Below, piece after piece: positions 1 through 64,000 of a DNA stretch of 64,000 bases. Under the pieces are notes generated by a model, which was given only the letters and a program-made list of their open reading frames with translations, ran no database searches and was not told the DNA's origin. Positions within the stretch are counted from its first letter, which is position 1. Each line of letters begins with the position of its first letter. This DNA comes from Pedococcus aerophilus (GTDB taxonomy: Bacteria > Actinomycetota > Actinomycetes > Actinomycetales > Dermatophilaceae): contig NZ_BAAARN010000001.1 in assembly GCF_039532215.1 (NCBI RefSeq), forward strand, positions 1,783,942 to 1,847,941. Reading direction: 5' to 3'. The position numbers were made by a program, and so were the translations under genes.

Positions 1-1082
1 TCGACGTCCTTGACGATGTCGATGTCGAGGTTGTTGTCGACGACGTTGACGACCAGGTCGCTGACGCAGATGCGCGTCGAGGTCGGGGTTGCCAGCGGGA
101 GACGGGCAGCTGGTGCGCACCACTGGCAGCCTCCGACGCGGTGGTGGCTGCCGATGAGTGGCAGGTCGCGATCGCGCCCATCGGCGTCGGTGACGGTGGT
201 GAAGGCGGGCACGAAGTGGACACCGGCGTTGGGTGCCCGGTGGGAGATGACGCGCACCCCGAGGATGGCGCGGCGGGCGGCGCCGGGCCCGTCAAGGTCG
301 TCCAGCGGGGCCAGGTAGTCGGCCATGTCGCGCAGGTCGGAGGCGACCTTGCCGGCTACCCAGCGGTCGCGTTCGATGACGCCGGCCCGGGAGGCCGTGT
401 AGACCCGGTCGAGCAGAAGGCCCCGCCCCGGTCCGTCCGGGTGGGTCCAGACGACGCGGGGTCGGCGGACGAAGCTCACGGCGAAGCCAGCGCGACCGGC
501 GAACGCGGCAGCCGGGCCGGAGCCGGCGTCGTCGAGCTCTCCGCACAGCTCGGCGTACCACTTGCGCAGGTGGTTGCGGGGCGTGAACTCCAGGTGGCTG
601 GGGTGCTCCCACGTCAGCAGGTGACGGGCTGCGGCCTCGGCGAACATGGGCCCGCGCCGGTCCAGTCCGGTGCCGGCGTGACGCGGCGTCAGGGCCTGCA
701 GGTAGTGGGTCAGGGTGCGCGCCTGCTCGTCCAGGCTGGCCGGAAAGCCCGAGCTGAGGATGTCGTGGGCGAGCTCCTCGGCCAGCAGGATGGCCGCCAG
801 GTCCCGGGTGGAGGGCCGCGCGTTCAGGTCCGGTCCGCTGCTCGTGCGGGACGCGCTGGTCGCGTGCCGGGTGATCGCGACCCGTCCGGGAAGGTGGGCA
901 GCCTGTGCCGCCTGCGTCGTCGGGCGGATCTGGTCGGCCTGGGCGTAGGTGCTGGCCCGCTGAAGGCGCATCGAGTGGCTCATCGCGAGACCGGGGTTGG
1001 CTCGAAGGGACGTGGGGAAGTCTCGACCGAGTTCGTCGCGGAACGCCGCAGGCGTGTGGCGGGGTGTGGTTTGGGTTGGCAT
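1..1082 (-). CDS. Hypothetical protein of the mobile element (3' end outside window)
   Basis: An open frame of 360 codons runs on the minus strand from ATG at 1082 to the window edge without a stop, so the C-terminus is missing. The reading frame has normal actinobacterial codon use and a sensible residue composition, unlike the Arg/Pro-rich opposite and alternative frames. A CxxC pair (CQWC, near residue 318) could bind metal, and the visible part ends in an Asp-rich stretch. I do not recognise the family. It is divergent from the HTH gene at 1226, with a 14-bp palindrome between them, which suggests joint control. That it is a real gene is fairly sure; its role is unknown. Confidence 0.7.
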   Translation of the reverse strand, partial: MPTQTTPRHTPAAFRDELGRDFPTSLRANPGLAMSHSMRLQRASTYAQADQIRPTTQAAQAAHLPGRVAITRHATSASRTSSGPDLNARPSTRDLAAILLAEELAHDILSSGFPASLDEQARTLTHYLQALTPRHAGTGLDRRGPMFAEAAARHLLTWEHPSHLEFTPRNHLRKWYAELCGELDDAGSGPAAAFAGRAGFAVSFVRRPRVVWTHPDGPGRGLLLDRVYTASRAGVIERDRWVAGKVASDLRDMADYLAPLDDLDGPGAARRAILGVRVISHRAPNAGVHFVPAFTTVTDADGRDRDLPLIGSHHRVGGCQWCAPAARLPLATPTSTRICVSDLVVNVVDNNLDIDIVKDV

Positions 1083-1156
1083 GGCCGCACCTGTGCCGGG
1101 AGGGTCGAAATCCACAGGTCGCGATACATGTTTCTGCCGTCCCGACGGCTGTGTCT

Positions 1157-1170
1157 GTCGTTGCAACGAC
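1157..1170. promoter_or_regulatory. Palindromic candidate operator between divergent genes
   Basis: GTCGTTGCAACGAC is a perfect 14-bp palindrome in the 143-bp gap between the minus-strand gene starting at 1082 and the HTH gene starting at 1226. Its position suggests an operator for the HTH protein. The binding role is inferred. Confidence 0.45.
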
Positions 1171-1225
1171 GCTGAACGCCGTTGGAACTACAGGGATTAA
1201 CTCTTCTGCTGGCAGGGTCACCCCC

Positions 1226-1669
1226 GTGAGCACGCAGGCGGGAGTCCCGGAGCGGGGAACCGCTCTGGACGGGCTCAAGCCGCGCGACTTCGCCCGCGAC
1301 CCGAACGCATGGCCGACCAGCCCCCTTCACATCCCGGCCGAGCTGCGGGGGCGAGGCCTGACGACTGAGCAGCTGCACGCGCACGTCGGGGCGATGGAGG
1401 AGCTGCGCCAGCTCGCACTCGCCTACGTCACCTACATCGGCCGGTCGGGCAAGAGCAACCAAGACGTGGCGCAGCGGCTCGGGGTGAGCCTGGGCGCGCT
1501 GCGGAACCTGCGCTCCGGCGCGGCTCTGCCCAGCGCCCGCACGTTGCTGCTGCTGCAGTACCTCATCCCGTCGCCCGAGCAGATGGAGGTCAGCGACTAC
1601 CGCGACTCCCTGACGCGCCGCCAGGACAAGCTCGCACAGCGAGAAGGTCGGACGCCACCCTCCCGCTAG
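1226..1669 (+). CDS. Small HTH DNA-binding protein
   Basis: A 147-residue protein beginning with GTG at 1226 (VSTQAGV). The frame stays open upstream to 905, but those codons give a Gly/Arg/Pro-rich sequence and overlap the divergent gene, so the GTG is preferred. Residues about 78-98 (DVAQRLGVS, then LRNLRSG) have the pattern of a helix-turn-helix, with the recognition helix around GALRNLR. The C-terminal 20 residues are basic and polar. It is probably a regulator of the element, acting on its own promoter and that of the divergent gene at 1082. No family closer than generic HTH can be named from sequence alone. Confidence 0.7.
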   Translation: MSTQAGVPERGTALDGLKPRDFARDPNAWPTSPLHIPAELRGRGLTTEQLHAHVGAMEELRQLALAYVTYIGRSGKSNQDVAQRLGVSLGALRNLRSGAALPSARTLLLLQYLIPSPEQMEVSDYRDSLTRRQDKLAQREGRTPPSR

Positions 1670-1795
1670 AGGCGCCCCAGGCCGGACGAGGGGCCCCCCC
1701 TGGAGCATGGTCGAGCGCACCTGCGGGTGGCGTGTAGTGGTCTTCACGGGTCACCGTCCGACTGTTGCGTGTCTCGTTCCCAGGGGTGCACCATA

Positions 1796-1817
1796 GTTCG
1801 AACACATGTTCGAACAC
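1796..1817. promoter_or_regulatory. Tandem GTTCGAACAC repeats around the start of the MucR-like gene
   Basis: Two identical copies of GTTCGAACAC (1796-1805 and 1808-1817) are 12 bp apart and straddle the ATG at 1806. Each contains the 8-bp palindrome GTTCGAAC. No Shine-Dalgarno sequence is visible, so the gene may be translated from a leaderless message and autorepressed here. This is an inference from position. Confidence 0.45.
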
Positions 1818-2474
1818 AAGGGGGTGCACGGGTTGGGTGGACGGGGCGCTTCGAGGGGTCTGACCGAGCCGCACATCCCGGTGGGCCGGCACCCTGACGG
1901 CGCCTGGTTGTTCGCGCCGGTCGGGTCGATGCTCGTCGTGGCGTCCGGCTCCAGGGTGGTCTGCCACGGCTGTGGCGAGGCGTTGGAGGCGATCTCGAGG
2001 GCGCACGCGGGCAGGCATGGTCTGGATCTAGCTGGGTACCGGGAGCGGTTCGGGTTGAACCGGAAGACGTCGCTGCTGGCGCCGACGTTGGCTGCGGCGC
2101 GGGCGGCGGAGGGTCGGCGCCGATGGGCGGGGAACGAAGGGGTCCGTGCCGGGCTGGCGGTGGGCCAGGAGATGGCACGCTCGGGGGCCTTGTACGTCTT
2201 GGGTGCGGGCGCTCAGCCAGTGGGTGGCCGTCGGGCGCAGGGTCGGGTGCCGGCGTCGGCCGAGGGGGCGTCGCCGGCGTTGCGGGCGCATCGGGAGGCC
2301 CGGGTGGCCGCGGCTCGGGCCCGGTGGGAGGCGCGGGCGGTGGCGCTCGGGTTCGCCGACCTGGCGGCGTACCTGGACGACCGGGTGGCGTCGGGTGCGT
2401 CAGCGCACCGGGTTCGGACGGAGCTGGGCTGCGGTGGCACTGTCGCGGCGCGGTTGCTCGTGGAGCGGTCCTGA
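1806..2474 (+). CDS. MucR/Ros-type zinc-finger DNA-binding protein
   Basis: A 222-residue protein. Residues about 50-100 match the MucR/Ros pattern: Cys53-x2-Cys56, then His67 and His71, followed by a GYRERFGL segment and an APTLAAARA helix, as in the LTPEEYR-x-WGL-x-APxYAxxR core of that family. MucR proteins bind DNA through one zinc finger. The second half is Ala/Arg-rich and helical, and ends in a second possible HTH (residues about 195-222, ASAHRVRTELGCG). ATG 1806 sits between two GTTCGAACAC repeats. Such proteins are common in actinobacterial phages and integrative elements. Family assignment is good; targets are unknown. Confidence 0.75.
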   Translation: MFEHKGVHGLGGRGASRGLTEPHIPVGRHPDGAWLFAPVGSMLVVASGSRVVCHGCGEALEAISRAHAGRHGLDLAGYRERFGLNRKTSLLAPTLAAARAAEGRRRWAGNEGVRAGLAVGQEMARSGALYVLGAGAQPVGGRRAQGRVPASAEGASPALRAHREARVAAARARWEARAVALGFADLAAYLDDRVASGASAHRVRTELGCGGTVAARLLVERS

Positions 2475-2595
2475 AGTGGCATGTGCGGCGGTCGGGGGTG
2501 GCTGCAGGGGCGTGTTGGGTCGGCACGGTGGTTGGTCTTGCGGCGGTTGCTGCGACGGTTCGGTTGATGGGAAGTAGCCTTCGGGGGTGTCGGTG

Positions 2596-3435
2596 ATGAC
2601 GGAGCTGCGGCCGCGCGGGGCGGGCGCGGGTGCCAGGGGGCGCTCGGGTGGTCGTGCCGTGTTCGCTCGGGAGGCGCACATGCTGGCGCCGTTGGCGGAG
2701 GCTGCGGCGGCGCTGTGTTCGGGGTTGTCTGGCGACCCGCAGGTGTTCTTCGAGGTGCCGTTGGCCGCCGGGGTGCCGGACATGGTCGTCGTGACGTTCG
2801 ATGCCGCGGTTATGGAGGCGCGCCAGGTCGCCGGACTGGGTCCGGTGACGGATGTGTCCGCGGTCAGGACGTTGGTGGGTCTGGGCGCCGGCGCCACCGG
2901 TGTCGACGACCTTGCTGTCGCCGCCGGGTTGAGCGCGGGACACTTGCGGCGAACGGTCCTGCCCTCCCTGTCGGATGCGGGGTGGGTGGAGCGTGTTGGA
3001 GGCAAGGACGTTGTGCTGCTGCACCCGGTGCGTCCGGTGGTGTCGTGGGCCGTCGCGGTGGAGGCGAAGCGCTCAGCCTGGGCCCAGGCGGTTTCGCAGG
3101 CTCACCGCATGCTTCCGGCTGCCGACCGGGTCTTCGTTGCGCTGGACGCAGCGCGTGCGGGGCGGGCCGTCGGGAACGCCAAGCACCTCGCCTCGTTGGG
3201 TGTGGGACTGGCGACGGTCGAGGCAGAGCCGGCGTTCGGCGCCTGCCAGGTCGCTGTCGTGTCTTCGCCGATGGCGGGGCGACCGGGGTTGCCGCGTGGG
3301 CACCGGGCTCCGAAGCTTGCGGCGAAGGTGCTGTTGGGTGAGCGGGTCTGGGAGTTGGAGTTGGCTGGTCGCAGGCACGGCCCGACGCAGCTGGTCTTCG
3401 GGCGTGACCTGTCGACTGGCGCAGGGCAGAGCTGA
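2596..3435 (+). CDS. PD-(D/E)XK-like protein with an internal winged helix
   Basis: About 279 residues from ATG 2596 (GTG 2587 is an alternative). Two segments resemble the restriction-endonuclease fold: an Asp in VPDMVVV (about residue 62), and a VEAKRSAW segment (Glu156, Lys158) followed by two Gln (Q164, Q168) and a strand RVFVALDA. This is the D...ExK...Q arrangement of PD-(D/E)XK proteins. Between them, residues about 100-140 look like a winged helix (DLAVAAGLSAGHLRRTVL). It could be a nuclease or a DNA-binding protein using the fold without cleavage. It lies in the same orientation as the MucR-like gene and converges on the gene ending at 3506. Confidence 0.65.
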   Translation: MTELRPRGAGAGARGRSGGRAVFAREAHMLAPLAEAAAALCSGLSGDPQVFFEVPLAAGVPDMVVVTFDAAVMEARQVAGLGPVTDVSAVRTLVGLGAGATGVDDLAVAAGLSAGHLRRTVLPSLSDAGWVERVGGKDVVLLHPVRPVVSWAVAVEAKRSAWAQAVSQAHRMLPAADRVFVALDAARAGRAVGNAKHLASLGVGLATVEAEPAFGACQVAVVSSPMAGRPGLPRGHRAPKLAAKVLLGERVWELELAGRRHGPTQLVFGRDLSTGAGQS

Positions 3436-3505
3436 CCGGCTGCGCAGCGCGAGCTGGCACCTGTGCGGCCGAAGCAGCGGGCCGGCTGGCCAGTCGGGCG
3501 ACGGG

Positions 3506-4918
3506 TCAGGGCAGCAGGGTCTCCCACTGGTCAAGGTGCTGCGGGCGAAGGTTGCCGGTGAGCGCGGTCGGGAGGGCCTTGATGAAGGTCTGCGCGTCGC
3601 GCACCTCTCGTAGAGCGGTGTGCCCGGGGCGTCGACCGCCGAGCAGGGCGGTGAGTTGCGCGCACTCCAGCAGGTAGTGCAGGTCCGCGGTCGGCTGGTG
3701 GTACGTGCCGTTGGCGATCGTGGCGGCCAGCCGCCGGCAGAAGCGGCACCCGCAGGTCAGGTGGTTAGGTTGGCCGCGCAGGGCGAGATGTTCGGCGTGC
3801 GGGATGCTGTGCAGAATGGTCCGGTCGAAGAACCGTTCGACTCTTGGCGGCTTGGGTCGGCCTTTCACGGCGCCGCCGCGACGCTGCGCCCCGTACATCT
3901 GCTCGCTCCAGCTCATCCCGGTGGAGAACCCCTGCGCGCCCCATGCCGTGGCGGCCCACCCGGTCAGGCCGGAGTTGGGCAGGATGAGCACCTTGTCCTC
4001 GATGGCGGCGGTGCTCGCGAGGTCGCGGTACCCGGCCAGGATGGCCGGTGTGTGCAGCTGCCCGTACCGGGGGTCGACGATGGGCCAGTAGAACCGCAGC
4101 CACCACAGGGGCTCGTTGCTCTCGACGAGCTCCTCCTTGAGCGCGTCACGAAGGTTCTTGGTCGTCAGCCACGTCGAGGGCAACGTCAGGTTGACGAACA
4201 TGTCTTCGTCCGCGAGCTGCGCTCGGGTGGCCCGGACCCAGTCCATCGCCTCCGCCAGCGCGGTGCGGCCGTTGGTGTCCGACACCCACCCGGTCGCGGA
4301 CAAGAACACGTTCGCGCCTGCGTCTGCCTGTGCGTCCAGCACCTGCCGTATCCACGCGGGGTCTGGTGCGGCGGGCACGCTGGACGCCCAGGCGTGGTGA
4401 GCGGTCGTGGCCGGGCTGTACGTGTCCGGGGCGCCTGAGCCGTCGAGGGCGTAGATCTCCGGGTCTGCGACCTTCATCGTGGCCGAGGCGCACAGGTCCA
4501 GGTACGCCCGAGCCTTGACCGGGCGCATCTTCGACAGGCGGATGACGGCGCCGACGCCGGCCCGACCGGCGACCTGCCTGCGTGCCACGGTGAGCAGCTC
4601 GGGCAGCATCTCGGCGTTGAAGTGGCTGCGGTGGACCAGGAACGACGGGACGTGCCCTTCGAGCATGTCCCGCAGGGACGACGGCGGCCCGGCTGACAGT
4701 CGGGTCAGGCGGCGGCGCGGGGCGGCGCCGCCCTGGTCGTCCGACGTCGCGGTGTCGCCCGCGGCGATTTCCGTCTCCTCGCTCGCGTCGACGACGTCGC
4801 CCGCCTGAGACGACTCGCGCATGGCGTCGGTGTCGACGTCGTCCTCCCGGTCGAGGGTGTCCTCGTCCAGGTCGGGGTCGGCGCCGTCGTACGGGTCGAT
4901 GCCGGTGTTCTCGCTCAT
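3506..4918 (-). CDS. Hypothetical TIM-barrel-like protein with CxCxxC metal site (possible TGT relative)
   Basis: A 470-residue protein. Residues 1-65 are strongly acidic and probably disordered. Residues about 85-345 alternate strands and helices in a barrel-like way (SFLVHRSHF, VGAVIRL, ANVFLSATG, MFVNLTL, WWLRFYWPIVDP, KVLILPNSG). The C-terminal part has CGCRFC (Cys389, 391, 394) followed by His407, His414 and a DLHYLLECAQ helix. A barrel followed by CxCxxC and His recalls the zinc site of tRNA-guanine transglycosylases and the DNA-modifying DpdA group, but the Cys-to-His spacing differs from TGT and I cannot place the catalytic aspartates. The kinase gene lies 83 bp upstream on the same strand, so the two may be co-transcribed. 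Confidence 0.6.
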   Translation of the reverse strand: MSENTGIDPYDGADPDLDEDTLDREDDVDTDAMRESSQAGDVVDASEETEIAAGDTATSDDQGGAAPRRRLTRLSAGPPSSLRDMLEGHVPSFLVHRSHFNAEMLPELLTVARRQVAGRAGVGAVIRLSKMRPVKARAYLDLCASATMKVADPEIYALDGSGAPDTYSPATTAHHAWASSVPAAPDPAWIRQVLDAQADAGANVFLSATGWVSDTNGRTALAEAMDWVRATRAQLADEDMFVNLTLPSTWLTTKNLRDALKEELVESNEPLWWLRFYWPIVDPRYGQLHTPAILAGYRDLASTAAIEDKVLILPNSGLTGWAATAWGAQGFSTGMSWSEQMYGAQRRGGAVKGRPKPPRVERFFDRTILHSIPHAEHLALRGQPNHLTCGCRFCRRLAATIANGTYHQPTADLHYLLECAQLTALLGGRRPGHTALREVRDAQTFIKALPTALTGNLRPQHLDQWETLLP

Positions 4919-5001
4919 GGTCTTCCCCCAGGTGGTCTGTGTGCTCCGGTTCGCGTTCCTGCGGCTGGGTGGCGTGGTGCCACGCTCGCGGGTCGAGTGG
5001 C

Positions 5002-5901
5002 CTAGGTGATGGCCGCGACGACGTCGGTCAGGTCCTTGGCGCCCCTGCGGGCGCTTCCCCGGTCCGCCGGATCTGGGTGGACCAGGCGGCGCACGATGTC
5101 TCCCAGCGCGGCAGGGACCGTCGCGGGCAGTGGTGCGGGACCTGCCTCAATCAGTCGGACCGCCTCGGTCAGCGACAGGTTCTGGGCGCCGTCGAAGAAC
5201 GGGTGCTTCCCGGTGAGCATCAGGTGCGCGACGACGCCGACCGCGAACACGTCGGCCGCCTTGCGAGCTCGTTCCTGCCGCAGCTGTTCGGGGGCCATGA
5301 ACCACGCGGTGCCCATCAGGGCCGGGTACGCGGTGATGGAGGCCCGGTCCAGCACCCGCGCCAAGCCCAGGTCGAGCAGCACGGGTCGGTTCCAGTCGCC
5401 GTCTCGGACGGCGATGTTCGCTGGCTTCACGTCACGGTGAACGGTGTCGACGGCGTGCAACGCCTCGAGGCCGACCAGTACGCCGCGAGCGAACCCGGCC
5501 ACGTCCCTGGCGCCCACGCGGGCCCCGGCGGGCAGGTTCGCGTCAACGTCGCCGCCAGCGATGTACTCGAACACCAGGGCCGCACGGTCCCCACGGGGCA
5601 GGCTGACCGTCCGGGCATCGTGCAGGGCGACGACGTGCGGGTTGCTCACCCGTCGCAAGCCTTCGACCTCCCGCGCCAGACGCTCCGTGGGGTACGTCGG
5701 CGACAGGATGACCTTGCCGGCTCGGTGGGTGCCGTCGGCGTAGTCCAGCCGCCATGTCTCCCCGAACGCCCCAGCACCCAACGGCTTGGCGGACGGCACG
5801 CCGAACGCAGCTTCCACCTCTTCGGGCGTCAGCGTGAATGTCGTAGCGCCCGCGTCCTCGTCACGATACGAAGCCCCAGACAGCACGATGTCGTCGTTCA
5901 T
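5002..5901 (-). CDS. Soluble Ser/Thr protein kinase (Hanks type)
   Basis: A 299-residue kinase from ATG 5901, chosen because AGGGGAAAG lies immediately upstream and the kinase domain starts 40 residues later; the frame extends upstream in Arg-rich sequence. It has a glycine loop GAGAFGET (42-49), Lys63, Glu80 in helix C, HRDVKPAN (155-162), DLG instead of DFG (177-179) and APEQ (203-206). All catalytic residues are present, so activity is likely. There is no transmembrane segment or extracellular sensor, unlike PknB. It sits upstream of the CxCxxC protein gene and may share a transcript. Substrates are unknown; a PASTA-like protein is encoded 1.3 kb away on the same element. Confidence 0.85.
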   Translation of the reverse strand: MNDDIVLSGASYRDEDAGATTFTLTPEEVEAAFGVPSAKPLGAGAFGETWRLDYADGTHRAGKVILSPTYPTERLAREVEGLRRVSNPHVVALHDARTVSLPRGDRAALVFEYIAGGDVDANLPAGARVGARDVAGFARGVLVGLEALHAVDTVHRDVKPANIAVRDGDWNRPVLLDLGLARVLDRASITAYPALMGTAWFMAPEQLRQERARKAADVFAVGVVAHLMLTGKHPFFDGAQNLSLTEAVRLIEAGPAPLPATVPAALGDIVRRLVHPDPADRGSARRGAKDLTDVVAAIT

Positions 5902-6291
5902 CTTTCCCCTGACGCTGAAGCCCCCGAGCGACCTCTTCGACCGCTGCACCATCTCCAACTCGGCCATCTTGGACGACAATGCCCGCGTCTGCGGGGACTT
6001 CCGCCGTTTTCGGCCGTAGCCCTCCCTGCCGATGACCGCTCGATGGCGGCTGCCGCGCGTCGCCGTTCGTGCAGTGCCGCGCGAACGGCGACGCGCGACA
6101 TCGGGGCCCGGGCCCCGGGTGGCAAGTCCGGCCGTCGGCTCGAGCATGGGCCGTTCGCCACTGGCGGCAGGTCACGAAGACAGGCCACTGCTCAGGACCT
6201 GGCGCCCGCCGCCACGGGGACGAATCGGCTCGTCATGGGGCCCGCGGGGGTACGGTGCGCAGGGCAGCGGGGACGTGTTCAGGGGGTCTGA
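5902..6291. other. Intergenic region with two strong dyads
   Basis: This 390-bp gap lies between the kinase gene (minus) and the next plus-strand ORF. It holds a perfect 16-bp inverted repeat (arms 6054-6069 and 6082-6097, 12-bp loop) and, 4 bp further on, the 16-bp perfect palindrome CGGGGCCCGGGCCCCG at 6102-6117. The kinase frame continues into this region to 6147, so a longer kinase cannot be wholly excluded. No other credible gene was seen. Confidence 0.5.
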
Positions 6292-6438
6292 GTGACGGAA
6301 CAGGGATGGCACGAGGTGAGGCTGGAACTGGCACCGACGGCCAGCTTCGCGGACGCTGCGCCCGCCGCGCAGTCCGGTGACGCGGCCTTTGGCCGGGCAA
6401 CAAGGTCGACGGGTCACTCAGCTCATGCCGACGACTGA
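6292..6438 (+). CDS. Possible small protein upstream of the excisionase-like gene
   Basis: A 48-codon frame starts at GTG 6292, with AGGGGG about 7 bp upstream, and ends at TGA 6438. It overlaps ATG 6425 of the next gene by 14 bp, and that ATG has no Shine-Dalgarno sequence of its own, so translational coupling is plausible. The peptide (VTEQGWHEVRLELAP..., ending HADD) matches no family I know. It may be a real small protein or a leader; the support is the ribosome-binding site and the overlap only. Confidence 0.35.
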   Translation: MTEQGWHEVRLELAPTASFADAAPAAQSGDAAFGRATRSTGHSAHADD

Positions 6439-7183
6439 GCACGTCCTGCACCGTCTCGGTCTCGGGACGACATGGGCTCACGTCATGCAGGAGGAGCTTG
6501 AGGCCGCCGAGGTGCCGTGTGATGACGGCAGGTGGGACCCGCAGGGCGTCGGTGCGTGGGTGCGTCGCATGCTGGTCGGAAGCGATCTGCTCACCAACAG
6601 CGACGTTCGTGTCATGGCGATGCGCCTGTCCTCGTTCCCGGCGACCACGATCCGGTCGCGAGCTCGAAGTCGGCTGCGCGGAACTGAGCTGGACCGGCGC
6701 GCCCTCATGCTGGCGCTGCGGTACACCCACGACCTGGCGCCGCTACGGACTGGACGCGCTGGTCACCGCCTCGTGACCACCGGGTGGCCCAGCGGTAGTG
6801 AACGGCCTGCCGTGGTCCAGCGTGCCATCGAGAAGCAGTGGGCGGACGGGGCCGACCGGGCCTCGATCGCCACCAAGTTCAACCTCGGCCCCAACGCGGG
6901 TGCGCGGCTGTGGGCGCAGTTGCCGCCCCGGCTCACGTCTGGGGCCATCACGGCCAGGTTCGGCTGGTCGCCCGACAACATCTTCCAGAAGCTGGCTCGG
7001 GGGACGTTCCCGCCGGCGGACGGCGTCGACGGGCAGACGAAGTGGTGGTGGCCAGGCACGGTCGACGCCTGGGAGCAGACCCGGACCATGGCTCAGTGCC
7101 CCCACTGCCCGGCCCGGGTCGAGCGTCTGACCACGCACATGCAACGCCATGGGCGTTCAGCCGTCGGCAACATTCAGCCCTGA
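6425..7183 (+). CDS. DNA-binding protein: excisionase-like HTH plus C2H2 zinc finger
   Basis: A 252-residue protein from ATG 6425 (GTG 6377 in the same frame is an alternative). Residues about 174-218 resemble the MerR/excisionase winged-helix pattern: ITARFGWSPDNIFQKL, then FPPADG and WWWPGTVDAWEQ, the strand-turn-helix typical of AlpA/Xis-like proteins. This is followed by a C2H2 finger, Cys225-x2-Cys228-x9-His238-x3-His242. An earlier helix pair (RASIATKFNLGPNAGARLW, about 145-163) may be another HTH. It is likely a DNA-binding accessory or control protein of the element, possibly with an excisionase-type role. It converges on the next gene with only a 6-bp gap. Confidence 0.65.
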   Translation: MPTTEHVLHRLGLGTTWAHVMQEELEAAEVPCDDGRWDPQGVGAWVRRMLVGSDLLTNSDVRVMAMRLSSFPATTIRSRARSRLRGTELDRRALMLALRYTHDLAPLRTGRAGHRLVTTGWPSGSERPAVVQRAIEKQWADGADRASIATKFNLGPNAGARLWAQLPPRLTSGAITARFGWSPDNIFQKLARGTFPPADGVDGQTKWWWPGTVDAWEQTRTMAQCPHCPARVERLTTHMQRHGRSAVGNIQP

Positions 7184-7189
7184 GGAGAG

Positions 7190-8290
7190 TCAGCAGAACC
7201 GGGTCGGGCAGAGCCAGCCAGGAACGTTGACGTCGTCGTCATCGTGGTCAGGCACCGGCACGTACGGCACGTCCCCACCCGATGAAGGGGGCGACGGCAC
7301 GTCCCTCACGAGGACAACCAACAGCTGTCCCGGTCGCAGGTGCTTGCCCGGGCGGGGAATGCTCCGCGACTTCGCAACAAGTCCGAACTGCGACGCCCCG
7401 GCCAGCCCTGCCCGGGCATTGCGTTCAGACTCCGGCTCATCGGCCAGGCCGCGCCCGGACGTTGCAGCTCGCTCCCAAGCCGGGCTCGCGTACTTGGGCT
7501 CAGCCCCCTTGGGGTAGCGGTACTCGAGCAGCTCAGCCACTGGCGCGAGGAAGCGGTCAACCGCCTTGTCAGCGCTCTGCCCGACCGTGAGCTTCGGCAT
7601 CGTCTGGTGCTTGGCGAACCAGGCTGCCTCCCCGTTCTTCAGCAGGTACAGCGTCACGTCAACGCCTGCCGGCAGTGGCTCTCCGGCCTCCGGCCAGGTG
7701 GCGACCACGGTCCAGTTCTCCTCCTGCCACACGCTGCGGTCGCGAGGAGACAGGTCTTCGTGCTCGTACCCGATGTTCCGTGCGTTCAACACGCTCATCG
7801 CCAGGTCGAGTTGGTCACCGGCAAGGGAAGGCATCGCGTTGGGCGGGGGGCCGGTCCGCGTCGGACTTGCCGACGTAGCGGGCGGTGATGCCAGCGAGGT
7901 CGGCGAGGTGGCCGAAACGGTGCTCGGCACGGGAGGGGGGATGGCCACGGCAGCCGATGCCGTGGCGCCGCTGGCGTCGGCCGGGTTGTCCGTGGCCAAG
8001 GAGACGGCTCCAGCGGTCAAGACGAGCACCCCCGCCAAGAGCGCTGCTGCCCCGGCCATGGGACGACCGGCCCGAACGGGCAGCGACGAGGAGCGCCGCC
8101 AGCGCACCAACTCACGCAACCCCCAGAACACGCCCACGAACGGCAGGACTACCAGCGCGGCAGCAAGCGCAACGCAGACGACGGCGCCAACGAACCACCC
8201 GGAGTTGTTCGAGCCCTTGGCAGTGGCCACCTGTGCTGTTGTTCCCCTCAAGTGGCAGACAGGGCCCCGTGCGGTGGGCGCTGCCCGCAT
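7190..8290 (-). CDS. Membrane protein with PASTA-like extracellular region
   Basis: Up to 366 residues from ATG 8290; GTG 8230, preceded by GAGGGGAAC, is an equally good start. Two hydrophobic segments (about 32-58 and 79-98) are followed by a Pro/Ser/Thr-rich linker (103-150) and a PASTA-like unit (about 152-220: MPSLAGDQLDLAMSVL, later LPAGVDVTLYLL). A second such unit may start at MPKLTVGQSADKAVDRFL (231) and end near PGKHLRPGQLLVVLV. PASTA domains bind peptidoglycan fragments or act as spacers. The C-terminus carries two Cys. It may present a cell-wall sensor or surface protein of the element; a link to the kinase at 5002 is only suggested by proximity. Confidence 0.6.
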   Translation of the reverse strand: MRAAPTARGPVCHLRGTTAQVATAKGSNNSGWFVGAVVCVALAAALVVLPFVGVFWGLRELVRWRRSSSLPVRAGRPMAGAAALLAGVLVLTAGAVSLATDNPADASGATASAAVAIPPPVPSTVSATSPTSLASPPATSASPTRTGPPPNAMPSLAGDQLDLAMSVLNARNIGYEHEDLSPRDRSVWQEENWTVVATWPEAGEPLPAGVDVTLYLLKNGEAAWFAKHQTMPKLTVGQSADKAVDRFLAPVAELLEYRYPKGAEPKYASPAWERAATSGRGLADEPESERNARAGLAGASQFGLVAKSRSIPRPGKHLRPGQLLVVLVRDVPSPPSSGGDVPYVPVPDHDDDDVNVPGWLCPTRFC

Positions 8291-8376
8291 GTGTCATGTC
8301 GAGCACGCAGAACGTACACGGGTCCACCCACCCAGGATGCGCGGGGCCTCACCCGCCATAAAGCCCAGACCTCGGG

Positions 8377-8697
8377 CTACAGGCGTCTGGTCTTCGCCTC
8401 CCTGGCCAGCTGTGCCACGCGACCCTTCGACAGCTTCGTCTCGGCGGCGATGCGGTCGTACGACCAGCCCTGCCGGCGCAGGTCCGCGATCGCCTTCAAC
8501 CGGGGCAGCGCCAGCTCCGCCAACGCGTCATCCAGGGAGGCGAACACCTCACCGACGCCGGCGATGACCGCCAACGGCTCGGTCGGCTCGTCCAGCCGGG
8601 CGGCCTCTGCGGTGATGGCGTCAGCGAGCTCCCGGGACAGCGTCCCGGGACGGTACCCGGCTCGGCGCTGCTTGGACTTGCGGCGGGAGGGTGGCAC
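8377..8697 (-). CDS. Small HTH protein
   Basis: About 106 residues if GTG 8697 is the start; the frame is open further upstream but there overlaps the gene ending at 8753. The C-terminal 45 residues are a clear helix-turn-helix of sigma-region-4/resolvase style (LKAIADLRRQGWSYDRIAAET, then LSKGRVAQLAREA). The basic N-terminus (RRKSKQRRAGYRPG) could contact DNA. It follows the winged-helix gene on the same strand and is probably in one operon with it. Targets are unknown. Confidence 0.6.
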   Translation of the reverse strand: MPPSRRKSKQRRAGYRPGTLSRELADAITAEAARLDEPTEPLAVIAGVGEVFASLDDALAELALPRLKAIADLRRQGWSYDRIAAETKLSKGRVAQLAREAKTRRL

Positions 8698-8752
8698 GAG
8701 ACGACTCGACAACGTGTAGAGGACTGCACGCCAACCGCCTCGCCGCGCCGGC

Positions 8753-9703
8753 TCATCCCGCGGCGATGCGCCTGTCCAGCGCCGCCAGGACTGTGGGCAG
8801 GGCATCAACGCCCAGGCCGGCGTCGGCCAGGGTGAACCTGTGGGGCTGTGGGGTTGCGCCCGAGCCCATCCCGACGTACGTGCCGTTCGAGCGGCGCCCC
8901 TCATCCACCTCCACGTCAAGCAGGCCGCTGCTCGCCAGGACCCAGTACTGCTCCCACGACGAGGGCTTGATGCCGAACCGGTCATTGCGGGCCTCGGCAG
9001 TGATGTGAGCCGGGCTGTTCTTCGCGCACAGGTACCGGTACATCAGGTAGGTGATGATCTCGCTGTCCTCCAGCACGTAGACCCACCCCTTGAGGAAGAA
9101 GTCCATCGGGATCGTCACCACATCCTGCGACCCGTCCGGGACCGTGTAGGACACCGGCGCACCCACGGCGCGGGGGCCGGTGTCCATGAACAGGCGCACC
9201 TGGTCATACCCACCCTTGGGCTTGCCGGACAGCGGCAGCTCCAGAAGTGAGACGTCCGGCATGGTCAGGCGCTTCAGCGCCGCCCGTGCGGAGCCCGCAC
9301 GCTTCTCGTGCACCAGACGCGACGTCGAACCCGCGCCGGGCGCCGCCTGCGTCAAGAGCAGGTCCTCCCACGCAATGGTGTTCACGTCCACCGCGGACAG
9401 GGGCAGGTGCACGACGTGCGGAGCCGACCCTCCTTGGGTCTGGGCGATGAACAACGCCAGCAACGCCACCCGCAGTGCGTGCCCGCGGGAGTTGACCAGC
9501 AGGGCGGCCGGCGGAACCACGCTCGACGGCTGGGTGACCGAGATGAACTCCGCCCGCAGTCGAATCTCCTGCGTCGTGCTCTTTCCCGACAGGACGCCCA
9601 ACGCCGTCAGGGTCTTCGCATACCCCTGGTCGCGGCCCTTCTCCAGGTCGGCCAGGGCGGCGCGGCGTCGCGCCAGCCGTGAAGCTCTCGACTTTGTAGC
9701 CAT
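8753..9703 (-). CDS. Winged-helix-like protein of unknown function
   Basis: A 316-residue protein from ATG 9703; ATG 9718 in the same frame is an alternative, and neither has a clear Shine-Dalgarno sequence. The N-terminus is a basic helix (SRASRLARRRAALADLEKGR). The C-terminal half (IPMDFFLKGWVYVLEDSEIITYLMYRYL, then FGIKPSSWEQYWVLASSGLLDV) reads like a winged-helix module in which the wing joins to a beta-hairpin. The family is not recognised. A replication initiator or transcription factor of the element is possible, because a 12-bp inverted repeat lies immediately upstream. The downstream HTH gene is probably co-transcribed. Confidence 0.6.
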   Translation of the reverse strand: MATKSRASRLARRRAALADLEKGRDQGYAKTLTALGVLSGKSTTQEIRLRAEFISVTQPSSVVPPAALLVNSRGHALRVALLALFIAQTQGGSAPHVVHLPLSAVDVNTIAWEDLLLTQAAPGAGSTSRLVHEKRAGSARAALKRLTMPDVSLLELPLSGKPKGGYDQVRLFMDTGPRAVGAPVSYTVPDGSQDVVTIPMDFFLKGWVYVLEDSEIITYLMYRYLCAKNSPAHITAEARNDRFGIKPSSWEQYWVLASSGLLDVEVDEGRRSNGTYVGMGSGATPQPHRFTLADAGLGVDALPTVLAALDRRIAAG

Positions 9704-9717
9704 TGTCAGCAAGGACA

Positions 9718-9781
9718 TTTCAACACGTCTGTGATCGCTTTCAGCGATGAGCGAAGTAGATGTCGATGGGACGTGTTGAAA
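9718..9781. repeat. 12-bp inverted repeat enclosing a small hairpin
   Basis: TTTCAACACGTC at 9718-9729 is repeated in perfect inverted orientation as GACGTGTTGAAA at 9770-9781, centres 52 bp apart. Between them is a shorter dyad, ATCGCT-TTC-AGCGAT. It lies just upstream of the winged-helix gene and could be a double operator, a looping site or part of a replication origin. Function is inferred. Confidence 0.5.
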
Positions 9782-9916
9782 CGCCCTATCGCTGCGACGA
9801 CGGTAGCACGACAAAGGGCCCCGGAGCGTGGTTGCTTTGGTCTTGAACAACGGCGCCCTCCGCTGGAACGGAGGGCACCGTCTCGGAAACCCGCAACATG
9901 CCGAAGGAGCTCCGTG

Positions 9917-10090
9917 ATGAGCACTGTACCGACGCCACGCCGACGAGAGCAGATGAAGAAGGGCGCGGCCATCGCCGCCGTCGCTGTCGTCTGCGTCGCA
10001 CTGTCCATCTTCTGGTCGCAGGCTGCTGCTGGCCTCGGCCTGGCCGTCGCGGTCCTGGCCTGGCTCGTGCCGCGGGCACCGCGGCGCTGA
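9917..10090 (+). CDS. Small two-segment membrane protein
   Basis: A 57-residue protein from ATG 9917, preceded by GAAGGAG at a good distance. A short basic N-terminus (PTPRRREQMKKG) is followed by two hydrophobic helices (about residues 17-35 and 36-52) and a basic tail (PRAPRR), giving a predicted hairpin with both ends in the cytoplasm. Small hydrophobic proteins of this kind are frequent in actinobacterial integrative elements, but the family cannot be named. Confidence 0.55.
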   Translation: MSTVPTPRRREQMKKGAAIAAVAVVCVALSIFWSQAAAGLGLAVAVLAWLVPRAPRR

Positions 10091-10141
10091 CCGTCCCCAG
10101 GCACGGCCCGGTGGCGCCGTCGGAGCGGGATGCCTGGTCGC

Positions 10142-10402
10142 CTACTCGGCGAGTTCGACGGTGTCACCGTCGATGTCCTCGACGTGGGTGAAGCCCCGAC
10201 GGGTGGCGGCCTTCACGCAGCGCTTGCACCCGGCGAGGGCGAACCAGGCGCACGCCCGGCCGAACGCAGTCGCCGTCCCGCACAGCGCCGTCGCCTGGTC
10301 GCCCCCGGACAGGTCGACCAGGTGGGGCACCGTCCCGGCCGGAGACGCGACGACGGCGAGCCGGGCCGGATGAGCTGGGGGCTGGTCAGGTGCGGGGGTC
10401 AT
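10142..10402 (-). CDS. Small Cys-rich protein, possible zinc binding
   Basis: An 86-residue protein with His27, Cys41, Cys51, Cys59 and Cys62 (TALCG ... AGCKRCVKAA). A His, a Cys-Gly and a CxxC over 35 residues is the layout of a small zinc-binding module often found in actinobacterial phage and plasmid proteins. The acidic C-terminus (EDIDGDTVELAE) may be flexible. It lies alone on the minus strand between two plus-strand genes. That it is coding is supported by composition; its role is unknown. Confidence 0.55.
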   Translation of the reverse strand: MTPAPDQPPAHPARLAVVASPAGTVPHLVDLSGGDQATALCGTATAFGRACAWFALAGCKRCVKAATRRGFTHVEDIDGDTVELAE

Positions 10403-10551
10403 GACGAGCTGGCAGGTCCGGTGCTGGGCATGACGACGAGCCTAGGCGCGCGGTCCCATCGAACGGTTCGAAATCCGGCAAAAGGACCACGTCCGACGGC
10501 GGTCCGGTCTACGGTCCGGCGAGCACACTGCCGCACCACACGGGGGACACC

Positions 10552-11658
10552 ATGACCTTGAACGAGCTCGCACCCGCCACCGGGGAGCAGGCGCAGCCGG
10601 CCACGGCCCGCTCGAGGAAGCCGGCGGTCCTGGCGGCGTCAGCTGCAGCCGTCGTGGCGCTCGGCGCCGGCGGCTGGTTCGCGTTCATGTCACCGCACGA
10701 CTCGACCGTCACGCTGGTCGCAGACACCTCCACCGCTGTACCCGGCAAGCCCGTCACGGTGACCGGGACCGTCAGCCCTGCCGTCGCGCACCGTGTCGTC
10801 GAGCTCGCCGTGGCCACGACTGCCGGCGGCGCGTACACCCCGGCCGGGACGGCCACCACGGACGCGACCGGGCGGTTCCAGACGACGTGGACCCCGGCCC
10901 AGGCCGGCAAGGCGTGGGTGCAGGCCACCGCGATCGAGCTCGGCCGCGACCAGGAGGCGCAGTCGACCGCGGCCGCGGTCACGGTCCGGACCCCGGCCAC
11001 ACTGACGCTCAAGCTGTCGGCGCCTGCCATCCGCACGACGGCCGCGGCCACGGTCACCGCGACCGTCGCGCCGGCCGGTGGCGCCGTCACCCTCGAGAAG
11101 TCGAGCGACGGCACGACGTGGACGTCGGTGCCCACGACCACCGGCAAGGGCGGGGCCGCGACCGCGAAGCTGTCCGGGCTGGCCGGCGGAACCTGGCACA
11201 TCCGCGGCATGGCCGCTCAGACCGACACCGCGGGTGAGGCCACCGGCAAGGAGGCCACCCTCCTCGTCGAGGACTACAAGGCTGCCGGCGCCAAGTACCT
11301 GGCCATCGTCGCCGCGGGGAACAACGCCGTCATCAAGCTGAACAGCATGATCGATGCCGGGGCGTCGCAGGCGGCCTTGCGCAAGCAGGCCGAGATCATC
11401 AGCAAGGCGTACACGCAGGAGGCGAAGGCGCTGCGTGCCTACAAGGGGTGGCCCCGAGAGGTGGCCCCCGTCGTCACCGACCTGGCCAAGCAGTCCGTCC
11501 TGTCGTCGGACGACTTCCACATGCGGGCGCAGAGCCGCGGCGTCGACGAGTGGAACGAGGTTGCCGCCCAGGGTGACGCGGCCGCGGCAGCTGCCAGCGC
11601 CGATGCCGCGCGAATCCGCGACATGCTCGGGCTGCCGAAGCGAAGCCTGCACCCCTAG
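10552..11658 (+). CDS. Membrane-anchored extracellular protein with Ig-like domains
   Basis: A 368-residue protein with GGGGGACACC ahead of ATG 10552. After a 24-residue cytoplasmic part there is one hydrophobic segment (about 25-47, AVLAASAAAVVALGAGGWFAF). Two Thr/Ala/Val-rich beta-sandwich-like domains follow (about 50-145 and 150-240), with the AVPGKPVTVTGTV and GTATTDATGRFQTTWTP patterns typical of bacterial Ig-like/Big domains. The last 120 residues are helical (KYLAIVAAGNNAVIKLNSMI onward). It is probably tethered to the membrane and exposed outside. It may be a surface or entry-exclusion type protein of the element; there is no evidence for one role. Confidence 0.65.
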   Translation: MTLNELAPATGEQAQPATARSRKPAVLAASAAAVVALGAGGWFAFMSPHDSTVTLVADTSTAVPGKPVTVTGTVSPAVAHRVVELAVATTAGGAYTPAGTATTDATGRFQTTWTPAQAGKAWVQATAIELGRDQEAQSTAAAVTVRTPATLTLKLSAPAIRTTAAATVTATVAPAGGAVTLEKSSDGTTWTSVPTTTGKGGAATAKLSGLAGGTWHIRGMAAQTDTAGEATGKEATLLVEDYKAAGAKYLAIVAAGNNAVIKLNSMIDAGASQAALRKQAEIISKAYTQEAKALRAYKGWPREVAPVVTDLAKQSVLSSDDFHMRAQSRGVDEWNEVAAQGDAAAAAASADAARIRDMLGLPKRSLHP

Positions 11659-11724
11659 TTGGGTCGCGTCCCGGCTGTGTGCGGCGCGGTCGGGTCAGTG
11701 ACAGCGCCCATGGTCGAGCCCTCG

Positions 11725-11761
11725 TTGCTAGATTTTGCTAGAACGACCGCTGTTTGCTAGA
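11725..11761. repeat. Three direct TTGCTAGA repeats in an AT-rich island
   Basis: TTGCTAGA occurs at 11725-11732, 11735-11742 and 11754-11761, start-to-start spacing 10 and 19 bp, close to one and two helical turns. The patch is unusually AT-rich for this window and lies 40-76 bp upstream of the gene starting at 11801. It looks like an iteron or operator array bound on one face of the DNA. Confidence 0.5.
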
Positions 11762-11800
11762 CGCCCAGGGAGTGTCACCGGGCTCTGGCACCGTGACGCC

Positions 11801-12223
11801 ATGGACGACACCATGCAGCCGGCGACCACCACGGCGCACTGCCCCACGGTCGACGCACATCCGGACCAGGTGCTGGAGCTGGGGCCTGACACCGGCGGGG
11901 TCTGGCTCGTGCGCTCCCGCAAGAACACCACCCACGTGTGGGACCTCGACGCGATGACCTACCGCCGCCAACCCGGCCCCGGGTCCTCACCGATGCTGTA
12001 CGACAACACCGACCAGCCCATCACGAACGTGGGGCGCTGGCCGGCCGTCGACCACAGCAGCCTCGTGTTCTTCGACGACCCGCAGGACCCCACCACCGAG
12101 CACTGGCGCATCTGCTCACGCATCCGCAGCATCACCCGCATCGCACCCACGGCACCCCCCGGCGAGAACGGCCGAACCCAACGCGCCGCCCCTGTTGGGC
12201 GTCATCCCCGGCCCGCACACTGA
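11801..12223 (+). CDS. Hypothetical protein
   Basis: A 140-residue protein starting at ATG 11801 (MDDTMQP), the first in-frame ATG after the TTGCTAGA repeats. The middle is aromatic and charged (TGGVWLVRSRKNTTHVWDLDAMTYRR ... VGRWPAVDHSSLVFF), suggesting a small beta-rich domain. I do not recognise a family. It precedes the 12228 gene by 4 bp, so the pair is likely an operon with the repeats upstream as control region. Confidence 0.5.
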   Translation: MDDTMQPATTTAHCPTVDAHPDQVLELGPDTGGVWLVRSRKNTTHVWDLDAMTYRRQPGPGSSPMLYDNTDQPITNVGRWPAVDHSSLVFFDDPQDPTTEHWRICSRIRSITRIAPTAPPGENGRTQRAAPVGRHPRPAH

Positions 12224-12227
12224 GCGA

Positions 12228-12539
12228 GTGAGCACCCACGAACCCGCGACCAGCTGGGTCGCACACGAACACCTCTGCTCCTGCGGCAAGGGCGCCACGC
12301 GGGCCACGTCGCACGCCACCCCCTGCCCCGTCCTGCTCGCCTGGAGCCACCGCCACACCGACCCGCTTCGCTGGAGGGTCCTGCTCCTGGAGGAGCGCAG
12401 CGACGCGGAAGGTGTCACCCCGGAGCGTCTGCTGGGTCACTGCCGTCGCCTTGCCCTCGACCTCCTGACCGAACGCGGCAGGACCCACCCGGCCGCACCA
12501 CCGACGCCGACTGACCCTCCGGAGCGCCCGGTCGTGTAG
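12228..12539 (+). CDS. Hypothetical protein
   Basis: A 103-residue protein from GTG 12228, 4 bp after the previous stop. The N-terminal part carries HEHLCSCGKG and TPCP, a possible metal or redox cluster of Cys and His, and the C-terminal part is helical and charged (LLGHCRRLALDLLTERGR) with a Pro-rich tail. No family is recognised. It sits in a run of short plus-strand genes typical of an integrative element. Confidence 0.5.
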   Translation: MSTHEPATSWVAHEHLCSCGKGATRATSHATPCPVLLAWSHRHTDPLRWRVLLLEERSDAEGVTPERLLGHCRRLALDLLTERGRTHPAAPPTPTDPPERPVV

Positions 12540-12603
12540 TCGTCTACATGCCGCGGGGGTCGCTGACGGGGAGGCTGTCAGTGGTCGCTGGCACCGTGCA
12601 CGC

Positions 12604-13260
12604 ATGACAGACGCTGGTTCCCTGCGACCGCTGGACGCGGAAGCGCTGCGCGTACCGACCACCCCGGCCGAGCAGGCGGCGCTGCGCGAGCAGCTCTGGG
12701 GCGCCGTGCCGAAGCCGCTCACACTTCGGATGCCCCGGCACACCATCGTGTTCCAGCTCGACCCGCAGGGTCGCGCCCTGGGTACTGGACCGCACGAGTG
12801 GGGCCCGCTGCGAGTCGAGCTCGGGCTCGGCCCCAGCGGGAACGTCACCATCGACACCGGCGCCAACGCGGTGACCGGTCAAGCCCTGGACACCAAGACG
12901 CTCCTGGACCTCGCCGAGGCCGTCCAGGATGCGCTCGCCGCCGACCTCACCGTCGGGCCGCTCGTGGGCGCGTTGCGCGCGGTCGGACACCAGCGGCTGC
13001 CCGGCCGGGACGGGCAGGGTCAGGACAGCCCTGAGTGGCCGGACGACGCCGCCGTCACCGAGGCAGCCCTGACCCGACTGCGCGACGCGATGGCGACAAC
13101 CGGAGACGATCGCGACGTCGAGACGTTGAAGGCGGCACTGACTCTCGCGCGCACCGAGCGTGACGACGCCCGAGCGTGGGCCCGAGCAGTGCACCACCAG
13201 GCGTGGGACGGCTCGCACGTGCCTGCCAACTACCCGAGCTGGCTCACTGACCCAGCCTGA
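12604..13260 (+). CDS. Hypothetical protein
   Basis: A 218-residue protein from ATG 12604. Residues about 40-100 are beta-rich (RMPRHTIVFQLDPQGRALG ... WGPLRVELGLGPSGNVTID). The C-terminal 90 residues are helical, with a stretch of heptad-like character (AALTRLRDAMATTGDDRDVETLKAAL), then a Trp/His-rich tail. No family is recognised. It ends 52 bp from the convergent gene at 13312. Confidence 0.5.
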   Translation: MTDAGSLRPLDAEALRVPTTPAEQAALREQLWGAVPKPLTLRMPRHTIVFQLDPQGRALGTGPHEWGPLRVELGLGPSGNVTIDTGANAVTGQALDTKTLLDLAEAVQDALAADLTVGPLVGALRAVGHQRLPGRDGQGQDSPEWPDDAAVTEAALTRLRDAMATTGDDRDVETLKAALTLARTERDDARAWARAVHHQAWDGSHVPANYPSWLTDPA

Positions 13261-13311
13261 GCGCCATGGGCGGGGCGCCGACCGAAGCGGCGTGGCACAA
13301 CCCGGCAGTGC

Positions 13312-14856
13312 TCAATCCACGGCGAACAGCTGGGTCAGGATGGACTCCGCCGTCACGAGGTGAGCCCTAGCCTGGGCAAGGTCCCCGCTGGAGGCGTGCT
13401 TCGCTGCCTGGAGCCGGCTCTGATTGCCCTCGACCGCGGCGCTGAGCGCATCCGCCTGCGCCTCGACGACCTTCATGTCCCCCTTGCGGTCGCGCAACAG
13501 GTAGCGCACCCGGGCCTTGCGCATCACCTTGCCCTGCTGGACGAAGTCCTCCACACGGCGACCGGTCTGAGTGAGCCAGCTCGTGACCATCTCGTCGGGG
13601 GCACCCACGCGCAGGGCGCGGATGACCGCCTCCACCGTGCAGGCGCCCACCTTCACCACGTCTGCCGGACCCGGTCTGGCGACGCTCTCCCAAGCACCGC
13701 GCAGCAACTCGGAGATGTCTGGGTCGAGCTCATCAAGGCGTTCGTACAGGTGGCGACGCGAACCGTTGGCCGCCTCCTCCCAGGGCGCGACCACCTGGTG
13801 TTCCACGGTCACGGCCAAGGCGGCGGACTCGTCCGGGTCGGAGATGGCCACGAACGCGTCATGGGCGGCAAGGCCGGTGACACCGTGCCCAGCCGGCCAC
13901 AACAGCCCGGGCACCTCGGACATCGGCGCGGAACGAGCCAGACGCGCGTAGCTCTCGAGCTCGAGCATGGGCCTGGCCGCCAGCGTGGGCCGCGAGCCGA
14001 GGATGTCCGAGGAGGCCTTGGCCATGCTCTCGGTGATGACCGACAGCCGCGCCAAGTCCTCGAACTGGTGACGCCGGGGCTCGGTGAGGAGAACGGACTT
14101 GGACAGCGCTTCCATGGTGGCGTGCAGCCCGGTGGCCGCGCGCCACTGGGTGAAGGCGCTGTCAGAGAGAACGACCTTCGAGAGCTGGGACGACACGCCC
14201 ATGATGGAGGAGCTCAGCGGGTTCGGCCCCAGCACATCGGACGCCTTGATGGCCTCGAGCACGCCACTGAGGGCCGCGTGCTGGACCCCCTTGAACGTTG
14301 CCCCGTCGAGCAGCTTTGCAGCCAAGGCCGGTTGGGTCCCAAGGATGTAGCGGGACAGGTTCTGGGAGCCGGTCAGGCCCGCCAGCTGGACTGAGATGTC
14401 GCCCAGCCGTGAGGCCTTCTGGGTGTCGTCGTAGAGGTCAGCCCACCTGAACAGGTCCGACGGACGAGCCACCTTCACAATCTCGGCCAGATGACCTTGC
14501 CACGGTGAGGTCAGTCCCTTGACCCCGGTAAGCCCGGCCAAGGTGCGGCGTACTTCCGCGCTCGGGAATCCAGCCAGCTCTGCGAACTTCGCCCGGACCT
14601 CGGGCGTCATCGTGACCTTGGTTGCGGGTGACACGACGTCGTCGCTCTCGGGCGCATCGGCCGCGGTCTCGGCTACACCGCTGGCGCCCTCGTCGTCGGC
14701 GGCGGACGGCTGCGCATCGATCTCCTCGCGCGCCTTCGCCTCCGGGTCATCTCCCCCTACCGGTTCCACACCCAGTCCTCTCGCGCCGCCCATGCCACTC
14801 ACCGTCGGGACCGAAACCCCGCAAACACGGATGTTCTGTGAGGGTATCTGTGACAT
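13312..14856 (-). CDS. Large helical protein with pPIWI-associating-nuclease-like C-terminus
   Basis: A 514-residue protein. The first 75 residues are acidic and low complexity. Residues about 80-330 are mostly helical with an Ala/Leu/Ser pattern. Residues about 375-460 (HLYERLDELDPDISELLRGAWESV, then EAVIRALRVGAPDEMVTSW and ARVRYLL) resemble the helical region of families named predicted pPIWI-associating nucleases or abortive-infection-type proteins (a GAW near the start, a central helix, APD then W, and a basic RxRY segment). This match is from memory of the pattern and is tentative. If right, the protein may be a phage-defence gene of the element. It is transcribed alone on the minus strand. 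Confidence 0.6.
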   Translation of the reverse strand: MSQIPSQNIRVCGVSVPTVSGMGGARGLGVEPVGGDDPEAKAREEIDAQPSAADDEGASGVAETAADAPESDDVVSPATKVTMTPEVRAKFAELAGFPSAEVRRTLAGLTGVKGLTSPWQGHLAEIVKVARPSDLFRWADLYDDTQKASRLGDISVQLAGLTGSQNLSRYILGTQPALAAKLLDGATFKGVQHAALSGVLEAIKASDVLGPNPLSSSIMGVSSQLSKVVLSDSAFTQWRAATGLHATMEALSKSVLLTEPRRHQFEDLARLSVITESMAKASSDILGSRPTLAARPMLELESYARLARSAPMSEVPGLLWPAGHGVTGLAAHDAFVAISDPDESAALAVTVEHQVVAPWEEAANGSRRHLYERLDELDPDISELLRGAWESVARPGPADVVKVGACTVEAVIRALRVGAPDEMVTSWLTQTGRRVEDFVQQGKVMRKARVRYLLRDRKGDMKVVEAQADALSAAVEGNQSRLQAAKHASSGDLAQARAHLVTAESILTQLFAVD

Positions 14857-14893
14857 CGCACCGGTTGGGCGCCGGTCAGCGGCTCGACGACAA

Positions 14894-14925
14894 CGTCCCC
14901 CGCCCGCACAGCGGACAGGGGGACG
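14894..14925 (-). terminator. Hairpin downstream of the 14943 gene
   Basis: CGTCCCCC (14894-14901) pairs with GGGGGACG (14918-14925) across a 16-bp loop just after the stop of the minus-strand gene at 14943. The stem is GC-rich, with no clear T-run, as is usual for actinobacterial terminators. Confidence 0.35.
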
Positions 14926-14942
14926 CGTTGGTTCGAGACCAG

Positions 14943-15440
14943 TCAGAGCAGCTCGTCGACCTCGAGGTCGTCGGCCGGGCGCTGGGTGTCGAGCAGGCGG
15001 TAGGACTCACCCGAGGGGACAACCTCCCACCCATCAGCCGCGAGCTCATCGAGCTTCGCGACCTGTTCGAGCAGCATCGCTCGTAGGTGGGACAGGCTCC
15101 GAGCCCAGGAGAGGTCCTGCTTCAGCGGGATGGGTGCGGTGTACAGGTGGTACTCCAGCATGCCGACGGCGATGCGGCTCCGGCCCGTCGGACCGAACCA
15201 CAGTCCACCGCGCCGGTTCTCGGCCACGAAGTAGACCTTCCCAACCCGGTGCCTGCTGAAGAGGTCCTGGGTCTCAGGTCGGGCCATCAGGCGCTCACGG
15301 ACAGACGCGTCCCCGCGAACGACCTCGAGGGTTCCGTCCGGGTGCGGCTTCACCAAGGGCAGGTGCGTGTAGCGCGGGTCGTTGGCCCGGATGTGGGTGT
15401 AGACCGGGATGGACTCCCGGTCGGGGATGAAACTCGGCAT
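14943..15440 (-). CDS. Hypothetical protein at the element's right end
   Basis: A 165-residue protein from ATG 15440, chosen for the GGAGG 5 bp upstream; the frame is open further upstream only through the antisense of tadA. Residues 1-100 are beta-rich with several aromatics (VYTHIRANDPRYTHLPLV ... KVYFVAENRRGGLWFGPTG), followed by a long helix (LSHLRAMLLEQVAKLDELAADG) and an acidic tail. No family is recognised. It is the last gene of the element before the broken tadA, a position often used by cargo genes. Confidence 0.6.
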   Translation of the reverse strand: MPSFIPDRESIPVYTHIRANDPRYTHLPLVKPHPDGTLEVVRGDASVRERLMARPETQDLFSRHRVGKVYFVAENRRGGLWFGPTGRSRIAVGMLEYHLYTAPIPLKQDLSWARSLSHLRAMLLEQVAKLDELAADGWEVVPSGESYRLLDTQRPADDLEVDELL

Positions 15441-15513
15441 GAAGCCTCCAAGGTGCGTTTGGGTCGGGCTCCGAAGAGCCAGGCGAATACGCCACGCACC
15501 GTGAGAGCCGCCC

Positions 15514-16428
15514 TCACCTGCCCAACCAGGGCGCAGTGTCCCGACCAGAACCCGCCCGCACGAGTGTCCGGCTGGGAACGCGAGGCTCTCCGCCAGTAGG
15601 AGTGTCCGGTTCGAACGGCGTGGACACCGCCGCTGAGTCCCGCACCTCGCCCACGACCAACCGGTCGGGGCGCATCCGCAGGGCCTGGCGGACGAGCTCC
15701 ACCAGCCCCACTTGGCCGTGCCCCTCGACGTTGGCGCCCCGTCCCTGGAGCAGCACCACGTGGGGGTGGGCCACGGCGAGCTCGCGCACGTCCTCGACCA
15801 AGACGAGCCGCTCGTCGGCCGGCACCTCGGCGAGCATCGCGGCCAGGAGGGTCGTCTTGCCGCAGCCGGTCCCGCCCGTGACGACGAAGGACCGCCTGCG
15901 GTGCACCAGGGCACGCAGCAGCTCCTCGGTCTGTTCGTCGAACATCCCGGTGTCCCGCAGCGACGCCAAGCCGTCTGCCCGCGCCCGGGGGATGCGCAGG
16001 CTGACGTGCACCCCTCCCTCGACCAGCGGCGGGAGGATCGCGTGCAGCCGGACCCCACCCGGCAGCAGCCCGTCCACCCACGGCTGGCTCTCGTCGAGCC
16101 GCCGACCGGCCAGGGCGGCCAGCCGCACCCCGAGCCGCCGGGCCGCGGCGGAGTCCAGCAGGTCGGCACCCGCGCTCTCGACACCGGCACCCCGGTCGAC
16201 CCACACCGAGCCGTCGCCGTTGACCAGCACGTCGGTCACCGCCTGGTCGGCGACGAGGTGCTCGAGCGGCCCGAGACCGAGCACCTCTGCGGCCAGCGCC
16301 TCCCGTGCGGCGGCACTCCCCCGCGTCCCGAGCCGGACGGCGTCGACCGTCGCGACGTGGCCGACGAGGTGCTCGTCCGGGGACTCGCCCCGCCTGATGC
16401 GGGCCGTGATGTGGTCGGCGCCGTTCAT
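15514..16428 (-). pseudogene. tadA: TadA/CpaF-type secretion ATPase, C-terminus replaced (truncated)
   Basis: The 304-codon frame is a normal TadA/CpaF ATPase up to residue 263: N-terminal domain with VLVNGDGSVWVDRG (68-80), Walker A GGTGCGKTT (185-193), VEDVREL (Asp box, 211-217) and Walker B region RLVVGEVR (256-263). The protein should continue with the His box (GHEGG, HANS) and about 100 more residues. Instead 40 unrelated residues follow (DSAAVSTPFEPDT...). The ATPase should be inactive. TadA powers assembly of Flp/Tad pili. ATG 16428 overlaps the stop of ssd/tadZ by 4 bp, so the two formed one operon. The missing 3' part presumably lies beyond the left end of the element. Confidence 0.85.
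15600..15645. other. Probable right boundary (attachment site) of the element in tadA
   Basis: TadA homology stops after the codons for GEVR (codon ends at 15640). Just inside is TGTCCGG-TTCGAAC-GGCGTGGACA (15603-15626), an imperfect dyad with TGTCC/GGACA at its ends and the 8-bp palindrome GTTCGAAC in the middle. A direct repeat GAGTGTCCGG occurs at 15562-15571 and 15600-15609. Such a layout suits a recombinase site. The exact crossover cannot be fixed without the other end. Confidence 0.55.
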
Positions 16429-17234
16429 GCCGTCAACCGCCCGGCGCCGAGGTCGAGGTGCGCCAGCACCCGGTCGACGGCCTCGACGAGTGCGCCGGTC
16501 CTGCGGGTGCCGGGTACCCGCGCCCGGTCGGCATCCGTGGCGACCCGCGGGTCGTCGCGAAGCGTCGCAGCCCAGGGGAGGTCGAGGTGCACCGCGACCT
16601 CCTCCGCCGTCACCGCCTCACGCCTGCCGGCCCTCAGCACGAGGCTGCCCGCCGGGCCTGCACCCGACGACCCGGCACCCGACGACCCGCCACCCGACGA
16701 CCCGCCACCCCACGACCCGGCACCCCACGACCCGGAACCCCCCGGACCCGCGCCCTCGGTGCGGCGCAGACCACCCAGTCCCTCCGCCATCGCCGAGGCG
16801 TCGGCGAGGTGGCGCGCGGTCACCCCGCTGAGGAGGACGACGTCGGTGCACAGTCCCGCCCATCGCAGCGAACCCCCGAGGTCGAGCACGGTCATCCCGC
16901 AGAGCGAGGACAGGGCGCGGACGCAGGTCTCCACCACGTCCGCAGGAGGCTCCTGACCCCGTGCGCCCAGCACGCGCAGGACCCCGTCGGCCGGCAGTGA
17001 GCGCAGCAGGTCAGCGGCGTCGACCTCGCCGCTCAGCTGCGCGAGGTCGCTCCAGCGGAGCCCGTCCACGTGCTCGAGGCAGGCGGTGACGTCGAGGCCA
17101 CCCCGCTCGAACACCGCGTCGACGCACGCTGTCGCCCCGACCGCCGACGAGGCTCGCAGTGCCAACGCCACAGCCATGGTCGAGGCGCCGAGCCCACCCG
17201 ACGCCCCGAGGACTCCCAGCACCCGATGCTCCAT
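16425..17234 (-). CDS. ssd: TadZ/CpaE-like (Ssd family) ParA-type protein
   Basis: A 269-residue protein from ATG 17234. It begins with a deviant P-loop (GVLGASGGLGASTMAVALALRA, residues 6-27) of the MinD/ParA class, and has a later TVLDLGGSLRW strand like the Walker B of that class. In actinobacteria this protein (septum site-determining/TadZ type) precedes tadA and places the pilus machine. Residues about 165-195 are a Gly/Ser/Trp low-complexity stretch encoded by five 15-bp repeats and probably form a flexible linker. The stop overlaps the tadA start. With tadA broken, this gene may now be without its partner. Confidence 0.8.
   Translation of the reverse strand: MEHRVLGVLGASGGLGASTMAVALALRASSAVGATACVDAVFERGGLDVTACLEHVDGLRWSDLAQLSGEVDAADLLRSLPADGVLRVLGARGQEPPADVVETCVRALSSLCGMTVLDLGGSLRWAGLCTDVVLLSGVTARHLADASAMAEGLGGLRRTEGAGPGGSGSWGAGSWGGGSSGGGSSGAGSSGAGPAGSLVLRAGRREAVTAEEVAVHLDLPWAATLRDDPRVATDADRARVPGTRRTGALVEAVDRVLAHLDLGAGRLTA
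16663..16737. repeat. Five tandem 15-bp repeats inside ssd/tadZ
   Basis: Units of the form CCCGACGACCCGSCA run at 16663, 16678, 16693, 16708 and 16723, with drift to CCCCACGACCCGG in the last two. They encode Gly-Ser/Trp-Gly-Ala/Gly-Ser-type peptides. Length 15 keeps the frame, so copy number can vary without breaking the gene. Confidence 0.8.
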
Positions 17235-18002
17235 GCGTCCACCGTCGCCGTCACCCACCTGCTCCCGCACCCCACCATGGGCGCGCCTGTGGACGGTGCC
17301 ACGCGGCACGCCCGGCTGTGGACAGCCGGCCAGCCGAGGGCTGGACGCCGCAAGGAAGAAGTGCCGGAGAAAGGGGACGGCCCCGGTCGGGGGGACAACC
17401 GGGGCCGTCGACGCACCGTGCTCCGGGGGGGAGGAGCAGGTACGCCGGTCCGCTCTACCCCGAGGGGGAGCGAACACGATCATCGTGGACCATTCACCGT
17501 TCAACCGCAACTCGTCCGGGAAAGCCCGTCACCACCGCGCGGACCGCCCGGAGCCGACCGCAGACAACCGCGCCCAAACGATCCCATCCGTCACGCGCGT
17601 CGCTGCCTGCGCACCCGCCACAACGAGGATGGCACCCCGCGCGAACGGGGTGCCATCGACCGTGATCCGCCTCGGGTTACCAGGCGTGCTTCCTGTAGTT
17701 GTCGCACCGGGACAAGCCCGTCACGATCGGTCCACCAGTGGACTGCCCGCGCGTGGGTGCCCGATGGGGTCACGGTGGTCGTCGGACTCTCGTGCGTCGA
17801 CGTCTGCTCCATGTGTACCCCCGTCGCGCCGGGAAGTGAACCCTTGACTTTTGCGTCGGCAGGGACATCCCCCGGTGCCATCGGCGTGTCGTACGAAATC
17901 GACACCCGCCCGCCCGACGCGCCGGTCCTCGTGTCGCGAATCTGCTACGACGGCATACGGTTCCGCGTCTGCTGAGCTGTCACAGGAGCGTCAAGCGGGG
18001 CG
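17235..18002. other. Long stretch without a convincing gene
   Basis: This 770-bp gap is upstream of ssd/tadZ (minus) and downstream of the Fic-like gene (minus). It contains two hairpins: 12-bp arms 17376-17387 and 17398-17409, and a perfect 11-bp stem at 17628-17638/17647-17657. A minus-strand frame at 17591-17905 (104 codons) has some protein-like segments (VHWWTDRDGLVPVRQL) but an Arg-rich end, and a neighbouring frame stops just before the second hairpin. I do not call either as a gene. Confidence 0.5.
17628..17657. terminator. Perfect 11-bp hairpin
   Basis: GATGGCACCCC (17628-17638) and GGGGTGCCATC (17647-17657) form a perfect stem with an 8-nt loop. It lies in the long gap before ssd/tadZ and could end a short minus-strand transcript or the Fic-like gene message. 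Confidence 0.5.
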
Positions 18003-18854
18003 TCAGGTGAGGCGTCCGGCGCGCACCGCGTCGCAGACCTGCTCGCCCTGCTCGGCGCCGGCGACCACGGCAGCGGCGCAGTGCTCCAGCCAGAGCGCCA
18101 CGCCCTCGCGCGTGCCGGTCCCGTATGCCGCGAGCGCACCGAGGTAGGCCGGTCCACCCTGGGCGGCGTGCCCGGCCTCGATCACCGCCACACCGGTCGG
18201 GTCGAGGCCGAGGGCCTGCACCACGGCCCGCTCCATGGCCCGGGCCACGACGGCGTTCCCCCGGACGAAGGGTCGGGCGGTCGCGACCTCGGCGTGCACG
18301 ACGGCGGCCACGACCAGGGCGGGAACCTGCGCGCCCCGCGACCCCGCGGCCAGCAGCTCGACGAGCCCGTCCAGCCGGGCCCGGAGGGCGGCTGCCGAGG
18401 GAGCCGGACCGAGGTCCACGAGCTCGTCGCAGGTCTCCCCTTCGACCCGGGGACGGCCGAGCCGGCTGTCGTCGACCAGTCCCGACGCCGCTGCGACGTG
18501 CAGGCGGGCCAGGGCCTGCAGCGGCGCCGTCGCGACCAGTGAGCGGACGTGCTCGCTCTCGGCGGTCGCCTGGACCACGCCGCGGGCGACCCGCTCGACC
18601 GGATCGGGCTCCAGCGGCCATTGGGCAGCCCCGCGCATCACGTCGCGGACCAGGTCCAGCGGCACGGTCGCCCCCTCGAGGGCCGCGCTCGCCTGGGCGC
18701 CACGGACCCGGGACTCGGCCGAGGCCTCGGGGATCCGGCGGCGCAGCGCCTCGTGCCAGCGCAGGCGCTCGCAGGCCTCACGGGCGGCGGCGATGCGGTC
18801 TGGCACCCCCGGGAGCTCGGCGAGGGCACGGAGCGAGGCGACGGCATCAGGCAC
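18003..18854 (-). CDS. Fic/Doc-like protein with degenerate motif
   Basis: A 283-residue helical protein. Residues about 185-215 (AVVHAEVATARPFVRGNAVVARAMERAVV) resemble the Fic core HPFxxGNGRxxR: the spacing of PF, GN and the final Arg is kept, but the motif His is separated from PF by eight residues and the GNGR is GNAV. Residues 45-65 (ESRVRGAQASAALEGATVPLDL) fit the Fic N-terminal helix. AMP transfer is therefore doubtful. Homologues are often found next to ssd/tadZ in actinobacteria, so a link with that locus is likely. The divergent histidine kinase gene starts 56 bp away. Confidence 0.6.
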   Translation of the reverse strand: MPDAVASLRALAELPGVPDRIAAAREACERLRWHEALRRRIPEASAESRVRGAQASAALEGATVPLDLVRDVMRGAAQWPLEPDPVERVARGVVQATAESEHVRSLVATAPLQALARLHVAAASGLVDDSRLGRPRVEGETCDELVDLGPAPSAAALRARLDGLVELLAAGSRGAQVPALVVAAVVHAEVATARPFVRGNAVVARAMERAVVQALGLDPTGVAVIEAGHAAQGGPAYLGALAAYGTGTREGVALWLEHCAAAVVAGAEQGEQVCDAVRAGRLT

Positions 18855-18909
18855 GTCCGCCAGCCTAGGGCGCCCCTGCCGGGGCGACCGATCGCCCTAG
18901 AGTGCGCAT

Positions 18910-20112
18910 GTGTCGGGCAGCTTCCACCTCCCCACCGCCATCGTCGTCGCCGGCGCGATGGTGCTCGTCTACGCCCTCGTCAGGCTGGTCCGCCACGGCC
19001 GGTCCGGCTCGCGGGGGTTCGTCTCCGACGTCGACCACGCGACGCACGCGACGCTGCACACCGCCTCGCTCGCGGCCCGTCACCTCCAGGACGGCCTCAC
19101 GCCCGACGGCGTGGGCCGGGCGGCCAGGCACCTGCGCCAGCTGCTCGGCGCGCCGGCCATCGCCGTCACCGACGCGTCCTCGCTGCTGGCCTGGGACGGC
19201 TCGGCCGACCACCACGCGCGGCACGCCCTGGCCGATGCCGAGGAGGTGCTGAGCTCGGGCCACACGATCGTCCTCGGCGCGGGCCAGGTGAGCTGCTCCG
19301 ACCCCGACTGCCCGATCCGTGGCGCCGTGATCGCCCCGGTCGTGGCCGGGGACCGCGTCGTGGCTGCCATCGCGGCATACGGCCCGACCGCCTCGGCGGG
19401 GCTCGCCCGGGCGACGGAGGAGGTGGCCGGGTGGATGGCCACGCAGGCCGAGCTGGCCGACCTCGGTCACCAGCGGACCCGCACCATGGAGGCCGAGCTG
19501 CGCGCCCTGCGCGCCCAGATCAGCCCGCACTTCATCTACAACTCGCTCGCCGCGATCGCGTCCTTCGTGCGCACCGACCCCGACCGGGCCCGTGAGCTGC
19601 TCCTGGAGTTCGCCGACTTCACGCGCTACGCCCTGCGCCGCGGCGGGGCGTTCACGACGCTCGCCGAGGAGCTGCGCAACGTCGAGCGCTACCTCGTCCT
19701 GGAGCAGGCGCGGTTCGGTGACCGGCTGACCATCTCGCTGCTCATCGCCCCCGAGGTGCTGCCGGTGACCGTCCCGTATCTCGCCATCCAGCCGTTGGTG
19801 GAGAACGCTGTCCGCCACGGCCTGGCCACCAAGGAAGGCGGTGGGCACATCCGCATCGTCGCCACCGACGAGGGGGCCGAGGCGGGGATCACCATCGAGG
19901 ACGACGGCGTCGGCTCCGACCCCCAGGTGATCCGTGCGGTCCTCGACGGGCGCGCGGACGGCGACAACGTCGGGCTCGGCAACGTGGACGCCCGGCTGCG
20001 GCAGGTCTACGGCGACGACTTCGGCCTCGTCGTCGAGACCGCCCCCGGCGCCGGGACCAAGGTGTCGTTCCGCGTGCCCAAGTACGCGCCCGGCGTGCAC
20101 CCCACCACGTAG
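18910..20112 (+). CDS. LytS-type sensor histidine kinase
   Basis: A 400-residue protein from GTG 18910. It has one N-terminal membrane segment (about 6-23), a GAF-like sensor region (about 40-190, with Cys in VSCSDPDCPI), then the LytS/YehU phosphoacceptor box AQISPHFIYNSLAAIASFVRTDP (His near residue 210) and a HATPase domain (LVENAVRHG, DDGVGSD, GLGNVDARL). It should autophosphorylate and pass phosphate to the LytTR regulator encoded 10 bp downstream. The following genes are DUF485 and acetate-type symporters, so the pair probably senses and controls carboxylate uptake. The Cys pair in the sensor region could be redox or metal sensitive. Confidence 0.85.
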   Translation: MSGSFHLPTAIVVAGAMVLVYALVRLVRHGRSGSRGFVSDVDHATHATLHTASLAARHLQDGLTPDGVGRAARHLRQLLGAPAIAVTDASSLLAWDGSADHHARHALADAEEVLSSGHTIVLGAGQVSCSDPDCPIRGAVIAPVVAGDRVVAAIAAYGPTASAGLARATEEVAGWMATQAELADLGHQRTRTMEAELRALRAQISPHFIYNSLAAIASFVRTDPDRARELLLEFADFTRYALRRGGAFTTLAEELRNVERYLVLEQARFGDRLTISLLIAPEVLPVTVPYLAIQPLVENAVRHGLATKEGGGHIRIVATDEGAEAGITIEDDGVGSDPQVIRAVLDGRADGDNVGLGNVDARLRQVYGDDFGLVVETAPGAGTKVSFRVPKYAPGVHPTT

Positions 20113-20122
20113 AGTCGCCCCC

Positions 20123-20962
20123 ATGGCTGGCCCGCCCTCCGGCGACCCGGAGCTGCTCAGCCCGCAGGACGCCAGTGCCGGCGCCGCGGGCACGGACGTG
20201 CGCGCCCTGCGCGCCCTCGTCGTCGACGACGAGGTGCCGGCGCTCGAGGAGCTCAGCTGGCTGCTGCGGCAGGACGACCGGATCGCCGAGGTGCGGACCG
20301 CCGGGAGCGGGGCGGAGGCGTTGCGGGCCCTGGAGGCCGGCGACATCGACGTCGTCTTCTCCGACATCTCGATGCCCGGCCTCGACGGCATGGACCTCGC
20401 ACGGGTCATCGCCCGCTTCACCCAGCGTCCGCAGGTCGTCTTCGTCACCGCCCACGACCAGCACGCGGTCGACGCCTTCGCCGTCGACGCCGTCGACTAC
20501 GTCATGAAGCCGGTGCGCGCGGACCGGCTCGCCGAGGCGGTACGGCGCGTGGTCGCCTCGGCGGACCCGTCCGGCCCCAGCGGTGCCGGTGCAGTCGGCG
20601 GTCCGGACGTCGCGACCGACCAGGACGAGACGATCCCCGTTGAGCTCGCCGGGGTCACCCGCTTCATCTCCCGCAGCCAGATCCGCTACGCCCAGGCCCA
20701 GGGCGACTACGCCCGCCTGCACACGCCGGACGGCTCGCACCTCGTGCGCATCCCCCTGAGCACCCTCGAAGAGCGTTGGGCCGCAGCGGGGTTCGTCCGT
20801 ATCCACCGCAGCACGCTGGTGTCCCTGAGCCACGTCAGGGAGGTGCGGATGGAGCACGGTCGGTGCAGCGTCCTGCTCGACGACGTCGAGCTCCAGGTGA
20901 GCCGCCGCCACACCCGTGAGCTCCGCGACCGCCTGCTGCGCCCGGCTCGTTCGTCCGGGTGA
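20123..20962 (+). CDS. LytTR-family response regulator
   Basis: A 279-residue protein from ATG 20123. Receiver domain at about 30-150, with DDE near the N-terminus, phosphoacceptor Asp in DVVFSDISMPGLDG, Thr in VFVTAHDQHA and Lys in YVMKPV. A Gly/Ser/Pro linker follows, and a LytTR DNA-binding domain fills the last 100 residues (YAQAQGDYARLHT, FVRIHRSTLVSL, VELQVSRRHTREL). It is the partner of the kinase just upstream. LytTR/LytS pairs beside SSS symporters control transporter genes in several bacteria, so regulation of the two symporter modules downstream is the likely role. Confidence 0.88.
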   Translation: MAGPPSGDPELLSPQDASAGAAGTDVRALRALVVDDEVPALEELSWLLRQDDRIAEVRTAGSGAEALRALEAGDIDVVFSDISMPGLDGMDLARVIARFTQRPQVVFVTAHDQHAVDAFAVDAVDYVMKPVRADRLAEAVRRVVASADPSGPSGAGAVGGPDVATDQDETIPVELAGVTRFISRSQIRYAQAQGDYARLHTPDGSHLVRIPLSTLEERWAAAGFVRIHRSTLVSLSHVREVRMEHGRCSVLLDDVELQVSRRHTRELRDRLLRPARSSG

Positions 20963-20974
20963 CCTGGTGACCTG

Positions 20975-21370
20975 GTGAGCGACCCCACGCAGCCCGGGCT
21001 GCCGCAGCGGGTGCGCGTCACGAGCACCCGGCGCGACGCCACCACCCGCGGTGACGTACGACCCCTCACCCGGGAGATCGACGAGCAGAGCAACCTCGGC
21101 GAGGTCTTCGTGTCCGGCCTCATGGCGGCGCAGCTGCGCCTGGCGGCGATGGTGCTGGCGTTCGGGGCGGTCGGGCTCGGAGGTCTGCCCCTGCTCTTCC
21201 TGCTCGTCCCGGCGACGCGCAGCCTCGACATCGGCCGGATCCCGTTGCCCTGGTTGATCCTCGCGGTCGTCGTCTACCCCGTCGCCCTGGTCGTCGCCCG
21301 CTACTACGTGCGGCAGAGCGAACGCATCGAGGCCGAGTTCTCCGCCGTCATCGCTCGGAGGGAGCCGTGA
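20975..21370 (+). CDS. Small membrane protein, DUF485-like partner of the symporter
   Basis: A 131-residue protein from GTG 20975, 12 bp after the response regulator stop. Residues 1-45 are polar and charged, then two membrane helices (about 52-78 and 88-109) and a charged tail (RQSERIEAEFSAVIARREP). Size, topology and position directly before an SSS transporter match the DUF485 (YjcH) class that accompanies ActP. Its stop overlaps the symporter start (GTGA), so translation is coupled. The exact contribution of such proteins to transport is not settled. Confidence 0.65.
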   Translation: MSDPTQPGLPQRVRVTSTRRDATTRGDVRPLTREIDEQSNLGEVFVSGLMAAQLRLAAMVLAFGAVGLGGLPLLFLLVPATRSLDIGRIPLPWLILAVVVYPVALVVARYYVRQSERIEAEFSAVIARREP

Positions 21371-22896
21371 ACTCCGCCTACGGGCTCGTCGCGATCGCCC
21401 TCATCTGCACGGTGACGCTGGCGATCGGGGCCTTCGGGCTCAAGCTGTCGCGCACGACGAGCGACTTCTACGTGGCGGGCCGCACCGTGACCCCCTACCG
21501 CAACGCGAGCGCGATCGGCGGCGAGTACCTCTCTGCCGCAAGCTTTCTCGGCATCGCCGGTCTCGTCTACACCAACGGGCTCGACATGCTGTGGTTCCCG
21601 GTCGGCTACACCGTCGGCTACGTCGTGCTGCTCGTCCTCGTCGCCGCTCCCCTTCGCCGTTCCGGTGCCTACACGCTGCCGGACTTCGCCGAGGCACGCC
21701 TGGAGAGCACCACGATCCGGCGGCTCTGCTCGGTGCTCGTCGTCGGCATCGGCTGGCTCTACCTGCTCCCCCAGCTCCAGGGCGCGGGCCTCGCCCTCAC
21801 GAGCGTCACCGGCGCCCCGAGCTGGGTCGGCGGACTCGTCGTCGCGGTCGTCGTCGTCGCCAACGTCGCCGCGGGAGGGATGCGGTCGATCACCCTGGTG
21901 CAGGCCGTGCAGTACTGGATCAAGCTCACCGCCATCGCCGCCCCGGCCTTCGTCCTGCTGGCCGTGTGGTTCCGTGACGGCGCACCGGCGCCCGCCATCG
22001 CCGCCCGTGACGCGGGATGGGTCGAACCACTCGGCGGCCTTGCCGGACAAGGACACCCGGTCTACGCGACGTACAGCCTGCTGCTCGCCCTCGCGCTCGG
22101 GACGATGGGCCTGCCCCACGTCCTCGTGCGGTTCTACACGAACCCCGACGGCAGGGCCGCCCGCCGCACCACCCTGACCGTCGTGGCCCTCCTCGGCGCG
22201 TTCTACCTCTTCCCTCCCCTGTACGGCGTGCTCGGCCGGGTCTACCTCCCCGAGCTCCCCCTCGGCGTCGCCCCCGACACCCTCGTCCTGCAGCTGCCGG
22301 GCGCGATGCTGCCCGGCACCCTCGGCGAGGTCCTGTCCGCGGTCCTCGCGGGAGGCGCGTTCGCGGCGTTCCTGTCCACCGCCTCGGGGCTGACGATGTC
22401 GGTCGCGGGGGTCATCGACCAGGACCTCCTTCGACGACGGCTCGGCCGGATGACCGGTGACGACTTCACCGTCGTGCAGGGGTTCCGGATCGCGACCGTC
22501 CTGGGTGTGGCCGTCCCGTATGCCGCGTCGCGGCTGATCGAGCCCGTCGGCCTCGCGACCATGGTCAGCCTCGCCTTCGCGGTGGCGGCGTCGACGTTCT
22601 GCCCGCTGCTGGTGCTCGGGTCCTGGTGGCGCGGGCTGAGCACCGTCGGCGCCGCGGCCGGTCTGGTCGTCGGCGGGGGCCTGGCCGTCAGCGCCGTCGC
22701 CGCGACCGTCCTCGCCGGGCCGATCCCCGGGTGGCCGGGGGCACTGCTGGGCCAGCCGGCGGCCTGGAGCATCCCGCTCGCCTTCGCCACCGCGGTCGTC
22801 GTCTCGCTGGCGACGCCGGGGCGGATCCCGCGGCACACCGCCCGGACGATGGTGCGCCTGCACACCCCCGAGGACCTCGTCCTCGACCGCGACTGA
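21367..22896 (+). CDS. Sodium:solute symporter, acetate/carboxylate type
   Basis: A 509-residue SSS-family transporter with about 13 membrane helices. Family signatures include SDFYVAGRTVTPYRNASAIGG then EYLSAASFLGIAG (residues about 33-62), a VQYWIKL segment and GLPHVLVRFYT (about 240), all typical of the ActP/monocarboxylate branch. It follows its DUF485-like partner with a 4-bp overlap and lies behind the LytS/LytTR pair. A second, more ActP-like copy is encoded at 23451, so the two probably differ in substrate (for example acetate and pyruvate or another short acid). Confidence 0.85.
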   Translation: MNSAYGLVAIALICTVTLAIGAFGLKLSRTTSDFYVAGRTVTPYRNASAIGGEYLSAASFLGIAGLVYTNGLDMLWFPVGYTVGYVVLLVLVAAPLRRSGAYTLPDFAEARLESTTIRRLCSVLVVGIGWLYLLPQLQGAGLALTSVTGAPSWVGGLVVAVVVVANVAAGGMRSITLVQAVQYWIKLTAIAAPAFVLLAVWFRDGAPAPAIAARDAGWVEPLGGLAGQGHPVYATYSLLLALALGTMGLPHVLVRFYTNPDGRAARRTTLTVVALLGAFYLFPPLYGVLGRVYLPELPLGVAPDTLVLQLPGAMLPGTLGEVLSAVLAGGAFAAFLSTASGLTMSVAGVIDQDLLRRRLGRMTGDDFTVVQGFRIATVLGVAVPYAASRLIEPVGLATMVSLAFAVAASTFCPLLVLGSWWRGLSTVGAAAGLVVGGGLAVSAVAATVLAGPIPGWPGALLGQPAAWSIPLAFATAVVVSLATPGRIPRHTARTMVRLHTPEDLVLDRD

Positions 22897-23121
22897 CCTT
22901 CCTCACCCACGTCACGAACGACCACTGGTCGCAGCACACCGACCGCTCACCGCACGCACCGCCGCCACCCGGCGACCGCACCACCCGCACGGCGCGCCAC
23001 CGCGCGCCATACCTCCCGGCCGGCTGTAGCCCACGTCACAGTGGCGCCAACCGCACTCTGCGGCGCCCCAGCGCCCGGCCCATCCGCCGGACGCGCCACG
23101 CCAGACACTGGAGGTGTCCCC

Positions 23122-23454
23122 GTGAGCAACGACGCTCGCACGGATCACGACCCCTACGTCGACCTGCAAGGGTCGCCGGAGTTCGACGAGCTGCGGAGCA
23201 GGTTCCGCAAGTTCGTCTTCCCCATGACCGCGCTCTTCCTCGCGTGGTACTTCCTCTACGTCCTGCTCTCGACGTACGCGCCGGCGTTCATGAGCACCAA
23301 GGTGTTCGGCAACGTCAACATCGGCCTCATCCTCGGGCTCGGGCAGTTCGTGTCGACCTTCGTCATCACGATCATCTACGTGCGCTGGGCCGACCGTGAG
23401 TTCGACCCGCGCGCCGCCGCCCTCGCCAAGACCATCGGGGAGGACAAGCGATGA
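23122..23454 (+). CDS. DUF485 membrane protein
   Basis: A 110-residue protein from GTG 23122. It has the DUF485 layout: a conserved SPEFDELRSRFRKFVFPMT entry, two membrane helices (FLAWYFLYVLLSTYAP and a second around GLGQFVSTFVITIIYVRWA) and the tail EFDPRAAALAKTIGED. DUF485 proteins such as YjcH are encoded with ActP in many bacteria. The stop overlaps the ActP start by 4 bp (ATGA). The upstream 226-bp gap probably holds its promoter. Confidence 0.88.
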   Translation: MSNDARTDHDPYVDLQGSPEFDELRSRFRKFVFPMTALFLAWYFLYVLLSTYAPAFMSTKVFGNVNIGLILGLGQFVSTFVITIIYVRWADREFDPRAAALAKTIGEDKR

Positions 23455-25082
23455 ACGTCAGCCTCGTCCCCATGGCCACCAACGTCGGCAGCCCGGCGCT
23501 GAACATCACGATCTTCGGGATCTTCGTCCTCATCACCCTCGGCATCGTCATCCGGGCGTCGAAGAACAACAGCAGCGCTGCCGACTTCTACGCCGGCGGA
23601 CGCGCGTTCACCGGTCGCCAGAACGGCATCGCCATCGCCGGTGACTACCTGTCGGCGGCCTCGTTCCTCGGCATCGCCGGTGCCATCGCCCTCAACGGCT
23701 ACGACGGCTTCCTCTACTCGATCGGCTTCCTCGTCGCCTGGCTCGTCGCCCTGCTGCTCGTCGCCGAGCTGCTGCGCAACGCCGGCAAGTACACGATGGC
23801 CGACGTCCTGTCGTTCCGGCTCAAGCAGCGCCCCGTCCGCATGGCCGCGGCGATCTCGACCCTCGCGGTCTGCTTCTTCTACCTGCTGGCGCAGATGGCC
23901 GGCGCCGGTGGCCTCGTGGCCCTGCTGCTGGGCATCGACGACAAGGGCGGGCAGTCGCTGGTCATCGCCGTCGTCGGCGTCCTGATGATCGCCTACGTCC
24001 TCATCGGTGGCATGAAGGGCACGACCTGGGTGCAGATCATCAAGGCCGTCCTGCTCATCCTCGGTGCCGGCATCATGTTCGTCTGGGTGCTGAGCCGGTT
24101 CGGCCTCAACCTCAGCTCGTTGCTGGGCAGCGCCGTCGAGCAGTCCGGCGGCAAGAAGGTCCTCGACCCCGGTCTGCAGTACGGCAAGAGCGGCCTGACC
24201 AAGATCGACTTCATCTCGCTCTCGCTCGCCCTGGTGCTCGGCACCGCCGGCCTGCCGCACGTGCTGATGCGCTTCTACACCGTGCCCTCCTCCAAGGAGG
24301 CCCGGAAGTCGGTCGAGTGGGCCATCTGGCTCATCGGCATCTTCTACCTGTTCACCCTCGTGCTCGGGTACGGCGCCGCCGCCCTCGTCGGCCCGAAGGT
24401 CATCGCCGCCGCCCCCGGCAAGGCCAACTCGGCCGCGCCGCTGCTCGCCTACGAGCTCGGTGGCGAGCTCCTGCTCGGCATCATCTCGGCGGTCGCGTTC
24501 GCGACGATCCTCGCGGTCGTCGCCGGCCTGACCATCACCGCCAGCGCGAGCCTCTCGCACGACATCTACAACTCCGTCATCAAGGAGGGCACCGCCACCC
24601 CGGAGCAGGAGGTCAGGGTCGCCCGCATCACCGCGGTCGTCATCGGCATCTTCGCGATCTTCGGCGGCATCCTCGCCAACGGCCAGAACATCGCGTTCCT
24701 CGTCGCCCTCGCGTTCGCCATCGCGGCGTCCGCGAACCTCCCGACGATCCTCTACTCGCTGTTCTGGAAGCGGTTCAACACCCGGGGCGCGCTGTGGTCG
24801 ATCTACGGCGGTCTCATCACGGCGCTGACGCTGATCATCTTCAGCCCGGTCGTCTCCGGGAAGCCGGTCGACCCGGCGACCGGCAAGTCGCTGTCGATGC
24901 TGCAGGGCACCGACTTCCACTGGTTCCCGCTCGACAACCCCGGCATCGTCTCGATCCCGCTGGCCTTCGTCCTGGGCTGGCTCGGCACCGTGACGAGCAA
25001 GGAGTTCAACGCCGCCAAGTACGCCGAGATGGAGGTCCGGTCCCTCACCGGCCACGGCGCCGAGAAGGCGACCTCCCACTAG
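23451..25082 (+). CDS. actP: Cation/acetate symporter
   Basis: A 543-residue SSS-family transporter. It shows the ActP pattern: SAADFYAGGRAFTGRQNGIAIAG then DYLSAASFLGIAG (about 42-77), FYLLAQMAGAGGLVALLLG, GTTWVQIIKAVLL, and GLPHVLMRFYTVP (about 266). A cluster of 13-14 membrane helices fits sodium-coupled uptake of acetate or related acids. With acetyl-CoA synthetase at 27045 it forms an acetate-use route that feeds malate synthase at 31641. A strong terminator follows at 25130. Confidence 0.9.
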   Translation: MNVSLVPMATNVGSPALNITIFGIFVLITLGIVIRASKNNSSAADFYAGGRAFTGRQNGIAIAGDYLSAASFLGIAGAIALNGYDGFLYSIGFLVAWLVALLLVAELLRNAGKYTMADVLSFRLKQRPVRMAAAISTLAVCFFYLLAQMAGAGGLVALLLGIDDKGGQSLVIAVVGVLMIAYVLIGGMKGTTWVQIIKAVLLILGAGIMFVWVLSRFGLNLSSLLGSAVEQSGGKKVLDPGLQYGKSGLTKIDFISLSLALVLGTAGLPHVLMRFYTVPSSKEARKSVEWAIWLIGIFYLFTLVLGYGAAALVGPKVIAAAPGKANSAAPLLAYELGGELLLGIISAVAFATILAVVAGLTITASASLSHDIYNSVIKEGTATPEQEVRVARITAVVIGIFAIFGGILANGQNIAFLVALAFAIAASANLPTILYSLFWKRFNTRGALWSIYGGLITALTLIIFSPVVSGKPVDPATGKSLSMLQGTDFHWFPLDNPGIVSIPLAFVLGWLGTVTSKEFNAAKYAEMEVRSLTGHGAEKATSH

Positions 25083-25129
25083 GTCGGCCACCGACCGAGG
25101 GCGCCCTGCGCCACCCGGTCCCTGCGAAC

Positions 25130-25168
25130 CACGGTGCCGCGTCCCCGCACAGGGGGCGCGGCACCGTG
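25130..25168 (+). terminator. Terminator after actP
   Basis: CACGGTGCCGCG (25130-25141) pairs with CGCGGCACCGTG (25157-25168), and the loop side adds CCCC/GGGG pairs. It lies 47 bp after the actP stop and should end that transcript. Confidence 0.7.
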
Positions 25169-25237
25169 CTGTCCGGGGCGCCATATCGGGGCGCCACACC
25201 GGGCGCCACACCGGGCGCGACGCGGTCCACGGCTCAG

Positions 25238-25262
25238 GCGGACGTATCGAGCGGACGTATCG
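25238..25262. repeat. Direct repeat GCGGACGTATCG
   Basis: Two copies of GCGGACGTATCG (25238-25249 and 25251-25262) with a 13-bp period lie about 80 bp upstream of the secreted AMIN-like gene. They may be a regulator site for that gene. The case rests on the repeat and position only. Confidence 0.3.
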
Positions 25263-25343
25263 GGACGACACGCCCAGCGCCCGTTCGGGGGTCAACCCGA
25301 CAGGGACGGGCCGCGTCGTTGGGGTGTCCGAAAGGGGGACACC

Positions 25344-25943
25344 ATGAACACGTTCCGCAACCCACGACCGGCCATCCGGTCACTCGTCGTCGCCGCCGCC
25401 ATCGGGGCCATCCCCGTCACCGCCGCCCTCGCCTCCCCGGCGACCGCGACCACCACGCAGTCCACCACCGCCACGACCGCCGCTCCCTACTGCGGCATCA
25501 CGTGGGGCTCGCTCGCCAAGACCCGCAGCACCATGGCCATCGGCCCGGTCACCGGGGTCCGCTCCGGCCGCCACACCTGCTACGACCGACTGGTCGTGGA
25601 CCTCAAGGGGAGGGCGCCCGGTTACACCGTCAAGTACGTCAGCAACGTCTACACCGAGGGCGAGGGCGCCCTGGTCCCGCTCCGCGGCGGGGCCAAGCTG
25701 CTCGTCGTCGTGAACGCCCCGTCCTACGACCAGAACGGCAACGCGTCGTTCGTGCCCAGGAACCCCAAGGAGGTCGTCGACGTCACCGGCTACACGACCT
25801 TCCGGCAGGTCGCCTGGGCCGGGTCGTTCGAGGGCTACACCTCGATGGGGCTCGGGGTCAGGGCCCGGCTGCCGTTCCGGGCGTTCACCATCACCGACGC
25901 GACCACGAGCCGCCTCGTCATCGACGTCGCCCACCGCTGGTAG
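25344..25943 (+). CDS. Secreted AMIN-like domain protein
   Basis: A 199-residue protein from ATG 25344, with AAAGGGGGACACC before the start. A signal peptide is clear: basic start (NTFRNPRPAIRS), hydrophobic core (LVVAAAIGAIPVTAALA) and a likely cleavage near ASPATA. The mature part (from CGITWGSLAKTRSTM to the end LVIDVAHRW) fits the AMIN-like domain common in actinobacterial secreted proteins, a beta-sandwich with HTCYDRLVVDLKG, VPLRGGAKL and a final SRLVIDVAH strand. Two Cys may form a disulfide. The function is not known; a cell-envelope role is likely. Confidence 0.75.
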   Translation: MNTFRNPRPAIRSLVVAAAIGAIPVTAALASPATATTTQSTTATTAAPYCGITWGSLAKTRSTMAIGPVTGVRSGRHTCYDRLVVDLKGRAPGYTVKYVSNVYTEGEGALVPLRGGAKLLVVVNAPSYDQNGNASFVPRNPKEVVDVTGYTTFRQVAWAGSFEGYTSMGLGVRARLPFRAFTITDATTSRLVIDVAHRW

Positions 25944-25963
25944 GCGCACGTCTGCACCGCTTC

Positions 25964-26023
25964 GTGCCAGCAACGCTCGTCACCGTGACCCGCCACGCCG
26001 TCACCGACGAGCGTTGCTCGCAC
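25964..26023. terminator. Bidirectional terminator between convergent genes
   Basis: Arms of 18 bp with one mismatch (25964-25981 and 26006-26023; the inner 13 bp are perfect, AGCAACGCTCGTC) flank a 24-bp loop. They lie between the convergent genes ending at 25943 and 26048. Confidence 0.65.
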
Positions 26024-26047
26024 AGAGCCGGGTATGGCGCCCGCTGG

Positions 26048-26905
26048 TCAGTGCGTGGAGGGCGCCGACCGGCGGTGCGCGGCCCCGCGGCCAGCACGCA
26101 GCACGACGATGACGACGGCGAGCACGCCGGCGACGGCGAACCACCGCGTCGAGGACGTCAGCAGGGCCTCGGAGTAGGTCCACCACTGGGTGCGCACGAA
26201 GTCCCACGACGCCTCGGCGACGGTCCGTGCCTGGTCGCTCACGGGGACACCGCCGGACCCGGGACGGACGAGGTCCCATCCGTAGGACAGCGCCCGCGCC
26301 AGCAGCGCGAAGACCAACCAGGTGACGACCAGCCGCACCAGGCTGAGGACGGTCGGGGCGACCCGCTGCCACGTCGCCACCGCGAACGGCAGGGCGAGGG
26401 CCAGAGCGAGCGCGAGGCCCCGGGGCCAGGTCGTCGGCGAGAACCCCGCCACCACGGCAAGCACCGTCGCGGCGGCGAGTGCCCCCTTGGCTCCTCGCGC
26501 GCCCAGCACGATCCCGAGCAGGGCGCCCCCACCGAGCAGGGCGGCCAGGACGGCCCGCTCGTGCGGGTAGGTGTCCGTGGCGGGACCGTCGAGCAACCAG
26601 CCCAGCCCGCTGAACAGCACGACGATCGCGAACCGCGGCCAGGGCGAACGCACGACGAGCGAGACCGAAGCTGCAGCGGCGGTCGCCCCGAGGAAGAGCA
26701 CGTCGCCCTCGAACACGTCGAGCGGCAGGTGCAGCCATGACTCCAGGCCGAGGAAGCCGACCGGCCACCACAGGAGCGCTCCGACGAGGACCGACAAGGG
26801 CGCCCAGAGCCGTCGGAGGAGCCCGGCGCCGGATCGCGCCGGTCCGGTGCGGCCGGCCGGGCCGTCGGGTGAGGACTGCTGCGTCGTCGCGGTCGGGGTG
26901 GTCAC
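26048..26905 (-). CDS. Multi-pass membrane protein
   Basis: A 285-residue protein if GTG 26905 ([10 protein letters not shown]) is the start; longer in-frame starts would run under acs. It has about seven hydrophobic segments ([97 protein letters not shown] and [15 protein letters not shown]). No catalytic motif is visible. It is divergent from acs with a 139-bp gap. It may be a conserved actinobacterial integral membrane protein of unknown role. Confidence 0.65.
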
Positions 26906-27044
26906 GGCGACGAGGCTAGCCGTTCGGCGAGCCCAGCGGTCCGTCCGACGAGCACGCCGACCGCTCCCCTTGCAGTGGCGGGGGTCGTGCGGGTTGGCTG
27001 GGGGTAGCAAGCCATCGACGTCTTCAGCTGTCCCAGGAGGAACC

Positions 27045-29030
<1,986 letters not shown>

Positions 29031-29050
29031 CCTCCTCCCCACCACCAGCG

Positions 29051-29093
29051 ACGGGTATGCCGCGGACGCACCGTGCGTCCGCGGCATACCCGT
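29051..29093 (+). terminator. Terminator after acs
   Basis: A perfect 20-bp stem (29051-29070 with 29074-29093) and a 3-nt loop (CCG) lie 20 bp after the acs stop. This is among the strongest hairpins in the window. Confidence 0.8.
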
Positions 29094-29292
29094 GTCCGGG
29101 GTGGGACCACCACAGAACCTCCTGCGGAACCCCACTGGCCCGCCTCGGTCTGGGCATCGCTCCACGTCAGAGCACAGGTCGGGCTCCTGCGCGACCGCTG
29201 CCCAGCGCGCGCCCGGACGCGGGCTGTGTCAGGGTCGAACGACGACAGATCGGCACGAACCGGGGCCGACCCGAGCAGGAGGAGATTGATCA

Positions 29293-29739
29293 ATGTCAGC
29301 TGACGAGAAGGTCGCCAAGGACCTCGTGGAGACCCTCAAGGACGGCCGCAACGGCTTCCGTTCCGCCGCCGAGAAGCTGCGCGACAGCGACAGCCCGGAG
29401 GCCGCGTCCACCCTTGAGCGCCTCGCCGAGCAGCGCGCCGGCTTCGCCCGCGACATCGTCGCGATGGGTCACGAGTACGGCGACGACGTCGACGAGAGCG
29501 GCTCGGTCGCCGCCACGCTGCACCGCGGCTGGCTCTCGCTCAAGGACGCACTCACCGGTGACGACGCCTCGGGCGTGCTCGGTGCAGCCGTGACCGGCGA
29601 GGACCACGCCGTCTCGGAGTACGAGAAGGCGCTCAAGGAGGACGACCTGAGCGACGGGTTCCGCACCGTCGTCCAGCAGCAGCACGCCGCCATCGTGGCC
29701 GCGCGCGACGAGGTCAAGGCGCTCCAGCAGACCGCCTGA
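29293..29739 (+). CDS. DUF2383-like four-helix-bundle protein
   Basis: A 148-residue, highly charged helical protein with GAGGAG upstream of ATG 29293. Composition and pattern (DLVETLKDGRNGFRSAAEKL, LAEQRAGFARDIVAMG, GWLSLKDALTGDDASGVLGAAVTGEDHAVSEYEKAL, VVQQQHAAIVAARDEVKAL) match the PA2169/DUF2383 ferritin-like family of stress-associated proteins. Glu and His residues lie at ferritin-like positions in helices 3 and 4. It is monocistronic, with terminators on both sides. The biochemical role of the family is not established. Confidence 0.75.
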   Translation: MSADEKVAKDLVETLKDGRNGFRSAAEKLRDSDSPEAASTLERLAEQRAGFARDIVAMGHEYGDDVDESGSVAATLHRGWLSLKDALTGDDASGVLGAAVTGEDHAVSEYEKALKEDDLSDGFRTVVQQQHAAIVAARDEVKALQQTA

Positions 29740-29766
29740 CCCTTGCACCAACCCGGCACCACGAGT

Positions 29767-29810
29767 CTTTGAGCGCCTGACCACGTCCAGGCGTGGTCAG
29801 GCGCTCAAAG
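29767..29810. terminator. Bidirectional 19-bp terminator
   Basis: A perfect 19-bp stem (29767-29785 with 29792-29810) and 6-nt loop, flanked by CTTT/AAAG, lie between the DUF2383-like gene and the convergent phosphodiesterase gene. Its right arm includes the last codons and stop of the latter gene, so the hairpin does double duty. Confidence 0.8.
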
Positions 29811-30591
29811 TCTCCGGGGAGGTCGGGGCGGCCGGCATGGGAAGCCACTGGCCGCGCGCCACGAGCACCTCGCGCAGCAGGTCGGGACGGTCGCTGATGA
29901 TGCCGTCGACGCCGGCGTCCAGGACGCGACGCATCGCTACCGGGTCGTCGATGGTCCAGACGATGACACGCACGCCGATCCGGTGGGCGCCCTCGACGAG
30001 GCGCTCGACGACGACCGGCACCCGCCCCAGCCGCAGCGGCACGTGGGCGAACTCGGCCGTCGCCAGTCGCCGCGACGGCCGCACGCCGGTCCGGGACGAC
30101 GTGACCAGGGCGGCCAGCGAACGCCACCCGAGCGCGCTGCGTACGCCCGGCGCCTCGGCGCGAACAGTCGCGAGCCAGCTGTCCCACGCACCGGCGACGC
30201 ACACCCGCTCGCGGAAGTCCTTGTGCTGCAGCACCTTCACCAGCGGACCGATCGCGCCCCGGTCCTTGAGGTCGACGGTGAACCGCGCGTCGGGGAAGGC
30301 CTCGAGCGCCTCCGTCAGGGTCGGGATCGGCTCGCCGCCGTGGACGCGTATGCCGCGCAGGCTGGCCAGGGTCTGCCGCGCGACCGGGCCACGGCCGTCG
30401 GTCGCGCGGTCGAGGGTGTTGTCGTGGAAGCAGACGAGGTGGCCGTCGGCGGTGAGCTTGACGTCGGTCTCGAGGTACCGGAAGCCGAGGGCAGCGGCCC
30501 GTCCGAAGGCGGCAAGGGTGTTCTCGGGCGCGAGGGCCGCGCCTCCGCGGTGGGCGAGGGCGATGGGTCCGAACTCGGAGCCGTAGGCCAT
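29797..30591 (-). CDS. glpQ: Glycerophosphodiester phosphodiesterase
   Basis: A 264-residue GDPD-family protein. The catalytic start is ALAHRGGAALAPENTLAAF (His15, Arg16, Glu24 region), then ETDVKLTADGHLVCFHDNTLDRAT (metal-binding Glu and Asp, then His58), FTVDLKD and DGIISDRPDLL at the end, the usual TIM-barrel GDPD layout. No signal peptide, so it is cytoplasmic. It releases glycerol 3-phosphate from glycerophosphodiesters. The gene is monocistronic. The last four codons lie in the terminator stem. Confidence 0.9.
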   Translation of the reverse strand: MAYGSEFGPIALAHRGGAALAPENTLAAFGRAAALGFRYLETDVKLTADGHLVCFHDNTLDRATDGRGPVARQTLASLRGIRVHGGEPIPTLTEALEAFPDARFTVDLKDRGAIGPLVKVLQHKDFRERVCVAGAWDSWLATVRAEAPGVRSALGWRSLAALVTSSRTGVRPSRRLATAEFAHVPLRLGRVPVVVERLVEGAHRIGVRVIVWTIDDPVAMRRVLDAGVDGIISDRPDLLREVLVARGQWLPMPAAPTSPETLSA

Positions 30592-30707
30592 GGAACCAGC
30601 GTGCCCAAGGAAACGGGCCCCACGCGCCGGAAACAGCCGCTGGGACCACTGTTCACCCCATCAGGGACAACCGTTCGCCCGATGCTGCCGTGCCGTCACC
30701 GGCGGGG

Positions 30708-31505
30708 TCAGCCGCGAGGACCCCGCATCTCGCCGGAGATGGCGGTCGCTGCGCGGTGCAGCGGCCCGGTGGCCCGCGCGACGAACTCGTCGGTCACGCG
30801 CGTCACGGGACCGGACACCGACAGCGCCAGCAGCTGGGGGGCATCGGGAACGGCCACCGCGACGCAGCGGACACCGACCTCCTGCTCCCCCTCGTCGAGG
30901 GCGTAGCCGCGCTGACGGGTGCGCTCGAGCTCCGCGAGGAAGTCCTCGGGGGTCGTGAGCGTGTGCTCGGTCCGTGCCGGCATCCCGGTGCGCGCCAGCA
31001 GGGCACGGACGTCGGCGGGGTCGAGGTCGGCCATGATCGCCTTGCCGACGCCGGTGGAGTGCGGCAGGACCCGGCGGCCGACCTCGGTGAACATCCGCAT
31101 CGAGTTGCGTGAGGCCATCACCTGGCCGACGTAGACGATCTGGTCGCCGTCGAGCATGGCCAGGTTGACCGACTCGCCGAGCTCGTGCGCGAGGCGCTCC
31201 ATGTGCGGGCGGGCCCAGCGACCGAGCATGCGCGAGGTGGTCTCGCCGAGGCGGATCAGTCGCGGCCCGAGCGAGTACTGGCGCGAGGCCTCCTGGCGCA
31301 CATACCCCAGGTCGACGAGGGTGCGGACGAGGCGGTGGATCGTCGGCAGCGGCAGGTCGGCGTCGTTCGCGAGCTGCGACAGGCTGATGACGCCTCCGGC
31401 GTCGGCCATCGTCTCGAGGATGGCGAAGGCGCGTTCGAGGGACTGCACCCCGCCGGTCCGGGGCGTCGCCGGGACCGGCGCGAGGGTGGTCTCGTCGGTG
31501 CTCAT
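30708..31505 (-). CDS. IclR-family regulator, likely of glyoxylate/allantoin genes
   Basis: A 265-residue IclR-type regulator. N-terminal winged helix at about 20-80 (SLERAFAILETMADAGGVISLSQLAND, then PTIHRLVRTLVDLGYVRQ), effector domain at about 100-260 (LNLAMLDGDQIVYVGQV-type strand, LPHSTGVGKAIMADL, GYALDEGEQEVGVRCVAVAV, LSVSGPVTRVT). The ATG at 31505 follows GGGGAGAG. It is divergent from malate synthase and near many purine-degradation genes, the setting of AllR/GclR-type repressors, which respond to allantoin or glyoxylate. A 15-bp motif in its promoter recurs upstream of hyi, uricase and malic enzyme, so it is the best candidate to bind all of them. Confidence 0.88.
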   Translation of the reverse strand: MSTDETTLAPVPATPRTGGVQSLERAFAILETMADAGGVISLSQLANDADLPLPTIHRLVRTLVDLGYVRQEASRQYSLGPRLIRLGETTSRMLGRWARPHMERLAHELGESVNLAMLDGDQIVYVGQVMASRNSMRMFTEVGRRVLPHSTGVGKAIMADLDPADVRALLARTGMPARTEHTLTTPEDFLAELERTRQRGYALDEGEQEVGVRCVAVAVPDAPQLLALSVSGPVTRVTDEFVARATGPLHRAATAISGEMRGPRG

Positions 31506-31538
31506 ATATCTCTCCCCACGAGGCGAATGAGAAGAAGA

Positions 31539-31553
31539 TTTCGTATCATGGAA
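31539..31553. promoter_or_regulatory. Candidate IclR operator, malate synthase/iclR intergenic
   Basis: Read on the minus strand this is TTCCATGATACGAAA, fitting the shared motif TTCCAYGATRCGRAA. It lies 33 bp upstream of the iclR start and 87 bp upstream of malate synthase, suited to control of both and to autoregulation. Confidence 0.6.
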
Positions 31554-31640
31554 GTATCGTAGTGCCTCCTCCTCGCGGAGGAGCGCCGACCCGCGGTCCG
31601 GAGCACGGCCGCACCCACCGACAGTGAGGATGAGCCACCG

Positions 31641-33248
<1,608 letters not shown>

Positions 33249-33273
33249 CAGGTCACCGCTCGCTTGCTCCATC

Positions 33274-33349
33274 CCCACGAAACGGTGGTTGCTCGACAAC
33301 ACGGCGCACATGGAGCCCGTTTGGTCGAGCAACCGCCGTTTCGTGGGGT
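33274..33349. repeat. 24-bp inverted repeat between convergent aceB and guaD
   Basis: Arms 33274-33297 and 33326-33349 match at 23 of 24 positions around a 28-bp loop. They fill the gap between the convergent malate synthase and guanine deaminase genes, the second arm ending one base before the guaD stop codon. A bidirectional terminator is likely; the arm length is also compatible with a small mobile repeat. Confidence 0.65.
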
Positions 33350-34663
33350 TCAGCGGGTGGCGGGGCGGCGGAACCGTCCGGCGGCGATCTGGTCGCCGCC
33401 GACCCAGACGCCCTCGATGTCGGTCGTCGTGCCGAGCGCGAACACCTTGGCCAGCGCGTCCAGCGTCGAGCTGGCGTTGCCCAGCCCGACGTCGAGCGGG
33501 TTGCCAGCCTGCGGCAGCACCCACACCGCGTCGAACTGCTTGCCCACGGACAGGTCACCGACCTCGTCGGCAAGGCCCAGCGCATCGGCTCCTGCCGACG
33601 TCGCCAGCCAGAGCAGGTGGGCCGAGGTCAGGGCCACGCCATCGGCACCGAGCAGCTGCTGCATGAAGTAGGCCTGCAGGCCCTCCTTGAGCAACGAGAA
33701 GCCTGTGCCCGCACCGACATCCGAACCCAGTGCGACCCGGACCCCGTGGTCGAGGTGCCGCTGGAGGGGGAACAGCCCGCTGCCCAGCGCAGAGTTGCTC
33801 GTCGGGCAGTGCGAGACCGAGGCGCCCTGGCTGGCGAGCAGGGCGAGCTCCTCGTCCACGGGGTGCACGTTGTGGGCGAGCACCGAGTTGCGGTCGACCA
33901 GGCCGTGGTTCGCGTAGGTGTGGACGTAGTTCGTCCCGCCGAAGAGCCGCCGCACCTCGGCCACCTCGAAGAGGTTCTCGTTCACGTGGGAGGTGAACCA
34001 CGAGCCCTGCACCTCCTTGAACGTCGCCGCGCAGGACTCGAGCATCGCGTCGCTGGCGGAGAAGGAGAAGCGGGGTGTCACGGCATACCGGAGGCGCCCC
34101 CGGCCGTGCCAGCGCTCGGCGAGCCCGCGTGCCTCGTCGTAGGCCCGGTCAGGCGTGGAGAGCAGCTCGGGCCGCAGGCTGCGGTCGGAGACCACGAGGC
34201 CCGTGGTGACGCGCAGGCCCGCCACGTCGGCGGCGGCGAACATCGAGTCGACCGCGGTGGCGAAGTGGGAGCCGAAGACCAGCGCCGTCGTCGTGCCGGC
34301 ATCGACGAGGCCGGTGACGAAGTCGCGGGCCACGCCCTTGGCGTAGGCGACGTCGGCGAGCCGGGCCTCCTCCGGCAGGGCGCACTGGTCCAGCCAGTCG
34401 AGCAGCGGCATCCCGAGGCCACCGATGACACGGACCTGCGGGTAGTGGACGTGGGTGTCGACCAGGCCGGGCAGCAGCATGCCGCCGGGGAGCTCGATGA
34501 CGACCTCGTCGGGATGGTCGGCACGGACGTCCGCGAAGGCGCCGCGGGCCGTGATCACCCCGGTGTCGTCGACGACGATGCCGCCGTCCTCCTCGGCGCG
34601 CAGGGCACCGCCGGCGAACGGGTCGCACGGGGTGTCGACGATGCGGGCGCGGTAGAGGGTCAT
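33350..34663 (-). CDS. guaD: Guanine deaminase
   Basis: A 437-residue amidohydrolase. Metal-binding HVHYPQ (about 70-75), FSFSASDAMLESC, FTSHVNEN (about 227-234), a later His in NSVLAHNVH, and SHCPTSN and LGSDVGAGTGFSL (Asp about 330) are the signature of guanine deaminases (GuaD/SsnA branch). It converts guanine to xanthine, the substrate of XdhAB encoded upstream. ATG 34663 overlaps the xdhC stop (ATGA). It is the last gene of the xdhA-xdhB-xdhC-guaD operon. Confidence 0.92.
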   Translation of the reverse strand: MTLYRARIVDTPCDPFAGGALRAEEDGGIVVDDTGVITARGAFADVRADHPDEVVIELPGGMLLPGLVDTHVHYPQVRVIGGLGMPLLDWLDQCALPEEARLADVAYAKGVARDFVTGLVDAGTTTALVFGSHFATAVDSMFAAADVAGLRVTTGLVVSDRSLRPELLSTPDRAYDEARGLAERWHGRGRLRYAVTPRFSFSASDAMLESCAATFKEVQGSWFTSHVNENLFEVAEVRRLFGGTNYVHTYANHGLVDRNSVLAHNVHPVDEELALLASQGASVSHCPTSNSALGSGLFPLQRHLDHGVRVALGSDVGAGTGFSLLKEGLQAYFMQQLLGADGVALTSAHLLWLATSAGADALGLADEVGDLSVGKQFDAVWVLPQAGNPLDVGLGNASSTLDALAKVFALGTTTDIEGVWVGGDQIAAGRFRRPATR

Positions 34664-35550
34664 CGCTCGGCTCCCACGGACTCGGTGGACTCGCTGGACC
34701 GGCTCGGTTCGGCGGTCGTCGCGGCCCGAGCCCGCTCGGCGCCGAACACGCGCAGCAGGTCGGCGGCCACGCTGACGGCGATGGTGGCCGGGTCCTTGCC
34801 GCCGCCGACGACGAGGTCGGGCAGGCCGATCGGCGTGGTGATGCGGGCGAGGGTCTCGGGTGAATGGCCTTCTGCCGCAAGGCGTTGCCGGAACCTGCTC
34901 CACTTCGCCGACGAGCCAATGAGCCCGATCGACGCCAGGTGGCCACAGCGCAGCGCCGTGTCGCAGAGCGCCGCGTCCTCGGCGTGGTCGTGGGTCATGA
35001 CCAGGACGTGGGTGCCGCGCGGCACCTGGCCCAGGACCAGCTCGGGCACCGGCGCGTGGTGGACGTGCACCCGGGCGACGGCGTCGTCGAGGACCGCGAG
35101 GCGCTGCTCCGTGACGTGGTCGGCGCGCGAGTCGACGAGGTGCAGCTCGACGTCGTGCCGGGCGAGGATCCGCGCGAGCTCGAGGCCGACGTGGCCCATG
35201 CCGAAGATGGCGACCGAGGGAGCGACAGCCAGGGGTTCGAGGAGGATGACGACCTCTCCCCCGCAGCACTGCTGGCCGTGCTCGGCGCGGGCCTTGTCGT
35301 TGAGGGACAACGAGATCTGCTCAGGTGTGGCGGTCTCTTCGCTGAGCATCGTGCGTGCCCGGGCCACCGCGGTGGCCTCGAGGTTGCCCCCGCCGATGCT
35401 GTCCCAGGCGTCGTCGGCCGTGACGACCATCTTCGCCCCGGCCTCGCGCGGAGCGTGGCCACGGACGGAGACGAGCGTGACGAGGACACCGGTCCGGCGC
35501 TCCCGGCGGAGGCGCTCGACGGCTGCCAGCCAGTGCACGTCAGGCTCCAC
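34660..35550 (-). CDS. xdhC: Xanthine dehydrogenase accessory protein XdhC
   Basis: A 296-residue XdhC from GTG 35550 (VEPDVHWLAAVERL), which overlaps the xdhB stop by 11 bp. It has the N-terminal XdhC/CoxI domain (VLVTLVSVRGHAPREAGAKMVV, SIGGGNLEA, GQQCCGGEV with a conserved Cys pair) and a Rossmann-like C-terminal domain (VAIFGMGHVGLELARIL, IGLIGSSAKWSRF). XdhC binds molybdenum cofactor, helps its sulfuration and inserts it into XdhB. The 25-residue Ser/Glu-rich tail is outside the domain. Confidence 0.92.
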   Translation of the reverse strand: MEPDVHWLAAVERLRRERRTGVLVTLVSVRGHAPREAGAKMVVTADDAWDSIGGGNLEATAVARARTMLSEETATPEQISLSLNDKARAEHGQQCCGGEVVILLEPLAVAPSVAIFGMGHVGLELARILARHDVELHLVDSRADHVTEQRLAVLDDAVARVHVHHAPVPELVLGQVPRGTHVLVMTHDHAEDAALCDTALRCGHLASIGLIGSSAKWSRFRQRLAAEGHSPETLARITTPIGLPDLVVGGGKDPATIAVSVAADLLRVFGAERARAATTAEPSRSSESTESVGAER

Positions 35551-37999
35551 CGGGGGCGGACTGCGCGGCGAGCTCGGAGTGCGGGCGAAGCGGCCGGTCG
35601 TCGGCGTCGGGCTGGTCGGGGACCACGCCGGGAGCGCCCTCGTCCACGTGGCCGTGCTCGTCCTGGCCGGCGCCGCTGCGACGGGCCTGCTCCAGCGCCC
35701 ACCAGACCGCTTCGGGGGTCGCTGGTGAGGCGAGGTCGACACTCGTGCCCGTCGGACCGAAGGCCGCCGCTGCCTGACGAAGCGCCTCACGCACCGAGAA
35801 GGCCAGCATGAGCGGGGGCTCGCCGACCGCCTTGGAGCCGTAGACCGCGCCGTCCTCGTGGGCCCGCTCGAGCAGCGCGACGTTGAAGACCTCGGGCATC
35901 TCGGAGAAGCTGGGCAGCTTGTAGGTGCTGGCGGCCTGGGTCGCGAGTCGGCCACGGGAGGGCCGGTCGCTCTCGTCCCAGCGCAGGTCCTCGAGCGTCA
36001 GCCAACCGGCGCCCTGGACGAACGCACCCTCGACCTGGCCGATGTCGACCAGCGGCGACAGGCTGTCGCCGACGTCGTGGACGATGTCGACCCGCCGGGT
36101 GCGGTAGGCCCCCGTGAACCCGTCGACCTCGACCTCGGTCGCCGCGACGCCGTACGAGAAGTACTTGAACGGCGAGCCGTGCATGATCGAGGAGTCCCAG
36201 TGCAGTCCCTCGGTCCGGTAGAAGCCGGCGGCCCAGAGCTGCACCCGCTGGAAGTACGCCTGGTTCACGAGGTCGGCCCACGCGACGGACTCGCCGCCAC
36301 CGACCGTGGTCACCTGGCCGTCGACGAAGCGCACGTCGGCGGGGTGCACGCCGAGCCGACGCCCGGCGACCTCGCGCAGCCGTTCGAGCACCTGCTCGCA
36401 GGCGTTCTTCACGGCGCCACCGTTGAGGTCGGCGCCCGAGCTCGCCGCCGTGGCCGACGTGTTGGGCACCTTGTCGGTGCGGGTCGGCGCGAGCCGTACC
36501 GTCGACAGCGGCACCCCGAGCGTGGTCGCCGCGACCTGGAGCATCTTGGTGTGCAGGCCCTGGCCCATCTCGGTGCCACCGTGGGTGATGAGCACCGAGC
36601 CGTCCTTGTAGACGTGCACGAGCGCACCGGCCTGGTTGAAGGCGGTGAAGTTGAACGAGATCCCGAACTTCACCGGTGTCACGGCCAGGCCGCGCTTGGC
36701 GTGCTCGTGCGTCGCGTTGAACTCCTCGATCTCCGCCTGACGCGCACGGACGTCACCGGTGGCCAGCACCTGGTCCCAGCAGACCGCGACCCTCTCGGGG
36801 TGCCGGACGGGCTGCCCGTACGGCGTGCTCTGCCCATCCGCGTAGAAGTTCCGGCTGCGCAGGTCGATCGGGTCGATCCCCAGCAGTGGCGCGCACCGAC
36901 CGAGGATGTCCTCGATGACGAGCATCCCCTGGGGACCGCCGAACCCGCGGAACGCCGTCTGGGACGTCTTGTGGGACTTGGCGATCCGGCCGTTCACCCG
37001 GATGTTGGGGATCCAGTATGCGTTGTCGATGTGGCAGAGCGCCCGGGCCAGGACCGGCTCGGACAGGTCGAGGCTCCAGCCACCGTCGGACGTGAGCGTC
37101 GCGTCGAGCGCTTGGATCAGACCTGAGTCGTCGAACGCCACCCGCCACTGCGCGTGGAACCCGTGCCGCTTGCCGGACATCGTCATGTCCTGGGTGCGCG
37201 TGAGGCGCAGCCGCACCGGGCGCCCAGTGAGCCGCGCACCGAGGGCGGCGATGGCGGCATACCCGTGGGGTTGCATCTCCTTGCCCCCGAAACCGCCACC
37301 CATGCGCAGGCACTGCACCGTGACCTCGTTGCTCGGCACGCCGAGGACGTGGGCCACGATGTCCTGGGTCTCGGTGGGGTGCTGGGTGCTGCTCTGGATG
37401 AAGACCTGGCCGTTCTCGTCCACGAGGGCGAGCGAGGCGTGCGTCTCGAGGTAGAAGTGCTCCTGCCCGGCGAACTCGAACTCACCGCTGAACACGTGGG
37501 CCGCATCATCGAAGCCGGCGTCGACGTCACCCCGCTCGACCTTCGGCCGTGCCCCTTGGAAGCTGTCGGCCTCGATCGCCTCGCGGACGCTGACGATCGA
37601 CGGCAGCGGCTCGTAGTCGACCTCGACGGCCAGCGAGCCGAGGCGCGCGGCCTCGAGCGTCTCGCCGAGGACCCAGCAGACCGCGTGGCCGTGGAACATG
37701 ACCTCGGAGGGGAACAGCGGCTCGTCGTGCTTCACGCCCGCGTCGTTGACCCCGGGGACGTCCTCCGCGGTGAGGACCCGGACCACGCCGGGGACGTCGT
37801 ACGCCGGAGCCGTGCGCAGCCCGGTCACCAGGGCGTGCGCGTGCGGCGCCTGCACCGGGTGGGCGTGCAGGACGGCGTGGGTGCGCTGGACCAGGTCGTC
37901 GGTGTAGAGCGCAAGACCGGTGACGTGCAGCGCCGCCGCCTCGTGCGGGATGTCCTGTCCGACAACAGAGTTCGCCGGGCGTTCGGAGAGTGCGCTCAT
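35540..37999 (-). CDS. xdhB: Xanthine dehydrogenase, molybdopterin subunit
   Basis: An 819-residue molybdenum-binding subunit. It carries QEHFYLE (179-185), GGGFGGKE (234-241), the substrate-site RGFGGPQG (351-358), GTEMGQGLHTK (475-485) and the catalytic GEPPL (726-730, Glu727). With XdhA it oxidises hypoxanthine and xanthine to urate. ATG 37999 overlaps the xdhA stop by 4 bp. The last 50 residues are an unusual polar tail rich in Asp, His and Pro, after the normal domain end near residue 770; its role is unknown. Confidence 0.94.
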   Translation of the reverse strand: MSALSERPANSVVGQDIPHEAAALHVTGLALYTDDLVQRTHAVLHAHPVQAPHAHALVTGLRTAPAYDVPGVVRVLTAEDVPGVNDAGVKHDEPLFPSEVMFHGHAVCWVLGETLEAARLGSLAVEVDYEPLPSIVSVREAIEADSFQGARPKVERGDVDAGFDDAAHVFSGEFEFAGQEHFYLETHASLALVDENGQVFIQSSTQHPTETQDIVAHVLGVPSNEVTVQCLRMGGGFGGKEMQPHGYAAIAALGARLTGRPVRLRLTRTQDMTMSGKRHGFHAQWRVAFDDSGLIQALDATLTSDGGWSLDLSEPVLARALCHIDNAYWIPNIRVNGRIAKSHKTSQTAFRGFGGPQGMLVIEDILGRCAPLLGIDPIDLRSRNFYADGQSTPYGQPVRHPERVAVCWDQVLATGDVRARQAEIEEFNATHEHAKRGLAVTPVKFGISFNFTAFNQAGALVHVYKDGSVLITHGGTEMGQGLHTKMLQVAATTLGVPLSTVRLAPTRTDKVPNTSATAASSGADLNGGAVKNACEQVLERLREVAGRRLGVHPADVRFVDGQVTTVGGGESVAWADLVNQAYFQRVQLWAAGFYRTEGLHWDSSIMHGSPFKYFSYGVAATEVEVDGFTGAYRTRRVDIVHDVGDSLSPLVDIGQVEGAFVQGAGWLTLEDLRWDESDRPSRGRLATQAASTYKLPSFSEMPEVFNVALLERAHEDGAVYGSKAVGEPPLMLAFSVREALRQAAAAFGPTGTSVDLASPATPEAVWWALEQARRSGAGQDEHGHVDEGAPGVVPDQPDADDRPLRPHSELAAQSAPGGA

Positions 38000-39477
38000 G
38001 CTCCCACCTCCTGCGGGGTCGCGGTCTGGGCATGCAGCTTGAGGAGGGCGGTGCCGAGCATGGCCGAGCGGTATGGCGCGCTGGCGCGGTGGTCGTCGAG
38101 CGGGGTTCCTTCGCGTCCCATCACCTCCGCCGCGGCGCGGACGACGTCGGTCGTCCACGGCTGCCCCTCGAGGGCGGCCTCGGTGGCCAGGGCACGGATC
38201 GGGGTGGCTGCGACTCCACCCAGGCCGATGCGCGCCTTGGCGACGACACCGTCCTGCACGTCGAGGGCGAAGCCGATCGCGACGCTGGAGATGTCGTCGA
38301 ACCTGCGCTTGGCGATCTTGTGGAATGCAGCGATCCCGCTGACGGGCAACGGGATCCGCACGGCGCGGATGAGCTCGTCGTCACGCTTGACGGTCTGGCG
38401 GTAGCCGGTGAAGTAGTCCGCCAGTGGCACCTCGCGGTCACCGTCGACGGAGGCGAGCACCACGACCGCCTCCAGGGCGAGCAGCGCCGGCGGGGTGTCG
38501 CCGATCGGCGAACCGGTGCCGAGGTTGCCCCCGAAGGTTGCGCCGTTGCGGATCAGGCGCGACGCGAACTGCGGGAACAGCTGGTCCAGCAACGGGATCC
38601 GCCCCTCGAGCCCCCGCTCGACCTCGCTCAGCGTGAGCGCGGCGCCGATCTCGACGGAGTCGTCGCCGACGTGGAAGGTGCGCAGCTCCGGCAGCCGGTC
38701 GATGCCGATGGCGTATGGCGCGCGGATGCCGCGGATGTTGACCTCGACGCCCCAGTCCGTGGAGCCGGCGACGAGGACCGCACCGGGGTGCTCGGCGAGC
38801 AGCGCCAAGGCCTGCGGGAGGTCGGCGGGGCGCTCGAAGATCCCGCTCGCGCCCTCGAGCCGGGTGTGGGCGGCGACCGGGGCCGGGCGGCTCGACCGCT
38901 CGGCGAACGGGTCACCCTCGGCGGGCTGCTCCAGCGCGTAGGCGGCGTCCCGGATCGGGCGGTACCCGGTGCAGCGACACAGGTTGCCGGACAGCGCGTG
39001 CAGGTCGAAGCCGTTCTCCCCGTGCTCGTGGTCGGCCTCGTGCGTGTGCGGGCCGGAGCCGTTGGAGGTCGCCGCCGCGGCGACCGGCTGCCGGTCGCCG
39101 CGGTAGAACTCCGCGGCCATGCTGCAGATGAAGCCGGGCGTGCAGTAGCCGCACTGCGACCCGCCGCGCACGGCCATCTCGCGCTGCACGGGGTGCAGCT
39201 CCTCGGGGGTGCCGAGGCCCTCGGCCGTGACGACCTCCTGGCCGTCGAGTGCGGCGGCGGGGATGAGGCAGGCGTTGACCGCGGTCCACCGGGAGGCGTC
39301 GCCGCCGTCGGGCCGGGCCACCATGACCGAGCAGGCGCCGCACTCACCCTCCGCGCAACCCTCCTTGGCCCCCGTCAGGCCCTGGGCCCGGAGGAAGTCC
39401 AGCGCGTTCGTCGCCGGGTCGACCCCGGTGAGGGGACGTGCCGTCCCGTTGACCATGACCTCGTGCTGTGACGCCAT
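37996..39477 (-). CDS. xdhA: Xanthine dehydrogenase, 2Fe-2S/FAD subunit
   Basis: A 493-residue subunit joining both electron-transfer parts. N-terminal plant-type 2Fe-2S cluster: Cys41, Cys46, Cys49, Cys70. Second cluster: Cys109-x2-Cys112 (CGYC) and Cys167-x-Cys169 (CRC). The FAD domain follows from about 205 (RPADLPQALALLAEHPGAVLVAGSTD; later FGGNLGTGSPIGD). Between CGYC and CRC there is an inserted loop of about 25 residues rich in His, Glu and Gly (133-157), not usual for the family. It passes electrons from the Mo site of XdhB to NAD. Confidence 0.94.
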   Translation of the reverse strand: MASQHEVMVNGTARPLTGVDPATNALDFLRAQGLTGAKEGCAEGECGACSVMVARPDGGDASRWTAVNACLIPAAALDGQEVVTAEGLGTPEELHPVQREMAVRGGSQCGYCTPGFICSMAAEFYRGDRQPVAAAATSNGSGPHTHEADHEHGENGFDLHALSGNLCRCTGYRPIRDAAYALEQPAEGDPFAERSSRPAPVAAHTRLEGASGIFERPADLPQALALLAEHPGAVLVAGSTDWGVEVNIRGIRAPYAIGIDRLPELRTFHVGDDSVEIGAALTLSEVERGLEGRIPLLDQLFPQFASRLIRNGATFGGNLGTGSPIGDTPPALLALEAVVVLASVDGDREVPLADYFTGYRQTVKRDDELIRAVRIPLPVSGIAAFHKIAKRRFDDISSVAIGFALDVQDGVVAKARIGLGGVAATPIRALATEAALEGQPWTTDVVRAAAEVMGREGTPLDDHRASAPYRSAMLGTALLKLHAQTATPQEVGA

Positions 39478-39688
39478 ACCGCAACTCCCGTCCCCCGCAG
39501 TTGGGGTCCATCATCCACCCGGGCGGAATCGACCGGGTGCATGGTTGCGTGACGAGCGGGTCCGCCGGTTATCCATGCAGAACAACGGCCGCGGTGGAAC
39601 TGCGACGACGGTATTCCTCTACAAACTGTTGAATCAAGGGTTTCGGGCGACCTGTTTCACGGGCTGGACCACGAGAGTCCACGAGGCG

Positions 39689-40447
39689 TCAGCGACCGAA
39701 GGCGGCGAGGGCTCCGGTGTAGGCCTTCGGCGGGGGCGGGGCGAGCTCACCGTGGGTCGCGGGCCGAAGCCCCTGCCGCACCAGTGACTCCGCGAGCAGC
39801 GTCCCCGCCGCGACCCCGTCGACGACCGGGACGCCCAGCTGCTCGGTGAGCAGCTCGGGCAGCCCCGCCATGCCCGCACACCCGAGCACGATGGCGTCGC
39901 TGCCGTCCTGGGCCAGAGCGGTCTTCGCGAAGGCGAGGATGACGGCATACGTGTGGTCCTGGTCCTCCTCGAGCTCGAGGACGGGGATGTCGCACGCATG
40001 GACCCCGGCGCACTGGCGCTCGAGCCCATAGGTGCGGGTGAGGTCCCACGCGCGGCCGACCGTGCGGCTCATCGTCGTGACGACGCTGAACGACCGACCG
40101 AGCAGCGAGGCGGTCTTCATCGCCGCCTCGGCGATGCCGATCACCGGCCTGGACGCGGCCTCCCGCGCCGCGTCCAGGCCGGGGTCCCCGAAGCAGGCGA
40201 GCACGAACGCGTCGGCCTGCGAGTCCTGGCGGATGATCTCGAGCACTCCCGGGACGCTGAGCGCCTCGTCGTAGTGGCTCTCGATCGACGCGGGGCCCAT
40301 CGCCGGGGTGCGCCCGGTCACCACGGTGGTGGGCCCGGCGACCCGCTTCGCCTCCGCCTCGATCAGGGCGGTCATGGAGGCCGTGGTGTTGGGGTTGATG
40401 ACGGTGAGGCGTATGGCGCCCGCCTCGACACCGGTCGCGGCCCTCAC
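39689..40447 (-). CDS. Asp/Glu/hydantoin racemase family, probable allantoin racemase
   Basis: A 252-residue protein from GTG 40447, overlapping the permease stop (GTGA). It has the two-Cys layout of the HyuE/Asp-Glu racemase superfamily: Cys85 in FVLACFGDPG and Cys190 in AIVLGCAGMAGL, plus the N-terminal INPNTT. Both catalytic Cys are present. HpxA, an allantoin racemase, belongs to this family, and the neighbours here (allantoin-type permease upstream, allantoinase 3.3 kb away, xdh downstream) support that substrate. It would let both allantoin enantiomers enter the pathway. A general hydantoin racemase is the alternative. Confidence 0.82.
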   Translation of the reverse strand: MRAATGVEAGAIRLTVINPNTTASMTALIEAEAKRVAGPTTVVTGRTPAMGPASIESHYDEALSVPGVLEIIRQDSQADAFVLACFGDPGLDAAREAASRPVIGIAEAAMKTASLLGRSFSVVTTMSRTVGRAWDLTRTYGLERQCAGVHACDIPVLELEEDQDHTYAVILAFAKTALAQDGSDAIVLGCAGMAGLPELLTEQLGVPVVDGVAAGTLLAESLVRQGLRPATHGELAPPPPKAYTGALAAFGR

Positions 40448-42006
40448 TCGGTCACGACCTTGCCGTCGCACTTGGCGGCGAGCTGCTCGGCGCCGATCCC
40501 CATGCGGGGGGCGATGAGGCAGTAGGCAGCGAAGCCGATGCCGCACCCGATGAACCAGCTGTAGTCGTCGAAGCGGTTGATGCCCGGGACGAAGACCGCG
40601 AGGATCGCGCACAGGGCGGCGATGCCCGTGGCCCAGATCGCCGAGGGGTTGTAGCCCTTGGTGTAGTGGTACGCGCCGGACTCGTCGAGGGTGAACAGGT
40701 CGTCGATGCAGACCTGCTGCTTGTGCACGACGTAGTAGTGGGCGATGAGGACCCCGAAGAGTGGACCGATGAAGGCGCCCAGGGTGTCCAGCGTGTAGTG
40801 GATCGTCTCGGGGCTGTTGTAGAGGTTCCACGGGGTGAGGAGCACCGAGCCGACCGCGGCGATCATGCCGCCCATCCGCCAGCTGATCTTCTGCGGGCTG
40901 ACGTTGGAGAAGTCGAACGCCGGGGAGACGAAGTTGGCGACGATGTTGATGCCGATCGTGGCCGTGGTGAACGTCAGGGCGGCCAGGACGAGGGCGAAGG
41001 TGTTGTCGATACGACCCACCGTGGCCACCGGGTCGGTGATGAGCTCGCCGTAGACGGGAAGGGTCGCGGCGGCGGTGAGGACGGTCAGCAGCGAGAAGAA
41101 GACGAAGTTGACCGGCAGGCCCCAGAAGTTGCCCTTCTTGACGGCCTCGAACGACTTGCCGTAGCGCGAGAAGTCACCGAAGTTGAGCATCGGGCCGGAG
41201 AAGTAGGAGACCACCAGCGCGGTCGCGGCGAGCATCGTCGTGAAGACCTTGCCGCCGGAGAGCTGCTCGCCCGACAGGTTGAGGTTGACGTTCCAGTCGG
41301 CCTTGGACAGCAGGTAGACGCACAGCGCGATCATGACGACGTAGACGGCCGGACCGGCGAAGTCGATGAACTTGCGGATCGTGTTCATGCCGGTCCAGAA
41401 GACCGCTGCCTGCGCGACCCACAGGAGGGCGAACGTCGCGTAGCCGAGGGTGGAGAGGCCGAGGAACCCGTGCTGGTCCACGTCGGCATACGGCTGGAGC
41501 GCCGGCCACATGCGGACCAGCAGGATGTCGAGCGAGGCCGACGCGAGGTAGGTCTGGATGCCGTACCAGGCCACGGCGATGAGGCCGCGGATGATGGCCG
41601 GGATGTTGGCGCCGAGGACCCCGAAGACCGAGCGGCAGATGACGGGGTACGGCACGCCAGTGCGCTGGCTCGGCTTGGCGACGAGGTTGCAGAAGAACAG
41701 CACGATGGTGATGCCGACGATGAGGCAGACGAACACCTGCCAGCTCGTCAGCCCGAGGGCGAAGAGGCTGCCGGCGGTGATGTAGCCGCCGACGCTGTGC
41801 ACGTCGGACATCCAGAACGCGAAGATGTTGTACCAGGACCAGGTCTGCTCCTTGAGCGGCGCGAGGTCCTCGTTGGTCAGGCGCTCGTCGTACGACGGCT
41901 TGATCAGGCCTGCGCCCGCCCCGCCGTCGTGCTCGCCGTGGTGCGTCGCGAAGCCGGCGGCAGCGGCTGCTGCCTCGGTCTCGAAGGGCTTCTCAGTGGT
42001 GCTCAT
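40444..42006 (-). CDS. NCS1-family permease, probable allantoin/hydantoin transporter
   Basis: A 520-residue transporter from ATG 42006. About 12 membrane helices and the NCS1 patterns: NEDLAPLKEQTWSWYNIFAFWMSDVHSVGGY (N-terminal), GVPYPVICRSVFGVLGANIP, a central GDFSRYG-type segment (NFGDFSRYGKS) and helix-rich C-terminus. NCS1 members carry allantoin, hydantoins, cytosine or uracil with sodium or protons. The coupled racemase gene and the allantoinase cluster favour allantoin. Two GTATATC repeats 85-101 bp upstream may be its operator, perhaps for the adjacent GntR regulator. Confidence 0.88.
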   Translation of the reverse strand: MSTTEKPFETEAAAAAAGFATHHGEHDGGAGAGLIKPSYDERLTNEDLAPLKEQTWSWYNIFAFWMSDVHSVGGYITAGSLFALGLTSWQVFVCLIVGITIVLFFCNLVAKPSQRTGVPYPVICRSVFGVLGANIPAIIRGLIAVAWYGIQTYLASASLDILLVRMWPALQPYADVDQHGFLGLSTLGYATFALLWVAQAAVFWTGMNTIRKFIDFAGPAVYVVMIALCVYLLSKADWNVNLNLSGEQLSGGKVFTTMLAATALVVSYFSGPMLNFGDFSRYGKSFEAVKKGNFWGLPVNFVFFSLLTVLTAAATLPVYGELITDPVATVGRIDNTFALVLAALTFTTATIGINIVANFVSPAFDFSNVSPQKISWRMGGMIAAVGSVLLTPWNLYNSPETIHYTLDTLGAFIGPLFGVLIAHYYVVHKQQVCIDDLFTLDESGAYHYTKGYNPSAIWATGIAALCAILAVFVPGINRFDDYSWFIGCGIGFAAYCLIAPRMGIGAEQLAAKCDGKVVTE

Positions 42007-42090
42007 CCGGACTCCTTTGTCCACCGCGTCAGCCGCGGATCCTGCGGAGAACGCTAGGGAGAGTTCCGTTGGGGCAGAAGGCCTTGAACC

Positions 42091-42107
42091 GTATATCTGC
42101 GTATATC
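42091..42107. promoter_or_regulatory. GTATATC direct repeat upstream of the NCS1 permease
   Basis: GTATATC at 42091-42097 and 42101-42107 are one helical turn apart, in the 165-bp gap between the GntR gene and the permease gene, in an AT-rich patch. A site for the GntR regulator is plausible; proof would need binding data. Confidence 0.45.
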
Positions 42108-42171
42108 CCGAGCCCCCTTGCACTGGGCGCCGGACGTCGCGGCAACGGCGGCACCTCCACCGGCACCGGGC

Positions 42172-42891
42172 TCAGCCCTGGTCGCCGAGCCGCGAGATGC
42201 AGGCGGTGAGTCGCTCGTGGTGCGCGCTGCTGGCCTCCCGCAGCCCGGCGGCGTCCCGGGCGACGAACGCGTCGAGCATCGCCTGGTGGTCGACGCGCAT
42301 CTCCTCGCGCTCGTCCTCGGTGACACGCATCATCGTCTGGACCGGCTCGGTGAGGTTCCAGGCGATGTCGAGCATGTGCAGCAGCCGCGGCATCCGGCAC
42401 GGGGCCAGCAGGGCCTCGTGGAACTCACGGCTGGCCCGCTGGAAGCCGGCGGCGTCGCCGTCGGCCACGGCCCGCACGAGCTGCGCGTGGATGGCGCTCG
42501 CGCGGGCGTGGTCGACCGGGGTCGACTGCAGCGCAGCGGCATCGAGGGCTGCCGCCTCGAGGGCACCCCTGACGACGTAGAGCTCGTCGAGCTCGGCCGC
42601 CGAGAGGTCGGTGACGGTGTAGCCGAGCCGCGGCTGGTGCTCGAGCAGGCCTTCACCCAGGAGCGTCTTGAGCGCCTCGCGCACCGGGATGAGCGACACC
42701 CCGAAGAAGGCGGCGACGTCGTCGAGAGGGATCGGGCTCCCCGGCGGTACGGCACCGGAGGCGATGACCCGGCGCAGCTCGGACAGGACCTGCGGACCGG
42801 TCGCGTAGGCCCCCTCGCGCACGAGCAGGCTGACGATGCCCGACTGCCGTCGTGGCTGGTTCACGCCGCCCACCTGCCCCTCGCGCGCCAT
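42172..42891 (-). CDS. GntR-family (FadR-like) regulator
   Basis: A 239-residue regulator from ATG 42891. Winged helix at about 25-90 (YATGPQVLSELRRVIASGAVPPGSPIPLDDVAAFFGVSLIPVREALKTLLGEGLLEHQPRLGYTV), then an all-helical FCD ligand domain (about 100-230) with the metal-type residues Asp, His and His in RASREFHEALL, the HHERL region and around DDHQAM. It stands inside the allantoin gene cluster on the same strand, between the aminohydrolase and the permease, and likely responds to a purine-pathway intermediate to control the neighbouring permease or the whole run. Confidence 0.88.
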   Translation of the reverse strand: MAREGQVGGVNQPRRQSGIVSLLVREGAYATGPQVLSELRRVIASGAVPPGSPIPLDDVAAFFGVSLIPVREALKTLLGEGLLEHQPRLGYTVTDLSAAELDELYVVRGALEAAALDAAALQSTPVDHARASAIHAQLVRAVADGDAAGFQRASREFHEALLAPCRMPRLLHMLDIAWNLTEPVQTMMRVTEDEREEMRVDHQAMLDAFVARDAAGLREASSAHHERLTACISRLGDQG

Positions 42892-42955
42892 ACGGGAGGA
42901 CCGCCCGCGGTCCCCACGCCAACGCTGCCCATCATGCCCGTCCTGCGGCGCAGCG

Positions 42956-43792
42956 CTACACGAACTGGCGGCTGAGCTTCGCGTGCCGGTTGACGTCCTT
43001 GTAGAGCAGGTAGCGGAAGCGACCCGGACCGCCGGCGTAGCAGGCCTGCGGGCAGAACGCGCGCAGCCACATGAAGTCGCCCTCCTGCACCTCGACCCAG
43101 TCGTTGTTGAGCAGGTAGACGGCCTTGCCCTCGAGGACGTAGAGACCGTGCTCCATGACGTGGGTCTCGGGGAACGGGATCGCGCCGCCGGGCTCGAAGT
43201 TGACGATGTTGACGTGCATGTCGTGGCGCACGTCCTGGGGGTCGACGAAGCGCTGGGTCGTCCACACGCCGTCGGTGCCGGGCATCTCGCCGCCCTCGAC
43301 GTCGGTCTCGTTGGTGACGAAGGGTTCCGGCACGTCGATGCCCTCGACGCGCTCGTACGCCTTGCGGATCCAGTGGAACTTCGCGGTCTCCTGCGAGTCG
43401 GCGCGCAGGGTCCACGCGCAGCCGGCGGGGAGGTACGCGTAGCCACCTGGACCGAGGTCGTGCGAGACGCCCTCGATGGTGAGCCGCAGCCCGCCCGCGA
43501 CGACGAACACCACACCCTCCGCGCCCGGGTCGAGCTCGGGCTTGTCGGAGCCACCACCCGGCGAGACCTCGACGATGTACTGGGAGAAGGTCTCCGCGAA
43601 CCCCGACAGCGGCCTCGCGATGACCCAGAGTCGCGTGTCGTCCCAGAACGGCAGGTTGCTCGTGACGATGTCGGTCATCGTCCCCCGCGGCAGCACGGCA
43701 TACGCCTCGGTGAACACGGCCCGGTCGGTGGTCAGCTGGGTCTGCGGCGGCAGCCCGCCAGCGGGCGCGTAGTACTTCGGGGGCGTGGTCAT
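42956..43792 (-). CDS. allE: Ureidoglycine aminohydrolase
   Basis: A 278-residue bicupin protein of the (S)-ureidoglycine aminohydrolase family (AllE/YlbA). Signatures: [42 protein letters not shown] in the first cupin, [12 protein letters not shown], and in the second cupin the metal-binding [33 protein letters not shown] (His, His, Glu, His) and [20 protein letters not shown]. It removes ammonia from ureidoglycine to give ureidoglycolate. ATG 43792 overlaps the allantoinase stop. The enzyme that makes its substrate, AllC, is not seen in the window. Confidence 0.92.
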
Positions 43793-45168
43793 GACTGTCC
43801 TCTCGTCAGGAGCCGACCGCGCGGGTCGGCATCGAGGTCGACCGGTGTGCCGTGCAGCCAGGTCTGGCGGACGACTCCGGTGAGCGTTCGGCCGGCATAG
43901 GCCGACACGGGGTTCTTGTGGTGCAGGTGGCTGATCTCGACGGTGAAGGCCTCGTCGGGCGCGAAGACGGCGAAGTTCGCCATCGCTCCCGGCTCGATGC
44001 GCCCGCGGTCGGTGAGGCCCGTCTGGTCGGCAGGCCCGGTCGCCATCCACCGCACGACGTCGGTCAGGGCGTGGCCGCGCTGGCGGGCGCCGGTCCACAC
44101 CGCGGCCAGGCCGACCTGGAGACCGGCGATACCGCCCCAGGCCTGGCCGAAGTCACCGGTGTCGAACCGCTTGAGGTCCTCCGTGCAGGGCGAGTGGTCG
44201 GTGACGACGATGTCGATCGCGCCCTCGACCAGTCCGCCCCAGAGGAGCTCGCGGTTCTCGGCCTCACGGATCGGCGGGCAGCACTTGAACTCGGTCGCCC
44301 CGTCCGGGATCTCCTCTGCCGTGAAGGACAGGTAGTGCGGGCAGGTCTCGACCGTCAGCCGCACCCCGTCGGCCCGCGCGGAGCGGATCATCGGCAGGGC
44401 GTCCGAGCTCGACAGGTGCAGGATGTGCGCTCGGGCCCCGGTCCAGCGGGCGAGCTCGATGACCTGGGCGATGGCGAGGTTCTCGGCGCCGCGGGGTCGT
44501 GAGTGCAGGAACCGGTCGTACTCCTCGCCGTCGGCCGCAGCCGCGTGGTCGATGGCATGCGAGTCCTCGGCGTGGACGATCATCAGCGCGTCGAGCGACC
44601 CGGTCTCGCGCATCGCCTCCTCGAGCTGGTCCGGCTCGAGGTGGGGGAACTCGTCGACCCCCGAGTGCAGCAGGAAGCACTTGAACCCGAAGACACCCTC
44701 GTCGAACAACGGCTTGAGGTCCGGCACGTTCCCCGGGATGGCGCCGCCCCAGAAGCCCACGTCGACGTACGCCTGGTCGCGGGCGACGGCGCGCTTCTCC
44801 TCCAGGGCCGCGACGTTCACCGTCGGCGGGATGCTGTTGAGCGGCATGTCGATGATCGTCGTGACGCCACCGGCGGCGGCTGCGCGGGTGGCGCTGGCGA
44901 AGCCCTCCCACTCGGTGCGGCCCGGCTCGTTGACGTGGACGTGCGAGTCCACGAGGCCCGGCAGCAGCACCTCGTCGTCGGCGAGGTCGACGACGCGCGC
45001 ACCTTCGGGGACCAGCGCGTCATACGCCTCCACGGCGACGATCCGCTCGCCCCTCACGTGCACGCTGGCCGAGGTCTCACGGCCCCCGACCACCGTCCGC
45101 CGCGCCCGCAGCACCACGTCTGCACCCACTGCCACACCTCGCCTCTCGTCCGTCGCCGACGTCGTCAT
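43789..45168 (-). CDS. allB: Allantoinase
   Basis: A 459-residue cyclic amidohydrolase. Metal ligands: [17 protein letters not shown] (His-x-His), the Lys of [11 protein letters not shown] (carbamylated), HAEDS, HILHLSS, and the late Asp in [28 protein letters not shown] and [15 protein letters not shown] are typical of bacterial AllB. It opens the hydantoin ring of allantoin to allantoate. ATG 45168 overlaps the upstream FAH-family stop by 4 bp, and its own stop overlaps allE, so the three are tightly coupled. Confidence 0.94.
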
Positions 45169-46049
45169 CTTGTCACTCCGGCCTCGGGGTGCGTCGGCTC
45201 CGCCGCCGGGTCCACGATGCGGCTGCGCTGCCGGCCGAGCACGCCACCGTCGAGGGCGACGACGTCGCCGTGCCGAAGGTACGGCCGCGGCTCGGGCTGT
45301 CCCATCGCCACGCCGGCGGGAGTGCCGGTGATGACGAGGTCACCCGGCTCGAGGGTCATCAGGCGGCTCACGTACGCGAGGACCTCCCCCACCCCGAACA
45401 CCATGTCGTCGGTCGTCCCGTCCTGGCGCGGTTCGTCGTTCACGGACAGTCGCAGCCGCAGCGCCCCCGGGTCGCCGACCTCGTCGGGGGTGACGAGCCA
45501 CGGCCCCACCGGGCAGAACGTGTCGGCGGACTTGCCCTTGGTCCAGGTGCCGCCGTGGTCGAGCTGCATGGCGCGGTCGGAGACGTCGTGTGCGAGGACG
45601 TACCCCGCCACCGCCTCGAGCGCCCGGTCGGCGTCGGTCTCGTCGCGCAGGGTGCTTCCCAGGACGACGCCGAGCTCCACCTCGTAGTCGGTGCTCGTCG
45701 ACCCGGGCAGCATCCGGATGTCGTCGGTGGGCCCGCAGACCGAGGTGGTCGCCTTGAGGAACACCACCGGCTCGGTGGGCAGCGGCGCTCCCGCCTCGGC
45801 GGCGTGGTCGGCGTAGTTGAGCCCGATGCCGACGACCTTGCCCGGTCGCGGGATCGGTGCCCCGAAACGGAGTCCGACGTCCTGCGCCACCGGCCGGAGC
45901 GTCTCCCCGTCCACGGCCGCGGGCACCGCTGCGAGGTCACCGAGCAGCGCGTCGAGATCGCCGAGTCCGGTCAGCTCGAGCAGTCGACCGTCGTCGGACA
46001 CCACGACAGGTCGCTCCGCGCCGACAGCCCCGACCCTCGCGAACCTCAT
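45165..46049 (-). CDS. FAH-family hydrolase, possible ureidoglycolate lyase
   Basis: A 294-residue protein with an N-terminal extension (about 1-75) and a fumarylacetoacetate-hydrolase fold domain: [18 protein letters not shown], metal Glu in [11 protein letters not shown], Asp in [30 protein letters not shown] and [18 protein letters not shown] members cleave C-C or C-N bonds of small acids. Because it sits between glycerate kinase and allantoinase, with overlaps on both sides, release of glyoxylate from ureidoglycolate is a reasonable role, as FAH-type ureidoglycolate lyases are annotated in bacteria. This is inferred from context; no AllA-type lyase is in the window. Confidence 0.82.
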
Positions 46050-47194
46050 CGGGCACCCCCGAGGTGCTCGCGCGCGATCCTGGCCCCGAGTCGTTCGAGG
46101 AGCGGACCGGGCGCCTCCATCGCCTCCTGCTCGGAGGCCTCCCCGACGAGCGCGTATGCGGCGTCGATGCCGGCCGCCCTCAGGTCACCTTCGGTGAGCG
46201 AGACCCTTCCGGCCACCGCGACCACCGGGACCCCGACCTCCCGGGCTGCAGCGGCGACAGCGGCAGGAGCCTTGCCGTGCAACGTCTGCCGGTCCAGGGC
46301 ACCTTCGCCGGTGACGACGAGGGCTGCGCCCGGAAGGGCGTCGTGGAGCCCCGTCAGCTCGAAGACGAGCTCGGCCCCGGGTCGCGTCGTGGCGCCTGCG
46401 ACGGCCACGAGCCCGAAGCCGACACCTCCTGCCGCACCCGCCCCGGGGTCGTGCCGGTGGTCGGCACCGATGCTGGAGGCGACGAGGTCGGCCCAGCGGG
46501 CGAGAGCGGCGTCGAGGCGCTCCACGTCGTCGGGAGAGGCACCCTTCTGCGGCCCGTAGACGGCTGCGGCCCCACGCGAACCGGTGAGCGGGTTGTCGAC
46601 GTCGCAGGCGACGACGACCTCTGCACCGGCGAGGCCCGGGTGCAGACCGGACAGGTCGAGGGCCTCGGCGTCCTCGAGACCGAGTCCGCCCGGACCCACC
46701 TCGTGGCCGTCAGCCGTGGTGATGCGCGCTCCCAGCGCCTGGAGCAGGCCTGCGCCACCGTCGGTGCTGGCGCTGCCACCGATGCCGACGACGACCCGAC
46801 GGGCGCCGTCGTCGAGGGCAGCCGCGATGAGGTCGCCAGCTCCCCGGCTGGTCGCCGTGAGCGGCTGCCGACGCCCGTCGGGCAGGTGGTCGAGCCCGCA
46901 CACCTCGGCGAGCTCGACGACCGCCTCGGTGCCGCGGGCGCCATACGCAGCCTTGCGGTCCTCGCCCGTCGGACCGTGGGCGGGCACGGTGACCCGGACG
47001 AACCCGGCGGCCTCGGCCGCGGCGAGCGTGCCGTCCCCGCCGTCGGCGACCGGCACCGTGACCACCTCGAGGTCAGGGAGCACCGACCGCAGCCCGGTGG
47101 CCACGTGGGTGGCCACCGCGGCAGCGGTGAGGGTGCCTTTGAACTTGTCGGGGGCGATCACGACACGACGTGTCGGCGGGGCGGGGACGGTCAC
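46046..47194 (-). CDS. glxK: Glycerate 2-kinase (GlxK/GarK type)
   Basis: A 382-residue glycerate kinase of the class I family. Family features: IAPDKFKGTLTAAAVATHVATGL at the N-terminus, PVADGGDGTLAA, VVVGIGGSASTDGGAGLLQALGA, AEVVVACDVDNPL, FELTGL and VTGEGALDRQTLHGKAP, then GVPVVAVAGRV. It phosphorylates glycerate to 2-phosphoglycerate, closing the glycerate route from glyoxylate. Nine bp after the gcl stop and overlapping the FAH gene, it links the glyoxylate half of the operon to the allantoin half. Confidence 0.93.
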   Translation of the reverse strand: MTVPAPPTRRVVIAPDKFKGTLTAAAVATHVATGLRSVLPDLEVVTVPVADGGDGTLAAAEAAGFVRVTVPAHGPTGEDRKAAYGARGTEAVVELAEVCGLDHLPDGRRQPLTATSRGAGDLIAAALDDGARRVVVGIGGSASTDGGAGLLQALGARITTADGHEVGPGGLGLEDAEALDLSGLHPGLAGAEVVVACDVDNPLTGSRGAAAVYGPQKGASPDDVERLDAALARWADLVASSIGADHRHDPGAGAAGGVGFGLVAVAGATTRPGAELVFELTGLHDALPGAALVVTGEGALDRQTLHGKAPAAVAAAAREVGVPVVAVAGRVSLTEGDLRAAGIDAAYALVGEASEQEAMEAPGPLLERLGARIAREHLGGAR

Positions 47195-47203
47195 GGGCAG
47201 GCC

Positions 47204-48982
47204 TCAGTCCAGGTTGGCGAAGACGGCGGTCGGGGCATCGGCTCCCCCGTTGGCGAGCTCCTCGAACTCGGTGACGTTCGCGATGCTCTGGCCCATCGAG
47301 ACGTTGGTGACCCGCTCGAGGATGACCTCGACCACGACCGGGACGCGGTACTCCTGCGCCATCGCCTTGGCCTTCTCCAGCGCCGGCGCGATCTCCTCCG
47401 GGTCGAAGACGCGGATCGCCTTGCAGCCCAGGCCCTCGACGACCTTGACGTGGTCGACGCCGTAGCCGTTCAGCTCGGGAGCGTTGATGTTGTCGAAGGA
47501 CAGCTGGACGCAGTAGTCCATCTCGAACCCGCGCTGCGCCTGCCGGATCAGGCCGAGGTAGGCGTTGTTCACGAGGACGTGGATGTACGGGATGTTGAAC
47601 TGCGCACCGACCGCCAGCTCCTCGATCATGAACTGGAAGTCGTAGTCACCGGACAGCGCGACCACGGTCTCGTCGGGGACGGCCGTCGCGACGCCCAGGG
47701 CAGCGGGGACGGTCCAGCCGAGCGGTCCGGCCTGGCCGGCGTTGATCCAGTGGCGGTCCTTGTAGACGTGCAGCAGCTGGGCCGCCTGGATCTGGGACAG
47801 GCCGATCGTCGAGACGTACCGGACGTCGCGGCCGAAGGCGCGGTTCATCTCCTGGTAGACGCGCTGCGGCTTGATCGGCGTGACGTCGAAGTTTGTCTTG
47901 CGCCACAGGGTGCGCTTGCGCTGCTGGCAGGACTGCGCCCACTCGGTGCGGTCGCTCAGCAGGTTGGCATCGCGACGTTCACGGGCGACCTCGACGAAGA
48001 GCTCGAGGGCAGCCTTGGCGTCGCTGACGATGCTGTAGTCGGGGGCGAAGACGCGGCCGACCTGGGTGGGCTCGATGTCGACGTGGACGAAGGTGCGACC
48101 CTTCGTGTAGGTCTCGAGGTCGCCGGTGTGCCGGTTGGCCCAGCGGTTGCCGATGCCGAGGACGAAGTCCGCTTCGAGCATCGTCGCGTTGCCGTAGCGG
48201 TGGCTGGTCTGCAGTCCGACCATGCCGGCGTTGAGCTCGTGGTCGTCGGGGATGGTGCCCCAGCCCATGAGGGTCGGGACGACCGGCACCCCGGTCAGCT
48301 CGGCGAGCTCGACGAGCAGGGCCGCGGCGTCGGCGTTGATGACACCGCCCCCGGAGACGATGAGCGGCCTGGTGCTCGCCTCGAGCAGGTCGAGCGCCTT
48401 GCTCACCTGCGCCCGCGTCGCGGCCGGCTTGTAGACCGGCAGCGGCGCGTAGGTCTCGACGTCGAACTCGATCTCGGTCAGCTGGACGTCGATCGGCAGG
48501 TCGATGAGGACGGGCCCCGGACGCCCGGACCGCATGAGGTGGAACGCCTGCTGGAACGTGCCCGGCACCTGCGCCGCCTCGAGGACGGTGACCGCCATCT
48601 TGGTCAGCGGCTTGGCGATCGAGGAGATGTCGACAGCCTGGAAGTCCTCCTTGTGCAGCTTGGAGACCGGCGCCTGGCCGGTGATGCACAGGATCGGGAT
48701 CGAGTCCGCGCTGGCGGAGTAGAGCCCGGTGATCATGTCGGTGCCCGCCGGGCCGCTCGTGCCGATGCAGACGCCGATGTTGCCGGCCTTGGCGCGGGTG
48801 TAGCCCTCGGCCATGTGCGAGGCGCCCTCGACGTGCCGGGCGAGCGTGTGGTGGAGGCCGCCGTTGGTCTCCATCGCCTTGTAGAACGGGTTGATCGCCG
48901 CCCCGGGCAGGCCGAAGACGTTGGTCACCCCCTCCAGCTTGAGGATCTCGACGGCCGCTTGGGCCGCAGTCATGCGTGCCAT
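47204..48982 (-). CDS. gcl: Glyoxylate carboligase (tartronate-semialdehyde synthase)
   Basis: A 592-residue thiamine-diphosphate enzyme. N-terminal [13 protein letters not shown] and [18 protein letters not shown]: the Val after RH replaces the Glu found in other ThDP enzymes, the known hallmark of Gcl. Central FAD-type domain, then the ThDP motif [33 protein letters not shown]. It joins two glyoxylates to tartronate semialdehyde with loss of CO2. Upstream is garR (32-bp gap) and downstream glxK (9 bp), an order shared with other gcl operons, although hyi often follows gcl directly. Confidence 0.95.
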
Positions 48983-49014
48983 GGTGGTGCTCCTGGTCTT
49001 GACGAGGTCTGGGG

Positions 49015-49899
49015 TCAGTTGGCGAGCCGGCCGGACAGCCGCTCGACGCCGCGCAGCAGCGCGGAGTGGTCGAGTCCGCCGTCGCCGTTCGCGCGGGCGG
49101 AGGCCATCAGCTGGGCGACGAGGGCGCCGAGCGGTACGACGACCCCGGCCTCACGGGCGGCGGAGGTCACGATGCCCATGTCCTTGTGGTGCAGGTCGAT
49201 CCGGAAGCCCGGGGTGAAGTCGTGCTTGGCCATGTTGGCCCGCTTCTGCTCGAGCACCTTCGACCCGGCGAGCCCGCCGCCGAGGACGTCGAGGGCGGCC
49301 TCGAGGTCGACGTCGTAGGCGTCGAGGAAGGTGACGGCCTCGGCGAGGGCCTGGATGTTGGCCGCGACGATGAGCTGGTTGGCGGCCTTGACCGTCTGCC
49401 CCGCTCCGTTGCCGCCGACGTGCACGATGGTCTTGCCGACGACGTCGAACAGCGGCTTGGCCTCCTCGAAGTCCTTGCCGTCACCTCCCACCATGATCGA
49501 CAGGGCGGCGTTCTTCGCCCCGGCCTCGCCACCGGAGACGGGGGCGTCGAGCAGCCGGAAACCCTTGTCCTTGGCGGTCTTCGCGAGCTCTGCCGTGACG
49601 TCCGGGCGGATGGACGAGAAGTCGATGACGAGGGCGCCGGACCTGGCGTTCTCGAAGACCCCACCCTCGCCGGCGAGCACGTCCTGGACGTCAGGGCTGT
49701 CGGGCACCATCACGGCGACCACGTCGACGTCCTTGACGGCCTCGGCGATCGAGCCGGCCGCTCGGCCACCGGCGTCGACCAGCGGCTGGGTCTTGTCGGG
49801 GTGCAGGTTGTAGCCGACGACGTCGTGGCCGGCCTCCTGGAGGTGGACGGCCATGGGGCTGCCCATGATGCCGAGTCCGATGAAGGCGATGCTGGTCAT
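49015..49899 (-). CDS. garR: 2-hydroxy-3-oxopropionate (tartronate semialdehyde) reductase
   Basis: A 294-residue beta-hydroxyacid dehydrogenase. NAD(P)-binding [26 protein letters not shown] at the N-terminus, the substrate motif [22 protein letters not shown], and the catalytic Lys in [24 protein letters not shown]. It reduces tartronate semialdehyde to glycerate. It lies 27 bp downstream of hyi and 32 bp upstream of gcl. The names garR and glxR are both used for this enzyme. Confidence 0.93.
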
Positions 49900-49926
49900 G
49901 TCGTTCTCCTTGCTGGGGTCAGGTGG

Positions 49927-50757
49927 TCAGGCGGTGGCGGCGCGTCGTTCGCGCGGCAGCCAGGCGAAGCTCTCGGGAGTCGTCGTGGTGGTGGGCTTGT
50001 ACTCCAGGCCGACCCACCCGGCATACCCGCGCTGCGCGAGGTCCCCGAGGTGGCGCTGGAGGTCGAGGTCGCCGCTGCCGGGCTCGCCCCGGCCGGGGGC
50101 GTCGGCGATCTGGACGTGACCGGTGACGTCGACGTGGGCACGGATGGCTGCGTCGAGGTCGTCGCCGTTGGAGGCGAGGTGGAACAGGTCGAGCAGGAAG
50201 GCGACGTTGTCGGCGCCGGCCGCTCGGACGTCCTCGACGACCGACACCGCATCGGCTGCCGTCCGCAGCGGATAGGGCTTCGGGCCGCTGACCGACTCGA
50301 CGAGGACCGTCGCCCCGATGGTGGAGGCTGCCTTGGCCGCGGCGGCGATCGACTCACGGCCCAGCTCGTCCTGCTCCTGCGCCGAGGCGCCGTCGACCCG
50401 GTTGCCGAAGAGGGCGTTGAACGCCGAGGCCCCCAGCCGCTCGCCGATGCCGACGGCCACGTCCACGTTGTCGCGGAACTCCCTCACCCGGTCGGGGATC
50501 GACAGGACGCCGCAGTCGGGCCCGGCGAGGTCACCCGCGAAGAAGTTGAGGCCGACGAGCTGCACGCCCGCGTCCTGGACCGCCGAGACGAAGGAGTCGA
50601 CATCGCGGTCGGACGGGACGGGCTGGTCCGGCCAGGGCCACCAGAACTCGACGGCGTCGAACCCTGCCGCCTTGGCGGCAGCGGGGCGCTCGAGCAGCGG
50701 CAGCTCGCCGAAGAGGATCGAGCAGTTCACGAGGTAGCGCAGTCCGTGGTCAGTCAT
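49927..50757 (-). CDS. hyi: Hydroxypyruvate isomerase
   Basis: A 276-residue TIM-barrel protein of the Hyi/xylose-isomerase-like family. Start LRYLVNCSILFGELPLLERPAAAKAAGFDAVEFWWPW, active-site Glu in VLVESVSGPKPYPL, His/Asp in LDLFHLASNGDDLD and HVQIADAPGRGEPGSG, second Glu in GWVGLEYKP. It interconverts hydroxypyruvate and tartronate semialdehyde. It is the first gene of the hyi-garR-gcl-glxK run. AAGGACGCC precedes ATG 50757, and the 15-bp regulator motif lies 15 bp upstream, a position that would block initiation. Confidence 0.93.
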   Translation of the reverse strand: MTDHGLRYLVNCSILFGELPLLERPAAAKAAGFDAVEFWWPWPDQPVPSDRDVDSFVSAVQDAGVQLVGLNFFAGDLAGPDCGVLSIPDRVREFRDNVDVAVGIGERLGASAFNALFGNRVDGASAQEQDELGRESIAAAAKAASTIGATVLVESVSGPKPYPLRTAADAVSVVEDVRAAGADNVAFLLDLFHLASNGDDLDAAIRAHVDVTGHVQIADAPGRGEPGSGDLDLQRHLGDLAQRGYAGWVGLEYKPTTTTTPESFAWLPRERRAATA

Positions 50758-50771
50758 GGCGTCCTTCTGAC

Positions 50772-50786
50772 TTTCGTATCGTGGAA
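50772..50786. promoter_or_regulatory. Candidate IclR operator upstream of hyi
   Basis: Read on the minus strand the sequence is TTCCACGATACGAAA, only one base different from the copy upstream of malate synthase. It lies 15-29 bp before the hyi start, close to the likely transcription start. Confidence 0.6.
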
Positions 50787-50917
50787 TTTGTTTTCCGACT
50801 GGTGAGAGGTTATGAGGAGGCCGGGCGGCGGGTCAATGGTCCCGACGCCCTGTCCCAGCACGCGGCGCAGATATATCCGCGGCACGTGGGTTCCGCTGGC
50901 CCCCAGCGGGGTTCGGC

Positions 50918-51244
50918 TCAGCTGCCCCGGTAGGTGGAGTAGCCGAACGGGTTGAGCAGCACGGGCACGTGGTAGTGCTGCGCCGCGTCGGAGATGGTGA
51001 AGACGACGACCACCTCGGGGTAGAACGCCTCGGTGTCGCGTGCCGCGAAGTAGGCGCCGGAGGCGAACCGCAGCCGGTAGTCGCCCGCCTCCAACCGGTC
51101 CGGGCCGATGGTGCCGACGCGACCGTCGCCGTCGGTCACTCCGTCTCCGATCGCGGTGCCGTCGAGGCCCTCGAGGACGACCCCGATCCCGGCGGCGGGC
51201 CGCCCCAGGCTGGTGTCGAGGACGTGCGTGGAGAGGGTGCCCAT
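50918..51244 (-). CDS. uraH: 5-hydroxyisourate hydrolase
   Basis: A 108-residue transthyretin-like protein. N-terminal LSTHVLDTSLGRPAAGI with the catalytic His, a central Arg-containing strand (DYRLRFASGAYFA), HYHVPVLLNPFGYSTYRGS at the C-terminus, the YRGS tetrapeptide being diagnostic for HIU hydrolases. It converts 5-hydroxyisourate from uricase to OHCU. The ATG shares bases with the uraD stop at 51244, so the two are coupled. The C-terminal stop is followed by 160 bp before hyi. Confidence 0.95.
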   Translation of the reverse strand: MGTLSTHVLDTSLGRPAAGIGVVLEGLDGTAIGDGVTDGDGRVGTIGPDRLEAGDYRLRFASGAYFAARDTEAFYPEVVVVFTISDAAQHYHVPVLLNPFGYSTYRGS

Positions 51245-51762
51245 CAGGCGACCACCTGTCGGAGTCGGAGCAGCGCGATCTCGCGGAGCTGGGTGACGGT
51301 CTCGGCGCGTTCGGCCTCGTCGTCGTTCTCGAGTCGGCGGCGGAGCTCGGCGAGGATCTCGGGGGCGGAGCGCCCGGCCGCCCGGATGAGGAAGACCCGG
51401 TCGAACCGCTCCTCGTATGCCGCGTTGCCGGCAGCGAGCTCGCGCGCCACCTCCGCGTCGGCCGGGTCGACCCCGGACTGCTCCTTGGCACTGAACGCGG
51501 CGTGGTGCTGCGGGCTCGACGCGCGCTCGCCGATCCGCGGGTGCCCGGCCAGGGCCGTCTCGAGCTCGGCCTCGTCGAGGTCCGCCGCCGCGGTGGTTGC
51601 GGTCTCCTCCAGAGCCGGCCACGCGGCATACGGGCGGCCGTCCCGGACGGTGTCGACCCAGCGGGGCACCGGCAGGCACGCGGCCAGCCGCTCCCCCACC
51701 TCGTCGGCGGGCAGGGAGTTGAAGTCCTCGATGCTCACTGACTGGCTCACTGACTGGCTCAC
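51244..51762 (-). CDS. uraD: OHCU decarboxylase, stand-alone
   Basis: A 172-residue protein if GTG 51762 is the start; this GTG overlaps the upstream permease stop (GTGA). Two further in-frame GTGs follow at 51750 and 51738 because of a 12-bp repeat that encodes VSQS units. The domain keeps the catalytic set of the family: His74 in AGHPRIGER and Glu94 in SAKEQSGV, with the RF/F strand (YEERFDRVFLIRAAG) and Arg-Leu-Glu-Asn near 143. It makes S-allantoin from OHCU. It is expected to be the active copy, in contrast to the domain fused to the permease just upstream. Confidence 0.92.
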   Translation of the reverse strand: MSQSVSQSVSIEDFNSLPADEVGERLAACLPVPRWVDTVRDGRPYAAWPALEETATTAAADLDEAELETALAGHPRIGERASSPQHHAAFSAKEQSGVDPADAEVARELAAGNAAYEERFDRVFLIRAAGRSAPEILAELRRRLENDDEAERAETVTQLREIALLRLRQVVA

Positions 51763-53693
51763 TGGCTCTCCACGAATCGGGTCCGGGCGGAGTGGATGGG
51801 GTTGGCGTCGGCGACGAGGTCGTCGAACCGGTACCCCGCGATCTTCGCAGCCTCGACCAGGGCAGCGGCGTGCTCCTGGGCGGGCGAGTTCTCCAGCCGC
51901 TGCCATCCCGAGCGCACCACCTGGTCGAACGAGTCGCGGTCGCGCACGCAGGTGACCAGGGGGAAGCCGAACCGGTCGCGGTACTGCGACGTGAGCTCGG
52001 ACAGCTCGCCGTAGGACTTCTCGTCGAGGCGGGTGAGTCCGAGGAAGGCCTGGTCGTGCAACGAGTCCTCACCCTCCCGGCCGTCGGCGACGCTCTCGGC
52101 ACCGAGGTCGGGGTAGGAGTCGATGAGCTGGCGCTGCTCGTCCTCGCCGGCCGTGTACAGCGCCTCCTGGAACGCGCGGCGCAGGTCGCTCGTGTCGGCG
52201 AACGGCCGTGACTCGTAGGCCCGTTCGGCCGCCCAGCGAGGGCCCTGGAACAGGCTGCCGAAGGTCTCGACGAACTGCTCACGGCTCATCTCGTTGACCT
52301 GGGAGAGGCGGACCAGCCGACCCGGCGCACCGGCGACGGCGGGGCCACGGCTCGAACCCACGTGGTGGAACAGGAAGTTCAGCACGATGGCGGTGATCGA
52401 GCCGAGCGTGATCCCGGAGCCGAGGATGATCTGGGCCCAGCTCGGGACGGCCTTCGCGACATCGGGCTGGGCGGTGACGTACATGGCCAGGCCGACGCTC
52501 GTCGCGACGATGACGACGTTGCGGTGGTCGTGGAAGTCGACGCGCGACAGGGTCTGGAAGCCGACGACCGCGACGGTCGCGAACATCGCCAGCGCGGCGC
52601 CTCCCAGGACCGGGTGCGGGATGCCCGCCACGATCGCCCCCGCCTTCGGGATGAGGCCGATGACGATCATGATCAGGCCGGCGGTCGCCACGACGTACCG
52701 GCTCTTCACGCGGGTGAGCCGCACGAGGCCGACGTTCTCGGCGAAGCAGGTGTAGGGGAAGGAGTTGAAGACGCCGCCGATGGTCGTGGCCAGGCCGTCG
52801 GCGCGCAGGGCGCGGGCGATGTCCTCGCGCCCGATCCGCTTCTCGACGATCTCGCCGGTGGCGAAGACGTCACCAGTCGTCTCGACCGCGGTGATGAGCA
52901 TGACGACGATCATCGAGATGATCGCGGCGACGGAGAACTTCGGCCAACCGAAGTGGAAGGGCGCGGTGAAGCCGATCCACCCGGACCCGGCCACGCTGTC
53001 GAAGTGCGCGTCGCCGAGCAGCCAGGCGATGAGCGTGCCGGCGACCAGTCCGATGAGGACGGCCACGGTGGCCATGAAGCCCTTGAAGATCCGCTGGATC
53101 GCGACGATCAGCGCCAGGGTGCCGAGCGCGTACGCGAGGTTGCGGCCGCTGGTCGGGTCGAGCGAGGGGCCCGCCCCACCCGCGGCGTCGGCCGCGGCGA
53201 CCGGAAGCAGGGCGAGGCCGATGATCGTGATGACCGAGCCGGTGACGACCGGTGGGAAGAACCGGATGAGCCGACTGAAGTACGGCGCGATGAGGAAGGT
53301 GAACAACCCCGCCACGATGACGGCGCCGTAGATGACGAGCAGGCCGTCGGTGCCACCGCCCGCCGCCAGGCCGATCGCGATCATCGGCGAGACCGCCGTG
53401 AACGTCACGCCCTGGAGCAGCGGCAGCCGCACGCCGACCTTCCAGAAGCCGACCGACTGGATGATCGACGCTATCCCGCAGGTGAACAGGTCGGCGTTGA
53501 TGAGGTGGATGAGCTCCTGCTGGTTGAGCCCGATGGAGTTGGCGAGCAGGATCGGCACGATGACGGCGCCCGCGTAGAACGCGAGGACGTGCTGGAAGCC
53601 GTAGATCGCGAGCTTGGGGACGGGCAGCACCTCGTCGACGGGGTGCCGGGAAGGACGCTGGCTGGACTGCGGTGGGGCGGTGGCTGCACTCAT
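51759..53693 (-). CDS. Urate/xanthine NCS2 permease fused to an OHCU decarboxylase-like domain
   Basis: A continuous 644-residue frame. Residues 24-445 are an NCS2 purine permease (YGFQHVLAFYAGAVIVPILL, the TM8 signature ETTGDVFATGEIV with Glu271, NxGLVRLTRVKSR near 320-332). Residues about 465-628 match the OHCU decarboxylase family along their length (EQFVETFGSLFQGPRWAAERAY, RPFADTSDLRRAF, QYRDRFGFPLVTCVRD, RLENSPAQEHAAALVEAAKIAGYRFDDLV). At the active site the family His is Tyr527 (DSYPDLG) and the Glu is Asp547 (SLHDQ). The fused domain therefore looks like a binding or docking module facing the cytoplasm, or a weak enzyme. The active uraD follows with a 4-bp overlap. Confidence 0.9.
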   Translation of the reverse strand: MSAATAPPQSSQRPSRHPVDEVLPVPKLAIYGFQHVLAFYAGAVIVPILLANSIGLNQQELIHLINADLFTCGIASIIQSVGFWKVGVRLPLLQGVTFTAVSPMIAIGLAAGGGTDGLLVIYGAVIVAGLFTFLIAPYFSRLIRFFPPVVTGSVITIIGLALLPVAAADAAGGAGPSLDPTSGRNLAYALGTLALIVAIQRIFKGFMATVAVLIGLVAGTLIAWLLGDAHFDSVAGSGWIGFTAPFHFGWPKFSVAAIISMIVVMLITAVETTGDVFATGEIVEKRIGREDIARALRADGLATTIGGVFNSFPYTCFAENVGLVRLTRVKSRYVVATAGLIMIVIGLIPKAGAIVAGIPHPVLGGAALAMFATVAVVGFQTLSRVDFHDHRNVVIVATSVGLAMYVTAQPDVAKAVPSWAQIILGSGITLGSITAIVLNFLFHHVGSSRGPAVAGAPGRLVRLSQVNEMSREQFVETFGSLFQGPRWAAERAYESRPFADTSDLRRAFQEALYTAGEDEQRQLIDSYPDLGAESVADGREGEDSLHDQAFLGLTRLDEKSYGELSELTSQYRDRFGFPLVTCVRDRDSFDQVVRSGWQRLENSPAQEHAAALVEAAKIAGYRFDDLVADANPIHSARTRFVESQ

Positions 53694-53817
53694 GACAGGC
53701 ACCTTTCTGTTCGCGGGAGAAGCAGAGCGGGAGGTGTGCGGAGAGAGGCGGGCGGCACGGCGGTGCCGTCGGTATGGCGCGGGGGTCCGGGCCGGGTGCG
53801 TGCGTGGGGAGTCGGGG

Positions 53818-55200
53818 TCACCGCTCGCGCAGCGCTCGGGCCTGGTCCTTGCTGACCATGACGGGTGGGGCGCCGGACACGACGGACGGTGAGCGGCCCA
53901 CCCCGCCGCGCATGACGTTGAAGAACAGGTTGAGCAGGACCGCGACCAGGCTGGCCGCGCTGATGCCGGAGTGGAAGATCGTGGCGAACCACTCGGGGAA
54001 CTGGTCGTAGAACGACGGGACCGCGATGGGGATGATGCCGAAGCCGAGGGCGGTGGCGACCAGGACGATGTTGAGGTTGCCGTCGTAGTCGACCTTGGAG
54101 AGCGTGCGGATGCCGCTCGCCGCGACCGAGCCGAACAAGATGATGCCGGCGCCGCCGAGCACGGGCTGCGGGACCGCGGCCACGACGCGACCGAGGACCG
54201 GCAGCAGGCCCAGGACGACCAGGACCGACCCTCCGGCGGAGACGACCCAACGGCTCTTGATGCCGGTGATGGCGACGACGCCGACGTTCTGGGCGAACGC
54301 GCTCGCCGGGAAGCTGTTGAACACCGGGGCGATCGCCGTCGCGAGCATGTCTGCCCGCAGGCCGTCACCAACCCGTCGCGGGCTGGTCTCGGTGCCGACG
54401 ATCTCGCCGACCGCGAGGATGTCCGCGGTGGTCTCGGTCATGATCACGAGGATCACGATGGTCATCGAGATGATCGCGCCGACCTGGAAGACCGGGGCAC
54501 CGAACTGGAACGGTGTCGGGAAGGCGGCCCAGCTCCCGGTGCCGACGCCGTCGAAGTCGGCCTTGCCGATGACGAGGGCGAAGACCGTGCCGACGACGAT
54601 CCCGAGCAGGATCGACAACCGGCTGACCGGCCCCTGCACGAGGCGCGAGAGCAGCAGGATGACGAGGAGGGTGAAGGCGGCCAGGCCGATGTTGCCCATC
54701 GAGCCCCAGTCGGCAGCCTTGTCGTTGCCGCCCATGGCCCAGCGGACCGCGACGGGAAAGAGCGACAGGCCGATGACGGTGATGATCGTGCCGTTGACCA
54801 CGGGCGGGAAGAACCGCACGACCTGGCTGAAGAACGGGCTGATGGCGAGTCCGACGAGGCCGGCCACGATGATCGAGCCGAAGACGGCCGGCAGTCCTCC
54901 GTCGCCGGTCGCGACCGCCGTCATGGTGGAGACGCTCGCGAACGAGATCCCCTGCACGAGCGGCAGCTGCGAGCCGAAGAACGGGATGCCCACGCTCTGC
55001 AGGATCGTCGCGAGCCCGCTGACGAAGAGGGCGGCCGAGACGAGCAGGGCGATCTCGGTGCCGGACAGGCCGGCCGCTCCCCCGACGATCAGGGGCGGGG
55101 CGATGACGCCGCCGTACATCGTGAGGATGTGCTGGACGCCGTAGGCGTAGGTCGGGCCGAGCTTGAGCCGCTCGTCCTCGGGTCGCGTCGTCGTTGACAC
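53818..55200 (-). CDS. NCS2-family purine (urate/xanthine) permease
   Basis: A 460-residue permease with about 14 membrane segments and the NCS2 signatures: AYGVQHILTMYGGVIAPPLIVG (TM1), QLPLVQGISFASVSTM (TM3), VIMTETTADILAVGEIVG (TM8 Glu) and FAQNVGVVAITGIKSRWV (TM10 region). It has no C-terminal fusion, unlike the neighbouring permease. It lies between uricase (23-bp gap) and the fusion permease (124-bp gap), so urate or xanthine is the likely cargo. Two permeases side by side suggests division between xanthine and urate, or different affinities. Confidence 0.9.
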   Translation of the reverse strand: MSTTTRPEDERLKLGPTYAYGVQHILTMYGGVIAPPLIVGGAAGLSGTEIALLVSAALFVSGLATILQSVGIPFFGSQLPLVQGISFASVSTMTAVATGDGGLPAVFGSIIVAGLVGLAISPFFSQVVRFFPPVVNGTIITVIGLSLFPVAVRWAMGGNDKAADWGSMGNIGLAAFTLLVILLLSRLVQGPVSRLSILLGIVVGTVFALVIGKADFDGVGTGSWAAFPTPFQFGAPVFQVGAIISMTIVILVIMTETTADILAVGEIVGTETSPRRVGDGLRADMLATAIAPVFNSFPASAFAQNVGVVAITGIKSRWVVSAGGSVLVVLGLLPVLGRVVAAVPQPVLGGAGIILFGSVAASGIRTLSKVDYDGNLNIVLVATALGFGIIPIAVPSFYDQFPEWFATIFHSGISAASLVAVLLNLFFNVMRGGVGRSPSVVSGAPPVMVSKDQARALRER

Positions 55201-55223
55201 GGGAGGCCTCCTGTTCCGACCGG

Positions 55224-56162
55224 TCAGCAGAAGCCCGGGACGGTGAGCCAGGCGTCACCTGGGTCGCTGCCGTCCTCGCGCTGCACGGTGGCCTCGATGA
55301 GGCCGTAGGGGCGGTCCGCGGCGATGAAGACCTCACCGGGGTTGTCGAGCCCGAAGGGCGACAGGTCGACGAGGAAGTGGTGCTTGTTCGGGGCGGAGAA
55401 CTTGATCTCCGCGACCTCGGGGTGGGCGGCGAGCACCGCGGACCCCATGGCGTAGAGGCTCTCCTGCAGCGCGCGACTGTAGGTGGTCGCGAAGGTCTCG
55501 AGCATCACCTGGCGGATGTCGTCGAACGACTTGTTCCAGTCGGTGCCCGACGTCACCGCGTCGTCCTCGTAGCGCCAACGGGCCACCAGCGAGGTCGCGA
55601 GGATGCGGTCGTCGGTCTCCTGCAGGGTCGTGTACTCGTCCTTGAGGAAGCCCTTGAACTCCGAGCCGGTCGACTTGAGGACGACGAGGTCCTTGACCCC
55701 GGAGACGACCCAGGCGCGCGTGGTCGCGTTGCCCTGCTCGTCCTTCTCACCGCTGCGCTGGCGGGTGACGACCGTCGTGCGCACCTCTCCACCGCGCTTG
55801 ACGAAGGCGTGGTCGTGGCCGGCGCCCCCGACGTCGATGCGGTCCCATGCGTACTCCTCGACCTCGACGCGGCTCGCGTCGGCGGCGGGCGTCACGGCCA
55901 GGAACCGGTCACCGAGGGTGAGCGCGTAGTCCTCGGGAGAGGTGACCCCGTGCTCCTTGGCGAAGGCGAACGCGGTGTTCTTCTGGGTGTCGGTCGGCAG
56001 GACGTTGGCCTGGTCGCCGGTCTCGTGGGCCTCACGGAAGTCGCCGCGCAGGGCGGTCGAGACGTTGAGGTCCCGGATCTCGTGGCGGGCGGTGTCGCGG
56101 TAGATCCGCACGACGCGGTTCTCCGCCTTGCCGTACTGGTTGGGTCCGAGGACGAAGCTCAT
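55224..56162 (-). CDS. Uricase (urate oxidase)
   Basis: A 312-residue cofactor-free urate oxidase of two T-fold domains. Recognisable parts: LGPNQYGKAENRVVRIYRD (catalytic Lys), VLPTDTQKNTAFAFAKEHG (catalytic Thr), AWDRID, VVSGVKDLVVLKSTGSEFKGFLKDEYTTL, and SAPNKHHFLVDLSPFGLDNPGEVFIAADRPYGLIEATV (NKHHF His, as in the Lys-Thr-His relay). It oxidises urate to 5-hydroxyisourate. It heads the run uricase, permease, fusion permease, uraD, uraH. Two regulator-motif copies lie 157-192 bp upstream. Confidence 0.95.
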   Translation of the reverse strand: MSFVLGPNQYGKAENRVVRIYRDTARHEIRDLNVSTALRGDFREAHETGDQANVLPTDTQKNTAFAFAKEHGVTSPEDYALTLGDRFLAVTPAADASRVEVEEYAWDRIDVGGAGHDHAFVKRGGEVRTTVVTRQRSGEKDEQGNATTRAWVVSGVKDLVVLKSTGSEFKGFLKDEYTTLQETDDRILATSLVARWRYEDDAVTSGTDWNKSFDDIRQVMLETFATTYSRALQESLYAMGSAVLAAHPEVAEIKFSAPNKHHFLVDLSPFGLDNPGEVFIAADRPYGLIEATVQREDGSDPGDAWLTVPGFC

Positions 56163-56318
56163 GGTGCTCCTTGCCGGGGCTGCGGTGCCGGTGACGGGCC
56201 AGGCGGGCCGGTGTCGGCGGGCCTGGGAGTGCAAGCGGGTGACCGGCGGGTGGTGGCCGGTCGTGCCGCGGGCGCAGGGTGGGCGTCCAGTGCGCTTCTG
56301 CGTCAGGAGTTCGTGGAC

Positions 56319-56333
56319 TTCCATGATGCGGAA
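56319..56333. promoter_or_regulatory. Candidate IclR operator 1 upstream of uricase
   Basis: TTCCATGATGCGGAA on the plus strand fits the shared motif TTCCAYGATRCGRAA in full. Together with the next site 21 bp away it would give cooperative binding upstream of uricase. Confidence 0.6.
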
Positions 56334-56339
56334 ACGATA

Positions 56340-56354
56340 TTGCGAATAGTGGAA
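56340..56354. promoter_or_regulatory. Candidate IclR operator 2 upstream of uricase
   Basis: Read on the minus strand this is TTCCACTATTCGCAA, keeping TTCCA, AT, CG and AA of the shared motif but differing at three positions. It is opposite in orientation to the site at 56319, with centres 21 bp (two helical turns) apart. Confidence 0.5.
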
Positions 56355-56474
56355 CGGTAGGGCGGCTGCGCTGCCGACGTCAACAGTTTGTTGAGAATTT
56401 TCTCGGCGGTCCAGCCCTTGTCCACCGACCGGTCCCGGGTCCGCACCCATCGGCAGAGGTCCCTCGCCGGACAG

Positions 56475-56526
56475 AGGGATGCCAAGAGCGAGGTATGCGG
56501 CCGCCTTGGCATCCCTGCGCCGCATG
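56475..56526 (-). terminator. Hairpin after the HTH gene
   Basis: AGGGATGCCAAG (56475-56486) pairs perfectly with CTTGGCATCCCT (56515-56526) over a 28-bp loop, 31 bp downstream of the stop of the minus-strand HTH gene at 56557. Confidence 0.5.
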
Positions 56527-56556
56527 GGCCCAAGCGGCCCGACCCCCGTAGCCCCG

Positions 56557-57081
56557 TCAGGGGCGGGAGGCGTCGGCTTCGCGGATCCGGTTGAGGTAGT
56601 TGTAGACGGTGAAGCGCGTCAGGCCGAGCGCCTCGGCGACCGTCTCGGCCGACCGCCGCATCTCGAACGCCCCGCGCTCCTCGAGCAGCCGCACGGCGTG
56701 CTGCTTCTGGGCGCGCGGCAGGCTCGACAGCGCCCCTCCCAGCTCACGCTCGACGTCGGCGATCAGCCGGGTCAGGCCGTCGCTGAGGTCGGTCGCACCC
56801 CGGCCGCCACCACCTGACGACGGGCCTGCTGCGGTCGACGCGGCGAGGTCGCTCAGCGTCAGGGTCACCCGGGTCGCACCGTGCGAGAGCGCCTCCTTGA
56901 GCGCCTGCGCGACGGCATCGACGACGACGTCGGCCTCGCCCTCGACCGACGTGCCGAGCGGGCCGAGGTCCGGCGTCAGCCCGACCTGTCGCAACGCCTC
57001 CGCCGGCGCCGACACGTGCTCGGGCAGCCGGTCGTCCTCACCGTGGAACGGCTCGGTCGTGAACTCCACCCGGACGCGCAT
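56557..57081 (-). CDS. HTH regulator with MTH1187/YkoF-like N-terminal domain and YheO-like HTH
   Basis: About 174 residues from ATG 57081; GTG 57090 in the same frame is possible. Residues 1-85 (MRVRVEFTTEPFHGED ... AVAQALKEALSHGATRVTLTLS) look like a small ferredoxin-like ligand-binding fold of the MTH1187/YkoF type, and residues about 120-165 (LPRAQKQHAVRLLEERGAFEMRRSAETVAEALGLTRFTVYNYLNRI) fit the C-terminal HTH of YheO-type regulators. Such proteins are found beside uricase genes in actinobacteria. It may sense a small molecule and act on the uricase operon downstream. The fold assignments are by eye. Confidence 0.7.
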   Translation of the reverse strand: MRVRVEFTTEPFHGEDDRLPEHVSAPAEALRQVGLTPDLGPLGTSVEGEADVVVDAVAQALKEALSHGATRVTLTLSDLAASTAAGPSSGGGGRGATDLSDGLTRLIADVERELGGALSSLPRAQKQHAVRLLEERGAFEMRRSAETVAEALGLTRFTVYNYLNRIREADASRP

Positions 57082-57144
57082 GGGCGTCACGCTACTGGCC
57101 CGCCACCACCAGCCAGCTCACGCCCTCGCCCAGCCCCTTTGCCG

Positions 57145-58729
57145 TCAGCCTGGCGGTTCGGTCTCCCAGGGGATGAGGCCTTCGGAGATGATGACGAGTC
57201 CGGCTCCGGAGGACGTGGTCCTTCGCCCGGCTGGAGTGCGGGGTGTGCGGGTGGGTTGTCCGGGTGGTCTGGTGCGGGCGAGTTCGGGGTGGGTGATCTC
57301 GAGGTCGGAGGGGAGCTCGATGTCGTTCCAGTGGGCGTTGCCGCCGGTGGGTGGTTGGTAGGTGCCGGCCGGGACGGTCGGGTCGCCGCCGGGTGGTGGT
57401 GCTGTCTCGTCGGGTCGGGGTGGGCGGATGGGTAGCCCGTACCGGTTGGTCACGGTCAGGCCGTCGGGTCGGTCGGGGTCGCCGGTGATCTGGTAGTCGC
57501 CGCGGTCGATGCCGTCGTGGTGATTGGTGCACAACGAGATCTGGTTGGTGGTGTCAGTGGCACCGCCGTCGGCCCAGGGGTGCAGGTGGTGGATCTCGAC
57601 GAAGCCGGTGTTGGTGGTGGGGCAGCCGGGGAACCGGCAGCCGCGGTCGCGGTCGAGGACCAGGCGTCGGGAGCGTTCGGGCAGGATCCGCATCGACCGC
57701 CCGACCGAGACCGGTCGCCCTTGGGTTTCCCAGACGGGCTGGACCACACCATCGCTGACGAACCGCCCGAGCAGCCGCTTCGGGATCGCGTGCCCGCCGG
57801 TGGCCCACGCACCGTTGGTGTCCAGGTGCAGGTACACCCGGTAGTGCGCCGCCCTCGACGTAGACGCGATCGAGGCCAGGGACCGGTTCGCCATCTCCTC
57901 GAGCGCGTCGGCATACGTCGGCAGCCCGGCGTGCGGGTCCTGGCTGTAGCCCAGCCCTGCGCCCGCCTCGGCGCCATCGGCACGGCCATCGCTGGCGGCA
58001 TCGCTCGCGGTCTTGTCGGTTGCGGTGTCGCGGCGGCGGGTGAACAAGGCGTCCTTGGCCTCCTTCAACGGCCTGTTCGACCAAGGCGCCGATGGTGGCT
58101 GGGGCGGAGTACCGCAGCTGGAACCGGCCATCAGCGTCGTACGTCATGGTCAGCTCGGGTCGTGCGCAGGCCCGCTGCTCCGCGACCGAGGCCTTCGAGG
58201 CGTCGTGCTGTTCCCTCACCAGGGTGCGGGCGTCTGGAGCGGTGATGGTCGCGTCTGGTCCGTCGTCACCCGGTTCGGGTACTGGGTCGGCGGGAAAGGC
58301 GTGCATCCGGACCGCACGACGAAGCTGGGGCACCGTCGCTTCGCGAGCGAACCGGGTCAGCGACTTCTGGTGACTCGCGGGCACGTTGCGGGCCAGGACG
58401 GCGACCTGGTCCAGGGACAGCTCACCGGCAGACAGTGCAGTCCCGGCATCGGTCAGCTCCGACCGGCGCCGTGCGACGGCGACGATGTCGGCCGCGTGGG
58501 CAGGGGCCAACCCGGCCCGGACGACCAGGTAGTGCTCGGGGGACTTGAACCCGCCCTCACCCCAGTGACCGCCGGTCATGACCTCGTCGATGATGTCGAC
58601 CAGCTCGGCCTGGGCCCGGTTCAACCGTCCTGCAACGGCGGCGGTCCGGTCCCACAGGGCCCGGTTCCGCACACCCCAGCTCGCCGCCGGACCGGAGTCC
58701 GGGACAGAGGAGAGAGGTGCGCTCGACAT
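57145..58729 (-). pseudogene. DUF222/HNH endonuclease with one frameshift
   Basis: The N-terminal DUF222 part reads from ATG 58729 (RAQAELVDIIDEVMTGGHWGEGGF ... LRYSAPATIGALVEQAV). The C-terminal part continues in another frame (KEAKDALFTRRRD ... CRFPGCPTTNTGFVEIHHLHPWADGGATDTTNQISLCTNHHDGID) to the stop at 57145, with the HNH motif intact. The switch is near 58,067, where GCCGTTGAAGG would read through as GCCGTGAAGG if one T were absent. These DUF222-HNH genes occur in many copies in actinobacteria, often 13E12-like repeats. A true pseudogene, programmed shift or sequencing error are all possible. Confidence 0.8.
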
Positions 58730-58838
58730 ACCTCAATCGTACAGGTGTTCGAACTCAGCGTGAAGAGTCGTCCACAGCTAAACCTCACGAGTTCGCCCAC
58801 AGCAGAACGACATTCGCGCCTCGATGCGCTCCTTTGCC

Positions 58839-60095
58839 TCAGGCAGTGGCCCGCTTGGCGAGGACGTCCATGCGGGCGCGGTCGATCCCGGTCAGGGCCA
58901 GCACCTCGGCGTCGTCCACCGCACCACAGTCGAGACCACGCACGACGAAGTCGGCCAGCGCACGAGCGGTCGCGGGCTCGTCCATGACGCCGGAGTCCAC
59001 CTGGCCCACGTAGTTGCGCAGCCGCTCTGCCGCGGCGGGCAGGCCCTCGCGGTAGAACGTGTAGGTGGCGGCGTACCGGCTCGGGAGCTGAGCCGGGTGG
59101 AGGTCCCATCCTTGGTAGTAGCCCCGCTCGAGCGACCGACGCACCAGCCGCGCGTGCAGGGCCCACGCGGCGTGGACCCGGTCGCGGTCCCCGACAGGCA
59201 GGATGTTGGTGGAGCCGTCGGAGAGGCGCACACCGGTGCCGGCCGCAGCCACCTGCATGACGGCCTTGGCGTGGTCGGCGGCCGGGTGCTCCATCGACTG
59301 GTACGCCGCAGCGATCCCGCAGGACGCGCTGTAGTCGTAGGTGCCGTAGTGCAGACCGGTGCACCGACCGGCGGACGCGTGCACCATCCGGGCGACCAGC
59401 GCAGTGCCGTCAGGACCGAGGATCGACTGCGGCGTCTCGATCTGGATCTCGAAACCGACTGCCCCAGAACGCAGCCCGAGACCTGACTCCAGACGCGAGC
59501 AGGCCGTGACCATGGCCTCGACCTGGTCGACCGACGTCACCTTCGGCAGCGTGACGACGAATCCGTCGGGCAGCCGACCGTCGACGGCCACCGCCTCGAC
59601 GAACCGCGCCAGCGTCCGCACCCCCCGGGCCCGGGTCGGCGCCTCGAAGCTCTTGAACCGGATCCCGTGGAACGGTGCAGCGCCTCCCGAGCCGATCGAC
59701 GCCAACAGCGCGGCAGCGGCGGCATCCACCGCAGCGTCCTCCTCCTCGTCGGACCGGTTGCCGTACCCGTCCTCGAAGTCGATCCGCAGGTCCTCGATCG
59801 GCTCGCTCGACAGCTTGGCCCGCACGCGGCCGACGACCTCGGAGGCGAGGTCGGCCGGCAGACCCAGCACCGCGGCATACTCCGCACCGCTCCCGCCGTG
59901 CTGGTCGAGGGCTGCGAGCGCCTCTGCGCCCCAACGGTTCACGAGGTCGGCGTCGTAGCGGTCGACAGGCACGTAGACCGTGTGCACCGGCTGCCGTGCG
60001 GCACGTTCGCCGGGAAAGCGAGCAGCGAGGGCGGCGTCCGCGTCGCGCAGGTGGGTGTCGAGCTCGGAGGTGAGGTGGGCTACGTCGAAGGTCAT
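58839..60095 (-). CDS. DUF6986 family protein (citrate lyase/aldolase-like)
   Basis: A 418-residue protein from ATG 60095; the frame is open further upstream, but only through the antisense-like second frame of malic enzyme. It resembles HpcH/HpaI aldolase and malyl-CoA/citrate lyase barrels: EDLRIDFEDGYGNRSDEEEDAAV (acidic metal-binding motif), FHGIRFKSFEAPTRARGVRTLARFV, FVVTLPKVTSVDQVEAMV, VGFEIQIETPQSILG and LHYGTYDYSASCGIA. The Glu/Asp metal ligands of that fold are present. The ATG overlaps the malic enzyme stop by 4 bp, so it belongs to the C2/C4 acid group, but its substrate is unknown. A glyoxylate- or oxaloacetate-type aldol reaction is possible. Confidence 0.85.
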   Translation of the reverse strand: MTFDVAHLTSELDTHLRDADAALAARFPGERAARQPVHTVYVPVDRYDADLVNRWGAEALAALDQHGGSGAEYAAVLGLPADLASEVVGRVRAKLSSEPIEDLRIDFEDGYGNRSDEEEDAAVDAAAAALLASIGSGGAAPFHGIRFKSFEAPTRARGVRTLARFVEAVAVDGRLPDGFVVTLPKVTSVDQVEAMVTACSRLESGLGLRSGAVGFEIQIETPQSILGPDGTALVARMVHASAGRCTGLHYGTYDYSASCGIAAAYQSMEHPAADHAKAVMQVAAAGTGVRLSDGSTNILPVGDRDRVHAAWALHARLVRRSLERGYYQGWDLHPAQLPSRYAATYTFYREGLPAAAERLRNYVGQVDSGVMDEPATARALADFVVRGLDCGAVDDAEVLALTGIDRARMDVLAKRATA

Positions 60096-61576
60096 CGGCG
60101 GGGGTCCTCGTGCGTGTCGGGAGAGCTGGTCTCGTCGGAGGTGGTGCGGTCGGCGGTGCTGCCGGTGGAGGCCGAGCGGTCGGTATGGCGCTCGTGCGCC
60201 CCCGCGGCGTGCCGCACCGCCGCTGCGACCGCCGGGGCCACGTCGGGGTCGAACACGCTGGGGACGATGTAGCTGGCATTGAGCTCGTCGGCGTGGACGC
60301 AGTCTGCGATGGCGGTGGCCGCCGCGATCATCATCGCGTCGGTGATGTCGCTGACCCCGGCGTCGAGCAGGCCCCGGAAGAAGCCGGGGAAGGCGAGGAC
60401 GTTGTTGATCTGGTTGGCGTAGTCCGAGCGGCCGGTGGCGACGACGGCCGCGTGCCGGCTGGCGGCGATCGGGTCGACCTCGGGGTCGGGGTTGGACAGC
60501 GCGAAGACGATGGCCTTGTCCTTCATCGTGGCGATGTCGTCGGCGTCGAGGAGGTCCGGTGCCGAGACGCCGATGAAGACGTCGGCGTCGGCGACCACCT
60601 GCTTGAGCGTCCCCTGCACCCCGGACGGGTTCGTGTTGTCGGCGATCCAGCCCCGGAACTCGTCGCGGTGCTCGATGCCGATCTCCAGCGCGCCGTGGCG
60701 GTCGCACCCGATGATGTCGCTCGCGCCCTGGGCGTGCAGGAGCCGGATGATCGCGTGGCCGGCGGCACCGACCCCCGACACGACGATGCGGACGTCGGTC
60801 AGCGACTTGCCCACGACCCGCAGGGCATTGGTGAGCGCGGCCATCACGACAATCGCCGTGCCGTGCTGGTCGTCGTGGAAGACGGGGATGTCCAGCTCGT
60901 CGCGCAGGCGTCGCTCGATCTCGAAGCAGCGTGGGGCCGAGATGTCCTCGAGGTTCACGCCGCCGTAGACGGGGGCGATCGCCTTGACGATGCTGATGAT
61001 CTGCTCGGTGTCCTGGGTGTCGAGGCAGACCGGCCACGCGTCGACCCCGGCGAACTGCTTGAACAGGGCCGCCTTGCCCTCCATCACCGGGAGTGCAGCA
61101 GCGGGGCCGATGTTGCCCAGGCCCAGCACCGCGGACCCGTCGGTGACCACCGCGACGGTGTTGCGCTTGATCGTCAGCCGCCGGGCGTCCTCGGGGTTGG
61201 CGGCGATCGCCAGGCAGACGCGGGCCACGCCCGGCGTGTAGGCGCGGGACAGGTCGTCGCGGTGCTTGAGCGGCACCTTGGGGTTCACCTCGAGCTTGCC
61301 GCCCAGGTGCAGCAGGAAGGTGCGGTCGCTGACCTTGCGCACCGTGACACCGGGGACCGCCGCGATCTCGGCGGTGATGCGGTCGGCGTGGTCGGCGTCG
61401 GAGGCGTTGCAGGTCACGTCGACGACCAGGCTCTGCGCCCGCGACTCGACGACGTCCAGGGCGGTGAGCGCCCCGCCTGCTGCGGCGACCGCCGCGGCCA
61501 GCGTGCCGGTCGTGTCGATGGCCGCGGGCGCCTCGGCGCGCACGGTGATGGAGTAGCCCGGGCTCGGTGCAGACAT
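60092..61576 (-). CDS. NAD(P)-dependent malic enzyme with N-terminal ACT-like domain
   Basis: A 494-residue malic enzyme. Residues 1-80 look like an ACT domain ([12 protein letters not shown] ... [19 protein letters not shown]), possibly allosteric. The malic part has [60 protein letters not shown] and [16 protein letters not shown] (dinucleotide fold), then the C-terminal barrel side with [15 protein letters not shown]. It turns malate into pyruvate and CO2, so it can draw off the malate formed by AceB. The regulator motif lies 16 bp upstream of ATG 61576. The C-terminal 30 residues are a Ser/Thr/Asp-rich tail. Confidence 0.93.
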
Positions 61577-61591
61577 CCTTCGACCTCAATC

Positions 61592-61606
61592 TTCCACGAT
61601 GCGGAT
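61592..61606. promoter_or_regulatory. Candidate IclR operator upstream of malic enzyme
   Basis: TTCCACGATGCGGAT on the plus strand fits the shared motif except for the last base. It lies 16-30 bp upstream of the malic enzyme start, the same distance as the hyi site. A weaker half-like element (TTTTACGGAA) follows at about 61617-61626, toward the PaaX-like gene. Confidence 0.55.
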
Positions 61607-61697
61607 TCTTCTTTTTGTTTTACGGAACATTAGAGCGTCGCCAAGGTCGCGACAAGCACCGTCCACGCTCGGCCACCACGCCGGATACTGTGCCTGC

Positions 61698-62555
61698 GTG
61701 ACGACCACGGAGCTCGACGGCGGTGTGGAGCGCGGCCCGCTCCCGCCGCGCGCCCTCATCGTCACCGTGCTGGGCCTGTACGTCCGGGAGTTCGGCGGGT
61801 GGATCAGCGTCAGCGCCCTGATCCGGCTCATGGCTGCCGCCGGCGTCGACGAGCAGGCGGTGCGTTCGTCGCTCTCCCGCCTCAAGCGACGCGGCATCGT
61901 CGAGGCCGAGCGCCGTGGCGGCGTGGCCGGCTACGCCCTGTCGGAGTACGCGCGGCAGGTGCTCGAGGTCGGCGACCGCCGCATCTTCGCCGAGCGCGAG
62001 GAGCACACCCACGACTGGGCCGTCGTCGTCTTCTCCGTCCCGGAGTCCGAACGCCGGAAGCGGCACGCGCTGCGCGCACGGTTGTCCTGGTTGGGGTTCG
62101 GCACCGTGTCCTCCGGGGTCTGGATCGCCCCGGGACGCCTGGCCGACGACGCCCGGGACGTGCTGCTCGCCGACGGGCTGGACCCCTACGTCGACCTCTT
62201 CCGCGCCGAGTACCTCGCCTTCGGCGACCCGGCCGCCAAGATCGCCGAGTGGTGGGACCTCGCCGCACTCGAGCAGCTCTACGCCGACTTCCGCGATGCC
62301 CACGAACCCGCTCGCCGGCACTGGGCCGCGCAGGAGCAGGTCCCGCCGGGCGCCGAGGCCTTCTCGGACTACGTCCGCGCCCTCACGTCCTGGCGACGGC
62401 TGCCCTACCTCGACCCGGGCCTGCCCACCGACCTGCTGCCCGACTCGTGGGTGGGGACGACGGCGGCCCAGACGTTCTTCGCCCTCCACGGCACGCTCGC
62501 CGGCCCGGCCCACGACTTCGTCACCGCCCAGGCCGGAGCCGCTCGTCCGGGATGA
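61698..62555 (+). CDS. PaaX-family transcriptional regulator
   Basis: A 285-residue protein from GTG 61698. Winged helix at about 15-85 (PRALIVTVLGLYVREFGGWISVSALIRLMAAAGVDEQAVRSSLSRLKRRGIVEAERR), central domain with WAVVVFSVPESERRKRHALRARLSWLGFGTVSSGVWIAP, then the C-terminal PaaX domain. PaaX proteins repress aromatic-acid breakdown genes through CoA-ester ligands. Here the likely targets are the downstream FAH-family genes or the divergent malic enzyme. Its 3' end overlaps the convergent ridA gene by 35 bp. Confidence 0.88.
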   Translation: MTTTELDGGVERGPLPPRALIVTVLGLYVREFGGWISVSALIRLMAAAGVDEQAVRSSLSRLKRRGIVEAERRGGVAGYALSEYARQVLEVGDRRIFAEREEHTHDWAVVVFSVPESERRKRHALRARLSWLGFGTVSSGVWIAPGRLADDARDVLLADGLDPYVDLFRAEYLAFGDPAAKIAEWWDLAALEQLYADFRDAHEPARRHWAAQEQVPPGAEAFSDYVRALTSWRRLPYLDPGLPTDLLPDSWVGTTAAQTFFALHGTLAGPAHDFVTAQAGAARPG

Positions 62556-62952
62556 CCGCGACGCCGACGATCTCGATGAGCGCCTCGGGCTGCCACAGCG
62601 CCGTCGTGCCGATGCCGGCCATCGCGGGGTAGACCGGGCCGGCCAGCTCGCGCCAGGCGCGACCGATCTCGCGGCCGTGCGCCTGGTAGTCGGGGATGTC
62701 GGTGAGGTAGATCGTGATGCTCACGAGGTCCTCCGGGACGCCACCCGCCTCGGTCAGCGTCGTGAGCACGTTGGAGAAGGCCTGGCGGAACTGCTCGACG
62801 ATGCCGCCGGGCACGATCTTCATGTCCGCGTCGAGAGCCGTCTGCCCGCCCAGGTACAGCGTGTTGCCGGACAGCGTGCCGTGCGAGTAGCCGCTCGGCG
62901 TCGGCAGCGAGGCCGGGTTGACGGGGACCGGGGACAGCGGGTGGGCGGACAT
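62521..62952 (-). CDS. RidA-family protein
   Basis: A 143-residue YjgF/RidA/UK114-fold protein. Signatures are YSHGTLSGNTLYLGGQTALDADMKIV, EQFRQAFSNVLTTLTEAGG, VSITIYLTDIPDYQAHGREIGRAW and PAMAGIGTTALWQPEALIEIVGVAV. The usual RidA Arg in the P-x-R-x-T segment is not evident here (the matching stretch reads AGIGTTALWQPEA), so classical 2-aminoacrylate deaminase activity is doubtful; paralogues of this type work in catabolic pathways. It overlaps the paaX 3' end and is divergent from the FAH gene, 100 bp away. Confidence 0.85.
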   Translation of the reverse strand: MSAHPLSPVPVNPASLPTPSGYSHGTLSGNTLYLGGQTALDADMKIVPGGIVEQFRQAFSNVLTTLTEAGGVPEDLVSITIYLTDIPDYQAHGREIGRAWRELAGPVYPAMAGIGTTALWQPEALIEIVGVAVIPDERLRPGR

Positions 62953-63052
62953 CGAACCTCCAGGGTCGCGAGCGGGTCGTCGGTGACACGGGCGTCGGTC
63001 CGAGGGTAGCCCACCTGTTGACGTTTGACGACGATCGTGAAAATCTCGCTAT

Positions 63053-63928
63053 ATGCACTTCGGCACCGTCGCCCATGCAGGGACCACTCGCGCCGCCGCC
63101 CTGACCTGCGACGGCTGGCGCGCCCTCGCGGCGCCGACCGCACGCCACGACGCCGACGCGCCGTATGCAGCTGCGTCGCCCACGGCGGACCTGTCCGCCT
63201 TCCTCGCGGCCGGAGGCACCCTCGGGGCGGACACCCCGCTGGCCGAGGTCCTCGAGGGGGCCACCGTCCGCGCACCACTCCCCCGGCCCGCCAAGGTCAT
63301 CTGCTGCGGCCTCAACTACGGCGAGCACATCCGCGAGACGGGCCGCGACCTGCCCAGCCACCCCACCCTGTTCGTCAAGTACGCCGACAGCCTCGTCGGC
63401 CCGACCGACGACGTGTCGCTGCCCTCCGGCACCGACGTCGACTGGGAGGCCGAGCTGGCCGTGGTCGTCGGCGCGACGATCCGCAGCGCCGACCGCGAGA
63501 CGGCCGCTGCGGCCATCGCCGGCTACACCGTGGCCAACGACGTCTCGGTGCGCGACTGGCAGTACCGCACCCTCCAGTGGTTCCAGGGCAAGGCGTGGGA
63601 CGACTCGACCCCGACCGGCCCGGTCGTCGTCACCCCTGACCAGGTCGACCCCGGCGCCGGGCTCACGATCACCTGCCGCGTCAACGGTGAGGAGGTCCAG
63701 CGCGACAGCACCGTCACCCTGGTCTTCGACTCGGCCGACCTGCTCGCCTATATCTCGACGTTCACCACCCTGCGCCCCGGCGACCTCGTCCTCACCGGGA
63801 CGCCCGGTGGCGTCGGTGTGGCCCGCGACCCCAAGCGGTTCCTCGCCGACGGTGACGTCCTCGAGACCGAGGTTGAGGGAATCGGCCTGTTGCGCAACGT
63901 CATCCGCCTGACCGACCACACCGCCTGA
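63053..63928 (+). CDS. FAH-family hydrolase/isomerase
   Basis: A 291-residue fumarylacetoacetate-hydrolase-family protein. Core features: AKVICCGLNYGEHIRETG, the metal Glu in DWEAELAVVVG, GYTVANDVSVRDWQYRTLQWFQGKAWDDSTPTGPVVV, and GDLVLTGTPGGVGVARDP. WFQGKAWD with a short lid is typical of the acylpyruvase/2-hydroxyhepta-dienedioate isomerase branch. With the PaaX-like and RidA genes it suggests breakdown of an aromatic or keto acid, for example a ring-opened acid. AT-rich promoter-like sequence with a small dyad (GACGATCGTGAAAA) lies just upstream. The gene starting at 63966 follows and is probably co-transcribed. Confidence 0.88.
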   Translation: MHFGTVAHAGTTRAAALTCDGWRALAAPTARHDADAPYAAASPTADLSAFLAAGGTLGADTPLAEVLEGATVRAPLPRPAKVICCGLNYGEHIRETGRDLPSHPTLFVKYADSLVGPTDDVSLPSGTDVDWEAELAVVVGATIRSADRETAAAAIAGYTVANDVSVRDWQYRTLQWFQGKAWDDSTPTGPVVVTPDQVDPGAGLTITCRVNGEEVQRDSTVTLVFDSADLLAYISTFTTLRPGDLVLTGTPGGVGVARDPKRFLADGDVLETEVEGIGLLRNVIRLTDHTA

Positions 63929-63965
63929 CCGACCACACCGCCTGACCCGACCAAGGAGAGCCATC

Positions 63966-64000
63966 GTGGAACCCGACTTCAGCAAGTACCAGCTCATGGG
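63966..64000 (+). CDS. Start of a gene truncated by the window end
   Basis: GTG 63966 with AAGGAGAG 6 bp upstream begins the frame VEPDFSKYQLMG, which runs out of the window. It is 37 bp after the FAH-family stop, so it is probably in the same operon. Eleven codons are too few to name a family. Confidence 0.5.
   Translation, partial: MEPDFSKYQLM

Follow-up and report, generated by a model that had tools for sequence, protein, structure and literature searches.

An NCS2 purine permease fused to an OHCU decarboxylase-like domain lacking the catalytic His in Pedococcus aerophilus and other Actinomycetes

In Pedococcus aerophilus, a single gene encodes a complete NCS2/SLC23 purine permease followed by a complete OHCU decarboxylase-like domain in which the catalytic His and Glu are replaced. 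Located on the minus strand of the window, that is, the whole stretch of 64,000 nucleotides that was analyzed, the gene runs from the ATG at 53693 to the TGA at 51759 (644 amino acids). The explanation that we favor, with moderate confidence, is that the fused domain is a pseudoenzyme that now serves the transporter as a cytosolic domain with a regulatory or structural role, STAS-like in its position.

We compared the protein with the Pfam and NCBIfam profiles. The permease part (residues 24–445; 52359 to 53624, minus strand) matched Xan_ur_permease (PF00860; residues 27–411, 358.9 bits, cut-off 27), pbuX (TIGR03173; residues 31–443, 523.4 bits, cut-off 414.15), and TIGR00801 (residues 24–440, 371.8 bits, cut-off 291.8). 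The motif columns Q34-H35, E271, D299, and E319-N-V-G, including N320 and G322, were conserved in the permease alignment; we take Q34-H35, E271, D299, N320, and G322 to be the key polar residues of NCS2/SLC23. By sequence, the protein is an NCS2 permease of the PbuX type, with predicted xanthine/urate transport. The C-terminal domain (residues 465–628; 51810 to 52301, minus strand) was delimited by OHCU_decarbox (PF09349; residues 467–623, 136.2 bits, cut-off 24), UHCUDC (TIGR03164; residues 469–626, 113.2 bits, cut-off 96.25), and the structural model. PF00860 and PF09349 were the only Pfam matches, and no STAS match was found at E 0.001. The original prediction of a complete permease and a full-length OHCU domain in one frame was thus borne out by both profile collections. 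The linker between them (residues 446–462; 52308 to 52358, minus strand) was modeled with low confidence (pLDDT 52–59 for residues 441–460 in the full-length model); its residues G446, G450, and A452-G455 were conserved in 83 to 87 of the 87 rows of the window's clade. A C-terminal tail, ANPIHSAR (residues 630–637; 51783 to 51806, minus strand), is conserved in the fusions of Actinomycetes; it is missing from the nine fusions found beyond this class and from those stand-alone rows that were displayed.

The fusion gene is part of a urate catabolic operon, as uricase, uraD, and uraH lie beside it on the same strand. The stand-alone uraD (51244 to 51762) is followed by uraH, encoding 5-hydroxyisourate hydrolase (50918 to 51244; assigned from the reading frame and a PF00576 match at this position). 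On the other side are a second, unfused NCS2 permease gene with the motif AQNVG (53818 to 55200) and the uricase gene (55224 to 56162), which was identified by eye from the sequence and reading frame and shares 86–96% identity with its counterpart frames in three congeneric genomes. Fusion, uraD, uraH, and uricase genes are likewise neighbors on a Rhodococcus plasmid. The two OHCU proteins of the window differ in type: the fused domain is of the TIGR03164 type, and the separate UraD of the distant TIGR03180 type. As predicted, the separate UraD keeps His74 and Glu94 in the alignment. Its supposed translational coupling to the fusion is plausible because the first possible start codon, a GTG, shares nucleotides with the stop codon (TGA) of the fusion gene, but two further GTGs follow 12 and 24 nt downstream as alternative candidate starts.

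Structure prediction (input alignments of 53 rows and 28 rows) yielded a model of the fused domain with a pLDDT of 90.6. The best PDB match was the zebrafish OHCU decarboxylase 2o70 (TM 0.84/0.94, rmsd 1.5 Å). When aligned with 2o70, Tyr527 (codon 52113 to 52115, minus strand) and Asp547 (52053 to 52055, minus strand) face chain positions 67 and 87 and occupy the columns of the catalytic His and Glu, respectively. Arg622 (51828 to 51830, minus strand), which faces chain position 161 of 2o70, presumably the active-site Arg, and Arg599 (51897 to 51899, minus strand) are kept. The domain search, structure prediction, and residue alignment therefore agree with the replacements originally proposed: profile, fold, and Arg are those of an OHCU decarboxylase, and the catalytic His and Glu are absent.

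We examined these columns in an alignment reduced from 249 to 217 rows by removing seven window-duplicate or truncated loci of the same genus and then identical rows. The window's own domain served as the alignment reference and is outside the 114 non-redundant fused rows. The catalytic-His column contained Tyr in 110 and Phe in four of the fused rows, and His in none. Stand-alone domains had His in 97 of 98 rows (24/24 and 73/74), with one gap. In the catalytic-Glu column, the fused rows had Asp (101), Glu (10), Val (2), or Thr (1), and all 98 stand-alone rows had Glu. Arg was present at column 599 in 114/114 and at column 622 in 113/114 fused rows. The description of the protein as a transporter with a pseudoenzyme-like module is consistent with this pattern, as His was replaced by Tyr or Phe in all sampled fused domains and in no sampled stand-alone copy.

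These replacements suggest that the fused domain has no decarboxylase activity. An enzyme that still decarboxylates OHCU slowly through rearranged residues (Tyr527/Asp547 or His608), or catalyzes a different reaction, is improbable in our judgment. Such activity would fit the retained fold and both Arg residues, and the Glu found in 10 of the 114 rows. His608, next to Glu607, is the commonest His column of the fused rows (65% of 114), and no stand-alone row has His there. It is present in 70/85 rows of the window's wider clade, but is absent from 16 of the 20 rows of the derived clade (4/20 present) and from all nine rows outside the class (0/9 present). A displaced His is thus not supported clade-wide; the original proviso that a displaced but working His/Glu pair might exist fails for the fused clade as a whole, and does not fully fail for the window's own clade. 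The Phe in place of Tyr and the variation of the Glu column to Val and Thr also argue against catalysis. One fusion, on a Rubrobacter plasmid, carries the annotation uraD, which could be read in favor of an enzyme; such an annotation can also lead pathway reconstructions to assign a genome a decarboxylase that is probably inactive.

Being fused does not in itself lead to loss of the catalytic residues, because OHCU domains fused to other proteins keep them. All 14 frames that combine OHCU with an allantoicase-like part (assigned by eye) have His and Glu. These are included in 18 hand-picked long-frame loci at the class level, among the matches listed, all of which have both residues. OHCU shares one frame with uricase at three loci (L191–L193), again with His and Glu; uricase-OHCU fusions occur in Bacillus. 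At L225, a separate OHCU copy beside the permease fusion has both residues, and L224 gave no relevant match. Allantoicase-UraD and uricase-OHCU proteins likewise join OHCU to another purine-pathway protein but, unlike the permease fusion, keep His and Glu. No permease fusion that keeps the catalytic His was found among the rows examined.

We surveyed the occurrence of the fusion. Relatives spanning the permease and the OHCU domain were found at 80 loci in named genomes, two of which (L097 and L099) are defective because of N or a disrupted frame. The fusion is present in Rubrobacter as well as in 12 or more Actinomycetes families, in 5/5 genomes of the window's genus examined, and on complete plasmids. 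That the frame joins two genes through an assembly or frame artifact, the possibility against which the original prediction had cautioned, has a negligible probability: spanning frames at this many loci exclude both chance and artifact, and no point in its favor was found. Across the genera surveyed, the replacing residues are largely conserved, as the Tyr and Asp counts above indicate. In a whole-fusion profile search at the class level (E-value limit 1e-60, no more than five scored candidates from each genome), 3 of 246 genomes spanned both parts, and the remaining matches listed all ended at or before profile position 469. Close unfused relatives of the permease reached 651 bits over profile positions 7–446. 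Because these relatives lack the domain, transport itself does not require it.

To place the fused domains, two domain trees were calculated. A quick tree of 102 rows, hand-chosen from the 217, gave a fused branch with a support of 86 and placed the stand-alone rows of the same type in one group at 80. A careful tree of 62 rows (35 fused), hand-chosen from these 102 and calculated with both catalytic columns left out, placed the fused domains on one side of a branch supported at 100/96.6; here the stand-alone rows of the same type need two changes, so the joining point of the fused clade differs between the trees. In the permease tree, for which a row needed at least 380 aligned residues and from which identical rows and the duplicate of the window were removed, the fused permeases were not one group (three changes). 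Three Rubrobacter-type fusions were placed among unfused permeases, which points to a loss, gain, or exchange of the domain in that part of the tree. The dN/dS of the fused domain was 0.07–0.38 in seven comparisons, a span similar to that of separate uraD, which had 0.28–0.33 in three. The permease part showed 0.04–0.18, and the fused domain evolved faster in 7/7 comparisons. The fused domains are under purifying selection. Recent local decay of one copy is ruled out by the clade-wide residue change, the single clade, and these ratios.

Genome content separated the window's wider clade from the derived clade. In the former, scored for 45 of the 80 spanning loci, 45/45 genomes examined had uricase and one or more further OHCU matches; residues of the further OHCU matches were checked where these lay inside the examined loci. 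A separate uraD-like frame lay within the examined stretch at 35/80 spanning loci. In 18 of the 20 derived-clade genomes, neither uricase nor UraH nor a second OHCU gene was detected, and yet Tyr, Arg599, and Arg622 are kept in 20/20. No shared purine operon was seen by eye around seven derived-clade loci. The XPRT family exceeded its cut-off in 0/25 genomes, so that salvage genes gave no pointer to the substrate of the derived clade. Retention of the domain where the pathway is undetected argues against OHCU decarboxylation, as do the further OHCU matches in the wider clade. It had also been proposed that the domain is a membrane-bound docking platform for UraD, UraH, and uricase and channels incoming urate. 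The gene neighborhoods in the window and on the Rhodococcus plasmid, the uraD-like frames, and the gene content of the wider clade all fit such a platform. However, its partners are undetected in most derived-clade genomes and the window's separate UraD is of the distant type; thus, docking is not supported as the general function, and we regard it as quite unlikely. The domain may still act in the urate pathway within the operon of the window itself. Another earlier suggestion, that it senses OHCU or allantoin, is unlikely where the pathway is absent; the domain may sense some other ligand.

The persistence of the domain without a detected urate pathway suggests that it has probably become an integral component of the transporter, with a controlling or structural role instead of a catalytic one. 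We propose that an NCS2 purine permease gene next to uraD became fused to the OHCU-decarboxylase domain; this neighbor order is still present in Rubrobacter-type, Deinococcus, and Priestia loci. The fused domain would then have lost the catalytic His, which became Tyr or rarely Phe, and its Glu would have loosened. It may since have been retained as a cytosolic, transporter-intrinsic pseudoenzyme that tunes or stabilizes the permease, as STAS does in SLC26/SulP. The cytosolic position is probable, and a regulatory or structural effect on transport would be expected by analogy.

Whether the pocket matters separates two versions of such a role. A metabolic enzyme may have become a sensory domain, whose dead site (Tyr and the two Arg residues) binds a cytosolic purine or derivative and gates the NCS2 elevator; we offer this tentatively. 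If true, a STAS-like control module would have evolved a second time, independently, within the 7+7 transporter fold, and it would have been retained in its own right once the urate pathway had disappeared. An inert stabilizer or dimer clamp, acting without a ligand in folding or dimer formation only, appears unlikely. Many conserved positions are common to stand-alone domains of the same type and unfused permease relatives exist, as a clamp would allow; NCS2 proteins are probably homodimeric according to the available text of PMC6308229, and SLC23 dimers are described in that of PMC6497670. However, the joint conservation of Tyr527 (110/114), Arg599 (114/114), and Arg622 (113/114) looks, from the alignment, like a constrained pocket. 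For the broader reading that we favor, a regulatory or structural pseudoenzyme domain, the path is partly readable in living genomes, from neighboring genes through fusion and His loss to pathway absence in the derived clade. The fusion offers a direct approach to the question of how an elevator transporter comes under the control of a soluble domain.

No described NCS2-OHCU fusion was recognized among the open-licence PMC papers listed. UraD proteins of the TIGR03164 type (zebrafish 2o70 and Agrobacterium Atu2327, 2o8i) share the fold, the family score, and the Arg at 161 with the fused domain, but the latter lacks the catalytic His, has the Glu mostly replaced, is joined to a permease, and occurs where the pathway is undetected. 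PbuX-type NCS2/NAT (SLC23) xanthine/urate permeases have the same 24–445 part and motifs, to which the fusion adds a C-terminal soluble domain. The available text of PMC6497670 describes SLC23/NCS2 carriers as having no carboxy-terminal domains, and the fused clade is a clear exception to that description. In the same text, SLC26/SulP-STAS transporters have the same 7+7 inverted-repeat membrane fold with a soluble domain that directly follows the last helix; this STAS domain is described there as regulatory, and transport is impaired when it is deleted. The soluble domain of the fusion, in contrast, is not a STAS member and is of unrelated ancestry, coming from a metabolic enzyme. In SulP-carbonic anhydrase, as described in the available text of PMC6458275, the same fold class is fused to an enzyme that it also adjoins unfused, which is taken there as support for a functional transporter-enzyme link; unlike that pair, the NCS2-OHCU fusion has lost the catalytic His.

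The fusion gene of the window (53693 to 51759, minus strand) encodes 644 residues. Domain search assigned residues 24-445 to a PbuX-type NCS2 permease and residues 467-626 to an OHCU-decarboxylase domain, both scoring above the curated cut-offs, confirming that a permease is joined to an OHCU-family domain in one frame. Alignment upheld the predicted residue changes: the catalytic-His column is Tyr527 and the Glu column Asp547, and the downstream stand-alone uraD retains His74 and Glu94. When aligned to zebrafish 2o70, Tyr527 faced chain position 67, Asp547 position 87 and Arg622 position 161; we take His67, Glu87 and Arg161 of 2o70 to be catalytic, the positions themselves coming from the alignment. 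The domain alone was predicted (pLDDT 90.6) to adopt the OHCU-decarboxylase fold, with 2o70 as the best match shown (TM 0.84/0.94, rmsd 1.5 Å). In the whole-protein model (mean pLDDT 82.2, pTM 0.66), the linker was weak (52-59) and the end disordered, so the model does not fix how the domain sits beneath the membrane part.

The originally predicted translational coupling between uraD and the fusion is plausible. The fusion stop is overlapped by uraD if the first GTG is its start, and three GTG starts are possible, as tandem copies of a 12-nt unit, gtgagccagtca, span the fusion stop and uraD start (51730-51765, minus strand). Between uricase and the fusion sits a second NCS2 permease, unfused and with the Gln-type motif AQNVG (53818-56162, minus strand), so the operon carries two NCS2 carriers with Q versus E at motif position E319. 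Downstream frames (46046-50757, minus strand) resemble by eye hydroxypyruvate isomerase, tartronate semialdehyde reductase, glyoxylate carboligase and glycerate kinase, which suggests that the gene cluster runs on into glyoxylate use.

Genome contigs were scanned with the whole protein, and 172 relatives were confirmed. The best 80 of these were kept; all belonged to Actinomycetes, covering 6 orders, 12 families and 24 named genera, with 5 loci lacking a genus. The scan patterns were derived from the window protein, and the 80 loci therefore lean to near relatives. The fusion was present in at least 30 of 297 genomes at the order level (Pfam search with sequence checks) and at least 12 of 396 at the phylum level (11 sequence-checked, and G805 on the length of its frame alone). 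At the class level, 3 of 246 genomes gave a match spanning both parts. The fusion is therefore widespread but unevenly distributed. A Rubrobacter radiotolerans plasmid (L201, 5001-6998) encodes a 665-residue fusion with Tyr at the catalytic-His place, whose annotation as uraD is likely a misannotation. The protein of genome G744 is identical to it letter for letter; its family, coded f69, is by this sequence match most likely Rubrobacteraceae. A Rhodococcus qingshengii plasmid carries the fusion, uraD, uraH and uricase in series; judged by eye, its fused domain has Phe in the His column. In each of two genomes (G657 and G658, reached via the Mycobacterium loci L042 and L044), a second fused copy with Phe-527 (L197 and L198) stands beside a Tyr-type copy.

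We compared catalytic residues, after removal of duplicates, among 114 fused domains (the window's own excluded), 24 same-type stand-alone domains (TIGR03164) and 74 of the distant UraD type (TIGR03180). The His column was Tyr in 110 of the 114 fused rows and Phe in the other four, supporting conservation of the Tyr across genera. The Asp was mostly conserved (Asp 101, Glu 10, Val 2, Thr 1), although the Glu column adjoins a variable-length loop and its letters are alignment-dependent, an earlier alignment giving more non-acidic letters. Arg599 was present in 114/114 fused rows and Arg622 in 113/114. Stand-alone domains kept His in 24/24 rows of the same type and 73/74 of the other type (one gap), and Glu in 98/98.

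A displaced His was also looked for. Position 608 (51870-51872, minus strand), adjoining the conserved Glu607, is His in 70 of the 85 rows from the window's wider clade; a derived clade has this His in 4 of its 20 rows, the fusions from outside the class in none of 9, and the stand-alone domains in no row. Being infrequent in the derived clade and absent outside the class, His608 cannot, on these alignments, be the basis of an activity common to all fusions, and it may have a role within the window's clade.

As a control, we examined 18 class-level loci hand-picked for long frames around the OHCU domain, which was present in all. His and Glu were kept in 18/18, 14 of which resemble allantoicase-UraD fusions by eye, and in three frames (L191-L193) in which OHCU is joined to uricase. 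In this sample, fusion in itself was thus ruled out as the cause of the His loss, which tracks fusion to the permease.

The fused domain is under purifying selection. Its dN/dS was 0.07-0.38 (seven comparisons), that of the permease part 0.04-0.18 and that of the separate uraD 0.28-0.33 (three comparisons), indicating that selection holds it less tightly than the permease and about as tightly as the separate enzyme. All 45 genomes examined from the 80 loci in the window's wider clade contained uricase and at least one further OHCU match; a separate uraD-like frame lay within the examined stretch at 35 of the 80 loci. The derived clade comprises 20 genomes (order-level codes f3, f6 and f12; 99 starred in a quick 102-row tree) rated 99-100% complete. 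Uricase was detected in one of them, UraH likewise in one and a second OHCU gene in two; 18 showed none of the three. Their fused domains nevertheless retain Tyr, Arg599 and Arg622 in 20/20, and the residue following the Glu column drifts. Permease position 319 is Gln in 18/18 derived-clade rows versus Glu in 87/87 of the window's clade. Judged by the uricase, UraH and OHCU families only, the fused domain therefore outlives the urate pathway. This is the strongest evidence that the domain would serve the transporter and not OHCU turnover, and it speaks against the proposed docking of pathway enzymes. The fusion is a purine permease with a conserved pseudoenzyme-like domain, which, we infer, most probably regulates or stabilises the transporter. 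Actinomycetes fusions share a well-conserved C-terminal tail, ANPIxxAR, which is altered in part of the derived clade and absent from 9/9 fusions from outside the class.

Fused domains formed one side of a branch in the quick tree (SH-aLRT 86) and in a careful 62-row tree with both catalytic columns removed (support 100/96.6). Same-type stand-alone domains, mostly from f69, lay between this fused group and UraD of the other type; the two trees disagree on whether these rows form one group. At an f69 locus (L195), the permease and a His-type uraD are adjacent separate genes. In the second copies at L185 and L186 (f69), this gene order recurs with uricase and uraH next in line. Deinococcus and Priestia plasmids also share the permease-uraD order and, judged by eye, retain His and Glu. 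These arrangements point to neighbouring genes having preceded the fusion. All nine fusions of f69 and f71, outside the class, had lost His and 4 retained Glu, which suggests that His was lost first. In the permease tree, three f69 fusions fell among unfused permeases; at L181, L183 and L184, the permease groups with unfused permeases and the OHCU domain with other fused domains. As these permease halves lie off the single tree of the domain, the domain appears to have been exchanged, or repeatedly lost or regained, at the three f69 fusions. The OHCU domain on permeases likely has a single origin, as a domain.

In Mycobacterium smegmatis, msmeg_1293 (xanthine/uracil permease) is followed in gene numbering by OHCU decarboxylase, transthyretin and uricase genes, all upregulated under nitrogen limitation (PMC4617892). 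The words 'fusion' and 'C-terminal' are nowhere in the main text of an NAT/NCS2 classification paper (PMC6308229). We recognised no description of an NCS2-OHCU fusion in the literature searched, in line with the original remark of being aware of no such system. SLC26/SulP and SLC23 transporters share a common 7+7 fold, and SLC26/SulP carries a regulatory STAS domain, whereas the SLC23/NCS2 carriers are described as devoid of C-terminal domains (PMC6497670). SulP transporters are also known fused to or adjoining carbonic anhydrase (PMC6458275).
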